From Flavimarina sp. Hel_I_48 (GTDB lineage: Bacteria; Bacteroidota; Bacteroidia; Flavobacteriales; Flavobacteriaceae): a stretch of DNA of 64,000 bases. Numbering within the stretch: the stretch's first letter is position 1; each line of letters opens with the position of its first letter. Positions 1-64,000 of this stretch are shown one piece after another. The position numbers were made by a program, and so were the translations under genes. The notes beneath the pieces were generated by a model. That model was not told where the DNA came from and ran no database searches. It was given only the letters and a program-made list of their open reading frames with translations. The DNA lies in the NCBI RefSeq assembly GCF_000733945.1, contig NZ_JPOL01000002.1:1551001-1615000 (forward strand), in the 5' to 3' direction.

Positions 1-331
1 TAAGGTAAACCTTGATAATTGTGGCACATTACCAGATTTTGGCAACTTTTGTATAGAAAGTAGTGAAGATGGCTGCGCCGAAGAATACCCTCGTTATAAG
101 GGCATAGAAGAAATGATGCCAAAGGCCATGGCCATAAGTGCAAAAACATATGCCTTCACAGATTCTGGAGAAGAAAAGGATATGGATTATATGAAGATTA
201 TGCAAACCATAAAGGACGCTGGTTACAGTGGCTTTATAGGTATTGAATATGAAGGGGATCAACTTACCCCAGAAGAAGGTATTGCAAAAACAAGGGAATT
301 ATTAATACAAACTGCCAAAAAACTAAATTAA
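1..331 (+). CDS. Sugar phosphate isomerase/epimerase, TIM barrel (5' truncated)
   Basis: The gene enters from the left edge, open in frame from base 2, and ends at TAA 329-331; about 109 C-terminal residues are present. The visible part has a VNLDNCGTLPDFGN stretch and an IGIEYEGD stretch near the end. These resemble the metal-ligand strands of AP endonuclease 2-like (xylose isomerase-like) TIM barrels, where a late Asp and a Glu bind the divalent metal. The MFS transporter gene starts 7 bp downstream, so this is probably the first visible gene of an operon running to 4663. Family assignment is fairly safe from context. The substrate is unknown; epimerisation or isomerisation of a keto-sugar is inferred from the neighbours. 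Confidence 0.75.
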   Translation, partial: KVNLDNCGTLPDFGNFCIESSEDGCAEEYPRYKGIEEMMPKAMAISAKTYAFTDSGEEKDMDYMKIMQTIKDAGYSGFIGIEYEGDQLTPEEGIAKTRELLIQTAKKLN

Positions 332-338
332 GCCATTT

Positions 339-1580
339 ATGAAATTTCTTACACGCTCCCAACTTTCGATCATGTTTTTCCTGGAATTCTTTATTTGGGG
401 AGGCTGGTTTGTTACACTGGGTACTTTTATGGGACAAAACCTCAACGCATCAGACGTTGAAATAGGAGCCGCTTTTTCTACACAATCCTGGGGTGCCATT
501 GTTGCCCCTTTTATAATAGGTCTCATTGCAGATCGCTATTTTAATGCCGAACGAATTCTTGGTGTATTGCACCTGGTAGGGGCAGTACTAATGTATCAAA
601 TGGCCAATACCGAAAATGTGGATGTTTTCTATCCATACGTTCTGGGGTATATGATTGCTTTTATGCCCACACTGGCATTGGTAAATTCCATTGCTTTCAG
701 ACAGCTGAAGGATCCCGCTAAAGAATTTTCGTTTATCCGTGTTTTTGGGACAATAGGGTGGATTATTGCCGGTCTGGTCATAAGTCTCGTGTTTGCATGG
801 GACAGCAAAGTTGGTATCGCTGACGGTATGCTAAAAAACACGTTCCTGATGTGCGCGATAGCTTCAGCTGCGCTTGGTATATTTAGCTTCACACTGCCTA
901 AAACACCACCGGTTGTCGCAAAAGGTGAAAAAGTGGGCCTTAGGGAAATCCTTGGCCTTGACGCACTGGCGCTTCTCAAAGACCGCAATTTTTTGATATT
1001 TTTCCTGGCTTCCATACTTATTTGTATTCCGCTGGCTTTTTATTATCAAAACCTAAGTCCTTTTCTGACCGAAATTGGCGTTGAAAACTCAACTGCAAAA
1101 GCCTCCATAGGGCAGGTTTCTGAGGTGCTTTTCATGCTGTTATTGCCCCTTTTCTTTAAAAAATTCGGTGTAAAATACACCCTTATTATTGGAATGGCCG
1201 CATGGGCGGTTCGCTACCTTCTGTTTGCTTATGGCAACGCAGATGACCTGGTTTTTATGATCCTTATAGGTATCGCACTCCACGGTTTGTGCTATGACTT
1301 CTTCTTTGTATCTGGCCAAATTTACACAGATAGCAAAGCAGGATCAAAGTTCAAAAGTTCTGCACAGGGACTTATTACGTTGGCTACTTATGGAGTAGGT
1401 ATGCTTATAGGTTTTCAAGTTGCCGGGGTCATTACAGAGAGTAATCTCCTTAGCGATGGCGTTCACGACTGGAATGGGATCTGGACATTTCCGGTCCTGT
1501 TTGCCGCGGCTGTTATGGTTCTTTTTCTTATATTCTTCAAGAACGAGCGTATCGAGCCTAAAGAGCTGGAAAAACTATAA
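339..1580 (+). CDS. MFS transporter, nucleoside:H+ symporter (NupG/XapB-like) family
   Basis: The 413-residue protein is hydrophobic throughout, consistent with about 12 membrane helices in the inner membrane. The N-terminus (MKFLTRSQLSIMFFLEFFIWGGWFV region) resembles NHS-family permeases, in which a WG-rich first helix is typical. It lies 7 bp after the upstream isomerase and 48 bp before the oxidoreductase gene, all on one strand. In Bacteroidota, members of this family are often found with Gfo/Idh/MocA dehydrogenases and TIM-barrel isomerases, where they are likelier sugar or sugar-derivative importers than nucleoside carriers. That substrate shift is inference. No truncation or anomalous composition is visible. 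Confidence 0.82.
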   Translation: MKFLTRSQLSIMFFLEFFIWGGWFVTLGTFMGQNLNASDVEIGAAFSTQSWGAIVAPFIIGLIADRYFNAERILGVLHLVGAVLMYQMANTENVDVFYPYVLGYMIAFMPTLALVNSIAFRQLKDPAKEFSFIRVFGTIGWIIAGLVISLVFAWDSKVGIADGMLKNTFLMCAIASAALGIFSFTLPKTPPVVAKGEKVGLREILGLDALALLKDRNFLIFFLASILICIPLAFYYQNLSPFLTEIGVENSTAKASIGQVSEVLFMLLLPLFFKKFGVKYTLIIGMAAWAVRYLLFAYGNADDLVFMILIGIALHGLCYDFFFVSGQIYTDSKAGSKFKSSAQGLITLATYGVGMLIGFQVAGVITESNLLSDGVHDWNGIWTFPVLFAAAVMVLFLIFFKNERIEPKELEKL

Positions 1581-1628
1581 TCGCAATACGCACGGCCAAC
1601 TAATAAAAAATTAAAACAATACCGAAAC

Positions 1629-2777
1629 ATGAAAAAATTAAAAATGGGGATGATTGGCGGCGGCCAGGGTTCTTTTATAGGTGACGTACACCGCAAGGCA
1701 GCAAGCATAGATGGAATGATTGAACTGGTATGTGGTGCTTTTAGCAGCAGCGCAGAACGCAGTATCGCTTCCGCGAAAGCGCTTGGTCTTTCCGAGGAGC
1801 GTGCGTACAAGAATTTTGAGAAAATGATAGAAAAAGAAGCCGCTATGCCCGAAGGGGAGCGTATGGATATCGTTTCAATCGTGACGCCTAACCATATGCA
1901 CTTTCCTCCTGCAAAAATGGCATTGGAAAAAGGCTTTCACGTCATCTGTGACAAACCCATGACCCTTACTTTAGAAGAAGCGGAAGAGCTAAAGGAAGTA
2001 GTTGAAAGAACAGGTAAAATCTTTGCGTTAACCCATACGTATACCGGTTACCCTATGGTTAAACAAGCCCGCGAGATGATCAGCAAAGGCGATCTGGGCG
2101 ATATACGCAAGGTCAATGTACATTACCTACAGGGCTGGATGGCCACCGCAGTGGAAAATGATGACAATAAACAGGCTTCCTGGCGCGTAGATCCTAAAAA
2201 GTCAGGGATTGGTGGTGCATTGGGAGATATTGGTACGCATGCCGAAAACCTTGTGGAGTATGTTTCTGGAATAGAAATCAGTGAAATTGCAGCAGATTTA
2301 AGCACCTTTGGCAAAGACCGTGTGCTTGACGATGATGGCAATATTTTATTGCGACTTAAGAATGGAGCAAAGGGCACCATGAGTATTTCACAGATAGCGG
2401 CCGGTGAAGAAAACGACCTCAGCATTCGTGTATACGGTACGAAGGGAAGCATTTCCTGGCGCCAGGAAAACCCTAACGAACTTACCGTCAAGATGCTTGC
2501 CGAACCTAAAAAAATCTATACCCCGGGAGGGAACGGCACCTATCCCGCATCTGCTGATTATACGCGTATACCCGCAGGACATCCAGAAGGTTACCTTGAG
2601 GCATTTGCAACACTGTACCGCAGTTTTGCAAAAGAGGTAAATCAGGCAAAAGAAGGCAAAAGTAGATCAGAAAATCTTGATTTTCCCACGGTTGCAGACG
2701 GTTTACGCGGTATGCAGTTTATTTATGCCGCGGTAGATTCCGGTAAGAATAATGCCGCCTGGGTATCCCTTAAATAA
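1629..2777 (+). CDS. Gfo/Idh/MocA family NAD(P)-dependent oxidoreductase
   Basis: The 382-residue protein starts with a Rossmann dinucleotide-binding motif (MGMIGGGQGSFIG, residues about 6-18). It carries the family EKP-type motif as CDKP near residue 110, where the lysine is catalytic. The C-terminal half matches the beta-sheet substrate domain, with a conserved GGALGDIGTHAENL segment holding the usual D-x3-H pair. Such enzymes oxidise or reduce sugar hydroxyls, commonly C3 of glucose-type substrates. The protein has no signal peptide, so it should act in the cytoplasm after import. With a DUF1080 hydrolase two genes downstream, C3 oxidation of a glycoside is a reasonable but unproven role. 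Confidence 0.88.
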   Translation: MKKLKMGMIGGGQGSFIGDVHRKAASIDGMIELVCGAFSSSAERSIASAKALGLSEERAYKNFEKMIEKEAAMPEGERMDIVSIVTPNHMHFPPAKMALEKGFHVICDKPMTLTLEEAEELKEVVERTGKIFALTHTYTGYPMVKQAREMISKGDLGDIRKVNVHYLQGWMATAVENDDNKQASWRVDPKKSGIGGALGDIGTHAENLVEYVSGIEISEIAADLSTFGKDRVLDDDGNILLRLKNGAKGTMSISQIAAGEENDLSIRVYGTKGSISWRQENPNELTVKMLAEPKKIYTPGGNGTYPASADYTRIPAGHPEGYLEAFATLYRSFAKEVNQAKEGKSRSENLDFPTVADGLRGMQFIYAAVDSGKNNAAWVSLK

Positions 2778-2843
2778 TTAAAAAAGATAGTGCCGAACGT
2801 TGACAAAACGTTCTTTATCATAACCATTAAATCAATTTTCAGC

Positions 2844-3896
2844 ATGAAAACCATTAAAGGTCCCGCAGTATTCCTCGCACAATTTATGGATGAGAAAGCG
2901 CCATTTAATTCGCTCGAGGGTTTATGTAAATGGGCAAGTGATCTGGGCTACAAAGGCATACAGATCCCTACCTGGGAAAACCGACTTATAGATCTTAAAA
3001 AAGCAGCAGAAAGTAAAACCTATGCAGATGAACTCAAAGACAAGGTAGAAAGTTATGGCCTTGAAATAACGGAGCTAAGTTCGCACTTGCAGGGACAGTT
3101 GGTCGCCGTACACCCGGCCTATGACCTGATGTTTGATAATTTTGCCCCAGAAGGGTACAAGAACAATCCTAAAAAACGGACCGAATGGGCGGTTGACCAG
3201 CTCAAATATTCGGCACGGGCAAGCCGCAACCTGGGTATTGATGTGCATGGTACATTTAGCGGTTCCCTTTTGTGGCACACCTGGCACCCCTGGCCCCAGC
3301 GCCCACCCGGACTGGTAGAAATGGGTTTTGAGGAGTTGGCAAAACGCTGGAAACCTATACTTGATGTCTTTGACGAGCAAGGTGTGGATGTGTGCTACGA
3401 AGTGCATCCCGGTGAGGACGTTCACGATGGGGTTACCTTTGAACGCTTTCGCGAAGCAACGGGAAATCACAAGCGGGTGAATATTCTTTATGATCCCAGC
3501 CATTTTGTACTTCAGCAATTGGATTATGTAGAATATATAGACCACTACCATGAATTCATTAAAATGTTCCATGTAAAGGATGCCGAATTTAATCCTACCG
3601 GAAAAAAAGGGGCTTTTGGTGGCTATGGCGACTGGCGCGATCGTGCTGGAAGGTACCGCAGCCTTGGCGATGGACAGGTAGATTTTAAGACCATCTTTTC
3701 TAAATTGACCGAATACGGTTGTGACGTATGGGCCGTGATGGAATGGGAATGCTGCATAAAATCCCCGGAACAAGGCGCACGCGAAGGCGCTCCCTTTATC
3801 GCAGAACACATAATTGAAGCTACCGAAAAAGCCTTTGATGATTTTGCGGGAGCTGAGATCGATGAGAACCGACTTAAAAAAATATTAGGAATATAA
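2844..3896 (+). CDS. Sugar phosphate isomerase/epimerase, TIM barrel
   Basis: I chose ATG 2844 (MKTIKGPAVFLAQFMD...), giving 350 residues. An in-frame GTG at 2790 would add 18 residues (NVDKTFFIITIKSIFS) without family resemblance. The metal-site strands are visible: EVHPGE, LYDPSHF, FHVKDAEF and VMEWE, supplying the Glu-Asp-His-Glu set expected of xylose isomerase-like TIM barrels. The segment GGYGDWRDRAGRYRSLGDG fits the loop found in the large Bacteroidota versions of this family. It is 66 bp downstream of the oxidoreductase and 11 bp before the DUF1080 lipoprotein. It is probably a cytoplasmic 3-keto-sugar or ketose isomerase/epimerase, with the exact reaction unknown. Confidence 0.85.
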   Translation: MKTIKGPAVFLAQFMDEKAPFNSLEGLCKWASDLGYKGIQIPTWENRLIDLKKAAESKTYADELKDKVESYGLEITELSSHLQGQLVAVHPAYDLMFDNFAPEGYKNNPKKRTEWAVDQLKYSARASRNLGIDVHGTFSGSLLWHTWHPWPQRPPGLVEMGFEELAKRWKPILDVFDEQGVDVCYEVHPGEDVHDGVTFERFREATGNHKRVNILYDPSHFVLQQLDYVEYIDHYHEFIKMFHVKDAEFNPTGKKGAFGGYGDWRDRAGRYRSLGDGQVDFKTIFSKLTEYGCDVWAVMEWECCIKSPEQGAREGAPFIAEHIIEATEKAFDDFAGAEIDENRLKKILGI

Positions 3897-3907
3897 ATAA
3901 AACAACC

Positions 3908-4663
3908 ATGAAATATACTTTAACCGCGTGTGCACTTGCAGCGATAACCCTGCTAAGTTGTAAAGAGAACAAAACCAATGAAGAGAATACGCCCATGGAG
4001 GAGACTACCGCTATGGATCAGGATGTAAACGCTAACGAACAGGAAGAATGGACCGTTCTCTTTGATGGCAAAAACATGGACGGCTGGCATGCGTACAATG
4101 GCGACAAACCCACGCAGTGGGCAATCGTAGATGACGCTTTAGTGCTGACCCCCGCTGAAAACAGGTCTGGTTCAGAAAATCTTATAACAGATAAAGAATA
4201 TACAGACTTTGAACTTTCATTGGACTGGAAGATTTCTGAAGGCGGGAACAGTGGTGTGCTCTATGCTGTAGAAGAGGATAAAAAATACAATGAGCCCTAT
4301 GCCACCGGCCCTGAGATACAAGTCCTGGACAACGAGCGCCATCCCGATGCAAAAGCGGGTACCACGCATCAGGCAGGTGCACTTTATGATATGATCCCTC
4401 CCAGTGAGAACGTGGCAAAACCAGCTGGTGAATGGAATACAATGACCATCATGATAAACCATAAAGAGAATATGGGCAAAGTAACCCTTAACGGAACAGA
4501 AGTGGTAGATTTTCCGGTTGAAGGCGACCAGTGGAAAGAAATGATCTCTAAATCTAAATTTGCGGACTGGGAGAATTTTGGCCAGGCCAAAACAGGTAAG
4601 ATCGCCCTTCAGGATCACGGAAATAGTGTTTCTTACCGAAACATTAAGATCAAAGAATTGTAA
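3908..4663 (+). CDS. DUF1080 (3-keto-disaccharide hydrolase-type) lipoprotein
   Basis: The 251-residue protein has a lipoprotein signal ending at a lipobox-like LLSC (Cys19), then an acidic, Asn/Glu-rich linker to about residue 45. The rest is one DUF1080 domain (Pfam PF06439, named 3-keto-disaccharide hydrolase), with WTVLFDGKNMDGWH, GGNSGVLY and a C-terminal LQDHG-SVSYRNIKI pattern. The fold is a concanavalin-like jelly roll. It should be anchored in the periplasm or at the cell surface. It is the last gene of the sugar operon, followed by a strong terminator. Its likely job is to cleave an oxidised glycoside so that the products can be handled by the cytoplasmic enzymes encoded upstream. 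Confidence 0.88.
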   Translation: MKYTLTACALAAITLLSCKENKTNEENTPMEETTAMDQDVNANEQEEWTVLFDGKNMDGWHAYNGDKPTQWAIVDDALVLTPAENRSGSENLITDKEYTDFELSLDWKISEGGNSGVLYAVEEDKKYNEPYATGPEIQVLDNERHPDAKAGTTHQAGALYDMIPPSENVAKPAGEWNTMTIMINHKENMGKVTLNGTEVVDFPVEGDQWKEMISKSKFADWENFGQAKTGKIALQDHGNSVSYRNIKIKEL

Positions 4664-4706
4664 AAGCGGAACATTTTCTGATAATCAATTGTTTCAAAAA
4701 CAACCT

Positions 4707-4732
4707 AAAACCCCGAAATATCGGGGTTTTTT
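4707..4732 (+). terminator. Rho-independent terminator of the sugar operon
   Basis: CCCCGA (4711-4716) pairs with TCGGGG (4721-4726) around an AATA loop. The stem is flanked by AAAA on the left and followed by a run of six T. It lies 44 bp after the DUF1080 stop. Confidence 0.85.
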
Positions 4733-4828
4733 ACGTTTAAAAGAGCATATTTCCGAGTAAATTAAGTCTAATTACTCCTTAGAAAAAATTACCTCACCCA
4801 ACATTAAAAGGGCATTGACAAGTTTCCT

Positions 4829-4836
4829 TATATTTG
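4829..4836 (+). promoter_or_regulatory. Bacteroidota -7 box before yicC
   Basis: TATATTTG matches the flavobacterial -7 consensus TAnnTTTG and ends 16 bp before the yicC ATG. The nearest TTG (4815-4817) is only 11 bp upstream, shorter than usual, so the -33 element is unclear. Confidence 0.45.
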
Positions 4837-4852
4837 CCCCTTAATTACGTTT

Positions 4853-5719
4853 ATGATAAAGTCAATGACCGGTTACGGGAAGTATGTTTCCCAGTTACCC
4901 TCAAAAAAAATTACCATTGAAGTCAAGTCGCTCAACAGCAAAAACCTGGACCTCAATGCACGTATCCCCTCTTTTTATCGCGAAAAGGAATTGGAAATCC
5001 GCAATATCGCAGCTAAATCGCTTGAACGCGGTAAAATTGATCTCAGCCTTTATGTCGAACTCAACGGGGAAGAGACCAATGCTTCTATAAACGATGCGGT
5101 GGTAAGGCAGTACATGAAACAACTGGCCGGGGTAATTGACAGCAAGGAGCTTAATAATATCGAATTGCTTAAAATGGCCATGCGCCTGCCAGATACGCTT
5201 AAGACCGAAAAAGACGAGATAGACCCAGAGGAATTTGATGCTATTTTACATGCTCTTGACAGAGCCCTTGAACTTATCAACACTTACAGAAAGGACGAAG
5301 GTCGCGCGCTAAGGGAAGATTTTGAAATACGTATTGCCAATATCAAAGAATATCTTTCCGAAGTTGAAAAAATAGATCCTGAACGTATGGCCGGGGTGAA
5401 AGAACGACTCCTCAAAAACGTAAGCGACCTTAAAGCAGATGTTGATGAAAACCGCTTTGAACAGGAATTGACCTATTACCTTGAAAAATACGATATCACA
5501 GAGGAGAAAGTGCGCCTGGCCAACCATCTTGACTACTTTACAAAAGTATTGAATTCTGGCGAATCAAACGGTAAAAAACTAGGTTTTATAGGCCAGGAAA
5601 TGGGACGTGAGATAAACACCATTGGTTCAAAATCAAACTATGCACCCATGCAGCAGGTTGTGGTGCGCATGAAAGATGAACTCGAGAAGATCAAAGAGCA
5701 ACTCTTAAACGTACTTTAA
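4853..5719 (+). CDS. yicC: YicC/YloC family endoribonuclease
   Basis: The 288-residue protein has the family N-terminus (MIKSMTGYGK) and the conserved C-terminal segment around GKKLGFIGQEMGREINTIGSKSN, both diagnostic of YicC/YloC. Proteins of this family are metal-dependent endoribonucleases in RNA turnover. The middle, Glu/Lys-rich part is predicted helical. The length is normal for the family. The stop codon overlaps the gmk start by one base (TAATG), so translation is probably coupled. Linkage of yicC to gmk is widespread in bacteria. It starts a three-gene unit, yicC-gmk-nadD. Confidence 0.93.
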   Translation: MIKSMTGYGKYVSQLPSKKITIEVKSLNSKNLDLNARIPSFYREKELEIRNIAAKSLERGKIDLSLYVELNGEETNASINDAVVRQYMKQLAGVIDSKELNNIELLKMAMRLPDTLKTEKDEIDPEEFDAILHALDRALELINTYRKDEGRALREDFEIRIANIKEYLSEVEKIDPERMAGVKERLLKNVSDLKADVDENRFEQELTYYLEKYDITEEKVRLANHLDYFTKVLNSGESNGKKLGFIGQEMGREINTIGSKSNYAPMQQVVVRMKDELEKIKEQLLNVL

Positions 5720-6306
5720 TGCAAGAAGGAAAACTCATCGTATTTTCCGCTCCTTCTGGAAGTGGAAAAACAACCATTGTACGCCATTTACTGGATCAAA
5801 AAGAACTTAAGCTTGACTTTAGCATATCTGCAGCTTCCCGTGAACCGCGTCCAGAGGAAAAAGATGGTGTAGATTATTATTTTCTGGATCTGAAAGAATT
5901 TAAGCGTCGCATCAAAGATGAAGAATTTCTGGAATGGGAGGAAGTCTACCGCGATAATTTCTACGGGACTTTAAAAAGCGAAGTAGAACGCATCTGGGCA
6001 AGTGGTAAGAACGTGATTTTTGATATAGACGTGGTAGGTGGCCTGGATATCAAAAAAATATACCCTGAGCGCACGCTGGCCGTTTTCGTAAAACCACCCA
6101 GTATTGAAGAACTGAAAATAAGGCTTAAAAAGAGAAAGACAGAAAGCGATGAACGCATCAATATGCGCGTTGCAAAAGCAAGCATAGAACTCGCCACGGC
6201 GCCCCAGTTTGACCATATCATACTCAACAATAAATTAGATGAAGCATTGAAAGAGGCACATACCCTTGTCGCTGATTTCGTATCACCCTCAAAAGACACC
6301 GAATAA
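5719..6306 (+). CDS. gmk: Guanylate kinase
   Basis: It phosphorylates GMP to GDP with ATP, in the cytoplasm. The P-loop is at residues 11-19 (APSGSGKTT). The GMP-binding region follows with SAASREPRPEEKDGVDYYF (residues about 34-52), and the lid contains RLKKRKTESDERINMR. At 195 residues it is a typical full-length enzyme. The start codon is fixed by the one-base TAATG overlap with yicC. nadD begins 14 bp downstream. No anomalies are visible. Confidence 0.96.
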   Translation: MQEGKLIVFSAPSGSGKTTIVRHLLDQKELKLDFSISAASREPRPEEKDGVDYYFLDLKEFKRRIKDEEFLEWEEVYRDNFYGTLKSEVERIWASGKNVIFDIDVVGGLDIKKIYPERTLAVFVKPPSIEELKIRLKKRKTESDERINMRVAKASIELATAPQFDHIILNNKLDEALKEAHTLVADFVSPSKDTE

Positions 6307-6320
6307 AAAGCGCTTTCTCT

Positions 6321-6899
6321 ATGAAAATAGGTCTTTTTTTTGGCACTTTTAATCCCATTCACATAGGGCATCTCATTATTGCAAACCATATCGCAGAATA
6401 TGGGGACCTGGACAAGGTCTGGCTCGTGATCACCCCGCACAACCCTTTTAAGAAAAAGAGCAGCCTGCTCAACGATCACCACCGCCATCAGCTCGTGATC
6501 GAAGCCGTAGAAGATTACCCCAAACTTGAACCAAGCACGATAGAATTCAATCTTCCGCAGCCTAATTATACCGTAAATACGCTAGTGCATTTACAGGAAA
6601 AATATCCTGAATATACCTTTTGCCCCATTATGGGTGAGGACAACCTAAAAAGTCTTCATAAATGGAAAAACCATGAGGTCATCCTACAAAATCATGAAAT
6701 CCTGGTCTATCCCAGAATTTCTGAGGGTACGGTAAAACATCAATTTAAAGGTCATATCAAAATACAGGTGGTCAATGCACCTGTGGTCGAGATATCTTCT
6801 ACGTTTATTAGAAAAGCGATCGCAGAAGGCAAAAACTGTAAACCCCTGCTTCCAGAAAGAGTCTGGAAATATATTGACGAGATGCAGTTTTACAGGTAA
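6321..6899 (+). CDS. nadD: Nicotinate (nicotinamide) nucleotide adenylyltransferase
   Basis: It joins nicotinate mononucleotide and ATP to form deamido-NAD in NAD biosynthesis. The nucleotidyltransferase motif GTFNPIHIGH is at residues 8-17, and the family ISSTFIRKAI motif lies near residue 158. The length of 192 residues is normal. It is 14 bp after gmk and probably in the same transcript. Over a kilobase of non-coding repeat DNA follows its stop codon, with no obvious strong terminator immediately after it. Confidence 0.95.
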   Translation: MKIGLFFGTFNPIHIGHLIIANHIAEYGDLDKVWLVITPHNPFKKKSSLLNDHHRHQLVIEAVEDYPKLEPSTIEFNLPQPNYTVNTLVHLQEKYPEYTFCPIMGEDNLKSLHKWKNHEVILQNHEILVYPRISEGTVKHQFKGHIKIQVVNAPVVEISSTFIRKAIAEGKNCKPLLPERVWKYIDEMQFYR

Positions 6900-7112
6900 A
6901 GTTTTTTTGCGGAACAAACTATATTAAATTGTAAAAGATTCGGATTATTAAAGTCAGAAAGCCGCAAAATCGCTCAATAAATACTTCAAAAATGGCTAGA
7001 AACTCCTGTTTTGAGGTTGTTTTTTGGCTGTAAATGGCATTTATTTTTAAGAATAAACCAAATATTTTAATCTCAATACATAAGGTTGAAAAGCAATTTT
7101 ATGTTTTAAAAA

Positions 7113-7860
7113 CGAATCTCGCGTTAGGGATTGAAGTGAAAATCCTTTTTGTGAGGCACGAGCAAAAAGATTGAAACAAAAAGCCCGACCCGCAGGGAAA
7201 CGCCCTAAACCAATAAAAAAATCATATTATTGAGCTACCACGAATCTCGCGTTAGGGATTGCAGCGAAAATCCTTTTTGTGAGGTATGAGCAAAAAGATT
7301 GAAACAAAAAGCCCGATCCGCAGGGAAACGCCCAAAAACGATTAAAAACCAAAGTATTAAGCTACAACGAATCTCGCGTTAGGGATTGAAGTGGAAATCC
7401 TTTTTGTGAGGTACGAGCAAAAAGATTGCAACAAAAAACCCTAACGCAGGGAAACGCCCTAAACCAATAAAAAAATCATATTATTGAGCTACCACGAATC
7501 TCGCGTTAGGGATTGAAGTGAAAATCCTTTTTGTGCGGTACGCGTAAAAAGATTGCAACAAAAAACCCGACCCCCAGGGAAACGCCCAAAAACAATAAAA
7601 AAACCAAATTATTAAGCTACAACGAATCTCGCGTTAGGGATTGAAGTGAAAATCCTTTTTGTGAGGTACGAGCAAAAAGATTGCAACAAAAAACCCGACC
7701 CGCAGGGTAACGCCCTAAACCAAAAAAAAATCAAAGTATTAAGCTACAACGAATCTCGCGTTAGGGATTGAAGTGGAAATCCTATTTGTGAGGAACGAGC
7801 AAAAAGATTGCAACGCAAAGCCCGACCCGCAGGGAAACGCCCAAAAACAACAAAAAACCC
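7113..7860 (+). repeat. Six tandem copies of a ~127-bp structured repeat (family B)
   Basis: Copies start at 7113, 7241, 7368, 7494, 7623 and 7750, so the period is 126-129 bp. Each has a conserved core of about 85-90 bp that opens with GCGTTAGGGATTG and closes with CAGGGAAACGCCC, then a variable A/T-rich linker ending in GAGCTAC or AAGCTAC. Inside the core, GCGTT at the start can pair with AACGC at the end, GGATT with AATCC, and CTTTTTG with CAAAAAG, so a multi-branched fold is possible. Three further copies occur in inverted orientation at 61434-62036. No open reading frame or transposase is associated. The rest of the gap (6900-7112 and 7861-7999) shows nothing I can name. Confidence 0.92.
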
Positions 7861-7999
7861 ATATCTGGCTCCTATTTTAAGAAACTCTTGAGAACATTCG
7901 CCTTTACAATGAGTCTGCAGATCTTCATTTATTTCCCTATAAAATGCTAAAAGCAGTTGATTTTAAAGCTTTTATCGTACATTTTATAAAAAGAGATGT

Positions 8000-8476
8000 A
8001 TGAAAACTTCTATTGCATTAGACGTAAATGGCGAAGAAAAAGAAATAAATGTAAGTCCTGACACTCCCCTGCTCTATGTACTCAGGAACAACCTTCAACT
8101 CAACGGACCCAAATTTGGCTGTGGATTGGAACAATGTGGTGCCTGTTTTGTGCTTTTGGATGGAGAGGCGCAACCTTCGTGCAGGTTGCCCGTAAGTGCC
8201 GCCACTGGCAAAAAAATCACCACTTTAGAAGGTTTAGCCCATAAAAATGGCAAATTACATGTAGTTCAGGAAGCTTTTATTACTGAGCAGGCCGCGCAAT
8301 GCGGTTATTGCCTAAACGGATTAATCATGGGTTCTGTCGCGCTGCTCAACAAAAACAGTGCTCCCAGCACAGCGGAAATTAAAACCGCACTTGAAAAAAA
8401 CATATGTCGTTGCGGGGTACACACCCGTGCGATCAAAGCGGTAAAAAGGGCGGCGTCTCAGAAAAATCAGGATTGA
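8000..8476 (+). CDS. (2Fe-2S)-binding small subunit of a molybdenum hydroxylase (IorA/XdhC-like)
   Basis: The 158-residue protein has the two-cluster layout of the xanthine dehydrogenase family small subunit. An N-terminal plant-type ferredoxin domain carries Cys41, Cys46, Cys49 and Cys61 (C-x4-C-x2-C-x11-C). A C-terminal helical domain carries Cys101-x2-Cys104 and Cys136-x-Cys138 (CRC). It transfers electrons from the molybdopterin subunit. It has no signal peptide, but the partner gene 2 bp downstream encodes a twin-arginine signal, so the small subunit is probably exported as a passenger in the folded complex. No cytochrome c or FAD subunit gene is adjacent, so the electron acceptor is not apparent. 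Confidence 0.92.
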   Translation: MKTSIALDVNGEEKEINVSPDTPLLYVLRNNLQLNGPKFGCGLEQCGACFVLLDGEAQPSCRLPVSAATGKKITTLEGLAHKNGKLHVVQEAFITEQAAQCGYCLNGLIMGSVALLNKNSAPSTAEIKTALEKNICRCGVHTRAIKAVKRAASQKNQD

Positions 8477-8477
8477 T

Positions 8478-10664
8478 ATGCAAAAGAAACGAAGAACATT
8501 CATTAAACAATTGGGCTGTGTGGGTATAGGATTTAGTATTGCCCCTACTCTTCTTTTTGCCGAAAACAACGCAGCAGACAACATCTGTGGCGCCATAATC
8601 GCTAACGACGATGCCATCAACGCGTGGTTAAAAGTGCTTGAAAATGGTAAAATCGAAATATTTACCGGGAAAATGGAACTGGGACAGGGCATACGCATTG
8701 CAGTTGCCCAGGTCGCTGCAGAAGAACTGAACACTGATCCCGAAAACATTAGTGTAAATCTGGCTGAAACAGGAATTACACCAGATGAAGGATATACCGC
8801 GGGAAGCAATTCCATCGTTTCTTCTGCAATGGCAGTTAGAAAGGCCGCAGCGTCTGCACGTGAAGTTTTACTTACACTTGCAGCAGAAAAATTAAGTACT
8901 GAAAAAAGCAGTCTAAGCTTAGAAAATGGCCACGTAATCCAAGGAACTCAAAAAGTAAGCTTTAGCACGATCCTCAACGGGAAACAATTCAACCAAAAAT
9001 TAGATCCTGAGGTCAAAATACAGGCAAAAAAGACTAATAAATGGGTTGGAAAGCCAGTTCCCAGAAAAGATATAAGCGCCATGGTAACCGGGCAACATAC
9101 GTATGTGCAGGACCTGCGTTTCCCTAATATGGTGCACGCCCGTATCCTTAGGCCAAAAGCCTACAACGCTGCACTAAATGCTTTGGACGCCAATTTTGTA
9201 ACCAGTGCGGAGGGATTTTTAAAACTGGTGCGCATTGGTAGTTTTGTGGGCGTGATCGCCGAAGAGGAATACCAGGCCATAAAAATGCGGGAGCAGTTGA
9301 ACCGCAGGGCAAAATGGGACATAAAGGAAACGTTACCCACAAAAACCAATTTAAAGAACTATATAAAAAACCTCCCCACCGACTCAAAAACGGATGAAAA
9401 TAAGGGGAATTCGGCAGAAATTATAGATAAATCAGGGATTAAACATTCCGCTGCATATAGCAAACCTTATGTTATGCACGCCGCAAATGGCCCTTCGTGT
9501 GCTGTAGCTTTTTATCAGGATGACAAGCTTGAAATATGGAGCCATACACAAGGTGTATATCCTCTCAGAAAGACGCTTTCCACCCTTCTTGAACTTCCTG
9601 AAATCAACATTCATGTAAAAGGAATTCCCGGTTCGGGTTGTTATGGGCACAACGGTGCAGATGATGTTGCGGCAGAAGCGGCGCTCCTGGCTCTTGAATA
9701 TCCTGGCAAGCATGTGCGCCTGCAATGGATGAGGGATGATGAGCACGGCTGGGAGCCTTATGGAACTGCCATGCTTATGGAACTCAAAGCCGGACTCGCA
9801 AAAGATGGAACGATAGAAGGCTGGCAATATGATCTGTGGTCTGATGCACATAGTACCCGCCCGGGCGGCAATCCCGAAAATTTACTTCCCGCGCGGTATC
9901 TCGATAGAGGTTACGGCGCGGCAGAAGGCGGTTTTAGGGGCGGAGCCATACGCAATGCCTTGCCCTATTATGATCTGCCAAACATAAAAAACAACTCTCA
10001 CATCTTTCGGGGTCCATTGCGTACTTCTGCGCTTCGCGGTCTGGGAGCTTACGCCAATATTTTTGCCATCGAATGTTTTATGGATGAACTGGCGGAAAAA
10101 TCTTCCATTGACCCGGTTGTTTTTCGATTGAACCACCTCAGTGATGTTCGTGCGAAAGATTGCCTTTCGCGACTGCGGGAAAATACCCAAAAACCGGAAC
10201 TGGCAGAAAATGAAGGTTTGGGATTTGCCTTTTCCCGTTATAAAAATTCAGCCGCCTATTGTAGTGTTGCCGCACATGTTCATGTAAATTCCAAGACGGG
10301 TTCTGTTCAGGTAAAAAAAATGTGGGCGGTTATTGATGCGGGCGAAACCATAAACCCTGACGGATTAAAAAACCAGACGGAGGGCGGCATGATACAATCT
10401 GCTAGTTGGGCGCTAAAAGAAAAGGTTCTTTTTGATGAAAATCATATCACGAGCCTGGACTGGGAAACGTATCCCATTTTCCGATTTCCCGATATTCCCG
10501 AAGTGGAAGTGGAAATTATAGACCGACCAGAAGAACCGCCACTTGGTGCTGGCGAGGCCGCGCAAGGGCCAGCTACGGCAGCGGTTATCAATGCGATTTG
10601 GGATGCTACCGGAATTAGAATTAGGGATTTACCAGTGAAAAAAGAGGATTTGGTACGTGTTTAG
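8478..10664 (+). CDS. Tat-exported molybdopterin-binding subunit, xanthine dehydrogenase family (IorB-like)
   Basis: This 728-residue protein opens with a twin-arginine signal (KKRRTFIKQLG, residues 3-13, then a hydrophobic segment ending near AEN). The MELGQG motif near residue 71 and the C-terminal GAGEAAQGPA motif, whose Glu at about residue 693 is the expected catalytic base, place it in the single-polypeptide IorB-type large subunits. It should be periplasmic, hydroxylating or dehydrogenating an aldehyde, N-heterocycle or sugar-like substrate; the sequence alone does not decide which. It forms a two-gene operon with the iron-sulfur subunit and converges on a DUF1080 gene only 13 bp away. 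Maturation would require molybdenum cofactor genes not present here. Confidence 0.9.
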   Translation: MQKKRRTFIKQLGCVGIGFSIAPTLLFAENNAADNICGAIIANDDAINAWLKVLENGKIEIFTGKMELGQGIRIAVAQVAAEELNTDPENISVNLAETGITPDEGYTAGSNSIVSSAMAVRKAAASAREVLLTLAAEKLSTEKSSLSLENGHVIQGTQKVSFSTILNGKQFNQKLDPEVKIQAKKTNKWVGKPVPRKDISAMVTGQHTYVQDLRFPNMVHARILRPKAYNAALNALDANFVTSAEGFLKLVRIGSFVGVIAEEEYQAIKMREQLNRRAKWDIKETLPTKTNLKNYIKNLPTDSKTDENKGNSAEIIDKSGIKHSAAYSKPYVMHAANGPSCAVAFYQDDKLEIWSHTQGVYPLRKTLSTLLELPEINIHVKGIPGSGCYGHNGADDVAAEAALLALEYPGKHVRLQWMRDDEHGWEPYGTAMLMELKAGLAKDGTIEGWQYDLWSDAHSTRPGGNPENLLPARYLDRGYGAAEGGFRGGAIRNALPYYDLPNIKNNSHIFRGPLRTSALRGLGAYANIFAIECFMDELAEKSSIDPVVFRLNHLSDVRAKDCLSRLRENTQKPELAENEGLGFAFSRYKNSAAYCSVAAHVHVNSKTGSVQVKKMWAVIDAGETINPDGLKNQTEGGMIQSASWALKEKVLFDENHITSLDWETYPIFRFPDIPEVEVEIIDRPEEPPLGAGEAAQGPATAAVINAIWDATGIRIRDLPVKKEDLVRV

Positions 10665-10677
10665 ACCATTATTCATA

Positions 10678-11619
10678 CTATTCTTGAATAGGTGTAACTA
10701 TTATATTCCTAAATTCAATCACACCATGATCGCCCTGTAGCATAAACGGGCCAGATTTTGCCTCTTCACTGTCAAGAGCGCCACCGGTTATACCGGGAAT
10801 GATTTGATCTGTAATAACAGGAATTCCATTAGCGATAATGGAAACACGGTTTCCTATTAAAGTTATATCGCAGGCCTGCCATTCGCCTGCTGGATGGGCC
10901 GCCATAACCGTAGGGGGCAGAAAACCGTAAACCGCACTGAATTCTATATCTGATGGCTGCTTACCATAGCTATCTGTAATTTGAACTTCATAACGTCCCC
11001 GTAAATAAATTCCGCTGTTGCTGCCTTCGGGATAACGAAATTCGATATGAAGTTTAAAATTCATAAATTCTTCATCGGAGATCAGGTTTGATCCTGATTT
11101 TGGACTTTTTAAAATTCCGTTTTCTACCACCCATTGGTTTTCTCCCTTTGTGTGCCAACCGTCAAGATTGTTTGTATTGAGCAGGTTTTGAGGTTCGCCC
11201 CAGGTAGGATTCGGGTTATATTTTAAGGTGGGTGCACGTGATCCTGTCCATATTGCTTTGCTCCCATCTGTATAGATCATACTTCCTTCAAGTTGGTCAC
11301 CTGTAATACGACCTTCAAACTCCATATCCTGACCTTCTGGTTCCCATTGTGGTGGGATGGAAAAGGTAAAGTTATTCCCATCAGATTTAACTTCGGCAAT
11401 GGGGCGCGCACTACCGAAGGCGTAAACAAAACGTCCCACGAGCGTATTATTACCCGAATGTTTGACCTCAAGCCAGGAGGGCATTTCTTTACCGTCTTTT
11501 TTCATGACCAGATCCCAGCGCCCTTCCAACGGATTAGAGTCCTGAGCTTTTGCTTCAAAATCTGTCAGAAACAGGCAAAAAAGAGTAAAAAGGGGTAAAA
11601 TTCGGTTTGTTATGGTCAT
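10678..11619 (-). CDS. DUF1080 (3-keto-disaccharide hydrolase-type) protein with extra N-terminal beta domain
   Basis: The 313-residue protein has an N-terminal signal peptide (hydrophobic residues about 5-20, cleavage near AKAQ). Residues about 28-130 form a beta-rich domain (LEGRWDLVMKKDG..., GRITGDQLEGSMIY), reminiscent of small lipocalin-like domains. The DUF1080 domain follows (about 140-310), with LNTNNLDGWH, GSNSGIYLRGRYEVQI and LQGDHGVIEFRNI. There is no lipobox Cys, unlike the DUF1080 protein at 3908, so this one is probably soluble in the periplasm. It converges tail to tail with the molybdenum hydroxylase, 13 bp apart. A joint role in oxidising and cleaving glycosides is plausible but only inferred. 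Confidence 0.85.
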   Translation of the reverse strand: MTITNRILPLFTLFCLFLTDFEAKAQDSNPLEGRWDLVMKKDGKEMPSWLEVKHSGNNTLVGRFVYAFGSARPIAEVKSDGNNFTFSIPPQWEPEGQDMEFEGRITGDQLEGSMIYTDGSKAIWTGSRAPTLKYNPNPTWGEPQNLLNTNNLDGWHTKGENQWVVENGILKSPKSGSNLISDEEFMNFKLHIEFRYPEGSNSGIYLRGRYEVQITDSYGKQPSDIEFSAVYGFLPPTVMAAHPAGEWQACDITLIGNRVSIIANGIPVITDQIIPGITGGALDSEEAKSGPFMLQGDHGVIEFRNIIVTPIQE

Positions 11620-11669
11620 TATTAAGGCATTTTAAGCGTTCTAGAGTAAATATACGGTTTTCCTTTTCT

Positions 11670-11975
11670 CTATTTTAAAGTAAGGTCGTTTCGTTCCCAG
11701 TACCCAAACTCCATATAACAGCCCGTGTATATGCGATCGCCCATAACTTTTACAGATCGAACTATCGTCTGATTTGGTGTTTGATAAAGTTTCCACTGCC
11801 CTCCATTATACTCTAATAAACCCGCATTATTCCCAAAATAGAGATGCTCATTTAAATCCTGGGATATGGTCCAATTCTGATTGTCCGCATTATAGCGCTA
11901 AGGAAGAAAGTTCTGAAAAGGAGGAAACTCTTGCGCCCAGTTACTATACGCAACAAGAAAGAAGACGAAAAACAT
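11670..11975 (-). pseudogene. Remnant of a Reg_prop/triple-tyrosine HTH regulator (N-terminal fragment)
   Basis: Reading the minus strand from an ATG at 11975 gives a signal-peptide-like start (MFFVFFLVAYSNWAQEFPPF), then an in-frame TAG at 11898-11900. The same frame continues with YNADNQNWTISQD, YFGNNAGLLEYNGGQW, TIVRSVKVMGDRIYTGCYMEFGYW and ERNDLTLK before a second stop at 11670-11672. This matches my recollection of the N-terminus of flavobacterial Reg_prop (two-component propeller) / Y_Y_Y transcriptional regulators, which are usually over 900 residues. Only about 100 codons remain, and the propeller, sensor and HTH parts are gone. The frame is intact apart from the stops, so the decay looks recent. 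It may have regulated the neighbouring DUF1080/molybdenum hydroxylase genes. Confidence 0.75.
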
Positions 11976-12239
11976 ATAATATCTGGGGTCTTTCAAATTA
12001 AATGGTTTTGATGCTGTTTCACTAAATTGACTACTCAACTATGTTAATGTAACTATCCACAAGGAATAGATTTTTATAGCAAAAGCTAACCTTTTAAATT
12101 TCAAGATACCTATAACCTAAAATAAACAGATTAATCAATTAACAAAATTTTTTGAAAATTTATATATTTCAATTGTGAAATTTTCGCCTAGATTATGAAT
12201 ATATCTCTAAATTATATAAATTTTAAGGATATGGTATAA

Positions 12240-12446
<207 letters not shown>

Positions 12447-12493
12447 TCAACTCTTGAAAAATTATATAAAATATAAGTAGCATAAATCCTACT

Positions 12494-12560
12494 AATTACC
12501 TTAGCAATTGTTTTTAATACTTTTAGGAGTATAGATTCAATTTCTAAGGTAATTTTTTTT
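12494..12560 (+). terminator. Branched terminator hairpin after the lmo0937-like gene
   Basis: AATTACCTTAG (12494-12504) is a perfect 11-bp match to CTAAGGTAATT (12544-12554), followed by a T run. The 39-nt loop contains its own small hairpin (ATACT...AGTAT). The loop is long for a simple terminator, so another structural role is possible. Confidence 0.65.
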
Positions 12561-12613
12561 TAAATAATGCCTAGATTAAATATCGCTATTCCGTATAAAT
12601 AACTCAAATACGT

Positions 12614-12621
12614 TATTTTTG
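12614..12621 (+). promoter_or_regulatory. Bacteroidota -7 box before the K+ uptake operon
   Basis: TATTTTTG matches TAnnTTTG and lies 16 bp before the ATG at 12638, giving a very short leader. No well-placed TTG -33 element is visible. Confidence 0.4.
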
Positions 12622-12637
12622 ATCTTTCATTTTTTCC

Positions 12638-14413
12638 ATGAAGGTAAATGCCCTCTTTTCTTCGCCTGCTTTAATTCGTTCGATATTCCGCATCAGTTTT
12701 ATACTTAGTTGCTTCGGACTTTTCTTCTTGATTTACGATTTTGGCTACGCCAAAACAGCATTTTTACAGAATCTTATAAATGGGTTTTATTTCCTGGTAA
12801 TCGCCGCTGGTATTATAACAACAGTACTTCGCTATGTACTAAAACGTAAAGATGTACGGTGGAATGTAATAATATTTGACCTCCTCAGCATTCTAGTGAC
12901 GGTAAATGTGGTACTCATCCATTTTTTCTCTCACAATGCAGCCAGGCACCTTAGTTTTCTATACGATGATAACTGGATAAAATATGTGATCCTTCTTACT
13001 TTTATAAGGGAATTTGCCGAGCAAAAAGTCAGCTACAAAAAGACCTTTCTAAATCCTGCCCAACTTTTTATCGTAAGTTTTCTTGGCATAATTGTCATTG
13101 GCACATTCATGCTTATGTTGCCGAAAGCAACCTATGAAGGCCTTTCATTTACAAATGCACTCTTTACCTCCACAAGTGCGGTTTGTGTAACGGGTCTCGC
13201 CGTTGTAGATACCGGAACTTATTTCACACCACTGGGTCAGGTAATCCTTGTTATTCTAATACAGATGGGCGGTCTGGGAATCCTAACCTTTGCGAGTTAC
13301 TTCAGTTATTTTTTTAAAGGTGGTGCAACTTATGAAAATCAGCTGGTCCTTACAGACATGACAAATTCTCAGAAAATAGGAGAAGTCTTTGAAACCCTGA
13401 AAAAGATCATAATAATTACCTTTTCCATAGAGATTTTAGGTGGTATTATCATTTATTTTACCCTTAAACCTGCCCTTTTCCAATCCTTTTCTGATGAAGT
13501 ATTCTTTTCGGTATTTCATTCTATATCCGCTTTTTGCAATGCGGGTTTTTCAACATTATCAAGCAGTTTGTACCAGGAAGGTTTTCGGTTTAATTATGGT
13601 CTGCAACTAGTCATAATTGCCCTTTTTGTATTGGGCGGGCTAGGTTTCCCCATCATTGCCAATGTAATCAAATATGTAAAATACCTGTTTATAAACCGTG
13701 TACTACGCCCGAAGAAAAACGAGCGCCGCTATATACCATGGATTCTCAATATAAATAGTCGAATCACCCTGGTAACCACTATTTCATTGACGGTTCTGGG
13801 CACCATTGTCTTTTATATCAATGAATACAACAATACCCTTGCAGAACATCATGGCTTTGGCAAATTTGTTACAGCGCTTTTTGGCGCCACAACACCACGA
13901 ACGGCTGGGTTCAACAATATAGATATAGGGGCGCTTAATTTTTCTACCATCATGCTCATATTCTTCCTTATGTGGATCGGTGCTTCTCCTGCTTCTACGG
14001 GAGGAGGTATAAAAACAAGTACTTTCGCCATTGCGACGCTTAACTTTTTAAGTTTGGCTAAAGGAAAAGACAAAATAGAGGTTTATCGGCGTGAGATCGC
14101 AGAAATTTCGGTGAGAAGAGCCTTTGCTACCATTTCCCTATCCCTGTTAGTAATAGGTATGGGCATTATACTTATATCTGTTTTTGATGAGGAAAAAACG
14201 TTGCTCAGCATAGCGTTTGAATGTTTTTCGGCATATAGTACAGTGGGGTTGAGTGTAGGGATCACGGCAGCATTGAGCATCCCTGCAAAAGCAGTAATCA
14301 TTACCATAATGTTCATAGGCAGGGTAAGTATGCTCACCATTCTCATCGCGGTCTTCAAAAAGGCGAAACACAAAAATTACCGCTATCCCACCGAAGAAAT
14401 AACCATTAATTAA
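12638..14413 (+). CDS. TrkH/KtrB-family potassium transporter membrane subunit
   Basis: It is the K+-translocating subunit of a Trk/Ktr uptake system in the inner membrane. The 591 residues include the four repeated pore-loop regions, visible as TSTSAVCVTGLAVVD, SAFCNAGFS, TTPRTAGFNN and YSTVGLSVG. The glycines of each loop form the selectivity filter. There are about 130-140 extra N-terminal residues with several helices before the conserved region, a layout common in Bacteroidota and longer than classical KtrB (about 450). SPASTGGGIKTST is the conserved segment before the last repeat. The regulatory subunit gene follows 9 bp downstream, so the two form an operon. Confidence 0.92.
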   Translation: MKVNALFSSPALIRSIFRISFILSCFGLFFLIYDFGYAKTAFLQNLINGFYFLVIAAGIITTVLRYVLKRKDVRWNVIIFDLLSILVTVNVVLIHFFSHNAARHLSFLYDDNWIKYVILLTFIREFAEQKVSYKKTFLNPAQLFIVSFLGIIVIGTFMLMLPKATYEGLSFTNALFTSTSAVCVTGLAVVDTGTYFTPLGQVILVILIQMGGLGILTFASYFSYFFKGGATYENQLVLTDMTNSQKIGEVFETLKKIIIITFSIEILGGIIIYFTLKPALFQSFSDEVFFSVFHSISAFCNAGFSTLSSSLYQEGFRFNYGLQLVIIALFVLGGLGFPIIANVIKYVKYLFINRVLRPKKNERRYIPWILNINSRITLVTTISLTVLGTIVFYINEYNNTLAEHHGFGKFVTALFGATTPRTAGFNNIDIGALNFSTIMLIFFLMWIGASPASTGGGIKTSTFAIATLNFLSLAKGKDKIEVYRREIAEISVRRAFATISLSLLVIGMGIILISVFDEEKTLLSIAFECFSAYSTVGLSVGITAALSIPAKAVIITIMFIGRVSMLTILIAVFKKAKHKNYRYPTEEITIN

Positions 14414-14422
14414 TTCAAGCAC

Positions 14423-15109
14423 ATGAAAATAATAGTTGTAGGCCTAGGAAATTTTGGCGGCTCTATTGCCTCTAAACTTACCCTTCGCGGAAATGAGGTA
14501 ATAGGTATTGACCTAGATATGAACAAGGTTGAACATTATAAAGAAAAAGTATCGCATACCATACGTATGGATGCAACTGACGAAGCCACGGTAAGCGGTC
14601 TTCCCCTTAAAGATACTGATATTGTGATCGTAGCTATAGGCGAAGATCAGGGGGTAAATGTGATGGTCACCGCTCTTTTTAAAAATTTCAAAGTAAAAAG
14701 ACTTATCAGCCGTTCCATAAATACGCTGCATGAGAAAGTCCTCGTCGCCATAGGCGTAGATGATATTGCGAGACCTGAGCAGGAAACAGCAGAACGCTGG
14801 GCAAAAAAACTATGTTTTAAGGGCGTAGTGGATTCTTTTGAGCTTACTAAAGATTTTAGTATCGTAGAGGCAGACGTGCCCAAAAAATATCTAAATCAAA
14901 CCATTGGGGATATCAATCTGCGTGAAAAATACAAGATCCTTATTTTAACGATATTAAAAAAAGAGGAAGTAGAAACAGTAATAGGTCAAACTAAAACCAA
15001 CACAACTTCTCTTGGCGTTCCACCGGCAACATACGTATTACAAAAAGCCGACATCTTGGTTCTTTATGGTTCGAATGAAGATATTCAGGAGTTTTTAAAA
15101 ACAAACTAA
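14423..15109 (+). CDS. TrkA/KtrA-family K+ channel regulatory subunit (RCK)
   Basis: The 228-residue cytoplasmic protein has a Rossmann RCK_N domain with GLGNFGG at about residues 7-13 and an acidic Asp at the end of strand 2 (GIDLD). An RCK_C domain follows (about 150-225). Such subunits bind NAD(H) or adenine nucleotides and gate the TrkH/KtrB pore. The single RCK unit (about 225 residues) is the KtrA size rather than the double-domain TrkA of E. coli. It lies 9 bp after the pore gene. Confidence 0.93.
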   Translation: MKIIVVGLGNFGGSIASKLTLRGNEVIGIDLDMNKVEHYKEKVSHTIRMDATDEATVSGLPLKDTDIVIVAIGEDQGVNVMVTALFKNFKVKRLISRSINTLHEKVLVAIGVDDIARPEQETAERWAKKLCFKGVVDSFELTKDFSIVEADVPKKYLNQTIGDINLREKYKILILTILKKEEVETVIGQTKTNTTSLGVPPATYVLQKADILVLYGSNEDIQEFLKTN

Positions 15110-15240
15110 GTTTTAAAAGGGGATTTTAAAATAGTAAAATAGTTCGAAAAACACCTCAATTACCTGTTATTTAGGGTCTTTTAAGTCGGTTTTAAGTGCA
15201 AATAAAGCATTTTTAAAGGCGGAATTCAGGATGTATCCAG

Positions 15241-15762
15241 CTAAACAAATAGTGCTTTAAGTTCTGTAGCCTCATGCGCTTTCATCTTACCTGCAAGCAC
15301 TAGACTTAACTGCTTGCGGCGCAGTGCAGCCTTAAAACGCTCTTCCTCAAGTTCTGTCTCCGGTTCAAGAGGCGGTACCGCTACAGGATTGCCCGTATCG
15401 TCTACGGCAACGAATGTATAAATGGCCTCGTTTGCCTTAGAGCGCAAACCACTTTCACGATCTTCTATCCACACATCTATGATCACTTCCATAGAAGTTT
15501 TAAAAGCGCGGGAAATAGCTGCCTCAACGGTCACAACACTACCTAAAGGAATGGTTTTGTTAAAAGCGACATGATTGACGGCCGCGGTAACCACGATGCG
15601 TCTGGAATGCCTTCTGGCGGCAATACTCGCTACACGGTCCATACGGGCAAGCAACTCCCCACCGAACATATTTTCTAGGGGATTGGTCTCGTTTGGCAAC
15701 ACGAGATCTGTTTGTATTGTTCTGGAATCTTTGGGATTTTTACTGGTCATCTCTAAATGCAA
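15241..15762 (-). CDS. Acyl-CoA thioesterase, hotdog fold
   Basis: The 173-residue protein resembles cytosolic YciA/BFIT-type acyl-CoA thioesterases. It has LPNETNPLENMFGGELLARMDRVA (split here by helix 1), then VTAAVNHVAFNKTIPLG and VWIEDRESGLRSKANEAIYTFVAVD. The N-terminal N...GG pattern holds the catalytic Asn/Asp of hotdog thioesterases. Substrate chain length cannot be read from sequence. It is transcribed after the HU-SPOR gene on the same strand with a 44-bp gap. No signal peptide is seen. Confidence 0.87.
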   Translation of the reverse strand: MHLEMTSKNPKDSRTIQTDLVLPNETNPLENMFGGELLARMDRVASIAARRHSRRIVVTAAVNHVAFNKTIPLGSVVTVEAAISRAFKTSMEVIIDVWIEDRESGLRSKANEAIYTFVAVDDTGNPVAVPPLEPETELEEERFKAALRRKQLSLVLAGKMKAHEATELKALFV

Positions 15763-15806
15763 ATTTTTAAAGATGCGAAGTTAAGCTAATCGAAAGAGAC
15801 TGCGCC

Positions 15807-16742
15807 TTACTTATTTTTCTCAAGTTCTTCAACAAGCATCCAGGCACCTTGATTGTCGTTTTGACGCACTTGGCGCAAAGCAATAAGTGCCTCATTGGCA
15901 TCGGCATAACTGCCATAAACCACCTGGTGAAGTCCAAATTTATTTTCACCTATCTGCCTCGCTTTGTACCCTTCTTCCCTCAGTTGGTCTACGCGGGTCT
16001 GTGCATTTTCCTCTTTACGGAATGCCCCGGCAACAATATGATACTTGCCTTTTGGCTTAAAAGCATTTAAAGTGATGGTGGGCAGCGGACTATTGATGGT
16101 AAAAGTTGCTTCCTGTATTTGGTTTTCAAGTTTAGAAACCGCTTCTTGTTTTGCCGCAACATTGTGGTCCTCCACATCTTTTAGGTACATATAGCCCATA
16201 CTGCCGGAAAGGCCTATGGCCAGCAATCCCGCTGCCGCATACTTCATCCAAACACGATTTCTGTTTGTTGGATGATTTTGAAATGAAACTACTTTTTCAT
16301 CGGAAAGCTGCGATTCTTCTTCTACTGCAATAGGATTGGCCACTACGGAAGAAAGTCCAAAGGCATCGGTCAAATAGTTGATCTCATGCTGTGGCTCAAA
16401 AACAAGGGCATCTTCCTGATTTAAGGAAAAAGCGCCTATTTTGTCAAGATTGACCACTTTTTTATCCTGAAGTTTGACCTTTAGGGAACGTACGGCAGCC
16501 TCAATGCTCCGTACCGCTTCCTCATAACTAATGCCTTCGCAATTGCTAATATACTTGGCAAGCAAACCATCGTTTGTATCTACCTGGGTATTAAAAGATA
16601 TACGCTTCTGCGGTGGGAAAAATGAATTTTCCTCACTGTTTAATCGTGCAGGGTTACGGTGACTTAAAAAGGCACCTAAGCCCGGTACGATCACGCATTC
16701 ATATCTATAAAGTAGGTCGCTAATGTAGTTTTCCAATTGCAT
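15807..16742 (-). CDS. Membrane protein with CCDC81-type HU domains and a periplasmic SPOR domain
   Basis: The 311-residue protein has a cytoplasmic N-terminus (1-130) resembling the prokaryotic CCDC81-like HU pair: VIVPGLGAFLSHRN at 18-30 and VVNLDKIGAFSL at 96-107. A charged linker leads to one membrane helix (about 168-187), followed by a short coiled-coil stretch (195-212). A SPOR domain (about 231-306, YHIVAGAF...) follows; such domains bind denuded peptidoglycan at division sites. The layout predicts a type II membrane protein that could tie DNA to the cell wall. It is divergent from dprA, and this pairing is, to my knowledge, common in flavobacteria. Confidence 0.82.
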   Translation of the reverse strand: MQLENYISDLLYRYECVIVPGLGAFLSHRNPARLNSEENSFFPPQKRISFNTQVDTNDGLLAKYISNCEGISYEEAVRSIEAAVRSLKVKLQDKKVVNLDKIGAFSLNQEDALVFEPQHEINYLTDAFGLSSVVANPIAVEEESQLSDEKVVSFQNHPTNRNRVWMKYAAAGLLAIGLSGSMGYMYLKDVEDHNVAAKQEAVSKLENQIQEATFTINSPLPTITLNAFKPKGKYHIVAGAFRKEENAQTRVDQLREEGYKARQIGENKFGLHQVVYGSYADANEALIALRQVRQNDNQGAWMLVEELEKNK

Positions 16743-16767
16743 GTGGTAAAAATATAAAAAAATCAGG

Positions 16768-16796
16768 TTGACAAAAATGCTTTCCGTTTAGTTTTA
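16768..16796 (+). promoter_or_regulatory. Possible dprA promoter
   Basis: TTG at 16768-16770 and TAGTTTTA at 16789-16796 (7 of 8 positions to TAnnTTTG) are separated by 18 bp, which fits flavobacterial promoters. They lie about 40 bp before the dprA ATG. Confidence 0.35.
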
Positions 16797-16835
16797 TAAA
16801 CAATTTGCAATATATTTAACCTCAGACCAGTAGCC

Positions 16836-17936
16836 ATGACCGAAAATGAACTTATTGCACTTCTCACCCTTCAGCGGGTTCCTAACCTGGGCGATGCTTC
16901 CATAAAAAAACTAATTCACCATACCGGGAGCGCCGAGGCTCTTTTTAAAGAAAAACCGGCAAACCTTTTGCGTATAGACGGCATAGGAACTCATAAAATC
17001 AAAGAACTACATGCTTCGGAACATAAAAATGCGGCGCTAGAAGAATTGAGGTTTATAACCGAAAATAAAATCACCTGCACCGCGTATACTCAACCAGGGT
17101 ATCCTGACCGCCTAAAACACTGCATAGATGGCCCTATTTTACTTTTTAAGCGCGGAAACATCGATCTTTCTAACCGAAGGATGCTCTCTATAGTAGGTAC
17201 GCGCAAGGTTACTCCCCATGGTATTGCCCAGACACAGAAGCTTATTGAGGAACTTGCCGTACTAAATCCAGTAATTATTTCCGGGTTTGCCTATGGGGTG
17301 GATATTACCGCGCACAGGGCAGCACTACAAAACAACTTGCAAACTATAGGCGTAGTTGCACATGGGCTAAATCAGATTTACCCAAAAGTGCATAAAAAAT
17401 ACATGCAGGAGGTGGAAGAAAACGGCGGATTTATTAGTGATTTCTGGAGCAGCGATCCCTTTGACCGCAAAAACTTTTTGCGCCGCAACCGCATCATCGC
17501 AGGTATGAGCGAGGCCACCATTGTTATAGAAAGTGCCGCAAAAGGCGGCTCGTTAGTTACGGCAGACATTGCAAACTCTTACAATCGCGAGGTCTTCGCC
17601 ATGCCGGGTCGCCCGGGCGACAGTCAGAGCATAGGCTGTAACAATCTTATCAAAACCCAGCAAGCTCGATTGATAACCAGTGCAGCAGATGTTGTTTATG
17701 TACTTAACTGGGACTTAAAAGAAGATCTGGCTCCGGTACAAAAACAACTTTTTATAGATCTCAATGAAGAGGAAGAACGACTCTACACCTTTTTGAACAA
17801 GAACGGCAAGGAGGAACTCGATTTTATCGCCCTGCATTGTAACTTCCCAACCTATAAAACCGCCGGACTTTTACTTAACATGGAAATAAAAGGCGTGGTC
17901 AGACCTTTGCCCGGAAAACGTTTTGAGCTTACCTAA
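16836..17936 (+). CDS. dprA: DNA-processing protein DprA
   Basis: It binds incoming single-stranded DNA and loads RecA during natural transformation. The 366-residue protein has a helical N-terminal domain (VPNLGDASIKKLI). The Rossmann-like core follows, with the family motif GTRKVTPHGIAQ (about residues 127-138), SGFAYGVDITAH, and a conserved FLRRNRIIAGMSEATIVIE stretch. A C-terminal winged-helix (DML1-like) domain follows after residue 300. The length is normal. It is divergent from the HU-SPOR gene and convergent with trpS. Confidence 0.94.
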   Translation: MTENELIALLTLQRVPNLGDASIKKLIHHTGSAEALFKEKPANLLRIDGIGTHKIKELHASEHKNAALEELRFITENKITCTAYTQPGYPDRLKHCIDGPILLFKRGNIDLSNRRMLSIVGTRKVTPHGIAQTQKLIEELAVLNPVIISGFAYGVDITAHRAALQNNLQTIGVVAHGLNQIYPKVHKKYMQEVEENGGFISDFWSSDPFDRKNFLRRNRIIAGMSEATIVIESAAKGGSLVTADIANSYNREVFAMPGRPGDSQSIGCNNLIKTQQARLITSAADVVYVLNWDLKEDLAPVQKQLFIDLNEEEERLYTFLNKNGKEELDFIALHCNFPTYKTAGLLLNMEIKGVVRPLPGKRFELT

Positions 17937-17964
17937 AAACAATAAAAATCGACTAAAAAACCGG

Positions 17965-18933
17965 CTAATAACCCAGTTTTTGACGTACCCGCACCAATAC
18001 TTCCCCTGCAACTTTACTGGCTTTCTGAGCACCATAACTTAATGCTTCATCTATTTTTTCAAGGTTGTCCATATAGTATGCGTAGGTTTCCCGTTCCTTT
18101 TTGAAATGCGTGAGAATCTTCTCATAAAGGGCTTTTTTTGCATGGCCATAACCATAACCGCCTTTTTCATAGTTATCGCGCATTGCTGCCAGTTCCTCTT
18201 TTGAGGCAATAAGTTTATAAATGGCGAAGACATTGCAAGTATCGGGGTCTTTAGGATCTTCAAGCGGGGTACTGTCTGTGGCTATTGCCATAATCTCCTT
18301 GCGCAATGCTTTGTCAGATTGAAAAAGGGTAATCGTGTTACCCTTGCTCTTGCTCATTTTTGCCCCATCTGCGCCCGGTATGTACATCGTTTCCTCGTGT
18401 AATCGCAATTCTGGTATTACAAAGGTTTCACCCATGCGCGCATGAAAGCGGGATGCGACGTCGCGGGTCATTTCCAGATGCTGGGATTGATCTTTCCCCA
18501 CAGGTACGATTTCGGCATCATAAAGAAGGATATCTGCCGCCATGAGCATGGGATATGTGAAAAGGCCCGTATTTACATCTTCAAGCCGGTCTGCTTTATC
18601 CTTAAAACTATGGGCAAGGGTGAGGCGCTGGTAAGGGAAAAAACAACTCAGGTACCAGGAAAGTTCTGTAACCTGCGGAATATCGCTTTGTCTGTAAAAA
18701 ACAGTTTTTTCTATATCCAGTCCACATGCGAGCCAGGAAGCTGCGGTGGAATAAGTGTTTTGTCTTAGGGTCTCCCGGTCTTTGATCTGCGTAAGTGAGT
18801 GCAGGTCTGCAATAAAAAAGAAAGAATCATTTTCGGCCTCATTTGCCATGTTAACGGCTGGTATGATTGCGCCTAAAAGGTTTCCCAAGTGTGGGGTTCC
18901 CGTACTTTGTACCCCGGTCAATATTCTGGACAT
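17965..18933 (-). CDS. trpS: Tryptophan--tRNA ligase
   Basis: It charges tRNA-Trp in the cytoplasm. This is a class I synthetase of 322 residues. The HIGH-type motif appears as TPHLGN near residue 12 (GVQSTGTPHLGNLLGAI), and the KMSKS loop is intact (AKMSKSKGNT, about residue 192). The tail is short, as usual for the bacterial enzyme. It converges on dprA with 28 bp between the stops and diverges from the acyltransferase gene. Confidence 0.96.
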   Translation of the reverse strand: MSRILTGVQSTGTPHLGNLLGAIIPAVNMANEAENDSFFFIADLHSLTQIKDRETLRQNTYSTAASWLACGLDIEKTVFYRQSDIPQVTELSWYLSCFFPYQRLTLAHSFKDKADRLEDVNTGLFTYPMLMAADILLYDAEIVPVGKDQSQHLEMTRDVASRFHARMGETFVIPELRLHEETMYIPGADGAKMSKSKGNTITLFQSDKALRKEIMAIATDSTPLEDPKDPDTCNVFAIYKLIASKEELAAMRDNYEKGGYGYGHAKKALYEKILTHFKKERETYAYYMDNLEKIDEALSYGAQKASKVAGEVLVRVRQKLGY

Positions 18934-19072
18934 AGTTTTGTTTTTGCACTGTAAAACTACATATTCTAGGTAAAAAGTGCCCTTTTTAAAGGTATAATTA
19001 GCTTTAATTGCCCATATTTAGCGCTTTGAAGCGATCACTTAAACGTGCTGAACCCTCTATATATAATTTTCC

Positions 19073-19080
19073 TATTTTTG
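19073..19080 (+). promoter_or_regulatory. Bacteroidota -7 box before the acyltransferase gene
   Basis: TATTTTTG matches TAnnTTTG. It is 14 bp from the in-frame ATG at 19094 but 50 bp from the ATG at 19130. This favours the later start, since the first would leave almost no leader. Confidence 0.45.
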
Positions 19081-19129
19081 AGCCACAACCTAAATGCCGT
19101 GCTATAAACCAAAAAGCTATAGCAAATAC

Positions 19130-19873
19130 ATGAAACCACTAAGAACTTTTGCCGTTTTCCTATTCCGTATATGGTTTTATGTACTGGTGGCGATCCCTAT
19201 TTTTGCCATGCTTCCCTTATTGCTTATTTCTGTAATAAAAGAAAGTTGGTACCCACTATACTACCGTATGGCGCAATTCTGGGCTCGTTTTATTTTATAC
19301 GGTTGTGGATTCTGGCCTCAGGTAAAGCGCCTGCAAGACACAATAGATGGAAAGAGTTACATGTATATTGCAAACCATACTTCAATTACAGATATTATGC
19401 TCATGCTGCACTGCGTGCGCCAGCCTTTTGTGTTTGTGGGCAAACAGGAACTTGCCCGTTTTCCGTTGTTCGGATTTTTGTATAGACGCACCTGTATTTT
19501 AGTAGACCGCAAGGATGCCAAAAGCCGAAGGGCCGTTTTTGAATCTGCCCAGAAAAAACTGAAAATGGGTTATGGGATCTGTATTTTTCCCGAAGGCAGG
19601 GTGCCTGATGACTATAATCTGCTTATTGATAGCTTCAAGGACGGCGCCTTTAGACTTGCCATAGAACATCAACTACCTATCGTTCCCCTCGTCTTTTATG
19701 ATAACAAAAAACGCTTCTCCTATCAATTTGAATTTGCATCGCCCGGGAGAATGAGGGCTAAAATATTACCATTTGTAGATACTGAAAACATAACGCCAGA
19801 TGGCAGACGCCAACTGCGTGACCATTGTTACGAACTTATAAAAGCGGAACTTAAATCAGGTACTGACCATTAA
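19130..19873 (+). CDS. 1-acyl-sn-glycerol-3-phosphate acyltransferase (PlsC-like)
   Basis: It transfers an acyl chain to lysophosphatidic acid at the inner membrane. The start at 19130 (MKPLRTFAVFLFRIW) is preferred because the hydrophobic helix then begins near the N-terminus and the -7 box at 19073 sits at a sensible distance. An in-frame ATG at 19094 would add 12 polar residues. The HX4D catalytic motif is NHTSITD, followed by VGKQELARFPLFG, then FPEGRVPDD, the EGR-type substrate motif. An IVPLVFYD segment closes the fold. The protein has 247 residues, the usual size. Confidence 0.88.
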   Translation: MKPLRTFAVFLFRIWFYVLVAIPIFAMLPLLLISVIKESWYPLYYRMAQFWARFILYGCGFWPQVKRLQDTIDGKSYMYIANHTSITDIMLMLHCVRQPFVFVGKQELARFPLFGFLYRRTCILVDRKDAKSRRAVFESAQKKLKMGYGICIFPEGRVPDDYNLLIDSFKDGAFRLAIEHQLPIVPLVFYDNKKRFSYQFEFASPGRMRAKILPFVDTENITPDGRRQLRDHCYELIKAELKSGTDH

Positions 19874-19880
19874 AATATAA

Positions 19881-19907
19881 AAAGCAGACCTAACCAGAAG
19901 CTGCTTT
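19881..19907. terminator. Possible weak terminator between convergent genes
   Basis: AAAGCAG (19881-19887) pairs with CTGCTTT (19901-19907), loop 13 nt. No long T run follows on either strand, so the call is weak. Confidence 0.3.
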
Positions 19908-19969
19908 GTATCATTACCAGAACAATGAATGATCAATAAAACTAAAAGCAGTTATTTCCTTGCACCTTT

Positions 19970-21511
19970 TTAAAATTTTATACTAAAACCAGTATACAAT
20001 CCCAGATAATAGGGTTTAAAATCGCTCGAATTATTTTTATACGCATTGAGCTGATATTTAAACATAGGTTCCAGATTGAATTTTATCTCATCTGTGAATT
20101 TATAGTTTAAACCAACGCCCACATTTGTTGAAAAACTGACGTCATTGAGGTTCGTAGCTTCTGGGAGTTCGGTTTTAAAGGAATCGCCATTAAAAACAAG
20201 TGCGTTGTCATTTAGAAATAAAGTGCTCAATCCGCCTATAAATTGCAGGCCTATTCTACTTTCCAGCACTGCGTATTCTATTTCCATGGGAATTTCATAA
20301 TAGGCAAGACTTTGATTTACAAAACCCTGCGTGGTATTTAACGTGGGTATTTCTACAATACTGGGAGACGCATTTTCTTGCGGCGCACGCACTGCGCTTT
20401 CAATCATAAGCACATCAGATTTTTTATTAAAACTCGCGCTCTGCAAGGCATTTCCCTGAAAACCTGCAGACAAAATAGCATCATTTGTAGTGTAACTCAG
20501 ATCGATTTTATGGAGACCAGAACGCACGGTGATTTTTTCATTCACCGCGTAGCTCAATAAAACCCCATAACTCATGTTCACCCCACCTTCTTTAGTATTT
20601 TGCTCAAACTGGGGCGCAATACCAGAGCCGCTAAAACTGTTATAATAAACTGGCGCCACATTAGGCATTACCGCCCATCGTTTTGAATTTTTCAGCCCCT
20701 CTTCATCTTGAGAGTTTTCTTCTGCAATACTGGCCGCGCGCTCTTCTTCTACAACCTGATCCAGCGATTTGTCTTCACCTGTATCTTTAGGCTCATTTTC
20801 CGCAGACTCATTCGTAACGATTGCTTCGGAACTGTCCTTTATAACATTCTGTTGATGCTGGATGCTATCTTCTTGAACCGCAATCGCTCTGTTTTCTTTG
20901 GAATTAAGCTGTTTTCTGCCATTTTTAGCCGATATTCCGGAAGTATTTGCCGTATTTATAGTGCTTTGTGATGTTTTTTCAGTGGTGTTTGTTGCGACTG
21001 CTTTTTGAGAGGAACTCATGCTACGTGAATTTTCTTCATCTTGGGGATCAGCAACAACTTCATAAGAATCTTCTATTTCAGAATCTGCCAAAACCCCCTG
21101 AGAATCGGTCGTTTCATCCATATTTTTAACCAATTTAGCGTCTGTTTTCGTGGTTTTTTCACTTTTCTGTTCCGTGTTGGAAACGATAGATTGCTCGATC
21201 GAATCTTTAACAATATCAGGTCGACCTACATACTTTTCACTTTGTGTTTCTGTACTGTCTTCCGTTACTAATTGCGGGTCGCTTTCCTGAAAGAAATCCG
21301 TTTTAGGGGCAAAAATGAGATTTCCTGCCAATAACAATAATGCAAGCAATGCCGCGGCACCGCTAAGTTTCCACCAGAGCGGAACCACTTTTTTCTTTTT
21401 CTTCTGACCCAGGCGCTGTTCTATCTTTGACCATACCTCATCAGAGGGATGCGCTTCAAAGTTTTTGAACCGCTCTTGAAAGAGTCTATCTATTTCCTTT
21501 TTTTCCTTCAC
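19970..21511 (-). CDS. Sigma-linked trans-envelope protein: anti-sigma-like N-terminus, one TM helix, C-terminal outer-membrane beta-barrel
   Basis: The start codon is GTG at 21511, overlapping the sigma factor stop by four bases (GTGA), so the two are translationally coupled. Of 513 residues, 1-46 are charged and cytoplasmic-looking (FEAHPSDEVWSKIEQRL, then a Lys run). Residues 47-67 form one membrane helix. Residues 70-285 are a Ser/Thr/Glu/Lys-rich, probably disordered linker. Residues about 285-513 look like a PorT-type outer-membrane beta-barrel of alternating residues ending in a terminal Phe (GFSIKF). The layout suggests an anti-sigma factor joined to a surface sensor. I infer this from position and topology; no anti-sigma fold is proven. 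Confidence 0.75.
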   Translation of the reverse strand: MKEKKEIDRLFQERFKNFEAHPSDEVWSKIEQRLGQKKKKKVVPLWWKLSGAAALLALLLLAGNLIFAPKTDFFQESDPQLVTEDSTETQSEKYVGRPDIVKDSIEQSIVSNTEQKSEKTTKTDAKLVKNMDETTDSQGVLADSEIEDSYEVVADPQDEENSRSMSSSQKAVATNTTEKTSQSTINTANTSGISAKNGRKQLNSKENRAIAVQEDSIQHQQNVIKDSSEAIVTNESAENEPKDTGEDKSLDQVVEEERAASIAEENSQDEEGLKNSKRWAVMPNVAPVYYNSFSGSGIAPQFEQNTKEGGVNMSYGVLLSYAVNEKITVRSGLHKIDLSYTTNDAILSAGFQGNALQSASFNKKSDVLMIESAVRAPQENASPSIVEIPTLNTTQGFVNQSLAYYEIPMEIEYAVLESRIGLQFIGGLSTLFLNDNALVFNGDSFKTELPEATNLNDVSFSTNVGVGLNYKFTDEIKFNLEPMFKYQLNAYKNNSSDFKPYYLGLYTGFSIKF

Positions 21512-22056
21512 TGCGTTGACGAATGTATATCGTTTTGCGCATAATACGCTTCTATTTTTTCTTTTAATATCAATCTTGCCCGGGAAAGGTTTGACTTTGA
21601 GGTATTCTCTGAAATTTTTAGCATTTCGGCTACTTCCTTATGGGAAAATCCGTCTAGCGCATACAAGTTGAAAACCAGGCGATATCGATCTGGTAAGTCC
21701 TGTATGATTTTCAGTAAAAAGGGTAGGGGTAGCTGTTCATCATCTATTTCAACTTCCACCTCTGGGATCTGCCCTTCATTTACAATATCAAATACCGGTT
21801 GCTGGCGATAGCACTGCAACGCGGTATTGATAACGATGCGTTTTAACCAGCCATCAAAAGAACCTTTAAAAGTGTATTGCCCTATTTTTGTGAATACCGT
21901 AATAAAAGCATCCTGCAGATTGTCTTCTGCTTCCTCGCGGTTGCGGGAATACTTTATTGATACGGAATATAACATACTGGCATAACGCCGGTAAAGTTCT
22001 TCCCGGGCGCTGGCTTTTTCTTTTTTACAGTCCTTAATGAGTTGGTCTAGACTCAC
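21508..22056 (-). CDS. ECF-type RNA polymerase sigma factor
   Basis: The 182-residue protein has sigma region 2 (about 10-80: ELYRRYASMLYSVSIKYSRNREEAEDNLQDAFITVF...FDGWLKRI, broken here for length) with the typical DxxQ/DAF signature. Region 4 (about 120-170) is a helix-turn-helix: GFSHKEVAEMLKISENTSKSNLSRAR. The linker between them carries several acidic residues (EVEVEIDDEQ). It overlaps by four bases the gene for its probable membrane partner, the usual sign of a sigma/anti-sigma pair. Its regulon cannot be read from this window. Confidence 0.9.
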   Translation of the reverse strand: MSLDQLIKDCKKEKASAREELYRRYASMLYSVSIKYSRNREEAEDNLQDAFITVFTKIGQYTFKGSFDGWLKRIVINTALQCYRQQPVFDIVNEGQIPEVEVEIDDEQLPLPFLLKIIQDLPDRYRLVFNLYALDGFSHKEVAEMLKISENTSKSNLSRARLILKEKIEAYYAQNDIHSSTQ

Positions 22057-22068
22057 ATTTTTGATTTA

Positions 22069-22497
22069 TTAACGATCCTTTACGGGAATGGTTTTGGTCA
22101 GATAAATAGGCTCGTCAGTAGCGTCAAAACCAGTCAAGAAATTAAAGGTATAACTGTAACTGTAAATTACCTCAAAATTGAGGTTGTTAGATATCGTATC
22201 AGGTGCCGTTCCACAATCTGCAATTTCAGATACGCGGTTGAGAGCACCCACAAATCGAATACTGTCAGTTGAAGTTGGATTAGAAGGATCTACCTGAAAC
22301 CCATAAAAATTAGAACAGTCGCTTACTTGTGAAGTAATCTTAAAATTATACCTTTTTCCTATTTCCAGCGTATCTGGGAGTTCGACATTAGTAATATTGG
22401 CGTATTCAAACTTTACATCTTGACCGCCGTCATCATCGTTAAGGGAACAGCTTGTAATCAATGCCGTAAGTCCCAAAACCAAAAAAACCTTTTTCAT
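22069..22497 (-). CDS. Hypothetical lipoprotein
   Basis: The 142-residue protein begins with a lipoprotein signal (hydrophobic residues 4-14, then ITSC with Cys17) and an Asp-rich start of the mature part (SLNDDDGG). The remainder is beta-rich and resembles a small immunoglobulin-like sandwich, with two further Cys residues that could form a disulfide. I recognise no named family. It lies 12 bp upstream of the sigma factor gene on the same strand, so it may be co-transcribed with the sigma/partner pair and belong to the same envelope response. It is 66 bp downstream of recA. Confidence 0.7.
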   Translation of the reverse strand: MKKVFLVLGLTALITSCSLNDDDGGQDVKFEYANITNVELPDTLEIGKRYNFKITSQVSDCSNFYGFQVDPSNPTSTDSIRFVGALNRVSEIADCGTAPDTISNNLNFEVIYSYSYTFNFLTGFDATDEPIYLTKTIPVKDR

Positions 22498-22563
22498 AAT
22501 TGTTTACTATTTTTATATAGATGCACAATTATGAAAAAGGTTGCGTTAAGGGACAAAAAAACT

Positions 22564-23586
22564 TTATCCGTTCGCTATCTTAATAGCCTCTTTGATTTTT
22601 ACCTCAAGTTCCTCCATAAGATCTGGGTTGTCTTTTAATAATGCTTTTACCGCGTCGCGTCCCTGTCCTAACTTGGTATCCTCATAGCTAAACCACGAAC
22701 CACTCTTTTTAATAATCTCGTAATCAACGCCTACATCAATAATTTCCCCTACTTTAGAAATCCCCTCGCCGTACATGATATCAAATTCTGCCTGGCGGAA
22801 AGGTGGCGCCACTTTGTTCTTGACCACTTTAACACGGGTTTTGTTACCCATAACGTTACCGTTACTGTCTTTGATCTGGGTAGAACGTCTAATATCCAAA
22901 CGTACCGAGCAATAAAATTTTAAAGCATTACCACCGGTCGTAGTCTCGGGATTTCCGAACATTACCCCTATTTTTTCACGTAACTGGTTAATGAAAATAA
23001 CCGTACATTTTGTTTTACTGATAGAGCCGGTGAGTTTTCTTAGCGCTTGTGACATCAATCGCGCATGAAGACCCATTTTTGAATCCCCCATTTCACCTTC
23101 AATCTCACTTTTTGGCGTCAATGCGGCAACCGAGTCAATCACAATAATATCAATGGCCCCAGACCGGATTAAATTATCTGTGATTTCCAGTGCCTGCTCC
23201 CCATTATCTGGCTGGGAGATGATTAAGTTTTCTATATCTACATTCAGGTTTTCTGCATAAAAGCGGTCAAAAGCATGCTCCGCATCTATAAATGCCGCGA
23301 TACCGCCTGCTTTTTGCGCTTCGGCGATGGCGTGTAAAGTAAGGGTCGTTTTACCAGAAGATTCAGGACCATAAATTTCTATAACCCTACCACGTGGCAG
23401 ACCACCTACTCCCAATGCAAGGTCAAGCCCTAAGGAACCTGTTGAGATCACCTCAACATCCTGAACCGCATCATCGCCCATTTTCATTACCGTACCCTTG
23501 CCATAGGTTTTATCCATTTTATCAAGGGTAAGCTGTAATGCTTTTAGCTTTGCATCTTTTTCTTTGCTCGTGGTTTCTTTGCTCAT
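22564..23586 (-). CDS. recA: Recombinase RecA
   Basis: It is the strand-exchange ATPase of homologous recombination and the SOS co-protease. The 340-residue protein has the Walker A motif GPESSGKTT at residues 73-81, Walker B around [10 protein letters not shown], and the DNA-binding loops ([16 protein letters not shown] and [26 protein letters not shown], the latter the signature, split by loop L2). The C-terminal domain is short and less acidic than in E. coli. It has its own long upstream non-coding region (23587-23825) shared with the divergent trhO. I saw no SOS box that I could support. Confidence 0.97.
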
Positions 23587-23764
23587 AGTTGACTTTAAAT
23601 ACTGTAAACCGCTAAATTACCACTTCTTTTCAAGTACAGCAAAGGAATTATGTCCAAAAATTAGGAATTTTTCCGAATTATATCTTAAAATCTAAACAAG
23701 CCTGTAGTGGTAAATATGGACTTCATAGCAGGAATCTTCTACCGGGTCTCAATAAAGAACACCT

Positions 23765-23795
23765 TTGCCCATAATTTTAAAAATATGTAATTTTG
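23765..23795 (+). promoter_or_regulatory. Flavobacterial promoter of trhO
   Basis: TTG at 23765-23767 and TAATTTTG at 23788-23795 are separated by 20 bp, a full match to the TTG-N17-23-TAnnTTTG pattern. The trhO ATG is 31 bp further on. Confidence 0.6.
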
Positions 23796-23825
23796 CGGAA
23801 CTTTTAACCTTAATCTAAGTATAGC

Positions 23826-24878
23826 ATGCAACTGTACAATACCTTAAGCGCAAAAGAAAGGGCCGCTCTTATTGATGAGGCCGGTGATGAACGACTTACC
23901 CTTTCTTTTTATCAATATGCCAAAATAGGCAACCCCGCACTTTTTAGAAACCACCTTTTTGTTCACTGGGATGAACTGGAAGTTTTGGGCCGTATTTATG
24001 TAGCCCACGAAGGGATCAATGCGCAGCTTTCACTTCCTGCACGGCATTTTTCAGCATTTAAAGATTTTCTGGATGGTATTTATTTCCTTGAAAATGTACG
24101 CCTCAATATTGCCATTGAGCAGGATGCAAAATCCTTTTTAAAGCTCAAGGTCAAAGTGCGCAACAAGATTGTGGCAGATGGCCTTGAGGATGACTCTTTT
24201 GATGTGACCAATAAAGGTATTCACGTAGACGCGAAGACTTTTAACGACCTGATTGAAGATAAGGACACCGTTCTGGTAGACATGCGCAACCATTATGAAA
24301 GTGAGATAGGGCATTTTAAAAACGCGATTACGCCAGATGTGGACACGTTTCGGGATTCGCTTGATCTTATTGAAGCTGATCTTAAGGACCATAAAGAAGA
24401 CAAGAAACTGGTCATGTATTGTACGGGCGGCATTCGTTGTGAAAAAGCGAGTGCCTATTATAAACATAAAGGCTTTAAACAGGTTTACCAGCTGGAAGGC
24501 GGCATCATTGAATATGCGCGCCAGGTGGAGCAACAGCAACTGGAAAATAAATTCCGTGGGAAAAACTTCGTTTTTGACCATCGCCGTGGTGAGCGCATCA
24601 CAGACGAGATCATATCCCACTGTCACCAGTGTGGCAAACCATGCGACACCCATGTGAATTGTGCCAATGAGGCCTGTCACTTGTTATTTATTCAATGTGA
24701 AGAATGTGCCAGCGCAATGAAAGATTGTTGCTCAACAAGCTGTATGGAAATTATGGCACTTCCAGAAGAAGAACAGAAAAAACTGCGGCAGGGCATCCCT
24801 AACAGTAATAAGATATTCAAAAAAGGAAGGTCTGAAAAATTGAAGTTTCAACGGGAAAATTTGCCTCTAAAAGGTTAG
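23826..24878 (+). CDS. trhO: tRNA uridine(34) hydroxylase, rhodanese type
   Basis: It introduces the hydroxyl of 5-hydroxyuridine at tRNA position 34, using oxygen. The 350-residue protein has an N-terminal acylphosphatase-like domain (about 25-110), with the HEGINAQLS motif at 61-69. A rhodanese domain follows (about 130-240) with the active loop CTGGIRC, Cys199 and Cys205. A C-terminal Cys-rich region (about 260-310: CHQCGKPCDTHVNC and CEECASAMKDCC) probably binds zinc. This is the standard layout of the YceA/TrhO family. It is divergent from recA. Confidence 0.92.
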   Translation: MQLYNTLSAKERAALIDEAGDERLTLSFYQYAKIGNPALFRNHLFVHWDELEVLGRIYVAHEGINAQLSLPARHFSAFKDFLDGIYFLENVRLNIAIEQDAKSFLKLKVKVRNKIVADGLEDDSFDVTNKGIHVDAKTFNDLIEDKDTVLVDMRNHYESEIGHFKNAITPDVDTFRDSLDLIEADLKDHKEDKKLVMYCTGGIRCEKASAYYKHKGFKQVYQLEGGIIEYARQVEQQQLENKFRGKNFVFDHRRGERITDEIISHCHQCGKPCDTHVNCANEACHLLFIQCEECASAMKDCCSTSCMEIMALPEEEQKKLRQGIPNSNKIFKKGRSEKLKFQRENLPLKG

Positions 24879-25034
24879 TTTATCACTGAAATGGGGTGTT
24901 TTTCAGCCTTAATTGTCCGTTTTTTTATCCTTTTTAAACGTTATTTATTCTAAAAAATACTGCTCCTGAGGTGCCTGTTTTTTTAGATTTGAGAAACACT
25001 TCGGTTAACCGGAGAATGGCAAGAATATTTACTA

Positions 25035-25042
25035 TATTTTTG
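25035..25042 (+). promoter_or_regulatory. Bacteroidota -7 box before ricT
   Basis: TATTTTTG matches TAnnTTTG and lies 127 bp before the ricT start, which would leave a fairly long leader. The -33 element is not evident. Confidence 0.35.
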
Positions 25043-25169
25043 AATCGCTTAATTCTTTGTGATTAAGCTGAATTTTGTGCGAAATCCTTTCGTCTCAAAA
25101 GACAACAAATAAAGATCGCGACATACAGATTTAGCGCTGGTTGTTAGCGGTTTTAAAAAATATAAAATC

Positions 25170-26474
25170 ATGGCGTGTGGAAATTGTGGTACGACCGAAA
25201 ACGGTCAACCACGTGGATGTAAGAATAATGGTACCTGTGGTACAGATGGATGTAATAAACTCACGGTCTTTGACTGGCTTTCCAATATGGATCTGCCCAT
25301 GGGGCAAAAACCCTTTGATTTTGTAGAAGTCCGTTTTAAGAACAGCAGGAAAGAATTTTATAAAAATACCGAAAACCTCTCCCTTCATATAGGGGATCTC
25401 ATCGCCGTAGAAGCCGCTTCTGGTCACGATATAGGTATCGTGAGCCTTACCGGCGAGCTTGTGCGCATACAAATGAAAAAAAAGAGGGAGCCCTATAATA
25501 CGGATACCTTTAGTAAAATTTACCGGAAAGCTTCCCAGCGCGATGTGGATATCTGGACAGAGGCAAAAGCCCGTGAAGATGCCATGAAGGTACGTTCGCG
25601 CCAGATTGCGATAAGGTTAAAGCTGGAAATGAAGATTTCTGACATTGAATTTCAGGGAGATGGTTCTAAAGCCACTTTTTATTATACTGCTGAAGAACGG
25701 GTTGATTTCAGGCAACTGATCAAAGAATTTGCACAGGAGTTTCATACCCGTATTGAGATGCGGCAAATAGGTTTCCGCCAGGAGGCATCCCGTCTGGGCG
25801 GCATTGGCTCCTGCGGCCGCGAACTTTGCTGTTCTACCTGGCTAACGGACTTTAGGTCTGTAACCACGGGCGCGGCGCGATACCAGCAACTTTCGCTCAA
25901 TCCTCAAAAACTTGCCGGTCAGTGTGGCAAGCTAAAATGCTGCCTCAACTATGAGCTGGATTCGTACATGGATGCGCTAAAAGATTTCCCGAGGACGGAA
26001 CAAAAGCTTAAAACCGAAAAAGGCACTGCGGTATGTCAAAAAATCGACATTTTTCAGGGACATTTGTGGTATGCTTACGAAGGCGAGTGGATGAACTGGC
26101 ACAAACTCACCACAACGCAGGCGAATGAAATCATAGAGGCCAATAAAAAAGGTACCGAAGTGGCAAGTCTTGAGGAATATGCGGCAGAGCTGATAGAAGA
26201 TACTAAACCTGATTTTGGAAACGTTGTAGGACAGGATAGCCTTACCCGTTTTGACCAGCCGCAACGTACCCGCAAAAAGCGAAAAAAACGCAGTAGTAAG
26301 CCTAATCCCGGTTCTCAACGGGATAAGAAAACAGCTGTGAAGCCAGATGCAAAGGTATCTGATGACGCTGCCAAAAAAAGCAGACGATCGCGAAAGCCGA
26401 GACGTAATAATAATTCTTCGGCAAAGAAGGCACAGAATAAAAACAACGACACTCAGCATAAGCAGTCAGAATAA
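25170..26474 (+). CDS. ricT: PSP1 domain protein, RicT/YaaT-like
   Basis: The 434-residue protein starts with a Cys-rich segment (MACGNCGTTENG, CKNNGTCGTDGCN; residues 1-30). The PSP1 domain follows (about 40-270). The family signature appears as GGIGSCGRELCCSTWL and QCGKLKCCLNYE, whose cysteines bind iron-sulfur clusters in the Bacillus Ric complex. From about residue 350 the tail is Lys/Arg/Ser-rich and low in complexity, resembling an RNA-binding tail; this is longer than in Bacillus. In Bacteroidota the gene sits before gldH and a PBP gene, and here gldH begins directly after the stop (TAAATG). Its RNA-decay role is inferred from the family. Confidence 0.87.
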   Translation: MACGNCGTTENGQPRGCKNNGTCGTDGCNKLTVFDWLSNMDLPMGQKPFDFVEVRFKNSRKEFYKNTENLSLHIGDLIAVEAASGHDIGIVSLTGELVRIQMKKKREPYNTDTFSKIYRKASQRDVDIWTEAKAREDAMKVRSRQIAIRLKLEMKISDIEFQGDGSKATFYYTAEERVDFRQLIKEFAQEFHTRIEMRQIGFRQEASRLGGIGSCGRELCCSTWLTDFRSVTTGAARYQQLSLNPQKLAGQCGKLKCCLNYELDSYMDALKDFPRTEQKLKTEKGTAVCQKIDIFQGHLWYAYEGEWMNWHKLTTTQANEIIEANKKGTEVASLEEYAAELIEDTKPDFGNVVGQDSLTRFDQPQRTRKKRKKRSSKPNPGSQRDKKTAVKPDAKVSDDAAKKSRRSRKPRRNNNSSAKKAQNKNNDTQHKQSE

Positions 26475-26960
26475 ATGCGTAGTATTTTTTTATTTTTAAT
26501 GGCCGTATTCTTATGTTGTTCCTGTGATGATGCAGCTTTTCACACCCAGAAAGATCTGCCCAATTCCTGGCATAAAGATTCTGCCGTGGTGCTAAAGGTT
26601 GATAAACTTGATAGTGTGAAGCCCTATAATTTATTTATCACATTGCGCAACGACAATACCTATAAATACAGCAATCTTTTTTTGATAACTCAAATTCAGT
26701 TCCCTAACGGTAAAACCCTTACGGATACCTTAGAATATGCCATGGCAAATCCTGATGGTACCTGGTTAGGCACAGGTTTTGGTGATCTAAAGGAAAATAA
26801 ATTATGGTATAGGGAAAATGTACTCTTTAATGAGAAGGGTGTCTATACTTTTTCCGTACGGCAGGCAATGCGACGTAATGGGGATGTGCAGCCCCTTACA
26901 ACCCTTGAGGGGATTCATGATGTGGGACTGCGCATAGAAAAAACAAGCAATAAGAAATAA
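26475..26960 (+). CDS. gldH: Gliding motility lipoprotein GldH
   Basis: This 161-residue lipoprotein has a signal ending in CCSC (Cys17 is the likely lipidated residue). The mature part shows the GldH pattern: WHKDSAVVLKVD, LFITLRNDNTYKYSNLFLI, YAMANPDGTWLGTGFGDLKENKLWY and VRQAMRRNGDVQPL. GldH is required for surface gliding in flavobacteria and is linked to the T9SS/gliding machinery. It starts right after ricT and overlaps the PBP1A start by one base (TAATGG), so the three genes form one operon. The role of the ricT-gldH-pbp grouping is not understood. Confidence 0.92.
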   Translation: MRSIFLFLMAVFLCCSCDDAAFHTQKDLPNSWHKDSAVVLKVDKLDSVKPYNLFITLRNDNTYKYSNLFLITQIQFPNGKTLTDTLEYAMANPDGTWLGTGFGDLKENKLWYRENVLFNEKGVYTFSVRQAMRRNGDVQPLTTLEGIHDVGLRIEKTSNKK

Positions 26961-29287
26961 TGGCCAAAAAAACGACTTCGAAAAAAGGGAAAAGTCCTCA
27001 GAACAATTCAAAATACATCAAGATTTTCTGGGGGATTTTTAGTGGTGGACTTCTAATAGTAGTATTGATATTCCTTTTTGCCAGTTGGGGGCTTTTTGGA
27101 CCCCTGCCCAGTTTTGAAGAACTGGAAAACCCAGAAAGCAATCTTGCTACAGAAATATTGTCTTCTGATGGGAAAACGCTGGGTAAATTCTATAATGAAA
27201 ACCGTACTCCGATTAAATATGAAGACCTTCCACAAAACCTTATTGATGCGGTTACCTCCACAGAGGATAGACGTTTTTATGATCATTCTGGAATAGACCT
27301 GCGCGGTACGATGCGCGCGGTTGTTTATCTGGGGTCAGAAGGTGGTGCGAGTACCATAACACAGCAGTTGGCAAAGCTCCTATTCTCAGACACGCCAAGC
27401 AATAAAATAGAACGCGTACTGCAAAAAGTCAGGGAATGGATTATTGCCGCCCGTCTGGAACGCCAGTATACGAAGCAGGAAATTATTACCATGTACCTTA
27501 ACAAGATGGATTTTCTTTACAATGCCATTGGCATTCGTTCTGCTTCTCGCATTTATTTTGATAAGGAGCCACGTGACCTGAAACCGGAAGAATCTGCCAT
27601 TATTGCGGGCATGCTTAAAAACCCCAGGCAGTTTAATCCCTATCGTGAAATATCCAAAGATAACGCATTGGGAAGGCGCAATGTAGTCCTGGGATTGATG
27701 GAACAAACCGGTAAACTTACCGCGCAGCAAAAAGATAGCCTCGTCGACCTGCCTGTAAAGGTCACATTTTCTCCGGAAGGACATTCTGATGGTATCGCCA
27801 CGTATTTTAGGGAATACTTAAGGGCCTTTGTAACAGACTGGATCAAAGAAAACCCTAAAGGCGTGGACAAAGACGGAAACGAGGAATATTATAACATTTA
27901 TCGCGATGGCCTGGTTATCTCCACCACCATAGATTCCCGCATGCAGCAAAATGCTGAAGAAGCCGTTACTGCGCATATATCAAACCTTCAAAAGGAATTT
28001 GATAAACAAAATGAAAAAAACAGCACGGCACCTTTCCGAGATATTACCAAGGATGAAGAAGAAAGGATCATTCAGCGAGCCATCAAAAACAGCGACCGAT
28101 GGCGAAAAATGAGTGCTAAGGATATTTCCGAAGAACAGATCAAAAAATCTTTCGACATTAAAACGGACATGCGTATTTTCAGTTGGCAGGGGGATATTGA
28201 CACCTTGATGACACCGCGCGATTCCATATTGTATTACAAACGCTTCCTGCGTTCAGGTTTATTAAGTATTACACCACAGACCGGGGAAGTCAAGGCCTGG
28301 GTAGGTGGGATCAATTATAAGCATTTTCAGTATGACCATGTTAAAACAGGTAAACGTCAGGTAGGTTCTACTTTTAAACCCTTTTTATATGCTGCTGCTA
28401 TAGATCAATTACATCTATCGCCATGTGATACGTTATCTAACGTGCCGTATTGTATTCCCGCCGGCGAAATGGGACTTGAAAAAGACTGGTGCCCAGATAA
28501 TTCTGGTGGGGAATATGGTGGTATGGTCAGTTTAAAAAGCGCCCTTGCACGCTCTATAAACACAGTTTCGGCAAAATTAATGCATAAAGTAGGTCCCAGG
28601 CCAGTCATTGATCTTGCAAAAAAATTAGGTGTGGATACTAGAAATATCCCCGAAGTACCATCTATTGCATTGGGTACGGCAGATTTAAGTCTTTACGATA
28701 TGGTTTCTGCGTATGCTACTTTTGCAAATCAGGGCGTGCATATTGACCCGCAAATCGTTACGACCATTGTAGATAAAAACGGTACGATTTTATATCAAAA
28801 TGTTCCACAGGCGGCAGATGTACTGAGCAAAGAATCAGCTTATGTAATGCTTAACCTTATGGAAGGCGTTACGCAGTATGGATCTGGGGTACGTTTGCGT
28901 ACAGGGGCAAACAATCGTTATGATTTTAAAAATGTGATAACAGATTATCCCTGGGCTTTTACTAACCCTATCGCAGGAAAGACGGGAACAACGCAAAACC
29001 AAAGTGATGGTTGGTTTATGGGTATTGTTCCTAATCTTGCCACGGGGGTTTGGGTAGGTGGTGAAGAAAGGTCTGTACACTTTTCCAGTATAACCTATGG
29101 ACAGGGTGCAACCATGGCACTTCCTATCTGGGCCATTTATATGAAGAAGAATTACGCTCAGGATAGTTTGAAAATCTCTAAAGAAGAATTTGAGCGGCCC
29201 GAAAAACTTACCATTGCCGTAGATTGTGATTCTATCGTGAAGAAACCTAAAGATCAAGGCTACATACCAGATGAACTCGATTTTTAA
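26960..29287 (+). CDS. Class A penicillin-binding protein (PBP1A-like)
   Basis: This bifunctional peptidoglycan synthase is anchored by one helix at about residues 22-45. The glycosyltransferase domain (GT51) shows STEDRRFYDHSGID and GGASTITQQLAK, the catalytic Glu being in the first. The transpeptidase domain has the active serine in GSTFKPF, SIN as the second motif (ARSINTVSAK) and KTGTTQ as the third. At 775 residues it is a normal full-length enzyme. It is coupled to gldH by the one-base overlap TAATGG and ends just before a strong terminator. Confidence 0.95.
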   Translation: MAKKTTSKKGKSPQNNSKYIKIFWGIFSGGLLIVVLIFLFASWGLFGPLPSFEELENPESNLATEILSSDGKTLGKFYNENRTPIKYEDLPQNLIDAVTSTEDRRFYDHSGIDLRGTMRAVVYLGSEGGASTITQQLAKLLFSDTPSNKIERVLQKVREWIIAARLERQYTKQEIITMYLNKMDFLYNAIGIRSASRIYFDKEPRDLKPEESAIIAGMLKNPRQFNPYREISKDNALGRRNVVLGLMEQTGKLTAQQKDSLVDLPVKVTFSPEGHSDGIATYFREYLRAFVTDWIKENPKGVDKDGNEEYYNIYRDGLVISTTIDSRMQQNAEEAVTAHISNLQKEFDKQNEKNSTAPFRDITKDEEERIIQRAIKNSDRWRKMSAKDISEEQIKKSFDIKTDMRIFSWQGDIDTLMTPRDSILYYKRFLRSGLLSITPQTGEVKAWVGGINYKHFQYDHVKTGKRQVGSTFKPFLYAAAIDQLHLSPCDTLSNVPYCIPAGEMGLEKDWCPDNSGGEYGGMVSLKSALARSINTVSAKLMHKVGPRPVIDLAKKLGVDTRNIPEVPSIALGTADLSLYDMVSAYATFANQGVHIDPQIVTTIVDKNGTILYQNVPQAADVLSKESAYVMLNLMEGVTQYGSGVRLRTGANNRYDFKNVITDYPWAFTNPIAGKTGTTQNQSDGWFMGIVPNLATGVWVGGEERSVHFSSITYGQGATMALPIWAIYMKKNYAQDSLKISKEEFERPEKLTIAVDCDSIVKKPKDQGYIPDELDF

Positions 29288-29312
29288 AATTTAATTTTTA
29301 AGATTCTTATAT

Positions 29313-29340
29313 AAAAGGGCGCACCATGCGCCCTTTTTTT
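29313..29340 (+). terminator. Rho-independent terminator after PBP1A
   Basis: GGGCGCA (29317-29323) pairs with TGCGCCC (29327-29333) around a CCA loop, flanked by AAAA and followed by seven T. It closes the ricT-gldH-PBP operon. Confidence 0.9.
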
Positions 29341-29474
29341 ATTTCCTAATTTGAGCACTAAAACACTCCAAATTATATCAAAAAAGTATTCTTTAAAGAT
29401 TTCAACTTAAGATTTTGATAAATTGATGGTGTAGCGCCGGCATTTTTGTATTTTTCTTAGATAAAACAATATAC

Positions 29475-30176
29475 ATGATAAATAAAACCGTATCCTCGAT
29501 AGAAGAAGCCTTAAGTGGAGTAAAAGATGGGATGACGATGCTATTGGGAGGCTTTGGCCTAAGCGGTATACCGGAAAATGCAATTGCTCAGTTGGTACGG
29601 CTCAATGTAAAAGAACTTACCTGCATTTCCAATAATGCCGGCGTGGATGACTTTGGACTGGGTTTACTTTTAAAAAAACACCAGATCAAAAAAATGATCT
29701 CTTCTTATGTAGGCGAAAATGCAGAATTTGAACGTCAAATGCTTAGCGGTGAGCTAGATGTAGAGCTCATCCCACAAGGAACGCTTGCAGAACGCTGCCG
29801 TGCAGCACAGGCAGGATTTCCCGCATTTTATACTCCTGCGGGATATGGTACCGAAGTGGCAGAAGGCAAAGAAACACGGGAATTTGATGGTAAAATGTAT
29901 GTTTTAGAAGAAGCTTTTAAGGCAGATTTTGCCTTTATTAAAGCCTGGAAAGGCGACGAAGCGGGTAACCTTATATTTAAAGGTACCGCGCGCAATTTTA
30001 ACCCAAATATGTGCGGAGCCGCAAAAATTACCGTTGCAGAAGTAGAAGAACTACTCCCGGTAGGATCCCTGGACCCCAATCAAATCCATATCCCAGGTAT
30101 TTTTGTACAACGCATCGTTCAGGGAAAAAACTACGAGAAGCGTATTGAACAACGTACCGTACGACAATCTTCCTAA
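29475..30176 (+). CDS. scoA: 3-oxoacid CoA-transferase subunit A
   Basis: It transfers CoA from succinyl-CoA to acetoacetate or a related oxoacid, in a complex with subunit B. The 233-residue protein carries the family I CoA-transferase A-subunit glycine motif ([15 protein letters not shown], about residues 22-36) and the conserved [10 protein letters not shown] and [21 protein letters not shown] stretches. The partner subunit is not next to it: a peroxiredoxin gene lies between them (30295-30933), and 118 bp of non-coding DNA with a small C-rich repeat separates scoA from the peroxiredoxin. Confidence 0.93.
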
Positions 30177-30183
30177 ACCCAAT

Positions 30184-30219
30184 CCCCCTAACTCCAGTCC
30201 CCCTAACCCCCAAAGGGGG
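30184..30219. repeat. Short C-rich intergenic palindromic repeat
   Basis: CCCCCTAACTCC, CCCCCTAAC and CCCCCAAAGGGGG follow one another between scoA and the peroxiredoxin gene. The last forms a CCCCC/GGGGG stem (30207-30211 with 30215-30219). Similar short elements are, as I recall, scattered in flavobacterial intergenic DNA. Terminator activity is doubtful because no T run follows. Confidence 0.45.
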
Positions 30220-30294
30220 AACTCTTATGGGTGGAACCTAAAATATTTAAGAAAGAAATAATAATAGTAATAATACACTAATAACAACAATAAA

Positions 30295-30933
30295 ATGGCA
30301 CATTTAAGATTAGGCGATACCGCTCCAGATTTTACAGCAGAAACATCAGAAGGAAAAGTAAATTTTCATGAATGGATGGGTGATAGCTGGGCAATACTTT
30401 TTTCACACCCTGCAGATTATACGCCAGTTTGTACTACAGAGCTGGGAAGTGTCGCTAGCTATTCCGAAGAATTTAAGCAACGAAACGTAAAACCAATCGC
30501 CCTAAGCGTTGATGGCCTGGATTCTCATAAAGACTGGATAAAGGATATTAATGAAACCCAGAACACTACCGTAAATTATCCACTGATAGCAGATGAGGAT
30601 AAGAAGGTTTCCAACTTATATGACATGATTCACCCTAATGCAGATAGTACCGCAACGGTACGATCTGTTTTTGTGATCGCACCAGATAAGTCAATAAAGA
30701 TGATGCTTACCTACCCCGCCTCTACCGGAAGAAATTTTGATGAACTGCTACGTGTTATAGATTCCCTGCAGCTTACGGCGTATCATAAAGTTGCTACCCC
30801 AGCCAACTGGAAAGATGGTGAAGACTGTGTGATCGTACCTTCAGTTAAAAATGAGGAGATTAAAGAACTTTTCCCCAAGGGACATACCGAAATAAAGCCT
30901 TATTTAAGAATGACCCCACAACCCAATAAATAA
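30295..30933 (+). CDS. Peroxiredoxin, Prx6-like (1-Cys type)
   Basis: It reduces peroxides in the cytoplasm. The 212-residue protein has the peroxidatic motif HPADYTPVCTTELG, with the active Cys at about residue 47 and Thr three residues before it. The long C-terminal half (ANWKDGEDCVIVPSVKNEE...KGHTEIKPYLRMT) is the dimerisation part of Prx6 types. The length fits Prx6 rather than AhpC. It sits between the two CoA-transferase subunit genes, ending 3 bp before scoB, so it is surely co-transcribed with subunit B. The functional link to CoA transfer is unknown. Confidence 0.93.
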   Translation: MAHLRLGDTAPDFTAETSEGKVNFHEWMGDSWAILFSHPADYTPVCTTELGSVASYSEEFKQRNVKPIALSVDGLDSHKDWIKDINETQNTTVNYPLIADEDKKVSNLYDMIHPNADSTATVRSVFVIAPDKSIKMMLTYPASTGRNFDELLRVIDSLQLTAYHKVATPANWKDGEDCVIVPSVKNEEIKELFPKGHTEIKPYLRMTPQPNK

Positions 30934-30936
30934 AAT

Positions 30937-31596
30937 ATGCTAGATAAGACCGGAATTGCCAAGCGCATCGCAAAAGAAGTCAAAGATGGTTACTATGTGA
31001 ACCTGGGAATAGGAATTCCCACACTGGTGGCCAACTATGTACGCGATGACATAGAAGTAGAATTTCAAAGTGAAAACGGTGTGCTGGGAATGGGTCCTTT
31101 CCCAATTGAAGGGGAAGAAGATGCCGATATTATAAATGCCGGGAAACAAACCATTACTACCTTAAAAGGCGCGTCTTTTTTTGATTCTTCCCTAAGTTTC
31201 TCTATGATACGAGGCAAACATGTAGACCTTACCATTCTGGGCGCTATGGAAGTTGCCGAAAATGGCGATATCGCTAACTGGAAAATACCGGGTAAAATGG
31301 TAAAAGGGATGGGAGGCGCGATGGATCTTGTCGCAAGTGCAGAAAATATAATCGTTGCTATGATGCATACAAACAGGGATGGTGATTCTAAACTTCTTAA
31401 ACGGTGCTCGCTGCCCCTTACTGGCGTAGGTTGCGTCACTAAAATCGTAACCAATTTAGCAGTTATTGAAGTTGTTGCCGATGGTTTTAAACTTCTGGAA
31501 AGAGCTCCTGGCGTATCCGTGGAGGAAATAGTAAAAGCAACTCAAGGAAAACTTCTGATTCCGGAGGGAGAAGAAATTCCGGAAATGGTCTTGTAA
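30937..31596 (+). CDS. scoB: 3-oxoacid CoA-transferase subunit B
   Basis: The 219-residue protein is the catalytic subunit of the succinyl-CoA:3-oxoacid CoA-transferase. The catalytic glutamate is in [11 protein letters not shown] (about residues 46-56), which forms the glutamyl-CoA thioester intermediate. [16 protein letters not shown] and GGAMDLVA are the family motifs. It is 3 bp after the peroxiredoxin stop. Subunit A is 760 bp upstream, so the subunits can still be made from one transcript. The length is normal. Confidence 0.93.
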
Positions 31597-31866
31597 TATC
31601 AACTTTTTGCATTTCTGAATATTTTTTCGAATTATAACCCCGATTGATTCAACTGTATCTTAGTCACTTTTAAACGACAAAATGCATAATTAAGCGCCAA
31701 TAAACGTTATTTAACAAAATAATTAAGAATTTATTTAACTTTATTTTTGGTTTTAGCTTTTATTTGTTATTTTAGCTATCCCAAATCATAATTAACCCTC
31801 CATATTCCTCTTGAACTTGGTATTTGAATTTGATTTTGGATAGTTTAATCTAACAAAAACACTATC

Positions 31867-31986
31867 ATGGTTACAAATCACCCTTCTGCCAGAGAAAATT
31901 CATTAACACATAAAATCAGACTAGAACTTCGTGCATTCTTAAATTTGATGTATTTAGCAAAAAAGGTTTTTCTCTTCATGTTTTAG
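31867..31986 (+). CDS. Possible small protein (39 aa)
   Basis: A 39-codon frame starts at ATG 31867 (MVTNHPSARENSL...) and ends in a hydrophobic tail (KKVFLFMF). Its TAG overlaps the stop of the convergent ABC gene by four bases. The upstream 250 bp (31597-31866) is strongly AT-rich and otherwise empty. I recognise no family, and the ribosome-binding region (AACAAAAACACTATC) is only weakly suggestive. It could equally be untranslated DNA. It is the only candidate gene in this 386-bp gap. Confidence 0.3.
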   Translation: MVTNHPSARENSLTHKIRLELRAFLNLMYLAKKVFLFMF

Positions 31987-33683
31987 ATTCCCTTGGGAAT
32001 CGAAGCTATCAAAACCTTAGTGTAGTCACTCCTGGGATTACTATAAACCGTGTCTGCCTCGCCAGATTCTACGATTTTACCATTTTGCATGACCAGAAGT
32101 TGGTCTGCCATAAACTTGACCACCGCAAGATCGTGGGAAATAAAAAGATAGGTAAACCCAAATTTTTCCTTAAGATCGTTCAGTAAATTGAGCACCTGAG
32201 CCTGCACTGAGATATCGAGCGCGCTTACAGATTCATCACAAACAATAAATTTAGGTTTTAAGGCAATCGTTCTTGCGATCCCAATGCGCTGTCGCTGTCC
32301 ACCACTAAACTCATGTGGATAGCGGTAATAGTGTTCGGGGAGAAGCCCTACTTCTTCCAGTAGTTTTATAGCTTCATTGCGACGCTCTTTTCCGCTGGAA
32401 TATAAACCATGTACCTGCATGGCTTCTGTAATTGCCTTGCCCACGGTCAACCGCGGATTCAATGATGAATAGGGATCCTGAAATATAATCTGAATATCTT
32501 TGCGAAGCGCACGCAGTTCCTTTTTGTTGAATTTTGCAATGTCTTTTCCATTGTAAAAAATCTGACCCTGCGTAGCTTGATCAAGTTGAAGAATGACATT
32601 GCCCAGCGTTGATTTACCACAGCCCGACTCCCCTACCAGTCCCAGCGTTTCTCCTTCATAAATTTTAAAACTCACGTCGTTTACCGCATGTACAGCTTCG
32701 GTTTTTTTGAAAAAACCAGCGTTACTGTAGAAGGTTTTTTCTACATTTTTTACCTCTATGAGTGGCTTTTTTGCATAAATACGTTTGTGATCTTTCTCCC
32801 GTTCTGCTGCAGTGACCACCGCTGTAGGTATGGTTCCTTTCATAAAATCAGCAACGGTGGGCAATTTCCGTAGACGCTCTTCCATTTCTGGTTTTGCGTG
32901 AATAAGCGCTTTGGTATATTCCTTTTGCGGGTTCTTAAAAACGGCTTCCGCAGTGCCTTCTTCTACAATTTTACCTTTATACATAACCACAACGCGATCT
33001 GCAATCTCGCTGATAAGCGCGAGATCATGCGAAATAAAAATGATACTCATATTGTTCTTCGCCTGCAATTCCTTTAATAGAAAAATAATATCCTTTTGAA
33101 CGGTAACATCCAGCGCGGTCGTAGGTTCATCAGCAATAAGGATTTCAGGCTCACAGGCAATGGCCATCGCGATCATCACCCGCTGTTTTTGACCGCCGCT
33201 TATTTCGTGGGGATATGCTTTAAATACAGCTGCGGGCCTGGGCAATTTAACCTGTTCAAACAATTGCAGCACACGCTCTTCAGCCTCATTTTTATCTAAT
33301 TGAATATGCTGGTTTAAAACTTCTAAAACCTGATCACCGCAGCGCATGGAAGGATTTAAGGAACTCATGGGTTCCTGAAAGATCATTGAAATGGCATTGC
33401 CGCGCAATTTCCTGAACTCTTTTTCATTTTTGCCCAAGAGTTCGTCCCCTTTAAAAAGGATACTTCCAGACGAAATCTGGGTGATTTTATGAGGTAAAAG
33501 GCCTAAAATGGCCAAATTAGTTACTGATTTTCCTGAGCCAGATTCCCCAACGATACCCAATATCTCATTGGCTTTGAGTTCAAAACTTATATCTGTAAGC
33601 ACAGGATTGATGCGCTTGTCCTTTTTAAAGCCTAGACTTAATTTTTCTACTGTAAGGATTGTTTTTTGCTCTTTGTTGGTCAT
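31983..33683 (-). CDS. Fused dipeptide/oligopeptide-type ABC transporter ATPase (two NBDs)
   Basis: The 566-residue protein joins two nucleotide-binding domains like DppD-DppF (YejF/GsiA-type). The first has Walker A GESGSGKS (46-53), signature SGGQKQRVMIA and a DEPTTALDVT stretch. The second has GESGCGKST (about 350), signature SGGQRQRIGIA and CDESVSALD. Each half is followed by the C-terminal oligopeptide-importer extension (YTKALIHAKPE, SDYTKVLIASIP). It powers import of peptides or similar solutes. No permease or binding-protein gene is adjacent, so the membrane partners are encoded elsewhere. Confidence 0.92.
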   Translation of the reverse strand: MTNKEQKTILTVEKLSLGFKKDKRINPVLTDISFELKANEILGIVGESGSGKSVTNLAILGLLPHKITQISSGSILFKGDELLGKNEKEFRKLRGNAISMIFQEPMSSLNPSMRCGDQVLEVLNQHIQLDKNEAEERVLQLFEQVKLPRPAAVFKAYPHEISGGQKQRVMIAMAIACEPEILIADEPTTALDVTVQKDIIFLLKELQAKNNMSIIFISHDLALISEIADRVVVMYKGKIVEEGTAEAVFKNPQKEYTKALIHAKPEMEERLRKLPTVADFMKGTIPTAVVTAAEREKDHKRIYAKKPLIEVKNVEKTFYSNAGFFKKTEAVHAVNDVSFKIYEGETLGLVGESGCGKSTLGNVILQLDQATQGQIFYNGKDIAKFNKKELRALRKDIQIIFQDPYSSLNPRLTVGKAITEAMQVHGLYSSGKERRNEAIKLLEEVGLLPEHYYRYPHEFSGGQRQRIGIARTIALKPKFIVCDESVSALDISVQAQVLNLLNDLKEKFGFTYLFISHDLAVVKFMADQLLVMQNGKIVESGEADTVYSNPRSDYTKVLIASIPKGI

Positions 33684-33707
33684 TTTTCTTTTTTACTATA
33701 TGATATA

Positions 33708-34421
33708 TTAGACTGATATCACTTCATTATCATCAAGCAATTCCTCATTCCGAAATCTAAGTATAAGTTGGGCGATTGCCACTACATCGCGTTCACAATA
33801 GGAAATGATGCGCTTCGCATCATTTTCCTGATAATAAACATCTCGTACCTGACTGCCATCAATATCTGTTTTTGGAGAAGGAATATTCAAAATTTTGGTC
33901 AATAATTTTAAGGATGTGTAATGTTTGTGATCACCAAATTTCCACAATTCCAGCGTATCCAGGTGTTTTACCTCCCAGGGTTTTTTACCGAAAAGATCAA
34001 GTTTATTGGGAATTTGTATTCCATGGATGACCATTCTGCGCGCAATGAAAGGAAAATCAAATTCCTTCCCATTATGAGCACACAAGAGATGATGCGGTTT
34101 ATCAAAATAACCTTCAAGCAATTCCTTGAACTGCGTTAAAAGTTCGTGCTCACCTCCACTAAAGGTTGTTGTCCTGAAGCTACGCTGCTCATCCTTCAGT
34201 TTAAAATATCCCACGGAAATACAAACGATCTTACCAAATTCTGCCCAGATTCCCGCCCTGTCGTAAAATTCTGCCGCCGAGAATTCCTCTTTACGCTGAT
34301 ACTTTGTTTTATTACTAAAGAGTTCCTGATAATCAGCATCCAGCTCATTAAAATTCTCGTGCAGGGGAACGGTTTCTATATCAAGAAATAAAATATGTTC
34401 AAGATTGATTTTATGTAGCAT
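33708..34421 (-). CDS. Predicted 3'-5' exonuclease, PolB-exonuclease-like DEDD family
   Basis: The 237-residue protein has an RNase H-like exonuclease fold. Motif I is FLDIETV (Asp14, Glu16), motif II CAHNGKEFDFPFIARRM, and motif III YCERDVVAIAQL, in which the Tyr-x3-Asp spacing indicates a DEDDy-type active site. This fits the bacterial family annotated as a 3'-5' exonuclease related to the proofreading domain of family B polymerases. The nucleic acid substrate is unknown. It is 24 bp upstream (transcriptionally) of the ABC ATPase and follows ogt on the same strand. Confidence 0.85.
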   Translation of the reverse strand: MLHKINLEHILFLDIETVPLHENFNELDADYQELFSNKTKYQRKEEFSAAEFYDRAGIWAEFGKIVCISVGYFKLKDEQRSFRTTTFSGGEHELLTQFKELLEGYFDKPHHLLCAHNGKEFDFPFIARRMVIHGIQIPNKLDLFGKKPWEVKHLDTLELWKFGDHKHYTSLKLLTKILNIPSPKTDIDGSQVRDVYYQENDAKRIISYCERDVVAIAQLILRFRNEELLDDNEVISV

Positions 34422-34458
34422 CTTCAGTCATTTTTAATGCTTTTTGACCTGTTTTCTG

Positions 34459-34938
34459 TCAAAAAAGCGAGGTTTGCCGTACCGGGCTTTCATGCTCCAG
34501 CAGCCATTTTTTACGCCAGAGACCGCCGGCATAACCGGTAAGTGTGTTGTCGCTACCTATAACACGATGACAGGGGATAATGATCCCTATGGGATTTTTA
34601 CCGTTTGCCGAAGCTGCCGCAAGAATCACCTTTGTATCTCCCAAAGCCCGAGCCATATCCATATAACTTTGAGTTTTACCAAAAGGAATTTTCTCTAATT
34701 GTAGCCAAACTTTTTTCTGAAAATCGGTGCCATTTGGATTCAATTTGAGGTCAAAACTGGTGATTTTGCCTTCAAAATAAAGATTTAACTGCGTTACGGC
34801 TGGGGCAAGTTCGGGAGGGATTTGGTCTGTTTTGGTTTCTTCGTGGTCATCATCCCTAAAAAATACGGTTGCGAGTCCGTTCTCATCCCCCGTGAGCTCA
34901 ATTTTTCCCAATGGAGAATTTATAATTGCGGTTTTCAT
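34459..34938 (-). CDS. ogt: Methylated-DNA--protein-cysteine S-methyltransferase
   Basis: It repairs O6-methylguanine and O4-methylthymine by transferring the alkyl group to its own cysteine. The active motif IIPCHRVIG is intact with Cys123. The HTH segment FQKKVWLQLEKIPFGKTQSY fits the DNA-binding helix, and the C-terminus YAGGLWRKKWLLEHE is the usual one. The protein has 159 residues. Its start overlaps the CNNM stop by four bases (ATGA), so the two are translated together. Confidence 0.95.
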   Translation of the reverse strand: MKTAIINSPLGKIELTGDENGLATVFFRDDDHEETKTDQIPPELAPAVTQLNLYFEGKITSFDLKLNPNGTDFQKKVWLQLEKIPFGKTQSYMDMARALGDTKVILAAASANGKNPIGIIIPCHRVIGSDNTLTGYAGGLWRKKWLLEHESPVRQTSLF

Positions 34939-36068
34939 AGATTTGATTTTCCGTTGAACCTTTTAACGTCCAGCTCTTTTTTATCGCTCTCCATATTTAT
35001 ACCACGGCGTTTTGCTCTTTTTTTCCAACTTTCCCGTGCTTGTTCCTGCATATCTGCGACGGTGTCATTTTCGTCCATGATTTCAAGGCCCAGCAAGGTT
35101 TCTATAATATCCTCCATCGTAACCACACCTATGGTATTGCCAAATTCATCTGTCACAAGGGCGATGTGCGTGCGCTGCTGTATAAAGTTTTCAAACAGTT
35201 CTGGTATGGGTTTGTTTGCATGCACGATCTTAATATCCCGGCGCAGGTCTTGGAGGGTTTTATCTGCATGGTCTTCCACGATTTCTTCCAGAAGATCATC
35301 CTTAAGGATAAACCCGGTAATATTATTTGAATTGTCCTTATATACAGGGATTCTTGAAAACTTAAGATGCCTGTTCTGTTCATGAAAATCCCGTAAACTT
35401 GTAGATTCATCTTCGGTAATTACCACGGGAAAAGGGGTCATAACGTCTTTTGCCTGTACAGATTTAAATACCAGGAGATTTTTGATAACCACCATCTCAT
35501 TATCTTCTAACGCACCCTCCTTTTCTGCCGCATCTGCAAGTGCAATAAACTCCTCGCGGCTCATGGTGCTCACATGGGCAGATTTCCCCACCATTTTAGT
35601 GACCTGTGTGAGTATCCACAATATGCCGGTATATTTTAAAAAAATAAGTATGATCTGCAATGACCTCGCGGTAAAATTACCAAGGCTTTTCCAGTAGGTG
35701 GCCCCTATGGTTTTCGGAATAATTTCAGAAATCACAAGTATCAGGATAGTCATCAAAGTAGAGACTATAGCAACGAAGCTCAAACCAAAAAATGAAACAT
35801 CCCAGCCACCTTCCGAAGCCATTTTACCCGCTTGATCGCCCACTAAAATTGCACCCACGGTATGCGCAATTGTATTCAAAGTAAGTATGGCGATGAGCGG
35901 TTTATCAATATCCTTTTTGAAATTAGATAAGGTTGTGGCGTATTGTTTACCTTCTTTTGTTTTAATGCGAATAAAGCTAGGGGTGATACTCAATAAAACG
36001 GCCTCCAGTATAGAACATAAAAAAGAAAAAAAGATAGATATCAGCGCATAGGCTATTAGTAAAAACAT
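34935..36068 (-). CDS. CNNM/hemolysin-type membrane protein with CBS pair
   Basis: The 377-residue inner-membrane protein has an N-terminal DUF21/CNNM domain (about 1-170) with three or four helices, including ILTLNTIAHTVGAILVG. Two CBS domains (about 200-325) follow, visible as MTPFPVVITEDESTSLRDF and HIALVTDEFGNTIGVVTMEDIIE. The C-terminal transporter-associated domain of longer homologues is absent; the protein ends in a short basic tail. CNNM proteins are linked to Mg2+ export; GldE-type members are involved in gliding. This one is more like the general YfjD/CorC-type. It overlaps ogt by four bases. Confidence 0.88.
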   Translation of the reverse strand: MFLLIAYALISIFFSFLCSILEAVLLSITPSFIRIKTKEGKQYATTLSNFKKDIDKPLIAILTLNTIAHTVGAILVGDQAGKMASEGGWDVSFFGLSFVAIVSTLMTILILVISEIIPKTIGATYWKSLGNFTARSLQIILIFLKYTGILWILTQVTKMVGKSAHVSTMSREEFIALADAAEKEGALEDNEMVVIKNLLVFKSVQAKDVMTPFPVVITEDESTSLRDFHEQNRHLKFSRIPVYKDNSNNITGFILKDDLLEEIVEDHADKTLQDLRRDIKIVHANKPIPELFENFIQQRTHIALVTDEFGNTIGVVTMEDIIETLLGLEIMDENDTVADMQEQARESWKKRAKRRGINMESDKKELDVKRFNGKSNL

Positions 36069-36262
36069 AGCGGTTATTTGGTTTTAGCTAAAGATAATAC
36101 AAATAGGAAAAACTGAATAATATGTTTTACGAACGCTAAATTGAGGTTCATTCTTAATAGTATTATGAATAAAAAAAATCCTGAAAAATATATTCATAAA
36201 CCTATTTTTACGCATCACAACGCCGATTTTATCTAATTTGAAGCGTTTTAATTTTTAGTGCT

Positions 36263-36991
36263 ATGCAGGTTGAAATTTGTGCCAATTCCTTTGAAAGTGC
36301 CCTTGCCGCCCAGCAGGGGGGAGCAGATCGTATAGAATTATGTACAGAACTTTCAGTAGGAGGTTTAACGCCCAGTCATGGCCTTATCGAGAAGGTAACG
36401 AGCGAACTACAAATCCCCGTGCATGTATTGATACGTCCCCGTAGCGGTAACTTTACATATAGCCCGGCAGAACTCGATGTGATGCATCGCGATATTGAAT
36501 TCTGTAAAATGATAGGCTGTGCAGGTGTTGTGAGCGGAGCGTTAAATAGTGACAATACCATCGCAAAAGAAAAGCTTGAACTACTACTTACAGCGGCTGA
36601 GGGTCTTTGCTTTACCTTTCATCGTGCCTTTGACTGGTGCCCAGATGCTATTGTCGCGTTAGATGCACTTCTTCAATTTCCCATTAAACGCTTACTTACT
36701 TCTGGTAAAGAACAAACTGCTGCAGAAGGCCTGAGCTTGCTTAATCAACTTTTAGAGAAAAGTAATGATCAAATTGAAATTATGCCCGGGAGTGGTATTA
36801 ATATTGGTAATATTTCGGCTTTTAAGGCAAATAATTTTAAAAGCGTACATCTTTCTGCCGGAAAGAAAATCCAGGTTTTACAGCGCAAGCCTGACGTTGG
36901 CATGCATAGCCTCCGTTTATTTGAGGAAGGAATTGTGAGCACTTCACAAAAAGATGTGATTAGCGAAATCGTTAGCGTTTGCAAGCGCTAA
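36263..36991 (+). CDS. cutC: Copper homeostasis protein CutC
   Basis: The 242-residue TIM-barrel protein is recognised by the N-terminus (VEICANSFESALAAQQGGADRIELC, split over two strands), LIRPRSGNFTYSP, TFHRAFDW and LLTSGKEQTAAEG. These are the conserved CutC segments. The family was named for copper tolerance but its biochemical role remains unsettled. It is a single gene with about 195 bp of AT-rich DNA upstream, divergent from the CNNM gene. Confidence 0.93.
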   Translation: MQVEICANSFESALAAQQGGADRIELCTELSVGGLTPSHGLIEKVTSELQIPVHVLIRPRSGNFTYSPAELDVMHRDIEFCKMIGCAGVVSGALNSDNTIAKEKLELLLTAAEGLCFTFHRAFDWCPDAIVALDALLQFPIKRLLTSGKEQTAAEGLSLLNQLLEKSNDQIEIMPGSGINIGNISAFKANNFKSVHLSAGKKIQVLQRKPDVGMHSLRLFEEGIVSTSQKDVISEIVSVCKR

Positions 36992-37060
36992 GCTAATTTT
37001 TAGAACCTATTTCCCTTAACAATATACACACATCATATTTAACATTTATTTAATCCGTAA

Positions 37061-37095
37061 TTGGTTCGTATATTCCCGAACCAAACGTATTTTTG
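37061..37095 (+). promoter_or_regulatory. Promoter and palindromic operator of the RND efflux operon
   Basis: TTGGTTCG (37061-37068) and CGAACCAA (37077-37084) form a perfect 8-bp inverted repeat with an 8-bp spacer. The -7 box TATTTTTG (37088-37095) starts 3 bp after it, and the first TTG of the palindrome can serve as the -33 element (24-bp spacing). A dimeric repressor bound here would block the promoter. The first gene downstream encodes a MarR/GbsR-type regulator, so autoregulation is likely. Confidence 0.7.
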
Positions 37096-37124
37096 CGCCT
37101 TTAAATTAAGAATATTACCATATT

Positions 37125-37619
37125 TTGAAAAAAAAGGAACATTTAATAGAACGATTGGGAGTATATCTGGAATGTAAAGAGCAGATAGCTCCGCTTGCTG
37201 CACGTATTGTTTCAAATTTAATCCTAACCGGAAAAAAGGGAGTTACCTTTGACAATATGGTATGTGGCCTGGGAGCCAGCAAAAGCACCATTTTTACGCA
37301 CCTGACCAATCTTCAGGCGGCAAAAAAAATATCTTATTATACCAAGCCCGGTGACCGAAAAAAATACTTCGTGATCTCTCAGGATGCCATGCTACTTTCC
37401 ATGAACGAGATGATCGAAAAGTGGAACACAGAACGGGAACTCCATATTGAAATCATGCAGTACAAAGAAAATATAAACAATACCCTGGCAGAAGAAGACA
37501 AGTTAGACGAGGCCTTTGACCTGGAATTTCATCAGGACTATCTAAATTTTTTAGAGCAGGCATCATCTGGTATGAAAAAATTACGCGACAACCTTACCAC
37601 CAAAATCAAAAATGACTAA
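37125..37619 (+). CDS. GbsR/MarR-family transcriptional regulator
   Basis: The 164-residue protein has an N-terminal winged helix (about 15-90, VTFDNMVCGLGASKSTIFTHLTNLQAAKKISYY over two helices and the wing) and a long Glu/Lys-rich helical tail, presumably for dimerisation. The start appears to be TTG at 37125: no ATG or GTG lies in frame between the upstream stop (37107-37109) and the conserved region. It is the first gene of the efflux operon and overlaps the adaptor gene's longest frame. It probably binds the palindrome at 37061-37084 and is released by a drug-like ligand; both points are inferred. Confidence 0.85.
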   Translation: MKKKEHLIERLGVYLECKEQIAPLAARIVSNLILTGKKGVTFDNMVCGLGASKSTIFTHLTNLQAAKKISYYTKPGDRKKYFVISQDAMLLSMNEMIEKWNTERELHIEIMQYKENINNTLAEEDKLDEAFDLEFHQDYLNFLEQASSGMKKLRDNLTTKIKND

Positions 37620-37632
37620 TTACTACAAGAAA

Positions 37633-38769
37633 ATGAAGAAAAAAACGTACATCCATATTTTACCTGCACTATTAGGCCTCTGCATTTTGCTGACCAGCTG
37701 CGGTCAGGATGAAAAAACTGGTCAGGCAGCGGCTGCTCAACAAATACCACAGTTGCCGGTGATCACTGTTCCTACAAAGACGGTTACTGCTTACAGCACA
37801 TACCCTACAAGCATAGAAGGCATCGTAAACAGCGAAGTACGCGCCAAGATTGCAGGATATATCACAGAAGTTCTGGTAGATGAAGGTCAAAAGGTCAAAA
37901 AAGGCCAGACACTTTTTAAACTTGAAACGCAATCTCTCAATCAAGATGCAGATGCTGCAAAAGCCAGCGTGAATGTAGCACAGGTAGAAGTTGATAAATT
38001 AAAACCCCTTGTAGAAAAGGATATCATAAGCAACGTTCAATTAGAAACTGCAAAAGCGCAATTACAGCAGGCCAGGAGCAGTTACAATAGTATCAATGCA
38101 AACATCAACTACGCAAATATTAAGAGTCCGGTAGATGGTTACGTGGGAAGCATTCGCCTTAGAAAAGGGAATTTGATAAGTCCGTCAGACCAGATGCCAC
38201 TCACAACGGTTTCAGACATTAGCGAAGTATACGCCTACTTTTCAATGAACGAGAAAGATTATTTTGACTTTATAAAGGAAGCAAATGGAAGCGATATCAG
38301 CGAAAAAATCAAGAACATGCCTGAAATTGAGTTGATACTCGCCAATGGAAGCGAGTATGAACAAAAAGGAAAAATACAGACCATAAATTCTCAAGTCAAT
38401 ACAAATACGGGGTCTATACAGTTTCGTGCCATTTTTGATAATCCTACCCAAATGCTTACTAACGGCAACAGCGGTAAGGTAAAAATCCCAAAGACATATG
38501 AAAATGCCATTGTGGTGCCCAGTGCATCAACCTTTGAACGTCAGGGAAGCACATTTGTCTACAAATTTGGAAAAGATAGTATGGCAGTAGCAGCACAATT
38601 TGCAATTAAAGCACAGGTAGAAAATTTATTTGTGGTTGCTTCCGGTATTGATGAAGGAGAACAAATCGTAGCTAAAGGTCTTGCAAAACTAAGGGGAGAA
38701 ACCAAGATCAAACCTCAAGAGGTTCCTTTTGATAGCATTGCAAAACCAATAGAACAAGTTTTTAAATAG
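37633..38769 (+). CDS. RND efflux periplasmic adaptor (membrane fusion protein)
   Basis: ATG 37633 (MKKKTYIHILPALLGLCILLTSC) puts the lipoprotein signal at the very N-terminus, with Cys23 as the lipidated residue. An in-frame ATG at 37612 adds seven polar residues and overlaps the regulator gene. The mature part has the lipoyl/barrel-sandwich halves (VRAKIAGYITEVLVDEGQKVKKGQTLFKL and IKSPVDGYVGSIRLRKGNLI, each longer than quoted motifs), an alpha-hairpin between them and the beta-barrel after residue 190. It bridges the inner-membrane pump and the outer-membrane channel. It has 378 residues and is followed by the pump gene after 28 bp. Confidence 0.93.
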   Translation: MKKKTYIHILPALLGLCILLTSCGQDEKTGQAAAAQQIPQLPVITVPTKTVTAYSTYPTSIEGIVNSEVRAKIAGYITEVLVDEGQKVKKGQTLFKLETQSLNQDADAAKASVNVAQVEVDKLKPLVEKDIISNVQLETAKAQLQQARSSYNSINANINYANIKSPVDGYVGSIRLRKGNLISPSDQMPLTTVSDISEVYAYFSMNEKDYFDFIKEANGSDISEKIKNMPEIELILANGSEYEQKGKIQTINSQVNTNTGSIQFRAIFDNPTQMLTNGNSGKVKIPKTYENAIVVPSASTFERQGSTFVYKFGKDSMAVAAQFAIKAQVENLFVVASGIDEGEQIVAKGLAKLRGETKIKPQEVPFDSIAKPIEQVFK

Positions 38770-38797
38770 ACCTCAACGCATCCAGAAATAAAATACC

Positions 38798-41700
38798 ATG
38801 CTAAATACATTTATAAATAGGCCCGTACTCTCTACGGTTATCTCTATCATTATCGTGATACTGGGAATACTTGGCCTTACAACGCTTCCTATCACGCAAT
38901 ATCCAGATATTGCACCACCTACCGTACAGGTTACCACGACCTATCCAGGTGCAAACGCGGAAACTATTCTGGAAAGTGTCGTTATCCCCATAGAAGAACA
39001 AATTAATGGCGTAGAAGGTATGACCTATCTCACCTCTACGGCCTCAAACACCGGTACTGCGGAAATAACCGTATACTTTGAGCAGGGCATAGACCCTGAT
39101 ATTGCCGCGGTAAATGTACAAAACCGAGTAACCCGTGCAAATGCTGTTTTACCTCAGGAAGTACTTCGTACAGGGGTAATAACCCAAAAACAGCAAACAG
39201 ATGCCCTGATGTTTCTCTCGTTTTACAGTGAGAATGAGGATTATGATGACACGTTTATTCAAAATTACCTGAAAATAAATGTAATACCAGAATTGCAACG
39301 TGTTGATGGTGTAGGTAACGTTAGTGTTTTTGGGTCTAAAGATTATGCTATGCGTATCTGGCTCAAGCCAGAAAAATTGGCCGCATACAATTTGATTCCT
39401 ACAGATATAACAGCTGCGCTTGCAGAACAAAGTTTAGAAGCCTCTGCCGGAGCTCTTGGAGAGAATAATGGTGAAGCTTTTTCTTACACCATTAAATATG
39501 GTGGTCGTTTTAAGACTGAAGATCAATATGCCAATATAGTGATCAAAGCATTGGGTGATGGTCAGTTTTTGACTTTAAATGATGTAGCAGATATAGAACT
39601 TGGTGCTCAAAGCTACTCCGCATCATCGTTGACGTATGACAATCCTTCTGTAGTTATGGGTATATTCCAGATCAAGGGATCAAATGCACAGCAAATTATA
39701 GAAAGCATTAATGAAGAGCTTAATACTATAGAGTCAGAACTACCTGATGGTATAAAAATATTTGTGCCCTTTAATGCAAATAACTTTCTGGAAGCTTCTA
39801 TAGATAAAGTGGTCGATACTCTGATCGAGGCATTCGTTTTAGTTTTTATTGTGGTATTTATATTTCTACAGGATTTCAGGTCTACCCTGATCCCCGCCAT
39901 TGCGGTTCCTGTTTCCATCATTGGTACTTTTTTCTTCTTGAATCTATTTGGTTATTCCATTAACCTTTTGACCCTTTTTGCACTTGTACTGGCCATTGGT
40001 ATTGTGGTAGATGACGCGATAGTAGTGGTGGAAGCTGTGCATGCCAAAATAGATGAAGGAGAAAATGATGCTAAACGAGCCACTAAAACCGCCATGAGTG
40101 AAATCTCTGGAGCTATCGTTTCAATTACTCTTGTACTGGCGGCCGTATTCATCCCGGTGACTTTTATATCAGGGCCTTCTGGGGTTTTCTATGAGCAATT
40201 TGGAGTCACCTTGATTATAGCCATCTTAATATCGGCGGTAAACGCCCTTACTTTGAGTCCGGCATTATGTGCTTTGCTTTTAAAGGGTCATGATGAAAAA
40301 GAAGGTACAGGAAAGAAAAACTTTATACAGCGGTTTTTTGCCGCCTTCAACCGAGGTTTTAATGCAACAGTAAGAAAATATGGACAATCTGTTCATTTTC
40401 TTTACAGAAATAAATGGGTGACGGGCGCTATTCTTGTTCTCTCTGTGGTTGTGATCTACTGGTCGTCTTCTGTAGTTAAGACAGGTTTTGTTCCCAATGA
40501 AGATCAGGGGATTATTTTTATGAACGTGGAGTTACCGGCAGGTTCCTCCATTGATAGAACGCACGAGGTCAACAGACAGCTTTATGAAAAGACAAGTAAA
40601 ATACCGGGTGTTGAAGGCGTATTTGTGATTGAAGGGAGAAGTTTATTGAATGGTTCTGGAAGCAACTATGGTTTTGGTATTGCAAAATTAAACGATTGGG
40701 GCAAACGGGATGCAGACTCACTTTCCTTAGAGAGCATAACAGCGAAGATGTTTGGTGCAGCATCACAGATACCCGGTGCTAACATTATCTTTTTTGGACG
40801 TCCCAGTGTTCCTGGTTTTGGTAACTCTGCGGGAGTTGAAGTGAATCTTCTTGACCGTAGTGGAGGTAGTTTTGAGCAACTTGACGAAGTCAATCAGGAT
40901 TTTGTAAACAAATTGACCCAGCGACCTGAATTTCAGTTTGCACAGTCACCATTTAACACAAATTACCCACAATATGAGCTCGAAGTAAATGTTCCTTTGG
41001 CAAAAGAGAAAGGGGTTTCCATATCAAGTATATTCTCTACGCTTCAAGGTTATATAGGAAGTATATTTGCCACAGATTTTTCCAGATTTGGTAAACAATA
41101 TCGTGTTTACGTTCAATCTCTTCCGGAAGACCGTGCAGATAAAGAAGCGTTAAATAGCATCTTTGTACGTACCGATAGTGGTGAAATGACTCCTATCACT
41201 GAATTTATAAATTTAAAACGCGTTTATGGCCCTCAGGCAGTAACCCGTTTCAATTTATTTAATTCTACTAAAATCACGGCTTCAATGAACCCTGGGTTTA
41301 GTACTGGAGATGGTATCGCTGCTGTCAATGAAGTTGCAAAATCCCTTCCGGCCAACTATGGTACTGCATATTCTGGTCTTTCCCGGGAGGAAGTAAATGC
41401 GGGAAATCAGGCAATGCTTATCTTTATGCTTTCCATAGTATTTGTATACTTTTTACTGGCAGCGCAGTATGAGAGCTATTTAGTTCCCTTTGCCATTCTC
41501 CTATCTTTACCATTAGGGGTTATGGGGGCTTATATTTCTACACAATTTGCGGGATTACAGAACAATATTTACTTCCAGATCGCACTGATTATGCTATTGG
41601 GACTTCTCGCGAAGAATGCCATTCTTATCGTAGAATTTGCACTACAGCGTAGAAAACAGGGAGAGTCTATTCTAAATGCGGCCATAGATGGTGCAGAATC

Positions 41701-41953
41701 TCGATTGCGACCTATTTTAATGACCTCTTTTGCCTTTATCCTGGGTCTTATGCCACTTGTACTTGCCAATGGGGTAGGCGCTGTAGGTAACCGTTCTATT
41801 GGGACAGGAGCCGTGGGCGGTCTCCTCATAGGTACCGTGATAGGTGTTTTTGTAATTCCTATTCTCTTTATACTCTTCCAGTGGTTGCAGGAAAAGATTA
41901 CCGGTGAGCCTGAGGCAGCAAAAAACAAAACAATAAATGAAGAAAACGCTTAA
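38798..41953 (+). CDS. RND multidrug efflux permease (HAE1, AcrB-like)
   Basis: The 1051-residue inner-membrane proton antiporter has the classic layout: one N-terminal helix (MLNTFINRPVLSTVISIII), a large periplasmic domain, helices 2-6, a second periplasmic domain and helices 8-12. The proton-relay Asp pair lies in helix 4, visible as GIVVDDAIVVVEAV. Other family motifs include PITQYPDIAPP and GLLAKNAILIVEFA. The length is typical. The channel gene overlaps its end by 17 bp in the longest frame. Substrates cannot be predicted. Confidence 0.96.
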   Translation: MLNTFINRPVLSTVISIIIVILGILGLTTLPITQYPDIAPPTVQVTTTYPGANAETILESVVIPIEEQINGVEGMTYLTSTASNTGTAEITVYFEQGIDPDIAAVNVQNRVTRANAVLPQEVLRTGVITQKQQTDALMFLSFYSENEDYDDTFIQNYLKINVIPELQRVDGVGNVSVFGSKDYAMRIWLKPEKLAAYNLIPTDITAALAEQSLEASAGALGENNGEAFSYTIKYGGRFKTEDQYANIVIKALGDGQFLTLNDVADIELGAQSYSASSLTYDNPSVVMGIFQIKGSNAQQIIESINEELNTIESELPDGIKIFVPFNANNFLEASIDKVVDTLIEAFVLVFIVVFIFLQDFRSTLIPAIAVPVSIIGTFFFLNLFGYSINLLTLFALVLAIGIVVDDAIVVVEAVHAKIDEGENDAKRATKTAMSEISGAIVSITLVLAAVFIPVTFISGPSGVFYEQFGVTLIIAILISAVNALTLSPALCALLLKGHDEKEGTGKKNFIQRFFAAFNRGFNATVRKYGQSVHFLYRNKWVTGAILVLSVVVIYWSSSVVKTGFVPNEDQGIIFMNVELPAGSSIDRTHEVNRQLYEKTSKIPGVEGVFVIEGRSLLNGSGSNYGFGIAKLNDWGKRDADSLSLESITAKMFGAASQIPGANIIFFGRPSVPGFGNSAGVEVNLLDRSGGSFEQLDEVNQDFVNKLTQRPEFQFAQSPFNTNYPQYELEVNVPLAKEKGVSISSIFSTLQGYIGSIFATDFSRFGKQYRVYVQSLPEDRADKEALNSIFVRTDSGEMTPITEFINLKRVYGPQAVTRFNLFNSTKITASMNPGFSTGDGIAAVNEVAKSLPANYGTAYSGLSREEVNAGNQAMLIFMLSIVFVYFLLAAQYESYLVPFAILLSLPLGVMGAYISTQFAGLQNNIYFQIALIMLLGLLAKNAILIVEFALQRRKQGESILNAAIDGAESRLRPILMTSFAFILGLMPLVLANGVGAVGNRSIGTGAVGGLLIGTVIGVFVIPILFILFQWLQEKITGEPEAAKNKTINEENA

Positions 41954-41954
41954 T

Positions 41955-43376
41955 ATGAAAACCAATAGAATATGTACCCTTTTGCTTCTCGCAAGCGTTC
42001 CCATCTTACTCAGTTCCTGCTTTGCCGCTAAAGATTATGAGCGCCCAAAAGTAGTAAACGAAGCAAAGTTTAGAACAGATCATATAGAAGATAGTATCAT
42101 AAATACCGCTACACAAGATTCGCTGAGCATGGCTAATGTATCTTGGACAGATATATTCACAGATCCCGTACTTAATGATTACATAAATCGTGGACTGGAG
42201 AACAATATTGATATTCGCGTAGCTATTCAGCAAATACTTGCGGCACAGGCCTATTTTAAACAGGGCAAAGCAGGTTTTTTTCCCACATTACAGGGCAATG
42301 CTACTTATACACATCAGGAACTATCCGGGAATAGCCAGTTTGGTAGTCTCTTTTCAAAACTTGATCAATATGAGATAAATACGGCCTTATCCTGGGAAGC
42401 AGACATATGGGGAAAAATACGCAGCAACAAGCGTGCGTATCAAGCAAGTTATTTGCAATCTGTTGCCGCCCATAAAGCGGTAAAGACACAGCTCATCGCA
42501 AATATAGCTTCCACCTATTATCAGTTGCTTTCTATTGACGAACAAATACGTATAACCCAGGAAACAGTATCCAATAGGGAGAATAGCCTGGAAACTACGA
42601 GAGCGCTCAAAGAAGCGGGTAATGTTACCGGTGCGGGAGTAAAACAGACCGAAGCCCAACTTTACACTGCACAGGCCATTCTAGTGGATTTACAGAATCA
42701 GGCACGGCTTCTTGAAAACACCATGTCTATCCTGCTGGGTGAAGAACCTCATGAGATCGTGCGTACAGACCTGGATAGCCAGGAAATCAATACAGATCTG
42801 ACCATAGGTATACCTACCACGCTCTTACGTAACCGCCCAGATGTCATTGCTGCAGAATATGATCTTATCAATTCTTTTGAACTTACCAATGTTGCCCGTA
42901 GCAGCTTTTATCCCTCTATCACCTTATCAGCGACGGGAGGCGTCCAAAGCCTGGACCTGGACAACCTTTTCAGTTCAGGGTCTTTATTTGCCACGATTAT
43001 AGGTGGTCTGGTACAGCCTATTTTTAATGGAAGACAAATACGCACGCAGTATGAAGTAGCAAAAGCACAGCAGGAACAGGCAAAGTTGAATTTTAGACAG
43101 GCTATCCTCACGGCGAGCAGAGAAGTTTCTGATGCCTTATATACGTATCAAGCTTCCACCAAGCGGATTACCATAAAAGAAAAAGAATACGATGCTTACC
43201 AGACCGCTACAGACTATTCCGAAGAATTACTGAACAACGGTCTTGTCAATTACCTTGAAGTGCTCACAGCCAGGGAAAATGCGCTAAGCTCCCAGCTGGA
43301 TCTCATTGATGCAGAATATGGTCAGCTTAATGCTATGGTAAACCTATACCAGGCTTTAGGTGGAGGCTGGAAATAA
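41955..43376 (+). CDS. Outer membrane efflux lipoprotein (TolC/OprM-like, NodT family)
   Basis: The start at 41955 (MKTNRICTLLLLASVPILLSSC) leaves a 1-bp gap to the pump gene and gives a proper lipoprotein signal with Cys22. An in-frame ATG at 41937 adds six residues. Two outer membrane efflux domains are seen, each with long helical stretches. The family pattern LLRNRPDVIAAEYDLI lies at the start of the second repeat, and FYPSITLSATGG is the usual following strand. It completes a full tripartite pump with the two genes upstream. A hairpin follows 24 bp after the stop. The protein has 473 residues. Confidence 0.93.
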   Translation: MKTNRICTLLLLASVPILLSSCFAAKDYERPKVVNEAKFRTDHIEDSIINTATQDSLSMANVSWTDIFTDPVLNDYINRGLENNIDIRVAIQQILAAQAYFKQGKAGFFPTLQGNATYTHQELSGNSQFGSLFSKLDQYEINTALSWEADIWGKIRSNKRAYQASYLQSVAAHKAVKTQLIANIASTYYQLLSIDEQIRITQETVSNRENSLETTRALKEAGNVTGAGVKQTEAQLYTAQAILVDLQNQARLLENTMSILLGEEPHEIVRTDLDSQEINTDLTIGIPTTLLRNRPDVIAAEYDLINSFELTNVARSSFYPSITLSATGGVQSLDLDNLFSSGSLFATIIGGLVQPIFNGRQIRTQYEVAKAQQEQAKLNFRQAILTASREVSDALYTYQASTKRITIKEKEYDAYQTATDYSEELLNNGLVNYLEVLTARENALSSQLDLIDAEYGQLNAMVNLYQALGGGWK

Positions 43377-43400
43377 AACCCAGCTTAGACATTACTTATA

Positions 43401-43436
43401 GGTTTTCCCCCTTTGTATTTTACAAGGGGGAATTTC
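43401..43436 (+). terminator. Terminator-like hairpin after the efflux operon
   Basis: CCCCCTTTGTA (43407-43417) pairs with TACAAGGGGG (43421-43430) with one bulged T and a short loop. The T tail is interrupted (AATTTCTT), so the strength is uncertain. Confidence 0.6.
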
Positions 43437-43506
43437 TTCAAACCTCTGTAATTACTTGTATATTTTACAATACTGAATACCTTTTTGCCCCCCAAATCCC
43501 CTTTGT

Positions 43507-44352
43507 TTGATGAAAAAATTACTTTTTCCTATAATCTCTTTGTTGATTTCACCGCTCTGGTCTCAAAGTTCACCATCCACAAAAAATGGTCAAACAAAGA
43601 TCTGGAAAGATCTCGCCTATGATCTGGGCGTTGTTTTTAAAGGAGTGCATCATGCTTACAAACAACCACTTCATTGGCAAGGGAATGACTATTTAAAATT
43701 GGCAGGAGTTGCCGCTGGAACATTGGGATTTTATCTTGCAGATAATGAAATAAACCATGTTTTTACAAGAAATAAAAAAGAGGTGCCCCCAGTTTTACTT
43801 AATTATGGCTGGCGGGCCGGTAAGCCCTTAAATAATTATGGCATCACAGGGGCGGTATATCTCACAGGGCTTATATCTAAAAATACAAAACTGCGACGCA
43901 CAGGGGTATTGCTCATTTCCAGCGCTACAGCAACCGGCCTTTTTCAGCAATTTATTAAAACAGGTCTGGGCAGGGCGCGGCCATCTACAGGTTTAGGCAA
44001 AAACCACTTCAAACCTTTTGATCCCAGTTCGGCTTATAGTTCGTTTCCCTCAGGTCATGGCATCCTTACCTTTACAACTGCACACGCAATTGCAAAACAA
44101 TTTGATAATAATTGGGTCAAAGCAGGGGTTTATGGCATTGGCGTAATCCCAGGCCTGTCTCGTATCGTGGAAGATGCGCACTGGGCCAGTGATGTATTTT
44201 TGAGTTGGGCGATGAGTTATTTTATCGTAGAATCAATTGATCGCTACCTGGATTCAAAGTATGATGAGAAATACAACCCTGGTGAACCGAAAGAAACGTC
44301 ATTAAATCTTACTTTTAGCGGAAATCGGCTGGGTCTACAATTCAACTTTTAA
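43507..44352 (+). CDS. PAP2-family phosphatase
   Basis: The 281-residue protein has a signal peptide (cleavage near residue 19, WSQS) and the three parts of the PAP2 phosphatase signature: KTGLGRARP (150-158), FPSGH (179-183) and SRIVEDAHWASD (217-228). The histidines of the last two are catalytic. Only two or three hydrophobic helices are visible around these motifs, so it may be an envelope-associated enzyme acting on undecaprenyl pyrophosphate or a lipid phosphate; the substrate is unknown. It follows the efflux operon after 130 bp and could have its own promoter. Confidence 0.88.
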   Translation: MMKKLLFPIISLLISPLWSQSSPSTKNGQTKIWKDLAYDLGVVFKGVHHAYKQPLHWQGNDYLKLAGVAAGTLGFYLADNEINHVFTRNKKEVPPVLLNYGWRAGKPLNNYGITGAVYLTGLISKNTKLRRTGVLLISSATATGLFQQFIKTGLGRARPSTGLGKNHFKPFDPSSAYSSFPSGHGILTFTTAHAIAKQFDNNWVKAGVYGIGVIPGLSRIVEDAHWASDVFLSWAMSYFIVESIDRYLDSKYDEKYNPGEPKETSLNLTFSGNRLGLQFNF

Positions 44353-44453
44353 CCTGCTAAACCTTGATCAAAAGGTAAAATAAAAAACTTTCAAGCTATT
44401 CCTCTATTGATTGCTTTAAACTAAGATTTCACTTTTATCAAAATCTGCCAATA

Positions 44454-44530
44454 ATTACCCGAAAAAGGGTAATAAATACCCATTTTCGTTACTTTAGTCT
44501 AAATCTACCACCTATTTATTCCGAATAAAT
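44454..44530 (+). promoter_or_regulatory. Cluster of overlapping inverted repeats before the SH3-like lipoprotein gene
   Basis: ATTACCC (44454-44460) pairs with GGGTAAT (44467-44473). The same GGGTA (44467-44471) can instead pair with TACCC (44477-44481). A separate perfect 8-bp inverted repeat, ATTTATTC/GAATAAAT, with a 1-bp centre, lies at 44514-44530. Its role is unknown. Confidence 0.4.
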
Positions 44531-44546
44531 TCAAATTTCTAAGATC

Positions 44547-45305
44547 ATGACTAAAGCAATTACTTCCATCTTCCTTGCGCTACTGGGTATTATTTTATGC
44601 TCAACGAGCTGTAAGGAGGATAAAAAACAAGAAAATCCCATCGTAGAAGAGGTAAGAACCGAAGCAAAAAAGGAACTACCGAAGGTCTTGTACGTGATCG
44701 CACCCAGCGGACTCATACTAAGAAGGGATGATAACCTGCAAAGTGACCAACTTGCAAAAATGCCTTACGCAACTAAAGTAGAAGTATTGGATAGACCAGA
44801 TAATAGTGCTATTGAAGTCGCTAATATTTCAGGAAACATGATAAATATAAAGTTTAACTCCATGAGCGGCTTTGCATATAATGGCTACCTGAGCAGGTTT
44901 AAAGTCCCCAATGCCAAAGAAAAATCAGAAGATTACGCTAAACGTCTTCAAGTAGAATATCCTGAAGCAACCTTCAGCACAGAAAATAAAGAAGAAAATG
45001 GAGCTCCCGCTACTTCTGTACAATTGAGTATACCTGCGGGGAGTTGGAGCGAAGCTTTTTTAGTTGCCAAACAACTGTTTGATATTTCCACGGAATATAA
45101 TTTTCCAGGTCTCACCGGGCTTAGCGAAAGTAGTATCAAATCACGTCAGGAACATGGGTTTACCTCAACCCTTGATGCAAAGAGAAGCGCAAATGATCTT
45201 ACTTCCATAAAGTATATAGAACGTGCACAGCGATTATCAAGAATTGTTCACATTACAAAAGAAGACAACTTTTACATATTGCAAGAATCGGTTTCTACAA
45301 AGTAA
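44547..45305 (+). CDS. SH3-like domain lipoprotein
   Basis: The 252-residue lipoprotein has a signal ending CSTSC (Cys22) and a charged linker. A bacterial SH3-like domain follows at about 50-115: YVIAPSGLILRRDDNLQSDQLAKMPYATKVEVLD, quoted only in part by motif, with the SGLILR start typical of SH3b. The C-terminal half (about 120-250) has no family I recognise; it is mixed helical/beta and contains PAGSWSEAFLVAKQLF. It is a single gene with a strong bidirectional terminator downstream and repeats upstream. A role in envelope sensing or wall binding is possible but unproven. Confidence 0.75.
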   Translation: MTKAITSIFLALLGIILCSTSCKEDKKQENPIVEEVRTEAKKELPKVLYVIAPSGLILRRDDNLQSDQLAKMPYATKVEVLDRPDNSAIEVANISGNMINIKFNSMSGFAYNGYLSRFKVPNAKEKSEDYAKRLQVEYPEATFSTENKEENGAPATSVQLSIPAGSWSEAFLVAKQLFDISTEYNFPGLTGLSESSIKSRQEHGFTSTLDAKRSANDLTSIKYIERAQRLSRIVHITKEDNFYILQESVSTK

Positions 45306-45347
45306 AACAGACTTTTCAAGTTACTAGTTTGTAATAGGTCATAAAAG

Positions 45348-45384
45348 AAAAAGGCCCAACCAGAAAAACTGGTTGGGCCTTTTT
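45348..45384. terminator. Strong bidirectional terminator
   Basis: AAAAAGGCCCAACCAG (45348-45363) pairs perfectly with CTGGTTGGGCCTTTTT (45369-45384) around a loop of five A. It serves the SH3-like gene (+) and the T9SS protein gene (-), which converge here. Confidence 0.93.
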
Positions 45385-45403
45385 AAAACCGTTGTTTAAT
45401 GTA

Positions 45404-48400
45404 TTAGTTGATCACGATTTTCTTCGTAACATTTCTACTTCCAGAAGTGATTTTTACAAGATAAATTCCGCTGCTCAGGTTATTAAGAGCAAGCTGTTGT
45501 TTTCTGTAACTCAAATCATAATTATTAGAAAAAACCTCTTTTCCGGTAATATTGAATACCTGTACTGAAGAATCACCAAGATCCACGGTAGAGGATACGG
45601 TAACGTTACCATCAGAAACTGTAGGGTACATGCTAAGTTCAGAAGCTAACAATGGCTCGTCTAAAGAAAGCGTTTGCTTATTGATAGAACGTATCGCCCA
45701 GCCAAAACTGGTTACAGCCCCATCCGTTACAAGTCTAAAACGTAGAACTACATTATCACCTTCTACAAAAACATTCTCTCCAGAAGGAGTTTGCTGCAAT
45801 AAATCAAGCGTTTGTGTTCTAAACAGATCATCACTGATCACAGGAGTTTCACCATTTAAAACGCTACTGTATACTTGAAGCCATTCGGGGAAACGCTCAG
45901 CATCGTATATATCCAAAGCTTCCCAATTTCTCAAATCTTTAGTAGCCTCAATAATAACATAGTCATATATTCCTCCCGCATCGCCTGGTTCAACAATAGC
46001 TACATCTTCGTAATTGAATTCTGCTGATTCTGAAGTTATGTTTATAGGTCGCTTTAATATTACCCTGTATTCTTTATTATCAAGATAAGGATGTTCTGAA
46101 TTGTTCAGGGCATCCTGACCTACCGTTCCGGCGATATCGTCTATCTTGAATTCTCCATCAAAAGTGAATACATCCTGTGGTTCAAAAACATTGATATTCA
46201 CGAACTCCTCAGGAGTTTCATAATCAACGATCACAAGATCTGCTTCCGCAGGAATAGACTCCTTGTCACCGCTGGTGATCTGAACGCCTATGGTATGAAC
46301 GCCTTCGCTAAGATCATTTAATATATAGCTGTTCGTTGTACCTGCTGTAAACTCATTTTGCACAGAAGCGTACAATGAATCATCTACAAAGATATTGACG
46401 TCATCTATAAATTCCTGATCTGTATTAAAAACAACTACAGCATTTAAATTTTCAATAGATTGTTGATAAACCTCTACAATAGCTGGTGGTGCAAAATAGC
46501 TGGGTGGCTCATATCCATTAAGTTCATCAAGAGTCGCAGACCATATGCCACGACCATGTGTTGCAACAACTACCTGATCGTTAACGATTTTGAATTCCCA
46601 TACAGAAACGGCTGGAAAGCCTTCAACAATAGACCAGCTATCACCACCGTTTTCAGTTTGAAAAACACCAAGGTCTGTACCTACCCAAAGTACATTTTCA
46701 TCAAAGGGCATTTCAACCAGACAGTGAATAGCAACATCTGGGAAACCGCGATCCTCACCAAGGGAAATCCCTGAAATATCCTCCCATGTTTGTCCAAGGT
46801 CATTAGTTTTCAAAACCTTTGCAGCACCCTGCGAAGAGAAAAGTGCATATGCACGATCTGCATTAGTAGGCGATGTTTCTAAACCGGAAATATATAGGTT
46901 GTGTGCTCTTGTATCACGGGGATCAACAAAAGGTTCTGTAGGCTGATAGGATAATCCATTGTCCTGGGAAACATGTAAAACATAACTACCTGTTTCGGTC
47001 ATCGCGTTTCCTGCCCAAACGATATCAGGATTAGCCACGGAAACATTTACATCAAGTGAGCTTGAAGCACCTACTGAGAAATTATTACCAATTGGGGTAA
47101 GTTTCCATTGTTCAGCAAAATTTGCAGATCTCCATACCCCGCTTACAGAAGGGCTGAAAACTACATCAGGATTATTATTTGCATTTGAAATTTTAGAATA
47201 AAAAGGAGATGTCCCTGAACCACTTTCACCGTGTTGTGCATAAACGCCATTCTGCCCATCAAAGCGCGCAAAATTATTATACTGGGATCCTACGATAAAT
47301 TTATCGGTATCTTCATAGTTCCAGATAACTTCAAACCCATCACCACCTAAAACCCTGGTGTAGTTTGTAGCGGGATTTGCCCCATCTTCAAAAGTAATAT
47401 GTGAGCCATTATCCTGTGCCCCTGCGATATAGGAATCAGCACCATTGCGCTTATCAGCTCCATAATACTGTGTGCTGTTATAACCTATGGCAAGAGAAGA
47501 CCAGTCACCTTCGGTTGTTGCGGGATCAGCAAGGTAATCTGTTGAGTACACCCCACCATCGTTAGAAAGTACTAATTTAAAATCCTCATCAGTATCCCCT
47601 TTGATCCAGGCAATACCATGCTGGTCAACATGCACATAATCATTCAGTTCATTATTGTAACCACCAGCGATAGGTATAAATTCATAATTCAAAGAATCTG
47701 TGATCGTCACTTTGTGTACTACTATTCCGCCTACGTAAAAAACATTCTCATCATAAGGGTGCGCAGTAACGATGTTATCATACCAGCCCTGGCCTGAAAC
47801 CAAATTGCCAGAAGAAGGTGTGCCCTCGTAGCCTAAAAGTGTAAAGGTTTCCCCAGCATCTTTAGTTACATAAAAATCAGTATTGACGGCAGATGCTCCA
47901 GAAGGAGAATAAACACTCAATACAACCTCATCTGGGTTTGCTGAAGAAACATCAAGTTCAAAACGCTCATTATTAGGATTGTAATCTTTTCTGTTGAAAA
48001 CAACATCCCATGTATAACCACCATCTGTACTTTTTACAATACCCAGACGATTTACACCACCGTAAATCACATTGTAATTTCCTGGCGTAGCATTAAGGTC
48101 TTGCACATTAGTACTTCCTACACTATCCGTAGGTTTAAAATTTTCTACCCCAAAGGTTTTTTCCCAGCTGGCACCACCATCTGATGTTACATATATACCA
48201 GTGGCACTTGCTACTGCAAGACTATCAGCATCGTTAGGGTTAATGGCCAAACGACCTATACCGCCAAAGCTTCTGGTATTATCCAAATACTCCCAGCTGG
48301 CACCATCATCTGTTGATTTTAAAAGACCTATTCCACCTATGGCGTCCAGGTTATTAAAAGGCTCTCCCGTTCCTAAAAATATAGTTTCGGGCGCGCTTTC

Positions 48401-48934
48401 ACTAATTGCCACTGTAGAGGTAGCAAGGTTTGGCACCTTATAATCGGTAAGGTTGCTCCAGGTACCACCTGCATCTTCGGTAACCCATAATCCACCACCT
48501 ACTGATCCTGCATACCATTTATCTGGATTGCTGGGGGATACAAAAACTTTACGCGTACGACCAGGTACATTTGCCGGGCCACGCTCATTCCAAACCGCTG
48601 CAGGTGCTTTCATTGCCCTCCTTGACGAAGCACCCCTTTGAGCTTTCTGAAACTCGCGCATTAAATAACCTTCTTTATAGGTTGATTCTTTTGCATCAAT
48701 AGGCTTCATTATACTGGCAATGTACTCTGCTATAAGCTCAATGCCTTTTTTGCCTTCACCATCTTCTTCGCTTTCTTCGTCATGTTCCTTAAGCTGTTTT
48801 TTGCCTTGCAGCGTAATTTCTTTTATAGAAGCGAGGTCGTCGACCGCTTCACCTTTCGGTTTATTCTCGCAGGAGGTAATCATAAAGACCCCCATTAAAA
48901 GCATGAATAAATGTGTTGTGTACTTGTGTTTCAT
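45404..48934 (-). CDS. Large BNR/VPS10-like repeat protein with T9SS type A sorting domain and N-terminal lipobox
   Basis: The 1176-residue protein begins with a signal whose end looks like a lipobox (MITSC, Cys22). Repeated BNR/sortilin-type blades follow from about residue 110 to 780, marked by recurring S-x-D-x-G-x-T/S-W units (STDDGASWEY, TSDGGASWEK, STDGGYTWDV, TENGGDSWSI). Beta-sandwich regions with VNIFVDDSLYASVQ occupy about 800-1090. The C-terminal roughly 75 residues are a T9SS type A sorting domain (LYPTVSDGNVTV, GIYLVKITSG, KKIVIN), which directs export through the gliding/secretion machinery. Having both a lipobox and a sorting signal is unusual. It is probably a cell-surface adhesin or glycan-binding protein. 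Confidence 0.88.
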   Translation of the reverse strand: MKHKYTTHLFMLLMGVFMITSCENKPKGEAVDDLASIKEITLQGKKQLKEHDEESEEDGEGKKGIELIAEYIASIMKPIDAKESTYKEGYLMREFQKAQRGASSRRAMKAPAAVWNERGPANVPGRTRKVFVSPSNPDKWYAGSVGGGLWVTEDAGGTWSNLTDYKVPNLATSTVAISESAPETIFLGTGEPFNNLDAIGGIGLLKSTDDGASWEYLDNTRSFGGIGRLAINPNDADSLAVASATGIYVTSDGGASWEKTFGVENFKPTDSVGSTNVQDLNATPGNYNVIYGGVNRLGIVKSTDGGYTWDVVFNRKDYNPNNERFELDVSSANPDEVVLSVYSPSGASAVNTDFYVTKDAGETFTLLGYEGTPSSGNLVSGQGWYDNIVTAHPYDENVFYVGGIVVHKVTITDSLNYEFIPIAGGYNNELNDYVHVDQHGIAWIKGDTDEDFKLVLSNDGGVYSTDYLADPATTEGDWSSLAIGYNSTQYYGADKRNGADSYIAGAQDNGSHITFEDGANPATNYTRVLGGDGFEVIWNYEDTDKFIVGSQYNNFARFDGQNGVYAQHGESGSGTSPFYSKISNANNNPDVVFSPSVSGVWRSANFAEQWKLTPIGNNFSVGASSSLDVNVSVANPDIVWAGNAMTETGSYVLHVSQDNGLSYQPTEPFVDPRDTRAHNLYISGLETSPTNADRAYALFSSQGAAKVLKTNDLGQTWEDISGISLGEDRGFPDVAIHCLVEMPFDENVLWVGTDLGVFQTENGGDSWSIVEGFPAVSVWEFKIVNDQVVVATHGRGIWSATLDELNGYEPPSYFAPPAIVEVYQQSIENLNAVVVFNTDQEFIDDVNIFVDDSLYASVQNEFTAGTTNSYILNDLSEGVHTIGVQITSGDKESIPAEADLVIVDYETPEEFVNINVFEPQDVFTFDGEFKIDDIAGTVGQDALNNSEHPYLDNKEYRVILKRPINITSESAEFNYEDVAIVEPGDAGGIYDYVIIEATKDLRNWEALDIYDAERFPEWLQVYSSVLNGETPVISDDLFRTQTLDLLQQTPSGENVFVEGDNVVLRFRLVTDGAVTSFGWAIRSINKQTLSLDEPLLASELSMYPTVSDGNVTVSSTVDLGDSSVQVFNITGKEVFSNNYDLSYRKQQLALNNLSSGIYLVKITSGSRNVTKKIVIN

Positions 48935-48986
48935 ATAATATTGGAATTTAGTTGGTTAAATAATTAGAAATTGGTTATTGCTTGTT

Positions 48987-49460
48987 CTAATCCAGACTAT
49001 CGCTTAGTTTTACGATAATGGGTTTATTTGAAGCTGTTCCGGCCATCGCATCATCTGGATTATCAGATGTTGGTTTGCGCTCCATGCCTATATAAGGTAC
49101 TAATTGCAGCGAACTATTGTCATACCATCTTACATCTGTTCCCCTGTAGGAATCTTTTTTGATGATGTTTTGGGTTTTCGATTCTAAAACGGTGTAGTTT
49201 AATAGGTGTACCGGACTATCAGGTGTACTTATTTTCTCCAGGTACAATACCAGGGTTTTTGAAGGGTTCAAAACTTTCTGCTTAATGGTATCTTGTAATA
49301 TCAAACTAGGTTTTTGCTCTTTACTCTTATCCACTTTTGATAGTTCCTGACTATCTTGAGCTTTACACTTTACAACAAAACAGCCCAAAAAGGCAAATAA
49401 GCCTAAAAAGTAAATGGCCCGTATAGAAATGGGAAGAAAAATAAAAGTGTTTAGTTTCAA
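48987..49460 (-). CDS. Hypothetical exported protein
   Basis: The 157-residue protein has an N-terminal hydrophobic signal or anchor (about 8-32, ending near CKAQDS), then a Lys/Ser-rich linker. A beta-rich region follows with repeated VLYLEKIS, HLLNYTVLESK and GTDVRWYDNSSLQL segments. I recognise no family. It lies 52 bp upstream of the giant T9SS protein gene on the same strand and may be co-transcribed. The Cys-x-Cys region near residues 22-31 could give a lipobox (FLGC or VVKC) rather than a plain signal; I cannot decide. Confidence 0.6.
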   Translation of the reverse strand: MKLNTFIFLPISIRAIYFLGLFAFLGCFVVKCKAQDSQELSKVDKSKEQKPSLILQDTIKQKVLNPSKTLVLYLEKISTPDSPVHLLNYTVLESKTQNIIKKDSYRGTDVRWYDNSSLQLVPYIGMERKPTSDNPDDAMAGTASNKPIIVKLSDSLD

Positions 49461-49600
49461 AATAGCTATATAAAGTACACAGAATTAAAGCGTTGCTAAA
49501 TCTATTGAAAATTATTCAAAAAATTGAACGTTTTGATAAAAAAAATAAATTTTTAGAACCAAACAGAACTTTTCTTTCCAGAATCCCTTTTTTTTAAGCG

Positions 49601-50071
49601 TTACGGCCAGGTTGAAAACGGTCTTTTTCCCAGCTGTGAATTATAATATTTGGCATCCCCGGTTACTTCCGCTCCCAGCCAATCTGGTTTTTCAAATTCT
49701 TCATCGGCAGCGTTAAGTTCTATTTCAGCTACTAATAAACCTTCATTTTCGCCAAAAAATTCATCTATTTCAAAGGTTTTATCGCCGGCTTTAAATAAAT
49801 ACCGGATTTTATCAATACTTCCCGGCTCGCTTAAATTCAAAAGTTTTTCTGCTTCCTGAAGTTCAATTTCTTTTTCCCATTCAAAACGTGTGGTACCTCC
49901 CGCATCAGCTGCGCCTTTTATGGTCAAAAAGCCCTGATCTCCATATATGCGTACTCTCACCGTACGTGAAGGTTCACTGTTTAAATACCCCTGGGTAATA
50001 CGTTTATTAGAAAAGGAATTGTCTTTGAAAGAATGGTTTTTTACCAAAAATTTACGTTCTATTTCAAGCAT
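49601..50071 (-). CDS. CYTH domain protein (class IV adenylate cyclase/triphosphatase superfamily)
   Basis: I chose ATG 50071 (MLEIERKFLV), which places the ExExK motif at the N-terminus as in other bacterial CYTH proteins. TTG 50083 and ATG 50077 would add four or two residues. The 156-residue protein shows the triphosphate tunnel pattern: EIERKFLV, RTVRVRIYGDQGFLTIKGAA (abridged), EWEKEIEL and FEIDEFFGENEGLLVAEIEL. Members hydrolyse inorganic triphosphate or nucleotide triphosphates. The start overlaps the stop of the NAD(P)-binding gene (ATGCTTGA), indicating coupling. Confidence 0.85.
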   Translation of the reverse strand: MLEIERKFLVKNHSFKDNSFSNKRITQGYLNSEPSRTVRVRIYGDQGFLTIKGAADAGGTTRFEWEKEIELQEAEKLLNLSEPGSIDKIRYLFKAGDKTFEIDEFFGENEGLLVAEIELNAADEEFEKPDWLGAEVTGDAKYYNSQLGKRPFSTWP

Positions 50072-50729
50072 GTTCATCAGCAATTTTTTGAATTTTATCA
50101 GATTCTATTAATGGGTCTGCAAAGCCGTTTTTTGCCACAAAACGCATGGTTTTAGCTATTTTTTCGGGTTTTATACTTTTGTATTTTTTTAAAGGACCTA
50201 CCAGCAATGGGTTGAGGATCTTGAAAACCTTTGTCGCGATTTTTTCTGCCGTTCGGGTTTCTTCACGATCTCCCGCTAACAATGCAGGTTGCATAAAGTA
50301 AATATTGGGAATTGAAAGTTTGAAGATATCACGCTGCATTTCACCTTTTGTCCTGTTGTAAAAAATACGGCTCTCAGCATCTGCTCCCATCGCAGATATG
50401 GCAATAAACGTCGATATATTATTGTCCTTGCAAAGTTGCGCCGCATCTAGTGGAATACCGTAATCTATAGCTTTATAAGTTTCTTTATCTTCGGTTTTTG
50501 CCTGGGTAGTTCCTATACAGCAAAAAACCACATCCGCTTTAAAACGTTCTTTTTCCCTTTTCAGTTCAAAGAGATTTACCACATGTTCGGTGAATTTTGG
50601 ATGGCTGAGCTCAGACGCCCTCCGGTGAAAACTTATGACCTTTTCATAATCCTCATCTTCAAATAACTGCTTTGCCAAAATACTTCCCGTAAGACCGGTG
50701 ATACCTAAAATTATTGCCGTTTTTGCCAT
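50064..50729 (-). CDS. NAD(P)-binding atypical SDR / epimerase-like protein
   Basis: The 221-residue protein has the dinucleotide motif GITGLTGS (about residues 9-16) and the pattern of small atypical short-chain dehydrogenases of the HTATIP2/oxidoreductase type: FCCIGTTQAKTEDK, FIAISAMGAD and YFMQPALLAGDREE. It lacks a standard YxxxK at the usual place but has YNRTKGEM, which may take that part. The physiological substrate is unknown. It is divergent from dinB and overlaps the CYTH gene downstream. Confidence 0.82.
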   Translation of the reverse strand: MAKTAIILGITGLTGSILAKQLFEDEDYEKVISFHRRASELSHPKFTEHVVNLFELKREKERFKADVVFCCIGTTQAKTEDKETYKAIDYGIPLDAAQLCKDNNISTFIAISAMGADAESRIFYNRTKGEMQRDIFKLSIPNIYFMQPALLAGDREETRTAEKIATKVFKILNPLLVGPLKKYKSIKPEKIAKTMRFVAKNGFADPLIESDKIQKIADEHA

Positions 50730-50865
50730 AAAAAGGGTGATTTTCTCTATTCCGCGATCACGGAAATGCTTGCTATTGCAGCCAATTTACAACAACCTTA
50801 CCAACTTTCTAAATCAAAATACCTCCGAAAAGGGTATTGCTGCTTTTAGCGTAATTTTGCAGGAG

Positions 50866-51969
50866 ATGAATCCTGAAGAACAGCCCGCACGCAAGATCAT
50901 TCATGTGGATATGGATGCCTTTTACGCCTCTGTAGAACAGCTGGACAATCCAGAACTGCGGGATAAGCCCATTGCGGTGGGCGGTAGTTCTGACCGCGGT
51001 GTTGTCGCGGCCGCCAGTTACGAGGCCCGTAAATTTGGCGTGCGCAGCGCCATGGCCGGCGGTCTTGCACGCAGGCTTTGCCCTGATCTTATCTTCGTGA
51101 AATCCCGTTTTGACCGTTACCGGGAAATAAGCCAGCAAATACGGGCCATTTTTCTTGAATATACAGATATGGTCGAACCTTTATCGCTTGATGAGGCCTA
51201 TCTGGATGTCACTCAAAACAAAAAAGGAAATCCCAGCGCAACGCTCATTGCCAAACAAATACGCCAGCAGATAAAGGAGAAAACAGGGCTGAATGCTTCC
51301 GCGGGGATTTCAGTCAATAAATTTATCGCTAAAGTGGCCAGCGACATCAATAAACCCAACGGACAAAAAACGATCAATCCCGAAGAGGTCATTCCGTTTT
51401 TAGAGCAGCTTGAAATAAGGAAGTTTTATGGGGTGGGCAAAGTAACGGCCGAAAAAATGTTCCACCTGGGCATTTTTACCGGCGCAGACCTAAAAAAGAA
51501 GGAGCTTGATTATCTCACAGATCATTTTGGCAAAAGCGGTGGTTATTATTACAATGTGGTGCGCGGCATTCATAACAGTGCCGTAAAGCCAAACAGAATA
51601 CGGAAATCCCTGGGGGCAGAGCGCACCTTTAGTGAAAATATCTCTTCGGAAATATTTATGATGGAACGCCTAGAGAACATCACAGAAGAAATAGAACGCC
51701 GACTTAAAAAATCAAATGTTGCCGGTAAAACGGTGACTTTGAAGATAAAATACAGCGATTTTACCCTAAAAACACGTAGCAAGACCCTTAATTATTTCAT
51801 TAGGGATAAATCTATAATCCTGGAAACCGCAAAAGAACTCCTCTTTCAGGAAAAAATGGAAAATAGTGTGCGTCTGCTGGGTATTACTCTGGGCAACCTC
51901 AACACAGAACCTGCAAAGGAAAAGATAAATAAACAGGAAATCGCGGTGCAATTAAAGTTTGAATTTTAG
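50866..51969 (+). CDS. dinB: DNA polymerase IV (Y family)
   Basis: It performs translesion synthesis. I chose ATG 50866 (MNPEEQPARKIIHVDMD), preceded directly by AGGAG; the frame is open back to 50698, but those 56 codons overlap the divergent gene and show no Y-family sequence. The 367-residue protein has HVDMDAFYASVEQ (metal site), GVRSAMAGGLARRLCP, SLDEAYLDVT (second metal site) and AGISVNKFIAKVASD. The little-finger domain follows. The C-terminus QLKFEF looks like the sliding-clamp binding peptide (QLxLxF). It is followed by a terminator shared with the converging pyk. Confidence 0.94.
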   Translation: MNPEEQPARKIIHVDMDAFYASVEQLDNPELRDKPIAVGGSSDRGVVAAASYEARKFGVRSAMAGGLARRLCPDLIFVKSRFDRYREISQQIRAIFLEYTDMVEPLSLDEAYLDVTQNKKGNPSATLIAKQIRQQIKEKTGLNASAGISVNKFIAKVASDINKPNGQKTINPEEVIPFLEQLEIRKFYGVGKVTAEKMFHLGIFTGADLKKKELDYLTDHFGKSGGYYYNVVRGIHNSAVKPNRIRKSLGAERTFSENISSEIFMMERLENITEEIERRLKKSNVAGKTVTLKIKYSDFTLKTRSKTLNYFIRDKSIILETAKELLFQEKMENSVRLLGITLGNLNTEPAKEKINKQEIAVQLKFEF

Positions 51970-51980
51970 TTCTAAAGCAT

Positions 51981-52020
51981 AAAAAACCCTCTAAAATCGG
52001 TTGTTTTTAGAGGGTTTTTT
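51981..52020. terminator. Bidirectional terminator between dinB and pyk
   Basis: AAAAACCCTCTAAAA pairs with TTTTTAGAGGGTTTTT around a short loop (TCGGTTG), about 15 bp, with A and T tails on the two sides. The genes converge on it. Confidence 0.9.
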
Positions 52021-52038
52021 AAAGATTTCAAGTATATT

Positions 52039-53475
52039 TTAGTCACCGGCAATCTCCCGAATACGCAGGGTATTGACCATTCCTTTTTCAGTAATAGGCA
52101 TGGCGGCAAGACTTATCACCATATCTCCTTTACTAAGGAAACCACGTTTTTTTGCTATGGTATTTATATCGCGCACAGTTTCATCTGTAGAGACAAACTT
52201 ATCATAGAAAAAGGCTTTAACACCCCATAAAAGGTTGAGCTGCGATACTATTCTCTCATTAGACGTAAAAACAAGAATATGTGCTTTTGGCCTCCAGGCA
52301 GAAATCTGGAATGCCGTATAACCACTGTTAGTCAATGTCGTAATGGCGGTCGCAGAAATTTCATTTGCCATAAGTGCTGCGTGATAACAAATGGATTTAG
52401 TTATATAGCGCTTTGTGCGAATGTGTGGGGGTTCTTGTGGCACATGAATAAGCGGTGAATCTTCAACACTACGTATGATAGAAGACATGCGTTCTATCAC
52501 CTGTACAGGATACTTACCTACAGAGGTTTCCCCACTCAACATTACCGCGTCTGCACCATCCATTACTGAATTCGCCACATCATTTACCTCTGCCCTTGTA
52601 GGGGTAAGGCTTGAGATCATGGTTTCCATCATTTGCGTGGCAATGATTACGGGAATTCGTGCTTTCTTTGCACTAAGTACCAATTGTTTTTGAATAAGCG
52701 GAACTTCTTCCGCAGGGATTTCAACACCCAGATCGCCACGTGCAACCATAAGGCCGTCACTATAGGAAATGATCTTATCAATATTCTTTACAGCTTCTGG
52801 CTTTTCAATTTTGGAAATAATCGGGATTTTATGGTCAGAATGTTCTTTTATAAGTTCCTGAAGTTGAATTAAATCGCCTTCGTGACGCACAAAAGAAAGT
52901 GCTAGCCAGTCTACATCCTGTTTAATGGCAAAAATAGCATCTTCAATATCTTTTTCTGTAAGTGCCGGTAAGGAGATGTTTGTATTAGGCAGGTTGACCC
53001 CTTTTCTGGAACGTAATGGGCCACCCTGTACTACAACCGTTTCAACTTCGGTTTCCATATCTGTTTTGAGCACTTCAAAGATGAGTTTACCATCGTCAAG
53101 TAGGATACGTTCCCCTTTTTTAACGTCTTTGGGAAACTGGGCGTAATTCATGTAAACGCGTTCCTTGGTGCCCTCAAATTCTTCTGCGGTAGAAAAGGTA
53201 ATTATATCACCAGGTTCTACCATTACCTCTTCTTTCATGATACCCACACGTAATTTAGGGCCTTGAAGATCGGCAAGTATAGCGGTGTTATAGCCAAATT
53301 CTTTACTAAGCTCGCGAATCATTTTTATACGCTCCTTTACAGCATCGTAATCTGCGTGGGAAAAGTTAATACGGAAAACATCTACTCCCGCTTTAATCAT
53401 CTCCTGTAAGACACTTTTCTCGCTGGTTGCTGGACCCAGAGTGGCTACAATTTTAGTCTTTTTTGTATTTGGCAT
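52039..53475 (-). CDS. pyk: Pyruvate kinase
   Basis: It makes pyruvate and ATP from phosphoenolpyruvate and ADP. The 478-residue protein has the expected start (KKTKIVATLGPAT), the metal/substrate residues in KIEKPEAVKNIDKI and the ATQMMETMI segment. GLMVARGDLGVEI is the conserved barrel motif. Its ATG overlaps the stop of the IPExxxVDY gene by one base (TAATG), so the two are translated together. Confidence 0.96.
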   Translation of the reverse strand: MPNTKKTKIVATLGPATSEKSVLQEMIKAGVDVFRINFSHADYDAVKERIKMIRELSKEFGYNTAILADLQGPKLRVGIMKEEVMVEPGDIITFSTAEEFEGTKERVYMNYAQFPKDVKKGERILLDDGKLIFEVLKTDMETEVETVVVQGGPLRSRKGVNLPNTNISLPALTEKDIEDAIFAIKQDVDWLALSFVRHEGDLIQLQELIKEHSDHKIPIISKIEKPEAVKNIDKIISYSDGLMVARGDLGVEIPAEEVPLIQKQLVLSAKKARIPVIIATQMMETMISSLTPTRAEVNDVANSVMDGADAVMLSGETSVGKYPVQVIERMSSIIRSVEDSPLIHVPQEPPHIRTKRYITKSICYHAALMANEISATAITTLTNSGYTAFQISAWRPKAHILVFTSNERIVSQLNLLWGVKAFFYDKFVSTDETVRDINTIAKKRGFLSKGDMVISLAAMPITEKGMVNTLRIREIAGD

Positions 53476-53957
53476 TATTCGAATATTAGGTTTCGTTTTG
53501 ATTTTAATTGGTTGACATCTATGGTATATGCAGTAACCACTTGTGCTATTTCATTGATCTGCGCAAGCATTTTCTTGGGTGTTGGGGTATCTGAATCTAT
53601 TTTTAAAAAAAAATCTGTTTTTGATAGTTCAGGAATTAGGCTGATCATTTCAAAATTTTCCTGGGTTTTAAAAAGGCCTTCGTTATCTGTTTGCGTACGC
53701 TTTACTCTACATTTATTGCCTACCAGGGTGTAAGACCGGTAATTTTTTGAATCCTCAAAATTAAACAAAGAAAACATGGCCTCGCAACCTTCCTTCCTAA
53801 AATCCACATCCTTTAGCCTACGTCTTAACTGCAAACCTAAGTACTTGTTCAGGGAGAAGGCAATTCTATGATCTTCTAAAGAGCAGTGAATGGCAATGAG
53901 GCTAAAGTCGAATTCAAGTGCATCGCTAAGAACTAACTTGAGAGGTGGCATAAGCAT
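53475..53957 (-). CDS. IPExxxVDY family protein
   Basis: The 160-residue protein carries the marker motif as IPELSKTDFFL near residue 117, a variant of the family name pattern. It begins MLMPPLKLVLSD and is mixed alpha/beta without a signal peptide. The function is unknown. In flavobacteria it is found between rnc and pyk, as here: pyk starts within its stop codon and rnc ends 77 bp upstream. Constant position beside these two genes is the only clue to its role. Confidence 0.85.
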   Translation of the reverse strand: MLMPPLKLVLSDALEFDFSLIAIHCSLEDHRIAFSLNKYLGLQLRRRLKDVDFRKEGCEAMFSLFNFEDSKNYRSYTLVGNKCRVKRTQTDNEGLFKTQENFEMISLIPELSKTDFFLKIDSDTPTPKKMLAQINEIAQVVTAYTIDVNQLKSKRNLIFE

Positions 53958-54034
53958 GCTGATAAGCGCTAAAGATAACTAAACTCACAAACAAAACAGA
54001 AAATCTAATTTTAATAAAAGGTAACTTATTAAAT

Positions 54035-54771
54035 CTAGTTAAAATCCTGTGTATCTATTTTAGACTGGAATACATAATACGCACGTTTAGCGGCCTTTTC
54101 TTCTGCTTTCTTCTTTGATGTCCCACGGGCTTTTGCTACTTGTTTGTTATCAATGGAAAGCCGTACAGAAAAATGTTTTATAATATCAAGGCCAGAATCT
54201 TCATAGGTATCAAAGTGAAAGGGCTTTTTATTTTTTTGACACCACTCGATGACCAGGCTCTTATAGCTTATCACCCTGCCTTCCAGCTTTTCAATATCTA
54301 CGTATGGCTCAATAACGCGATCACTGATAAAACGTTTTGCATAGGCATAGCCCCTGTCACGATGTATGGCACCCACGAGCGCTTCAAAAAGGTTACCGTG
54401 AATGTTCACGCCAAAATTTTCTTTGGGAATTGCCGCCCTTGCAAGGTCGAGTAGGTTGAGATCGCGCCCCAGTTCATTGAGGTGTTCACGGCTTACCACT
54501 TTAGATCGCATTTTTGTCAGGTAGCCTTCATCGCCACGTCCTACTTCATTAAAAAGATAGGAAGCGATCACGGCACCCAGCACGGCGTCCCCTAAAAATT
54601 CCAGGCGCTCGTAATTAAAATTATTGCCGTTTTTACCTTTAAGGTTCAGGGAACGATGCGTAAAAGCTTCTTCGTAACATTTGAGGTCCTTAGGCGAAAA
54701 ACCAATGATTTTTTTAAGCTGACCAAAAAAATCCCGTCCTTTTCAGAACGGGAATTAAATATGTTGCGCAT
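54035..54771 (-). CDS. rnc: Ribonuclease III, reading frame broken near the 5' end (-1 frameshift at T7)
   Basis: The main frame covers the catalytic and dsRNA-binding parts, but the only start codons in it are internal (GTG 54583), after the conserved YERLEFLGDAV motif. Reading upstream, the same frame holds GQLKKIIGFSPKDLK and EEAFTHRSLNL, then meets a TGA. In the neighbouring frame ATG 54771 gives MRNIFNSRSEKDGIF. Joining these at the T7 tract (minus strand, 54725-54731) gives a normal 245-residue enzyme, MRNIFNSRSEKDGIFFGQLKK..., if one T is added. The dsRBD at the C-terminus is intact. The break may be a sequencing error, a real mutation, or slippage. RNase III processes rRNA and dsRNA. 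Confidence 0.82.
54725..54753 (-). terminator. Terminator-like hairpin after fabF, inside the rnc 5' region
   Basis: On the minus strand TCCCGT (54753-54748) pairs with ACGGGA (54737-54732), extendable by a T-G and a C-G pair to a TGAAAA loop, and is followed by TTTTTTT (54731-54725). It is a textbook Rho-independent terminator, 35 bp after the fabF stop, yet lies within the codons of the rnc N-terminus. The T7 tail is the same tract where the rnc frame breaks. Confidence 0.6.
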
Positions 54772-54787
54772 AGCATTCATAACGCTA

Positions 54788-56041
54788 TTATTGGCTTATT
54801 TTTTTAAACAGTACACAAGCATTGTGCCCACCAAATCCAAAAGTATTGCTCATGGCTACGTTAACTTCTCTCTTTTGCGCTTTGTTGAGTGTCAAATTAA
54901 GGGAAGGGTCGATGTCGGGATCTACCGTATTATGGTTGATTGTGGGAGGTACAATACCGTGCTTCATCGCTAAAATGGATGCGATTGCCTCAATGGCACC
55001 CGCAGCACCCAGCAAATGCCCGGTCATTGATTTTGTGGAGTTGATATTGATATTTTTTGCATGCTCCCCAAAAACATTGGTTATTGCTTTAAGCTCTGCA
55101 ACATCGCCCAGCGAGGTAGAGGTACCATGTGTATTGATGGCATCTACTTCCTCTGGTTTCATATTCGCATCGCGAAGGCAATTTTGCATGACCCGCTCCA
55201 CGCCTATTCCATCAGGATGCGGTGCCGTCATGTGATACGCATCACTGGACAAACCACCGCCCACAACTTCAGCATAGATTTTTGCGCCACGTGCTTTGGC
55301 ATGCTCGTATTCTTCCAGGATAAGTGCACCTGCACCTTCTCCCAATACAAAACCGTCGCGTGTGGCATCAAAAGGCCTGGAAGCCGTTTCTGGACTTTCG
55401 TTACGCGTAGACAGTGCGTGCATGGCGTTAAAGCCACCCATTCCTGCCAATGTAACCGCAGCTTCACTACCACCTGAGACTATGATATCACAATGACCCA
55501 GCCTAATATAATTAAGCGCGTCTATCATAGCATTGGCAGCAGAGGCACATGCAGAGACCGTGGTATAGTTGGGCCCCATAAAACCATGTTTGATAGAGAT
55601 ATTGCCCGGGGCGATATCTGCGATCATCTTTGGAATAAAAAATGGGTTGAAACGTGGTGTACCATCACCTGCGGCAAAGTTGAGCACTTCGTCCTGAAAG
55701 GTTTCCAGACCGCCTATACCGGCGCCCCAGATCACCCCAACACGAAATTTATCTACCGTATCCATATCAAAACCGGCATCAGCGATCGCCTGGTCTGATG
55801 AGACCATGGCATACTGAGCAAACCTATCAAGTTTGCGCGCTTCTTTGCGGTCAAAATGTGCCAGCGGATCAAAGTTCTTAAGTTCGCAAGCGAATTTTGT
55901 CTTGAACTTTTCGGCATCAAAATAGGTAATTGGGGCGCACCCGCTCTTACCAGAACGCAGACCGTCCCAATATTCATCAATATTGTTACCGATAGGCGTC
56001 AACGCTCCAAGGCCTGTTACTACAACTCGCTTTAACTCCAT
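54788..56041 (-). CDS. fabF: 3-oxoacyl-[acyl-carrier-protein] synthase II
   Basis: It catalyses chain-elongating condensation in fatty acid synthesis. The 417-residue protein has the active cysteine in TVSACASAAN (Cys165) and the two histidines in NTHGTSTSLGD and SMTGHLLGAAGAIE, the Cys-His-His triad of KAS II. The C-terminus SNTFGFGGHNACVLF is standard. It lies 19 bp after acpP on the same strand, as in many bacteria. The rnc reading frame starts a few bases after its stop. Confidence 0.96.
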   Translation of the reverse strand: MELKRVVVTGLGALTPIGNNIDEYWDGLRSGKSGCAPITYFDAEKFKTKFACELKNFDPLAHFDRKEARKLDRFAQYAMVSSDQAIADAGFDMDTVDKFRVGVIWGAGIGGLETFQDEVLNFAAGDGTPRFNPFFIPKMIADIAPGNISIKHGFMGPNYTTVSACASAANAMIDALNYIRLGHCDIIVSGGSEAAVTLAGMGGFNAMHALSTRNESPETASRPFDATRDGFVLGEGAGALILEEYEHAKARGAKIYAEVVGGGLSSDAYHMTAPHPDGIGVERVMQNCLRDANMKPEEVDAINTHGTSTSLGDVAELKAITNVFGEHAKNININSTKSMTGHLLGAAGAIEAIASILAMKHGIVPPTINHNTVDPDIDPSLNLTLNKAQKREVNVAMSNTFGFGGHNACVLFKKISQ

Positions 56042-56060
56042 AAAATGCTTGGTTGGCTGT

Positions 56061-56294
56061 TTACTTTGCGTTTTCGATATAGGTTATTGCTTGACCTACA
56101 GTCGCAATGTTTTCAGCTTGATCATCTGGGATCTGGATATCAAATTCCTTTTCAAATTCCATGATGAGTTCTACTGTATCTAGTGAGTCTGCTCCCAGAT
56201 CGTTTGTGAAGCTTGCTTCTGCTACGACCTCGTTCTCGTCAACTCCTAATTTATCAACGATAATGGCTTTTACTCTTGATGCAATGTCTGACAT
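56061..56294 (-). CDS. acpP: Acyl carrier protein
   Basis: The 77-residue acidic protein carries acyl chains on a phosphopantetheine attached to Ser37 in the [11 protein letters not shown] motif. The sequence is full length and typical. It is the first gene of an acpP-fabF pair. A -7 box lies about 32 bp upstream on the same strand. Confidence 0.97.
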
Positions 56295-56325
56295 AATCTT
56301 AAATTTTAAATTTTTATTTAGGTGG

Positions 56326-56333
56326 CAAAAATA
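56326..56333 (-). promoter_or_regulatory. Bacteroidota -7 box before acpP
   Basis: On the minus strand TATTTTTG matches TAnnTTTG; it lies 32 bp before the acpP ATG. A TTG at the usual -33 distance is not evident (the nearest upstream is about 31 bp away). Confidence 0.45.
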
Positions 56334-56465
56334 GCAAACTTTACCTTACGACCATTCTAAAGGTCAAAAATGTGAGGTAATTTAAGTATTTTAAATTGAT
56401 TTTTTATTTAAATGTACTTTAAAAACACAATTATAAACTGTTGCTTTGCACTGCAAATCCTACCT

Positions 56466-57041
56466 ATGAGCCCTACTAAACGCATCGTTATATTTGCCTC
56501 CGGAAATGGCACAAATGCCCAGCGCATTATTGAGTATTTTAGCTCAAAACCGGTTGAAATAGCCCTTATTTTGACCAATAAACCTTCCGCTAAAGTGCTT
56601 AAAAGAGCAGATAATCTCAACATAAGCGCCATTTGTTTTAACCGGAAATCATTTTACGATACAAATCAGGTACTGGCGATTCTACAGGAAATAAAACCGA
56701 ATTTAATCGTTTTAGCCGGTTTTTTGTGGCTTTTCCCAGAAAATATCCTAAAAGCTTTTCCAGATAAGGTTATCAATATTCACCCGGCGCTGCTACCAGA
56801 TTTTGGCGGCAAGGGTATGTATGGCGATCGGGTACACCAAGCAGTGATTGCTTCGGCCAAGAAAGAATCTGGCATTACCATACATTATGTTAGCCGTGAG
56901 TATGACAAGGGAAATATTATTTTTCAGGCAAAAACAGCTATTGAGGAGGGAGAAACGCCAGAAACCCTGGCAGAAAAAATTCATGCGTTGGAATATGAAC
57001 ATTTCCCCATAGTAATCGAAAAACTGCTGAAAGAGAGGTAA
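56466..57041 (+). CDS. purN: Phosphoribosylglycinamide formyltransferase
   Basis: It formylates GAR with 10-formyl-THF in purine synthesis. ATG 56466 (MSPTKRIVIFASGNGTNA) is preferred; the frame is open to 56412 but the added 18 residues are not family-like. The glycine loop ASGNGTNAQ and the catalytic region INIHPALLPDFGGKGMYG (Asn-His) are intact, with the later Asp in the HYVSREYDKGNIIFQ segment. At 191 residues it is full length. It is divergent from acpP, a common Bacteroidota arrangement. Confidence 0.93.
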   Translation: MSPTKRIVIFASGNGTNAQRIIEYFSSKPVEIALILTNKPSAKVLKRADNLNISAICFNRKSFYDTNQVLAILQEIKPNLIVLAGFLWLFPENILKAFPDKVINIHPALLPDFGGKGMYGDRVHQAVIASAKKESGITIHYVSREYDKGNIIFQAKTAIEEGETPETLAEKIHALEYEHFPIVIEKLLKER

Positions 57042-57304
57042 AATGGGTTGCAGGTTGCTAAATATAAAATTTGCTTTTAGCTTTCAACTCGAAAAAGCTT
57101 CAAAAGTTCCTCTCCATAAACCTGCATCCCGACGAGTATTCGATAGGAATGCACAATGCCGAGGGCGGAGTGTTTTAACGCAAATTTGATTGAAAGATTT
57201 CCGCAGATTGCTAAAAAGGCAATTGGATTTAGAAAACGCTTGAAATTCTGTCAAAATATATCCTGAGTTTGTCGAAGTGCAGAAATGAAAAACTTAAATT
57301 ATCT
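57042..57304. other. Intergenic DNA between purN and rnhA with a common short motif
   Basis: It holds no gene I can support. The segment around 57130-57175 is locally GC-richer (CCCGACGAGTATTCGATAGG, then CCGAGGGCGGAGTG). TCCTGAGTTTGTCGAAGTGC at 57261-57280 resembles a CTGAGCTTGTCGAAG-like element seen scattered in many genomes, as I recall. No promoter box stands out. Confidence 0.4.
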
Positions 57305-57937
57305 ATGGCTAAAAAAGAAAAATTCTATGTGATCTGGCAGGGCAAAAAGCCTGGTATCTATAATAAATGGGCAGATTGTAAAGCCATGATCGCCGGTTTT
57401 AAGGGTGCGCAGTACAAAAGTTTTTCTTCTTTTGCGGAAGCAAAAAAAGCCTATAATGGCAATTTTTCTGATTTTAAGAGCAAAAAATCACCTAAAACGG
57501 TAGATAAAGCACTATTGGCAAAAATAGGCCAACCCAATTATAACAGTATTTCGGTAGATGCCGCCTCTAGTGGAAACCCAGGGATTATGGAATATCAGGG
57601 CGTGGATACCAAATCAAAAAAAGTACTTTTTAAACTGGGGCCTTTTCAGCAAGGAACGAACAACGTGGGGGAATTCCTGGCGCTCGTGCACGGACTCGCA
57701 TTTCTCAAAAAACACGACAGCGATCGTATTATTTACACAGACTCGCGGACGGCCATGAGTTGGGTGCGCAAAAAAACCTGTAGGACCACACTTAAGGAAT
57801 CTGCGAAGAACAAACCAGTATTTGATCTTGTGCGACGCGCAGAAACATGGCTAAATACAAACGAATATACTACGGTTATCGTAAAATGGGAAACAAAGGT
57901 ATGGGGGGAAATTCCGGCAGATTTTGGGAGGAAGTAG
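57305..57937 (+). CDS. rnhA: Ribonuclease HI with N-terminal viroplasmin-like domain
   Basis: It cleaves RNA in RNA-DNA hybrids. ATG 57305 (MAKKEKFYVIWQGKKPG) is the natural start. The first 45 or so residues are a caulimovirus viroplasmin-like hybrid-binding domain (WQGKKPGIYNKWADCKAMI, KGAQYKSFSSFAEA). The RNase H fold follows from about residue 80, with SVDAASSGNPG (first Asp), NNVGEFLALVHGL (Glu) and IYTDSRTAMSWV (second Asp). The protein has 210 residues. It is monocistronic in this window. Confidence 0.9.
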   Translation: MAKKEKFYVIWQGKKPGIYNKWADCKAMIAGFKGAQYKSFSSFAEAKKAYNGNFSDFKSKKSPKTVDKALLAKIGQPNYNSISVDAASSGNPGIMEYQGVDTKSKKVLFKLGPFQQGTNNVGEFLALVHGLAFLKKHDSDRIIYTDSRTAMSWVRKKTCRTTLKESAKNKPVFDLVRRAETWLNTNEYTTVIVKWETKVWGEIPADFGRK

Positions 57938-58108
57938 ATTGCCCTTATGTAAATGAACCATTACGTTGTGCTGAATTTATTTTAGCACTGCACAAACCGC
58001 ACCACCTGTGAATCCCTGAAATAATTTCTTAGTGACGTTCTAAAATTCAACATAAAAACCTGTAAGTTTTGACTTTAAAATCGTCCTAATATTCCCATTA
58101 CATTATCA

Positions 58109-58116
58109 TATCTTTG
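58109..58116 (+). promoter_or_regulatory. Bacteroidota -7 box before the PfkB kinase gene
   Basis: TATCTTTG matches TAnnTTTG and ends 14 bp before the ATG. A TTG exists at 58069 but is 37 bp away. Confidence 0.45.
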
Positions 58117-58130
58117 CAAAAAATTTCTGG

Positions 58131-59057
58131 ATGAATAAATTAGTGATTGTGGGCACCTGCGCCTTTGATGAGATTGAATCCCCTTCTGGCAAAAGCGGCC
58201 GTATTTTAGGCGGAGCTGCAACGTTCATAGGGCTTGCGGCATCAAATTTTGATGTAGATCCCGCCATTGTTTCTATTGTGGGAGAAGATTTTCCGCAGGA
58301 AAATATTGACCTTTTAAAGAATAAAGGCATCAATATGGATGGTCTCGAGGTGGTAAAAGGTGGAAAGACCTTTTTCTGGAAAGGTAAATATCACAATGAC
58401 CTCAACACCCGCGACACTTTAGTTACTGAGCTTAACACATTAGCTGATTTTCAGCCCCAGGTTCCCAAAGAGTACAAGGATGCCGAAATCGTGATGCTGG
58501 GCAACCTGCACCCCATGGTTCAGCTTTCTGTTTTACAGCAAATGGATGCCAAACCAAAACTTGCCATTTTGGATACCATGAACTTCTGGATGGACAGCGC
58601 GCTTGAAGATCTAAAAAAAGTAATCGCAGAAGTTGATGTGATCACCATTAATGACGAGGAGGCGCGTCAATTGAGCGGTGAATACTCCCTGGTTACGGCT
58701 GCAAAAAAAATCCATGAGATGGGACCTCGCTTTGTGGTGATCAAAAAAGGAGAACATGGCGCCCTGTTGTTTGAAGGTGACGACATCTTTTTTGCCCCTG
58801 CCCTGCCTTTAGAAGAAGTTTTTGACCCTACAGGCGCCGGCGATACTTTTGCTGGTGGTTTTGCAGGTTATTTGTGCCAGACGGATGATTTATCGTTTGA
58901 TAATATGAAGCGCGCCGTAATTCACGGTTCCAATCTCGCTTCTTTTTGTGTAGAGAAATTTGGCACAGAACGTATGCAGGACCTCAGCGAAAAAGAATTG
59001 ACAAAAAGGCTGTTGCGCTTTAAAAAGTTAACACAGTTCGACATAGAAGTATCTTAA
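58131..59057 (+). CDS. PfkB-family sugar/nucleoside kinase
   Basis: The 308-residue protein has the ribokinase-fold signatures: N-terminal GGAATFIGLAASNF (about 28-41) and C-terminal DPTGAGDTFAGGFAGYL (about 233-249), whose Asp is the catalytic base. The substrate cannot be told; adenosine, sugar or a ketogluconate are possible. It directly precedes the PurF-type gene, with a terminator between them, so shared purine or ribose metabolism is an inference only. Confidence 0.88.
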   Translation: MNKLVIVGTCAFDEIESPSGKSGRILGGAATFIGLAASNFDVDPAIVSIVGEDFPQENIDLLKNKGINMDGLEVVKGGKTFFWKGKYHNDLNTRDTLVTELNTLADFQPQVPKEYKDAEIVMLGNLHPMVQLSVLQQMDAKPKLAILDTMNFWMDSALEDLKKVIAEVDVITINDEEARQLSGEYSLVTAAKKIHEMGPRFVVIKKGEHGALLFEGDDIFFAPALPLEEVFDPTGAGDTFAGGFAGYLCQTDDLSFDNMKRAVIHGSNLASFCVEKFGTERMQDLSEKELTKRLLRFKKLTQFDIEVS

Positions 59058-59062
59058 ACGTT

Positions 59063-59093
59063 TTCGCCCCAACTTTTTGGGGCGAATTTTATT
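59063..59093 (+). terminator. Rho-independent terminator after the PfkB kinase
   Basis: TTCGCCCC (59063-59070) pairs with GGGGCGAA (59079-59086) around an AACTTTTT loop; TTTT follows. The PurF gene starts only 10 bp later, so its promoter probably overlaps the kinase gene, or the terminator is leaky. Confidence 0.85.
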
Positions 59094-59102
59094 TATAGCA
59101 TT

Positions 59103-61001
59103 ATGAGCGATGCCATTAAGCATGAGTGTGGTATATCAGTAATACGCCTACTGAAGCCTTTAGAATATTATAAGGAAAAATATGGGAGCGCCTTTTACGG
59201 TGTGAACAAAATGTACCTTATGATGGAAAAGCAACATAACCGTGGTCAGGACGGTGCTGGCTTTGCAAGTATAAAGTTAGATACTGAACCTGGGGAACGG
59301 TACATAAGCAGGCAGCGCTCTGTTGCCCAGCAGCCCATACAGGATATTTTTGCGCAGATCAATTCGCGCATCAATGAAACCCTTGCTGAACATCCTGAAT
59401 ATGCAGATAATGTAGCCCTTCAGAAAAAGCATGTTCCCTATATAGGCGAACTTTTGCTGGGCCATGTACGCTACGGAACCTTCGGAAAAAACAGTGTGGA
59501 AAGCGTTCACCCGTTTTTGCGCCAGAACAACTGGATGCACCGTAACCTTATTGTGGCCGGTAACTTTAATATGACCAATGTTCACCAACTCTTTGATAAG
59601 TTGGTAGAACTGGGTCAACATCCCAAAGAAAAGGCAGATACCATTACCGTAATGGAAAAAATAGGCCATTTTCTGGATGATGCAGTAGCTAAACTTTACA
59701 AAAAGCTAAAAAAAGAAGGATATTCAAAGCAGCAGGCCACCCCGCTTATCGCAGAGCGCCTCAACATAAAAAAAATATTGAGAAAAGCCGCCCGTGACTG
59801 GGATGGCGGTTACGCCATGGCCGGTCTTTTAGGCCACGGCGATTCATTTGTACTGCGTGATCCCGCAGGCATACGCCCCGTTTATTATTACCGCGATGAA
59901 GAAGTAGTCGTTGTAGCGAGCGAACGTCCTGTTATTCAAACCGTATTCAATGCGCCTTTTGAAGAAGTACAGGAACTGGATCCTGGACATGCGCTCATTA
60001 TTAAGAAAAGCGGGGAATCTTCCATAGAAGAAATACAGGTGCCGCTTGAAAGAAAAGCATGTTCTTTTGAGCGTATTTATTTTTCCCGAGGAAGCGATGC
60101 CGAAATTTATCAAGAGCGTAAAGAATTGGGTCGTTTATTAATGCCCGAAGTTCTTAAAGAAATAAACCACGATACGCAAAACACCGTATTTAGTTTTATA
60201 CCAAACACCGCAGAAACTTCTTTCTACGGAATGGTCGAAGCGGCGCAGGTAGAACTTGACGAACAAAAAACCGCGGAAATTCTGGCCAACAGGGATACCC
60301 TGGATAAAAAAGGGCTACAGAACATCCTTAACCTCAAACTGCGTACAGAAAAAATCGCCATTAAGGATGTAAAATTACGCACTTTTATTACTGAAGACAG
60401 CAGCCGCGACGATCTTGTGGCCCACGTATATGATGTCACCTATGGCGTGGTAAAACCTACAGACAATCTTGTTATTATTGATGACAGTATTGTGAGGGGT
60501 ACAACCTTGAAGAAAAGTATTATCAAAATGCTTTCACGCCTTAATCCCAAAAAGATCGTGGTGGTATCTTCTGCACCGCAAATACGCTATCCTGATTGTT
60601 ATGGTATAGATATGGCAAAATTGCAGGATTTTATTGCATTCCGCGCAGCGGTAGATCTTTTACGGGATAATGACCAACTCGATACTATAAAACGCGTTTA
60701 TGATAAATGCTGTGAACAGGTAGCATATAAAGATAAAGATGTAAAAAATTACGTCAAAGAAATCTACGATCCCTTCACAGATGAACAGATCTCTGCTAAA
60801 ATCGCCCAACTACTGAAAACTGAAAACAATGGTCCAGAGGTAAGCGTTATTTATCAGAAGGTAGAGAATTTACACAAAGCCTGTCCTAAAAATCTAGGCG
60901 ACTGGTATTTTACGGGAGATTACCCTACCCACGGAGGTAATAGGGTAGTTAACAGAGCTTTTATGAATTATTATGAAGGAAACGATAACCGAGCCTATTA
61001 A
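59103..61001 (+). CDS. purF: Amidophosphoribosyltransferase, long Bacteroidota form
   Basis: It starts purine synthesis by making phosphoribosylamine from PRPP and glutamine. The N-terminal nucleophile is Cys9 after a short leader (MSDAIKHE, then CGISV). The glutaminase part includes QHNRGQDGAGFA and GHVRYGTFG, and the phosphoribosyltransferase part VIIDDSIVRGTT. At 632 residues it is longer than the classical 470-510 residue enzyme; there are insertions around residues 80-110 and in the C-terminal third, which I believe are typical of a Bacteroidota class. A typical phylum-level variant is likelier than a new enzyme. Confidence 0.87.
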   Translation: MSDAIKHECGISVIRLLKPLEYYKEKYGSAFYGVNKMYLMMEKQHNRGQDGAGFASIKLDTEPGERYISRQRSVAQQPIQDIFAQINSRINETLAEHPEYADNVALQKKHVPYIGELLLGHVRYGTFGKNSVESVHPFLRQNNWMHRNLIVAGNFNMTNVHQLFDKLVELGQHPKEKADTITVMEKIGHFLDDAVAKLYKKLKKEGYSKQQATPLIAERLNIKKILRKAARDWDGGYAMAGLLGHGDSFVLRDPAGIRPVYYYRDEEVVVVASERPVIQTVFNAPFEEVQELDPGHALIIKKSGESSIEEIQVPLERKACSFERIYFSRGSDAEIYQERKELGRLLMPEVLKEINHDTQNTVFSFIPNTAETSFYGMVEAAQVELDEQKTAEILANRDTLDKKGLQNILNLKLRTEKIAIKDVKLRTFITEDSSRDDLVAHVYDVTYGVVKPTDNLVIIDDSIVRGTTLKKSIIKMLSRLNPKKIVVVSSAPQIRYPDCYGIDMAKLQDFIAFRAAVDLLRDNDQLDTIKRVYDKCCEQVAYKDKDVKNYVKEIYDPFTDEQISAKIAQLLKTENNGPEVSVIYQKVENLHKACPKNLGDWYFTGDYPTHGGNRVVNRAFMNYYEGNDNRAY

Positions 61002-61139
61002 AACCTTTCTAAATGGATTTTTGTGTAGTACAACAAATATTCAGGCAGTTGGTCTAAAATGTTTTTTAACCAGACAAAACCTACATTATATTAGCAACAC
61101 CATAGCATAAGTAGGTTAAGTTCATGGTAGATTTGGGAC

Positions 61140-61168
61140 AAAAAGGTGGATCTTTCCACCTTTTTTTT
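61140..61168 (+). terminator. Rho-independent terminator of purF
   Basis: AAAAA, then GGTGGA (61145-61150) pairs with TCCACC (61155-61160) around TCTT, followed by eight T. It is the seed of the repeat family A copies that follow. Confidence 0.88.
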
Positions 61169-61920
61169 GTGCCAAATCGTAATGGGTGGCGAGCAGCTAC
61201 AATTAAGCTCTATATAAAAATGCCGTGCGAGCCGCTTAGCCAATACCTCAAGATCTTTCCACCTTTTTTTGTGCCAAATCGTAATGGGTGGCGAGCAGCT
61301 ACAATTAAGCTCTATATAACAGATGCCGTGCGAGCCGCTTAGCCCAACCTCAAGATCTTTCCACCTTTTCTTTGTGCCAAATCGTAATGGGTGGCGAACT
61401 TATATAATTACTTTTCGGTTCTTTTATTGTTTTGGGCGTTTCCCTGCGGGTCGGGCTTTACGTTGTAATCTTTTTGCTCGTACCTCACAAAAAGGATTTT
61501 CGCTACAATCCCTAACGCAAAATTAGTTTCTTGGTCATAGAGTAGTTTTTTTGAACCATTTCTCTAGGTCTAAAGTATTTAATTTGGGGCTGCACTATAC
61601 TCCATATCTTCAGATCTTTCCACCTTTTTTTTGTGCCAAATCGTAATGGGTGGCGAACTCTTTAATTGCTCTTCAATTCATTTATTGTTATTGGGCGTTT
61701 CCCTGCGGGTCGGGCTTTACGTTGTAATCTTTTTGCTCGTACCTCACAAAAAGGATTTTCGCTACAATCCCTAACGCAAAATTAGTTTCTTGGTCATAGA
61801 GTAGTTTTTTTGAACCATTTCTCTAGGTCTAAAGTATTTAATTTGGGGCTGCACTATACTCCATATCTTCAGATCTTTCCACCTTTTTTTTGTGCCAAAT
61901 CGTAATGGGTGGCGAACTCT
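61149..61920 (+). repeat. Five copies of repeat family A
   Basis: A segment starting GATCTTTCCACC, with a T run, GTGCCAAATCG and TAATGGGTGGCGA, begins at 61149, 61252, 61354, 61613 and 61872. The first three are spaced 103 and 102 bp and share GCAGCTACAATTAAGCTC and GCCGTGCGAGCCGCTTAGCC; the last three are spaced 259 bp and are interleaved with family B copies. No protein-coding role is evident. Confidence 0.88.
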
Positions 61921-62036
61921 TTAATTGCTCTTCAATTCATTTATTGTTATTGGGCGTTTCCCTGCGGGTCGGGCTTTACGTTGTAATCTTTTTGCTCGTA
62001 CCTCACAAAAAGGATTTTCGCTACAATCCCTAACGT
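61434..62036 (-). repeat. Three inverted copies of structured repeat family B
   Basis: Copies at 61434-61518, 61693-61777 and 61952-62036 have a strict period of 259 bp. On the minus strand each reads GCGTTAGGGATTG...CAGGGAAACGCCC like the six copies at 7113-7860, with the same GGATT/AATCC and CTTTTTG/CAAAAAG arms. The one nearest the sod gene has ACGTT instead of GCGTT at its outer end. The two right-hand 259-bp units are almost identical, pointing to recent duplication. Sequence before 61140 and at 62037-62083 shows no gene. Confidence 0.92.
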
Positions 62037-62083
62037 AAATTTCGTTTCCAGATAATAATTTGAATAAAAAGCCTGGAAGAAAT

Positions 62084-62115
62084 AAAAAAGCCTGATCACA
62101 AAATGACCAGGCTTT
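62084..62115 (-). terminator. Rho-independent terminator of the superoxide dismutase gene
   Basis: AAAGCCTG (minus strand, 62115-62108) pairs with CAGGCTTT (62094-62087), extendable past a mismatch by TCA/TGA, and is followed by a run of T on the minus strand. It lies 24 bp after the sod stop. Confidence 0.82.
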
Positions 62116-62138
62116 GATATCATAAAAAAAAATTCTTC

Positions 62139-62747
62139 TTATTTATTATTCGCAAAACGCTTAGAAACTTCTTGCCAGTTTACTACTTCCCAAAAAGCTT
62201 CAATATATTTAGGACGCTCATTTTGATAATTTAAGTAATACGCATGTTCCCAAACATCAAGACCTAAAATAGGTGTCCCGCCACAACCAGTATCTGGCAT
62301 TAGTGGATTGTCTTGATTTGGTGTAGAGCAGATTTCCACTTTACCACCTTCCTGAACACACAACCACGCCCATCCTGAACCAAATCTTGTTCCAGCAGCT
62401 TCGGTAAATTTAGATTTGAAATCTTCAAAGGAACCAAAAGCCTTATCGATAGCGGTTGCAAGATCGCCTTCAGGCTTTCCACCACCATTTGGGCTCATTA
62501 CTTCCCAAAAAAGGCTATGGTTGTAAAAACCACCACCGTTGTTACGTACTGCTTTGTTTTGCATATCCAGGTTCCCAAGGATATTTTCAATTGATTTTCC
62601 TTCTAGATCTGTTCCTTCAATTGCAGCATTCAATTTTTTTGTATATCCGCCATGGTGCTTGTCATGATGTATTTCCATGGTCTTTGCATCAATATGCGGG
62701 GTTAGCGCGTCAAATGCGTATTTTAATTTCGGTAATTCAAAAGCCAT
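62139..62747 (-). CDS. Superoxide dismutase, Fe/Mn family
   Basis: It disproportionates superoxide. The 202-residue protein carries the four metal ligands expected: His27 (MEIHHDKHH), His77 (FYNHSLFW), and the Asp and His of LDVWEHAYY. The sequence [17 protein letters not shown] at the N-terminus is standard. Fe versus Mn preference cannot be decided from the pattern with confidence. It is divergent from the helicase gene; a -7 box is 36 bp upstream. Confidence 0.95.
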
Positions 62748-62782
62748 TATAGTATGATTTTGATTAATATTCAGTTGTCATT

Positions 62783-62790
62783 CAAATTTA
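62783..62790 (-). promoter_or_regulatory. Bacteroidota -7 box before superoxide dismutase
   Basis: On the minus strand TAAATTTG matches TAnnTTTG; it lies 36 bp before the sod ATG. The nearest TTG is only 12 bp upstream, so the -33 box is uncertain. Confidence 0.4.
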
Positions 62791-62907
62791 AGCAAACACC
62801 TGCAAGGAAGCGGGCTATCTTGTGTTATAAATGTCTTAAGGTTTAGCTGGCCGTCTAAATGAAATATTCTGGTTTAGTCTAAATCTGGTTTTTAGTATCT
62901 TCGGGCA

Positions 62908-64000
62908 ATGCAAGAACAACATGCCATTTCGGTCTATAATGCTTCGGCAGGTTCTGGAAAGACCTTTGCCCTCGCCTGCAATTACCTGAGTATTTTATTG
63001 CGCAGCAGCAGTCCTTTCAAATACCGTCATATTCTGGCCATAACCTTTACCAATAAGGCTGTCGCCGAAATGAAATCCCGGATTATAGAGAACCTCAAGG
63101 AATTTGCTCACGGAAAAGAGCTCGAGCAATCTGCTATGTTCCTGGCGGTAAAAGCTAAAACCGACTTAGATAATGACGTTATCAGCACAAAATCTGCCCA
63201 GATCCTCCACAATATCGTTCAGGATTACGCTTCTTTTGATGTGGTGACCATTGATAATTTTACCCACCGCATTATTCGCTCTTTTGCTCGTGATCTTAAG
63301 ATTCCGCAGAATTTTGAGGTAGAGCTCAACACCACCGAAGTTCTGGAGCGTGCAGTTGATAATCTAATAGAACGTGCCGGCACTGATAAACTGCTCACGC
63401 CGATACTGCTTGATTATGCCATCGAGAAAATAGATGACGACAAAAGCTGGGACATTAGTCGGGATTTTTACGACATCTCGCGTTTGTTGCTCAGTGAGAA
63501 CGATCGCTATAATATAGACTTGCTCAACAAAAGATCGCTTCAGGATTTTGCTTCCCTAAAAAAGCAGCTCAATCAAAAAATTGCACTTTGGGATAAAGAA
63601 ATTATTCAGCATACCACAGAATTGCTAGAGTTTATACATTCAAAAAATCTACTTCCAGAACACTTTACGGGTAAATACCTGCCAAAGGCGCTTGATAAAG
63701 TCAAAGAGGGAAATTTTACGTTCAATCCTGAAGTGGGGTGGATTAAAAACATGGGGGAACAGCCTTTTTATAAACAAAAGGAAAAACAGGAAATCAAAGA
63801 TATTCTGGATGCGAATGCGGCCGAAATTACCTCTTTATTCAGGCAAATAACCGGTAAAATCACTCAATTATCCCTGTTTCAGGAGCTTTTAAAGAAGATT
63901 ACGCCGCTTTCACTCCTTCAGGCGATAAATAATGAAGTACAAAAAATCAAAAAAGACAAGAACCTGTTGCTCATTTCTGACTTTAACGAGGTTATAAGCA
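62908..64000 (+). CDS. UvrD/AddA-like ATP-dependent helicase-nuclease (3' truncated)
   Basis: A reading frame opens at ATG 62908 (MQEQHAISVYNASAGSGKTFAL) and runs off the right edge after 364 codons. Walker A is ASAGSGKT at about residues 13-20, and motif Ia is seen as AITFTNKAVAEMKSRI (about 44-59). A later SFDVVTIDNFTHRIIRSFA resembles motif Ic of AddA/RecB-type helicases. The expected full length is about 1000 residues or more, so most of the helicase and the nuclease domain lie outside the window. It likely acts in double-strand break repair. Confidence 0.87.
   Translation, partial: MQEQHAISVYNASAGSGKTFALACNYLSILLRSSSPFKYRHILAITFTNKAVAEMKSRIIENLKEFAHGKELEQSAMFLAVKAKTDLDNDVISTKSAQILHNIVQDYASFDVVTIDNFTHRIIRSFARDLKIPQNFEVELNTTEVLERAVDNLIERAGTDKLLTPILLDYAIEKIDDDKSWDISRDFYDISRLLLSENDRYNIDLLNKRSLQDFASLKKQLNQKIALWDKEIIQHTTELLEFIHSKNLLPEHFTGKYLPKALDKVKEGNFTFNPEVGWIKNMGEQPFYKQKEKQEIKDILDANAAEITSLFRQITGKITQLSLFQELLKKITPLSLLQAINNEVQKIKKDKNLLLISDFNEVIS

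What the first reader, a model, noticed from the sequence alone, without database searches (positions are those of the whole stretch)
7113..7860. Structured repeat family with a possible cloverleaf fold, nine copies in the window
Every core copy keeps three potential stems in nested order: an outer GCGTT/AACGC, then GGATT/AATCC with an 8-nt loop, then CTTTTTG/CAAAAAG with an 11-nt loop (TGAGGTACGAG), with a small CCC/GGG hairpin near the end. This is seen directly. In copy 4 the loop changes at two places at once (GAG to GCG on both sides), giving GCG-GTA-CGC, an added local stem. Such repeats could be a mobile non-autonomous element, a protein or RNA binding site, or a source of small RNA. 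I know of no named function. The element is conserved where drift would be expected in non-coding DNA.
Basis: partly seen in the sequence, partly recalled or inferred. Interest (0 to 1): 0.72.

Follow-up and report, generated by a model that had tools for sequence, protein, structure and literature searches.

The report
Known Flavo-1 repeat, amplified here
The nine structured repeats are copies of Flavo-1, an already catalogued but unexplained hairpin-forming element of flavobacteria that has multiplied in this genome like mobile DNA, although some old copies in relatives may be preserved by selection.

Summary
The repeat is real and known: 9 of 9 window copies match Rfam RF01705 (Flavo-1) above its cut-off; the genome holds 82 matches, 71 over it. 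The fold is a three-way junction, not a cloverleaf. Five core pairs and the outer stem covary across relatives.

Best reading: a non-coding, probably mobile hairpin repeat resembling REPs or MITEs. Two G000 sites lack Flavo-1 in 12 of 12 same-genus genomes, but only 11 and 3 of those are cleanly empty. Copies here favour convergent gene ends; relatives do not show this. No promoter motif precedes copies, and no transposase partner was found.

Against plain selfish DNA: in relatives a shorter form sits antisense between operon genes at the same sites in several genera. Orthologous cores are more alike (0.925) than non-orthologous ones (0.803), and one base pair differs on both sides. Some copies may have acquired a function. 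RNA versus DNA, and the mechanism of spread, remain open.

The parts
7116..7194 (+). Flavo-1 copy 1 (Rfam model extent; outer-stem 3' arm follows at about 7195-7205)
   Evidence: RF01705, 53.0 bits
7244..7322 (+). Flavo-1 copy 2
   Evidence: RF01705, 48.9 bits
7371..7449 (+). Flavo-1 copy 3, with a changed 3' part
   Evidence: RF01705, 44.4 bits
7498..7576 (+). Flavo-1 copy 4, loop TGCGGTACGCG
   Evidence: RF01705, 54.9 bits
7626..7704 (+). Flavo-1 copy 5
   Evidence: RF01705, 49.6 bits
7753..7831 (+). Flavo-1 copy 6
   Evidence: RF01705, 48.4 bits
7111..7864 (+). tandem array: six units of 127-128 nt (element plus A-rich 3' tail), lying between the genes 6321-6899 and 8000-8476, both on the + strand
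   Evidence: direct repeats D1 and D2; gene context
61445..61523 (-). Flavo-1 copy 7
   Evidence: RF01705, 51.8 bits
61704..61782 (-). Flavo-1 copy 8
   Evidence: RF01705, 51.8 bits
61963..62040 (-). Flavo-1 copy 9; the three form a second array of period 259 between convergent genes (59103-61001 + and 62139-62747 -)
   Evidence: RF01705, 50.7 bits; context

Best explanation
The repeats are Flavo-1 (RF01705) elements. I think the family is a non-coding, hairpin-forming mobile DNA repeat that works like REPs or MITEs: it is carried by an enzyme acting in trans that recognises the folded strand, inserts between genes, and is tolerated where it does little damage. In this genome one variety, with an outer stem and a small third hairpin, has multiplied to 71-82 detected copies, and some copies then duplicated in place to give arrays such as the two in the window. 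Shown: family membership, copy number, absence at two sites in sister species, conserved fold, a bias to convergent gene ends in this genome, local arrays. Inferred: that spread is by transposition of folded single-stranded DNA and that a trans-acting enzyme exists.
For: Membership 9 of 9. 82 matches in the own genome, control 0 of 14 genomes. Sites C2:2618342 and C2:2622352 carry Flavo-1 in G000, while none of the 12 orthologous stretches from 12 same-genus genomes has a match over the gathering score. At the first site the stretch between two anchors is 204 nt in G000 and 45 nt or less in 11 of 12 (G007: 513). At the second it is 284 nt in G000 and 11 nt or less in 3 of 12 (G002, G005, G012); the other nine have 673-735 nt of other sequence. 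Fold: five core pairs beat 1000 of 1000 shuffles (two further pairs hardly vary and say nothing); 19 of 23 relatives' form-B copies, and 9 of 10 with an altered outer 5-mer, carry its exact complement, control 0.06. The Rfam strand folds better than its complement in 47 of 62, 34 of 49 and 19 of 26 distinct copies with RNA energies and in 59 of 62, 41 of 49 and 20 of 26 with DNA energies; apical G.U pairs are 32 against 13 in relatives (p 0.007). Of 37 G000 gaps holding an element (7 of 44 sites dropped from this count), 14 are convergent and 3 divergent, against 42 and 62 of 270 gaps without (Fisher p 0.002 and 0.051). No TAnnTTTG promoter motif within 60 nt upstream of 44 own sites; 6 of 79 in relatives against 4.6 in shuffles.
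Against: No partner enzyme found: the only Y1_Tnp match in G000 is a fragment below the cut-off, 17 of 38 Flavo-1-bearing genomes have no Y1_Tnp match, and no protein recurs within the fetched G000 loci, about 5 kb either side of sites (more than 55% identity), apart from one short pair. No target-site duplication could be defined; sister species are only 64-80% identical there. Lagging-strand bias is weak: 25 of 39 C2 sites, p 0.11 (counted by hand). The gene-end bias is not general: relatives' occupied gaps are 50 codirectional, 5 convergent, 5 divergent against 131, 27, 40 unoccupied, and 4 of 16 further copies sit in divergent gaps. Orthologous operon copies keep their core for a long time, which selfish copies should not.
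Confidence: 0.55

Rival explanations
1. Resident functional element: Flavo-1 copies at fixed places act locally, for example as a hairpin in DNA or in an antisense or intercistronic transcript that adjusts expression of neighbouring operon genes; amplification in some genomes is secondary.
For: Antisense element upstream of hppD in 9 of 13 same-genus genomes (the end of hmgA was seen directly before it in 7) and between hmgA and hppD in G029, another genus. At hppD mean core identity is 0.94 against 0.47 at fourfold sites in 28 pairs of 8 genomes (my pattern fixed about half of the core). Without that pattern, core 0.91-0.95, apical loop 0.06-0.80 and 5' flank 0.60-0.77 at five orthologous loci, with a two-sided difference (C-G, A-T) at pair 10-67 of phoH-purC. 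Control: 30 orthologous pairs mean 0.925, 1254 non-orthologous pairs between genomes 0.803; in 15 of 15 testable comparisons the orthologous pair beats the mean and in 14 the maximum of non-orthologous pairs of the same two genomes. sufD-[element]-sufS in G018, G029 and, sufS by eye, G160. In the shorter form 29 of 37 copies have a stop codon on the 3' side, and 27 are antisense to both neighbours against 5 sense.
Against: Non-orthologous preserved copies are also alike (0.80), so much of the core identity is a family property, and the copies were found because they match the model. In 16 further copies, mostly from genus g45, only 9 have the stop codon on the 3' side (8 antisense to both neighbours, 3 sense, 4 divergent, 1 with no upstream gene). 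Sites are empty in other genera (G020, G021, G043 at hppD; G017 at sufS); the hppD copies of G017 and G018 have decayed (by eye; no Flavo-1 hit at E up to 1). The operons share no theme. G000 copies with a changed outer 5-mer are not compensated.
Confidence: 0.27
2. Flavo-1 is a family of transcribed small RNAs, as Rfam files it (Gene; sRNA).
For: The Rfam strand is the better-folding one in most copies and has more G.U pairs in the apical stem; strong covariation.
Against: No promoter motif at the 5' side. In core pairs G.U is not in clear excess over A.C (20 against 13 of 735 cells). In Flavobacterium psychrophilum, hits lay in sense or antisense of transcripts and many were not in transcripts (PMC9723704, passages). 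Orientation to neighbours in G000 is not consistent: 11 sense and 10 antisense to both neighbours.
Confidence: 0.12
3. A simple local duplication without further meaning.
For: Both window groups are tandem arrays with their own unit lengths, 127-128 and 259.
Against: 82 dispersed matches in the genome and matches in 38 of 60 genomes, with compensatory changes.
Confidence: 0.01

Closest known systems
Flavo-1 RNA, Rfam RF01705 (Weinberg et al. 2010, PMC2864571; table row and passages seen)
   Same: Sequence, long imperfect hairpin, taxon (Bacteroidetes). Every copy in the window is a member.
   Different: The Rfam model (76 positions) covers the long hairpin. In this genome the unit adds an outer stem GCGTT/AACGC, a third small hairpin and conserved flanks to about -22 and +15 to +25.
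REP: GTAG and CGTC palindromic repeats, GTAG ones with RAYT transposases (PMC3733652, abstract start and passages seen)
   Same: Short, dispersed, palindromic, mostly between genes; CGTC repeats also lack a known dedicated transposase.
   Different: REPs are 20-40 bp with a terminal tetranucleotide. Flavo-1 is about 65-145 nt with structured internal G.A mismatches, and no RAYT association was seen.
Bacterial MITEs (recalled)
   Same: Non-autonomous, about 100-150 nt, dispersed, intergenic.
   Different: No convincing terminal inverted repeats or target-site duplication shown here.

Membership tests
Flavo-1 (RF01705) | Covariance-model score at or above the gathering score of 42 bits | tested here: met
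   9 of 9 window copies, 44.4-54.9 bits
Flavo-1 (RF01705) | Hairpin with covarying pairs as in the Rfam structure | tested here: met
   Pairs 9-68, 10-67, 14-63, 18-59, 19-58: 0 of 1000 shuffles reach the observed pairing; pairs 11-66 and 13-64 hardly vary
Small RNA gene | Own promoter and discrete transcript | tested here: inconclusive
   No promoter motif upstream; transcripts not testable here
REP elements | Dispersed palindromic intergenic repeat | tested here: met
   82 matches at 42-44 sites depending on how arrays are merged
REP elements | Associated RAYT (Y1) transposase, REPs flanking its gene (a GTAG-type feature) | tested here: not met
   G000 has one sub-threshold fragment; 17 of 38 Flavo-1 genomes have no Y1_Tnp match
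MITE | Terminal inverted repeats and target-site duplication (recalled definition) | tested here: inconclusive
   Flank profile shows no clear terminal repeat; sites too diverged for a duplication to be seen
MITE | Presence/absence differences between relatives | tested here: met
   Two sites examined: no Flavo-1 over the gathering score in 12 orthologous stretches; cleanly short in 11 of 12 and 3 of 12

The most novel reading that the evidence does not exclude
Flavo-1 is a mobile hairpin of flavobacteria that has repeatedly been captured as a fixed antisense-strand element inside housekeeping operons (hmgA-hppD, sufD-sufS, phoH-purC, aroC-SDF), where selection keeps the single-strand fold while its apical loop drifts: a DNA or antisense-RNA control element with no named counterpart.
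Probability: 0.25. Interest if true: 0.68.

Novelty: new member of a known kind. Interest (0 to 1): 0.42.

Why it matters
Flavo-1 is listed among abundant small-RNA families (PMC9029176, passages) and the papers seen give it no function. If it is mostly a mobile DNA hairpin, many 'sRNA' annotations in flavobacteria are misleading. If some copies were captured inside operons, orthologous occupied and empty sites such as hmgA-hppD give a direct experiment. The fold, a long helix with regular G.A mismatch blocks, is also an unusual target for whatever protein reads it.

Tried and rejected
Tried and dropped. (2) The complement strand as the real RNA: three examples (L131, L136, L150) folded as well or better on the complement with RNA energies (with DNA energies L131 and L136 were slightly better on the Rfam strand), but over all parsed copies the Rfam strand wins, so I dropped it. 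(3) Replication-strand bias: 25 of 39, not significant; the origin near C2 1.9 Mb is inferred from GC skew. (4) Promoter at the 5' side: none; a variant with a 3-nt spacer occurs in 3 of 44 own sites against 1.4 in shuffles. (5) A tRNA control for G.U counts was invalid because ARAGORN marks only standard pairs. (6) Insertion after intrinsic terminators for the shorter form looked striking by eye, but a simple test found an A-run plus hairpin in only 4 of 53 3' flanks, so it is not claimed. (7) A 190-nt repeat next to Flavo-1 in G048 turned out to be a separate family.

Limits of sampling: the 63 plus 16 copies from relatives are among the best-scoring listed, so they lean to well-preserved copies; one search scored at most 65 and at most 11 candidates per genome. 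Parsing losses: 8 of 145, 16 of 145, 15 of 161. The search patterns fix some positions (the AT at 12-13 and AG at 64-65; AG at 64-65 and ATCC; about half of the core), so invariance there is not evidence. One search used a wrong register for part of the copies and was replaced. One search failed at its last step and was replaced. One search dropped 7 of 82 copies without anchors. On re-reading I added the control, which weakened the selection argument; I lowered the resident-element rival from 0.30 to 0.27 and the novel case from 0.28 to 0.25.

Full report
What was checked. The region 7113-7860 holds six tandem units of 127-128 nt. A scan of the window against Rfam finds nine Flavo-1 (RF01705) matches over the gathering score and no other family: six here and three on the minus strand at 61445-62040. 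The whole genome (4.14 Mb, 4 contigs) has 82 matches at E <= 0.001, 71 over the cut-off, from 150 scored of 880 candidates; 14 control genomes have none. They form 42 or 44 sites depending on how arrays are merged, 32 of the copies being solitary.

Structure. In the Rfam structure the element is one long imperfect hairpin: three pairs, one mismatch, two pairs, three mismatches, two pairs, three mismatches, four pairs, then an A/T stem with a variable loop. In 105 distinct cores from 129 of 145 copies, pair 9-68 is G-C 65, C-G 24, A-T 9; pair 10-67 is G-C 77, C-G 16, T-A 7, A-T 2; pair 14-63 is T-A 82, A-T 15, G-C 2; pair 18-59 is G-C 83, A-T 12; pair 19-58 is T-A 40, C-G 40. Between them the mismatches 15.62 and 20.57 are G.A in 102 and 97 of 105 (positions 12, 13, 64 and 65 were partly fixed by my pattern). 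In 67 distinct cores of relatives none of 1000 shuffles reaches the observed pairing for these five pairs; pairs 11-66 and 13-64 hardly vary and say nothing. Sliding the partner by one column lowers the pairing, though pair 10-67 still reaches 0.84 at +1. Thermodynamic stability of window copies alone is unremarkable (31 and 15 of 200 shuffles fold as well).

Two forms. Relatives show a shorter form A (TAGCCCCGAT ... AGCGGGAAATAGCTCCTAA) and a form B (GCGTTAGGGAT ... AAAGCCCGACC ... GGGTAACGCCC), the form of this window. In form B the outer stem is real: 19 of 23 relatives' copies carry the exact complement of their own outer 5-mer, among them 9 of 10 whose 5-mer is not GCGTT, against 0.06 for other copies' 5-mers. 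By eye the small third hairpin covaries as well (for example ACCACGC/GCGTGGT). So form B is a three-way junction. In this genome 53 of 63 form-B copies have the complement, but none of the 7 listed with a changed outer 5-mer do (three of those seven are probably misread by the pattern, as their sequence still shows GCGTTAGGG). This is as expected of recent copies left to drift, on small numbers.

Which strand. Single examples folded better on the complement, so I tested all parsed copies. The Rfam strand is the more stable one in 47 of 62 own, 34 of 49 form A and 19 of 26 form B distinct copies with RNA energies, and in 59 of 62, 41 of 49 and 20 of 26 with DNA energies. G.U pairs in the apical stem are 35 against 9 (own) and 32 against 13 (relatives) (binomial p 0.0001 and 0.007, copies not independent). 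The Rfam strand is therefore probably the folded one, as RNA or as single-stranded DNA. In the core pairs G.U (20) is not in clear excess over A.C (13) of 735 cells.

Spread. Sequences around two G000 copies (L064) were compared with the orthologous stretches of the 12 other genomes held of the genus. Rfam finds no Flavo-1 over the gathering score in any of the 12 stretches and both copies in G000. At the first site the anchors are 204 nt apart in G000 and 45 nt or less in 11 of 12; G007 has 513 nt. At the second they are 284 nt apart in G000 and 11 nt or less in G002, G005 and G012; the other nine have 673-735 nt of different sequence, so they are not clean empty sites. Divergence (64-80% identity) is too high to read a target duplication. 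G000 gaps with an element are 14 convergent, 20 codirectional and 3 divergent, against 42, 166 and 62 without (37 of 44 sites counted; Fisher p 0.002 for convergent, 0.051 for divergent). With the looser count (20, 21, 3) the p values are 2e-5 and 0.015. In relatives the occupied gaps are 5 convergent, 50 codirectional and 5 divergent against 27, 131 and 40, so there the convergent bias is absent; of 16 further copies 4 are in divergent gaps. Site strand follows the lagging-strand direction in 25 of 39, p 0.11 (counted by hand). Arrays in this genome have unit lengths from about 113 to 259 nt or more (coordinates), so I read them as local duplications. One copy (C2:1943539) has its apical loop inverted as a block, which fits a DNA palindrome event.

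Partner. The genome has one Y1_Tnp match, an 89-aa open frame below the cut-off. Of 60 genomes, 38 have Flavo-1 and 24 have Y1_Tnp; 17 of the 38 have none. An all-against-all comparison of 866 open frames from the fetched G000 loci (more than 55% identity) found no recurring protein apart from one short pair. No partner is identified.

Resident copies. In relatives many form A copies lie antisense in operons. Of 37 such copies, 29 have the neighbour's stop codon on their 3' side and 27 are antisense to both neighbours against 5 sense (p 0.0008 and 0.0001 raw). The 16 further copies are weaker: 9 of 16 on the stop side, 8 antisense to both and 3 sense. Counting each locus once by my own judgement over both sets gives about 22 to 8, p 0.016. 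The same gene gap is occupied across genera: upstream of hppD in 9 of 13 genomes of the window's genus (G006 weakest at 49 bits), with the end of hmgA seen before it in 7, and hmgA-hppD in G029; sufD-sufS in G018 and G029 and in G160, where SufBD is by Pfam and sufS by eye; phoH-purC in G029 and G017; aroC-SDF in G029 and G036. Other genera have short empty gaps of 18-32 nt. In G001 only the end AGGGCTAG is left, and in G017 and G018 the hppD copy has decayed (by eye; no Flavo-1 hit for the latter two). At hppD, eight intact copies share a core identity of 0.94, against 0.47 at fourfold sites of the gene and 0.56 in the apical loop (28 pairs; my pattern fixed about half of the core). Without that pattern, five orthologous loci give core 0.91-0.95, apical loop 0.06-0.80 and 5' flank 0.60-0.77 (the flank may reach into the next gene). 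The needed control: 1254 pairs of non-orthologous form A copies between genomes average 0.803, 30 orthologous pairs 0.925; the orthologous pair beats the mean of the same two genomes in 15 of 15 and the maximum in 14 of 15 testable comparisons. So most of the core identity is a family property, with a consistent extra at orthologous sites. At phoH-purC the pair 10-67 is C-G in G029 and A-T in G017. These copies may be selected; because fourfold sites are near saturation, an unconstrained copy should have decayed, but copies were picked because they match. G010 and G011 hold only 3 and 2 matches, so conversion from other copies is an unlikely cause there.

Literature. Flavo-1 comes from a computational screen (Weinberg et al. 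2010, PMC2864571: table row and passages seen; marked y for RNA, n for cis-regulatory, Bacteroidetes). A transcriptome of Flavobacterium psychrophilum found hits in sense or antisense of transcripts, many outside them, and no clue to function (PMC9723704, passages seen). A 2022 review lists it among the most abundant families without a function (PMC9029176, passages seen). Whole-word 'Flavo-1' gives 3 papers and 'RF01705' 4; 'Flavo-1 RNA' gives none. PMC3765529 and PMC7682815 were seen in the listing only. In what I saw there is no description of resident operon copies or of recent insertion; subscription journals are not in the library.

Verdict. The finding is a correct sighting of a known, unexplained family. 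The most likely nature is a mobile hairpin repeat, perhaps with some captured copies. The open questions are the enzyme, and whether resident copies act.

Noticed in passing
L126, L125, L127-L129 (G048), upstream of Flavo-1: A separate repeat of about 190 nt (31 matches in G048 to a 360-nt query, many without the Flavo-1 part, most on contig C23 with some 1-kb spacings) precedes several Flavo-1 copies.
   Followed up: partly
L173:2730-3101 (G007): A 23S_rRNA_IVP (PF05635) gene sits between hmgA and hppD, the gap that carries Flavo-1 in other genomes; similar spacer sequence was seen by eye in G004 and G006.
   Followed up: partly
G000 C2:1943539 (L052): Copy with the apical loop inverted as a block (CTCGTTCCTCA for TGAGGAACGAG) between intact stem arms.
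   Followed up: no
G000 C2:457369, C2:664224, C2:2022267: Three copies carry an insert with a CTTCCGGGAGG- or CCTCCGGGAGG-type hairpin in the 5' half of the core.
   Followed up: no
L174 (G000 upstream of hppD): In G000 the frame that ends before hppD reads like hmgA with an extra proline-containing tail and GTAGGAGCTAAATAA, which may be a remnant of the element's end (by eye).
   Followed up: no
window 6321-6899 and 8000-10664: Genes beside the first array: a cytidylyltransferase-like gene upstream and a 2Fe-2S protein plus a molybdopterin-binding protein downstream (Pfam; xanthine dehydrogenase type is my reading).
   Followed up: no
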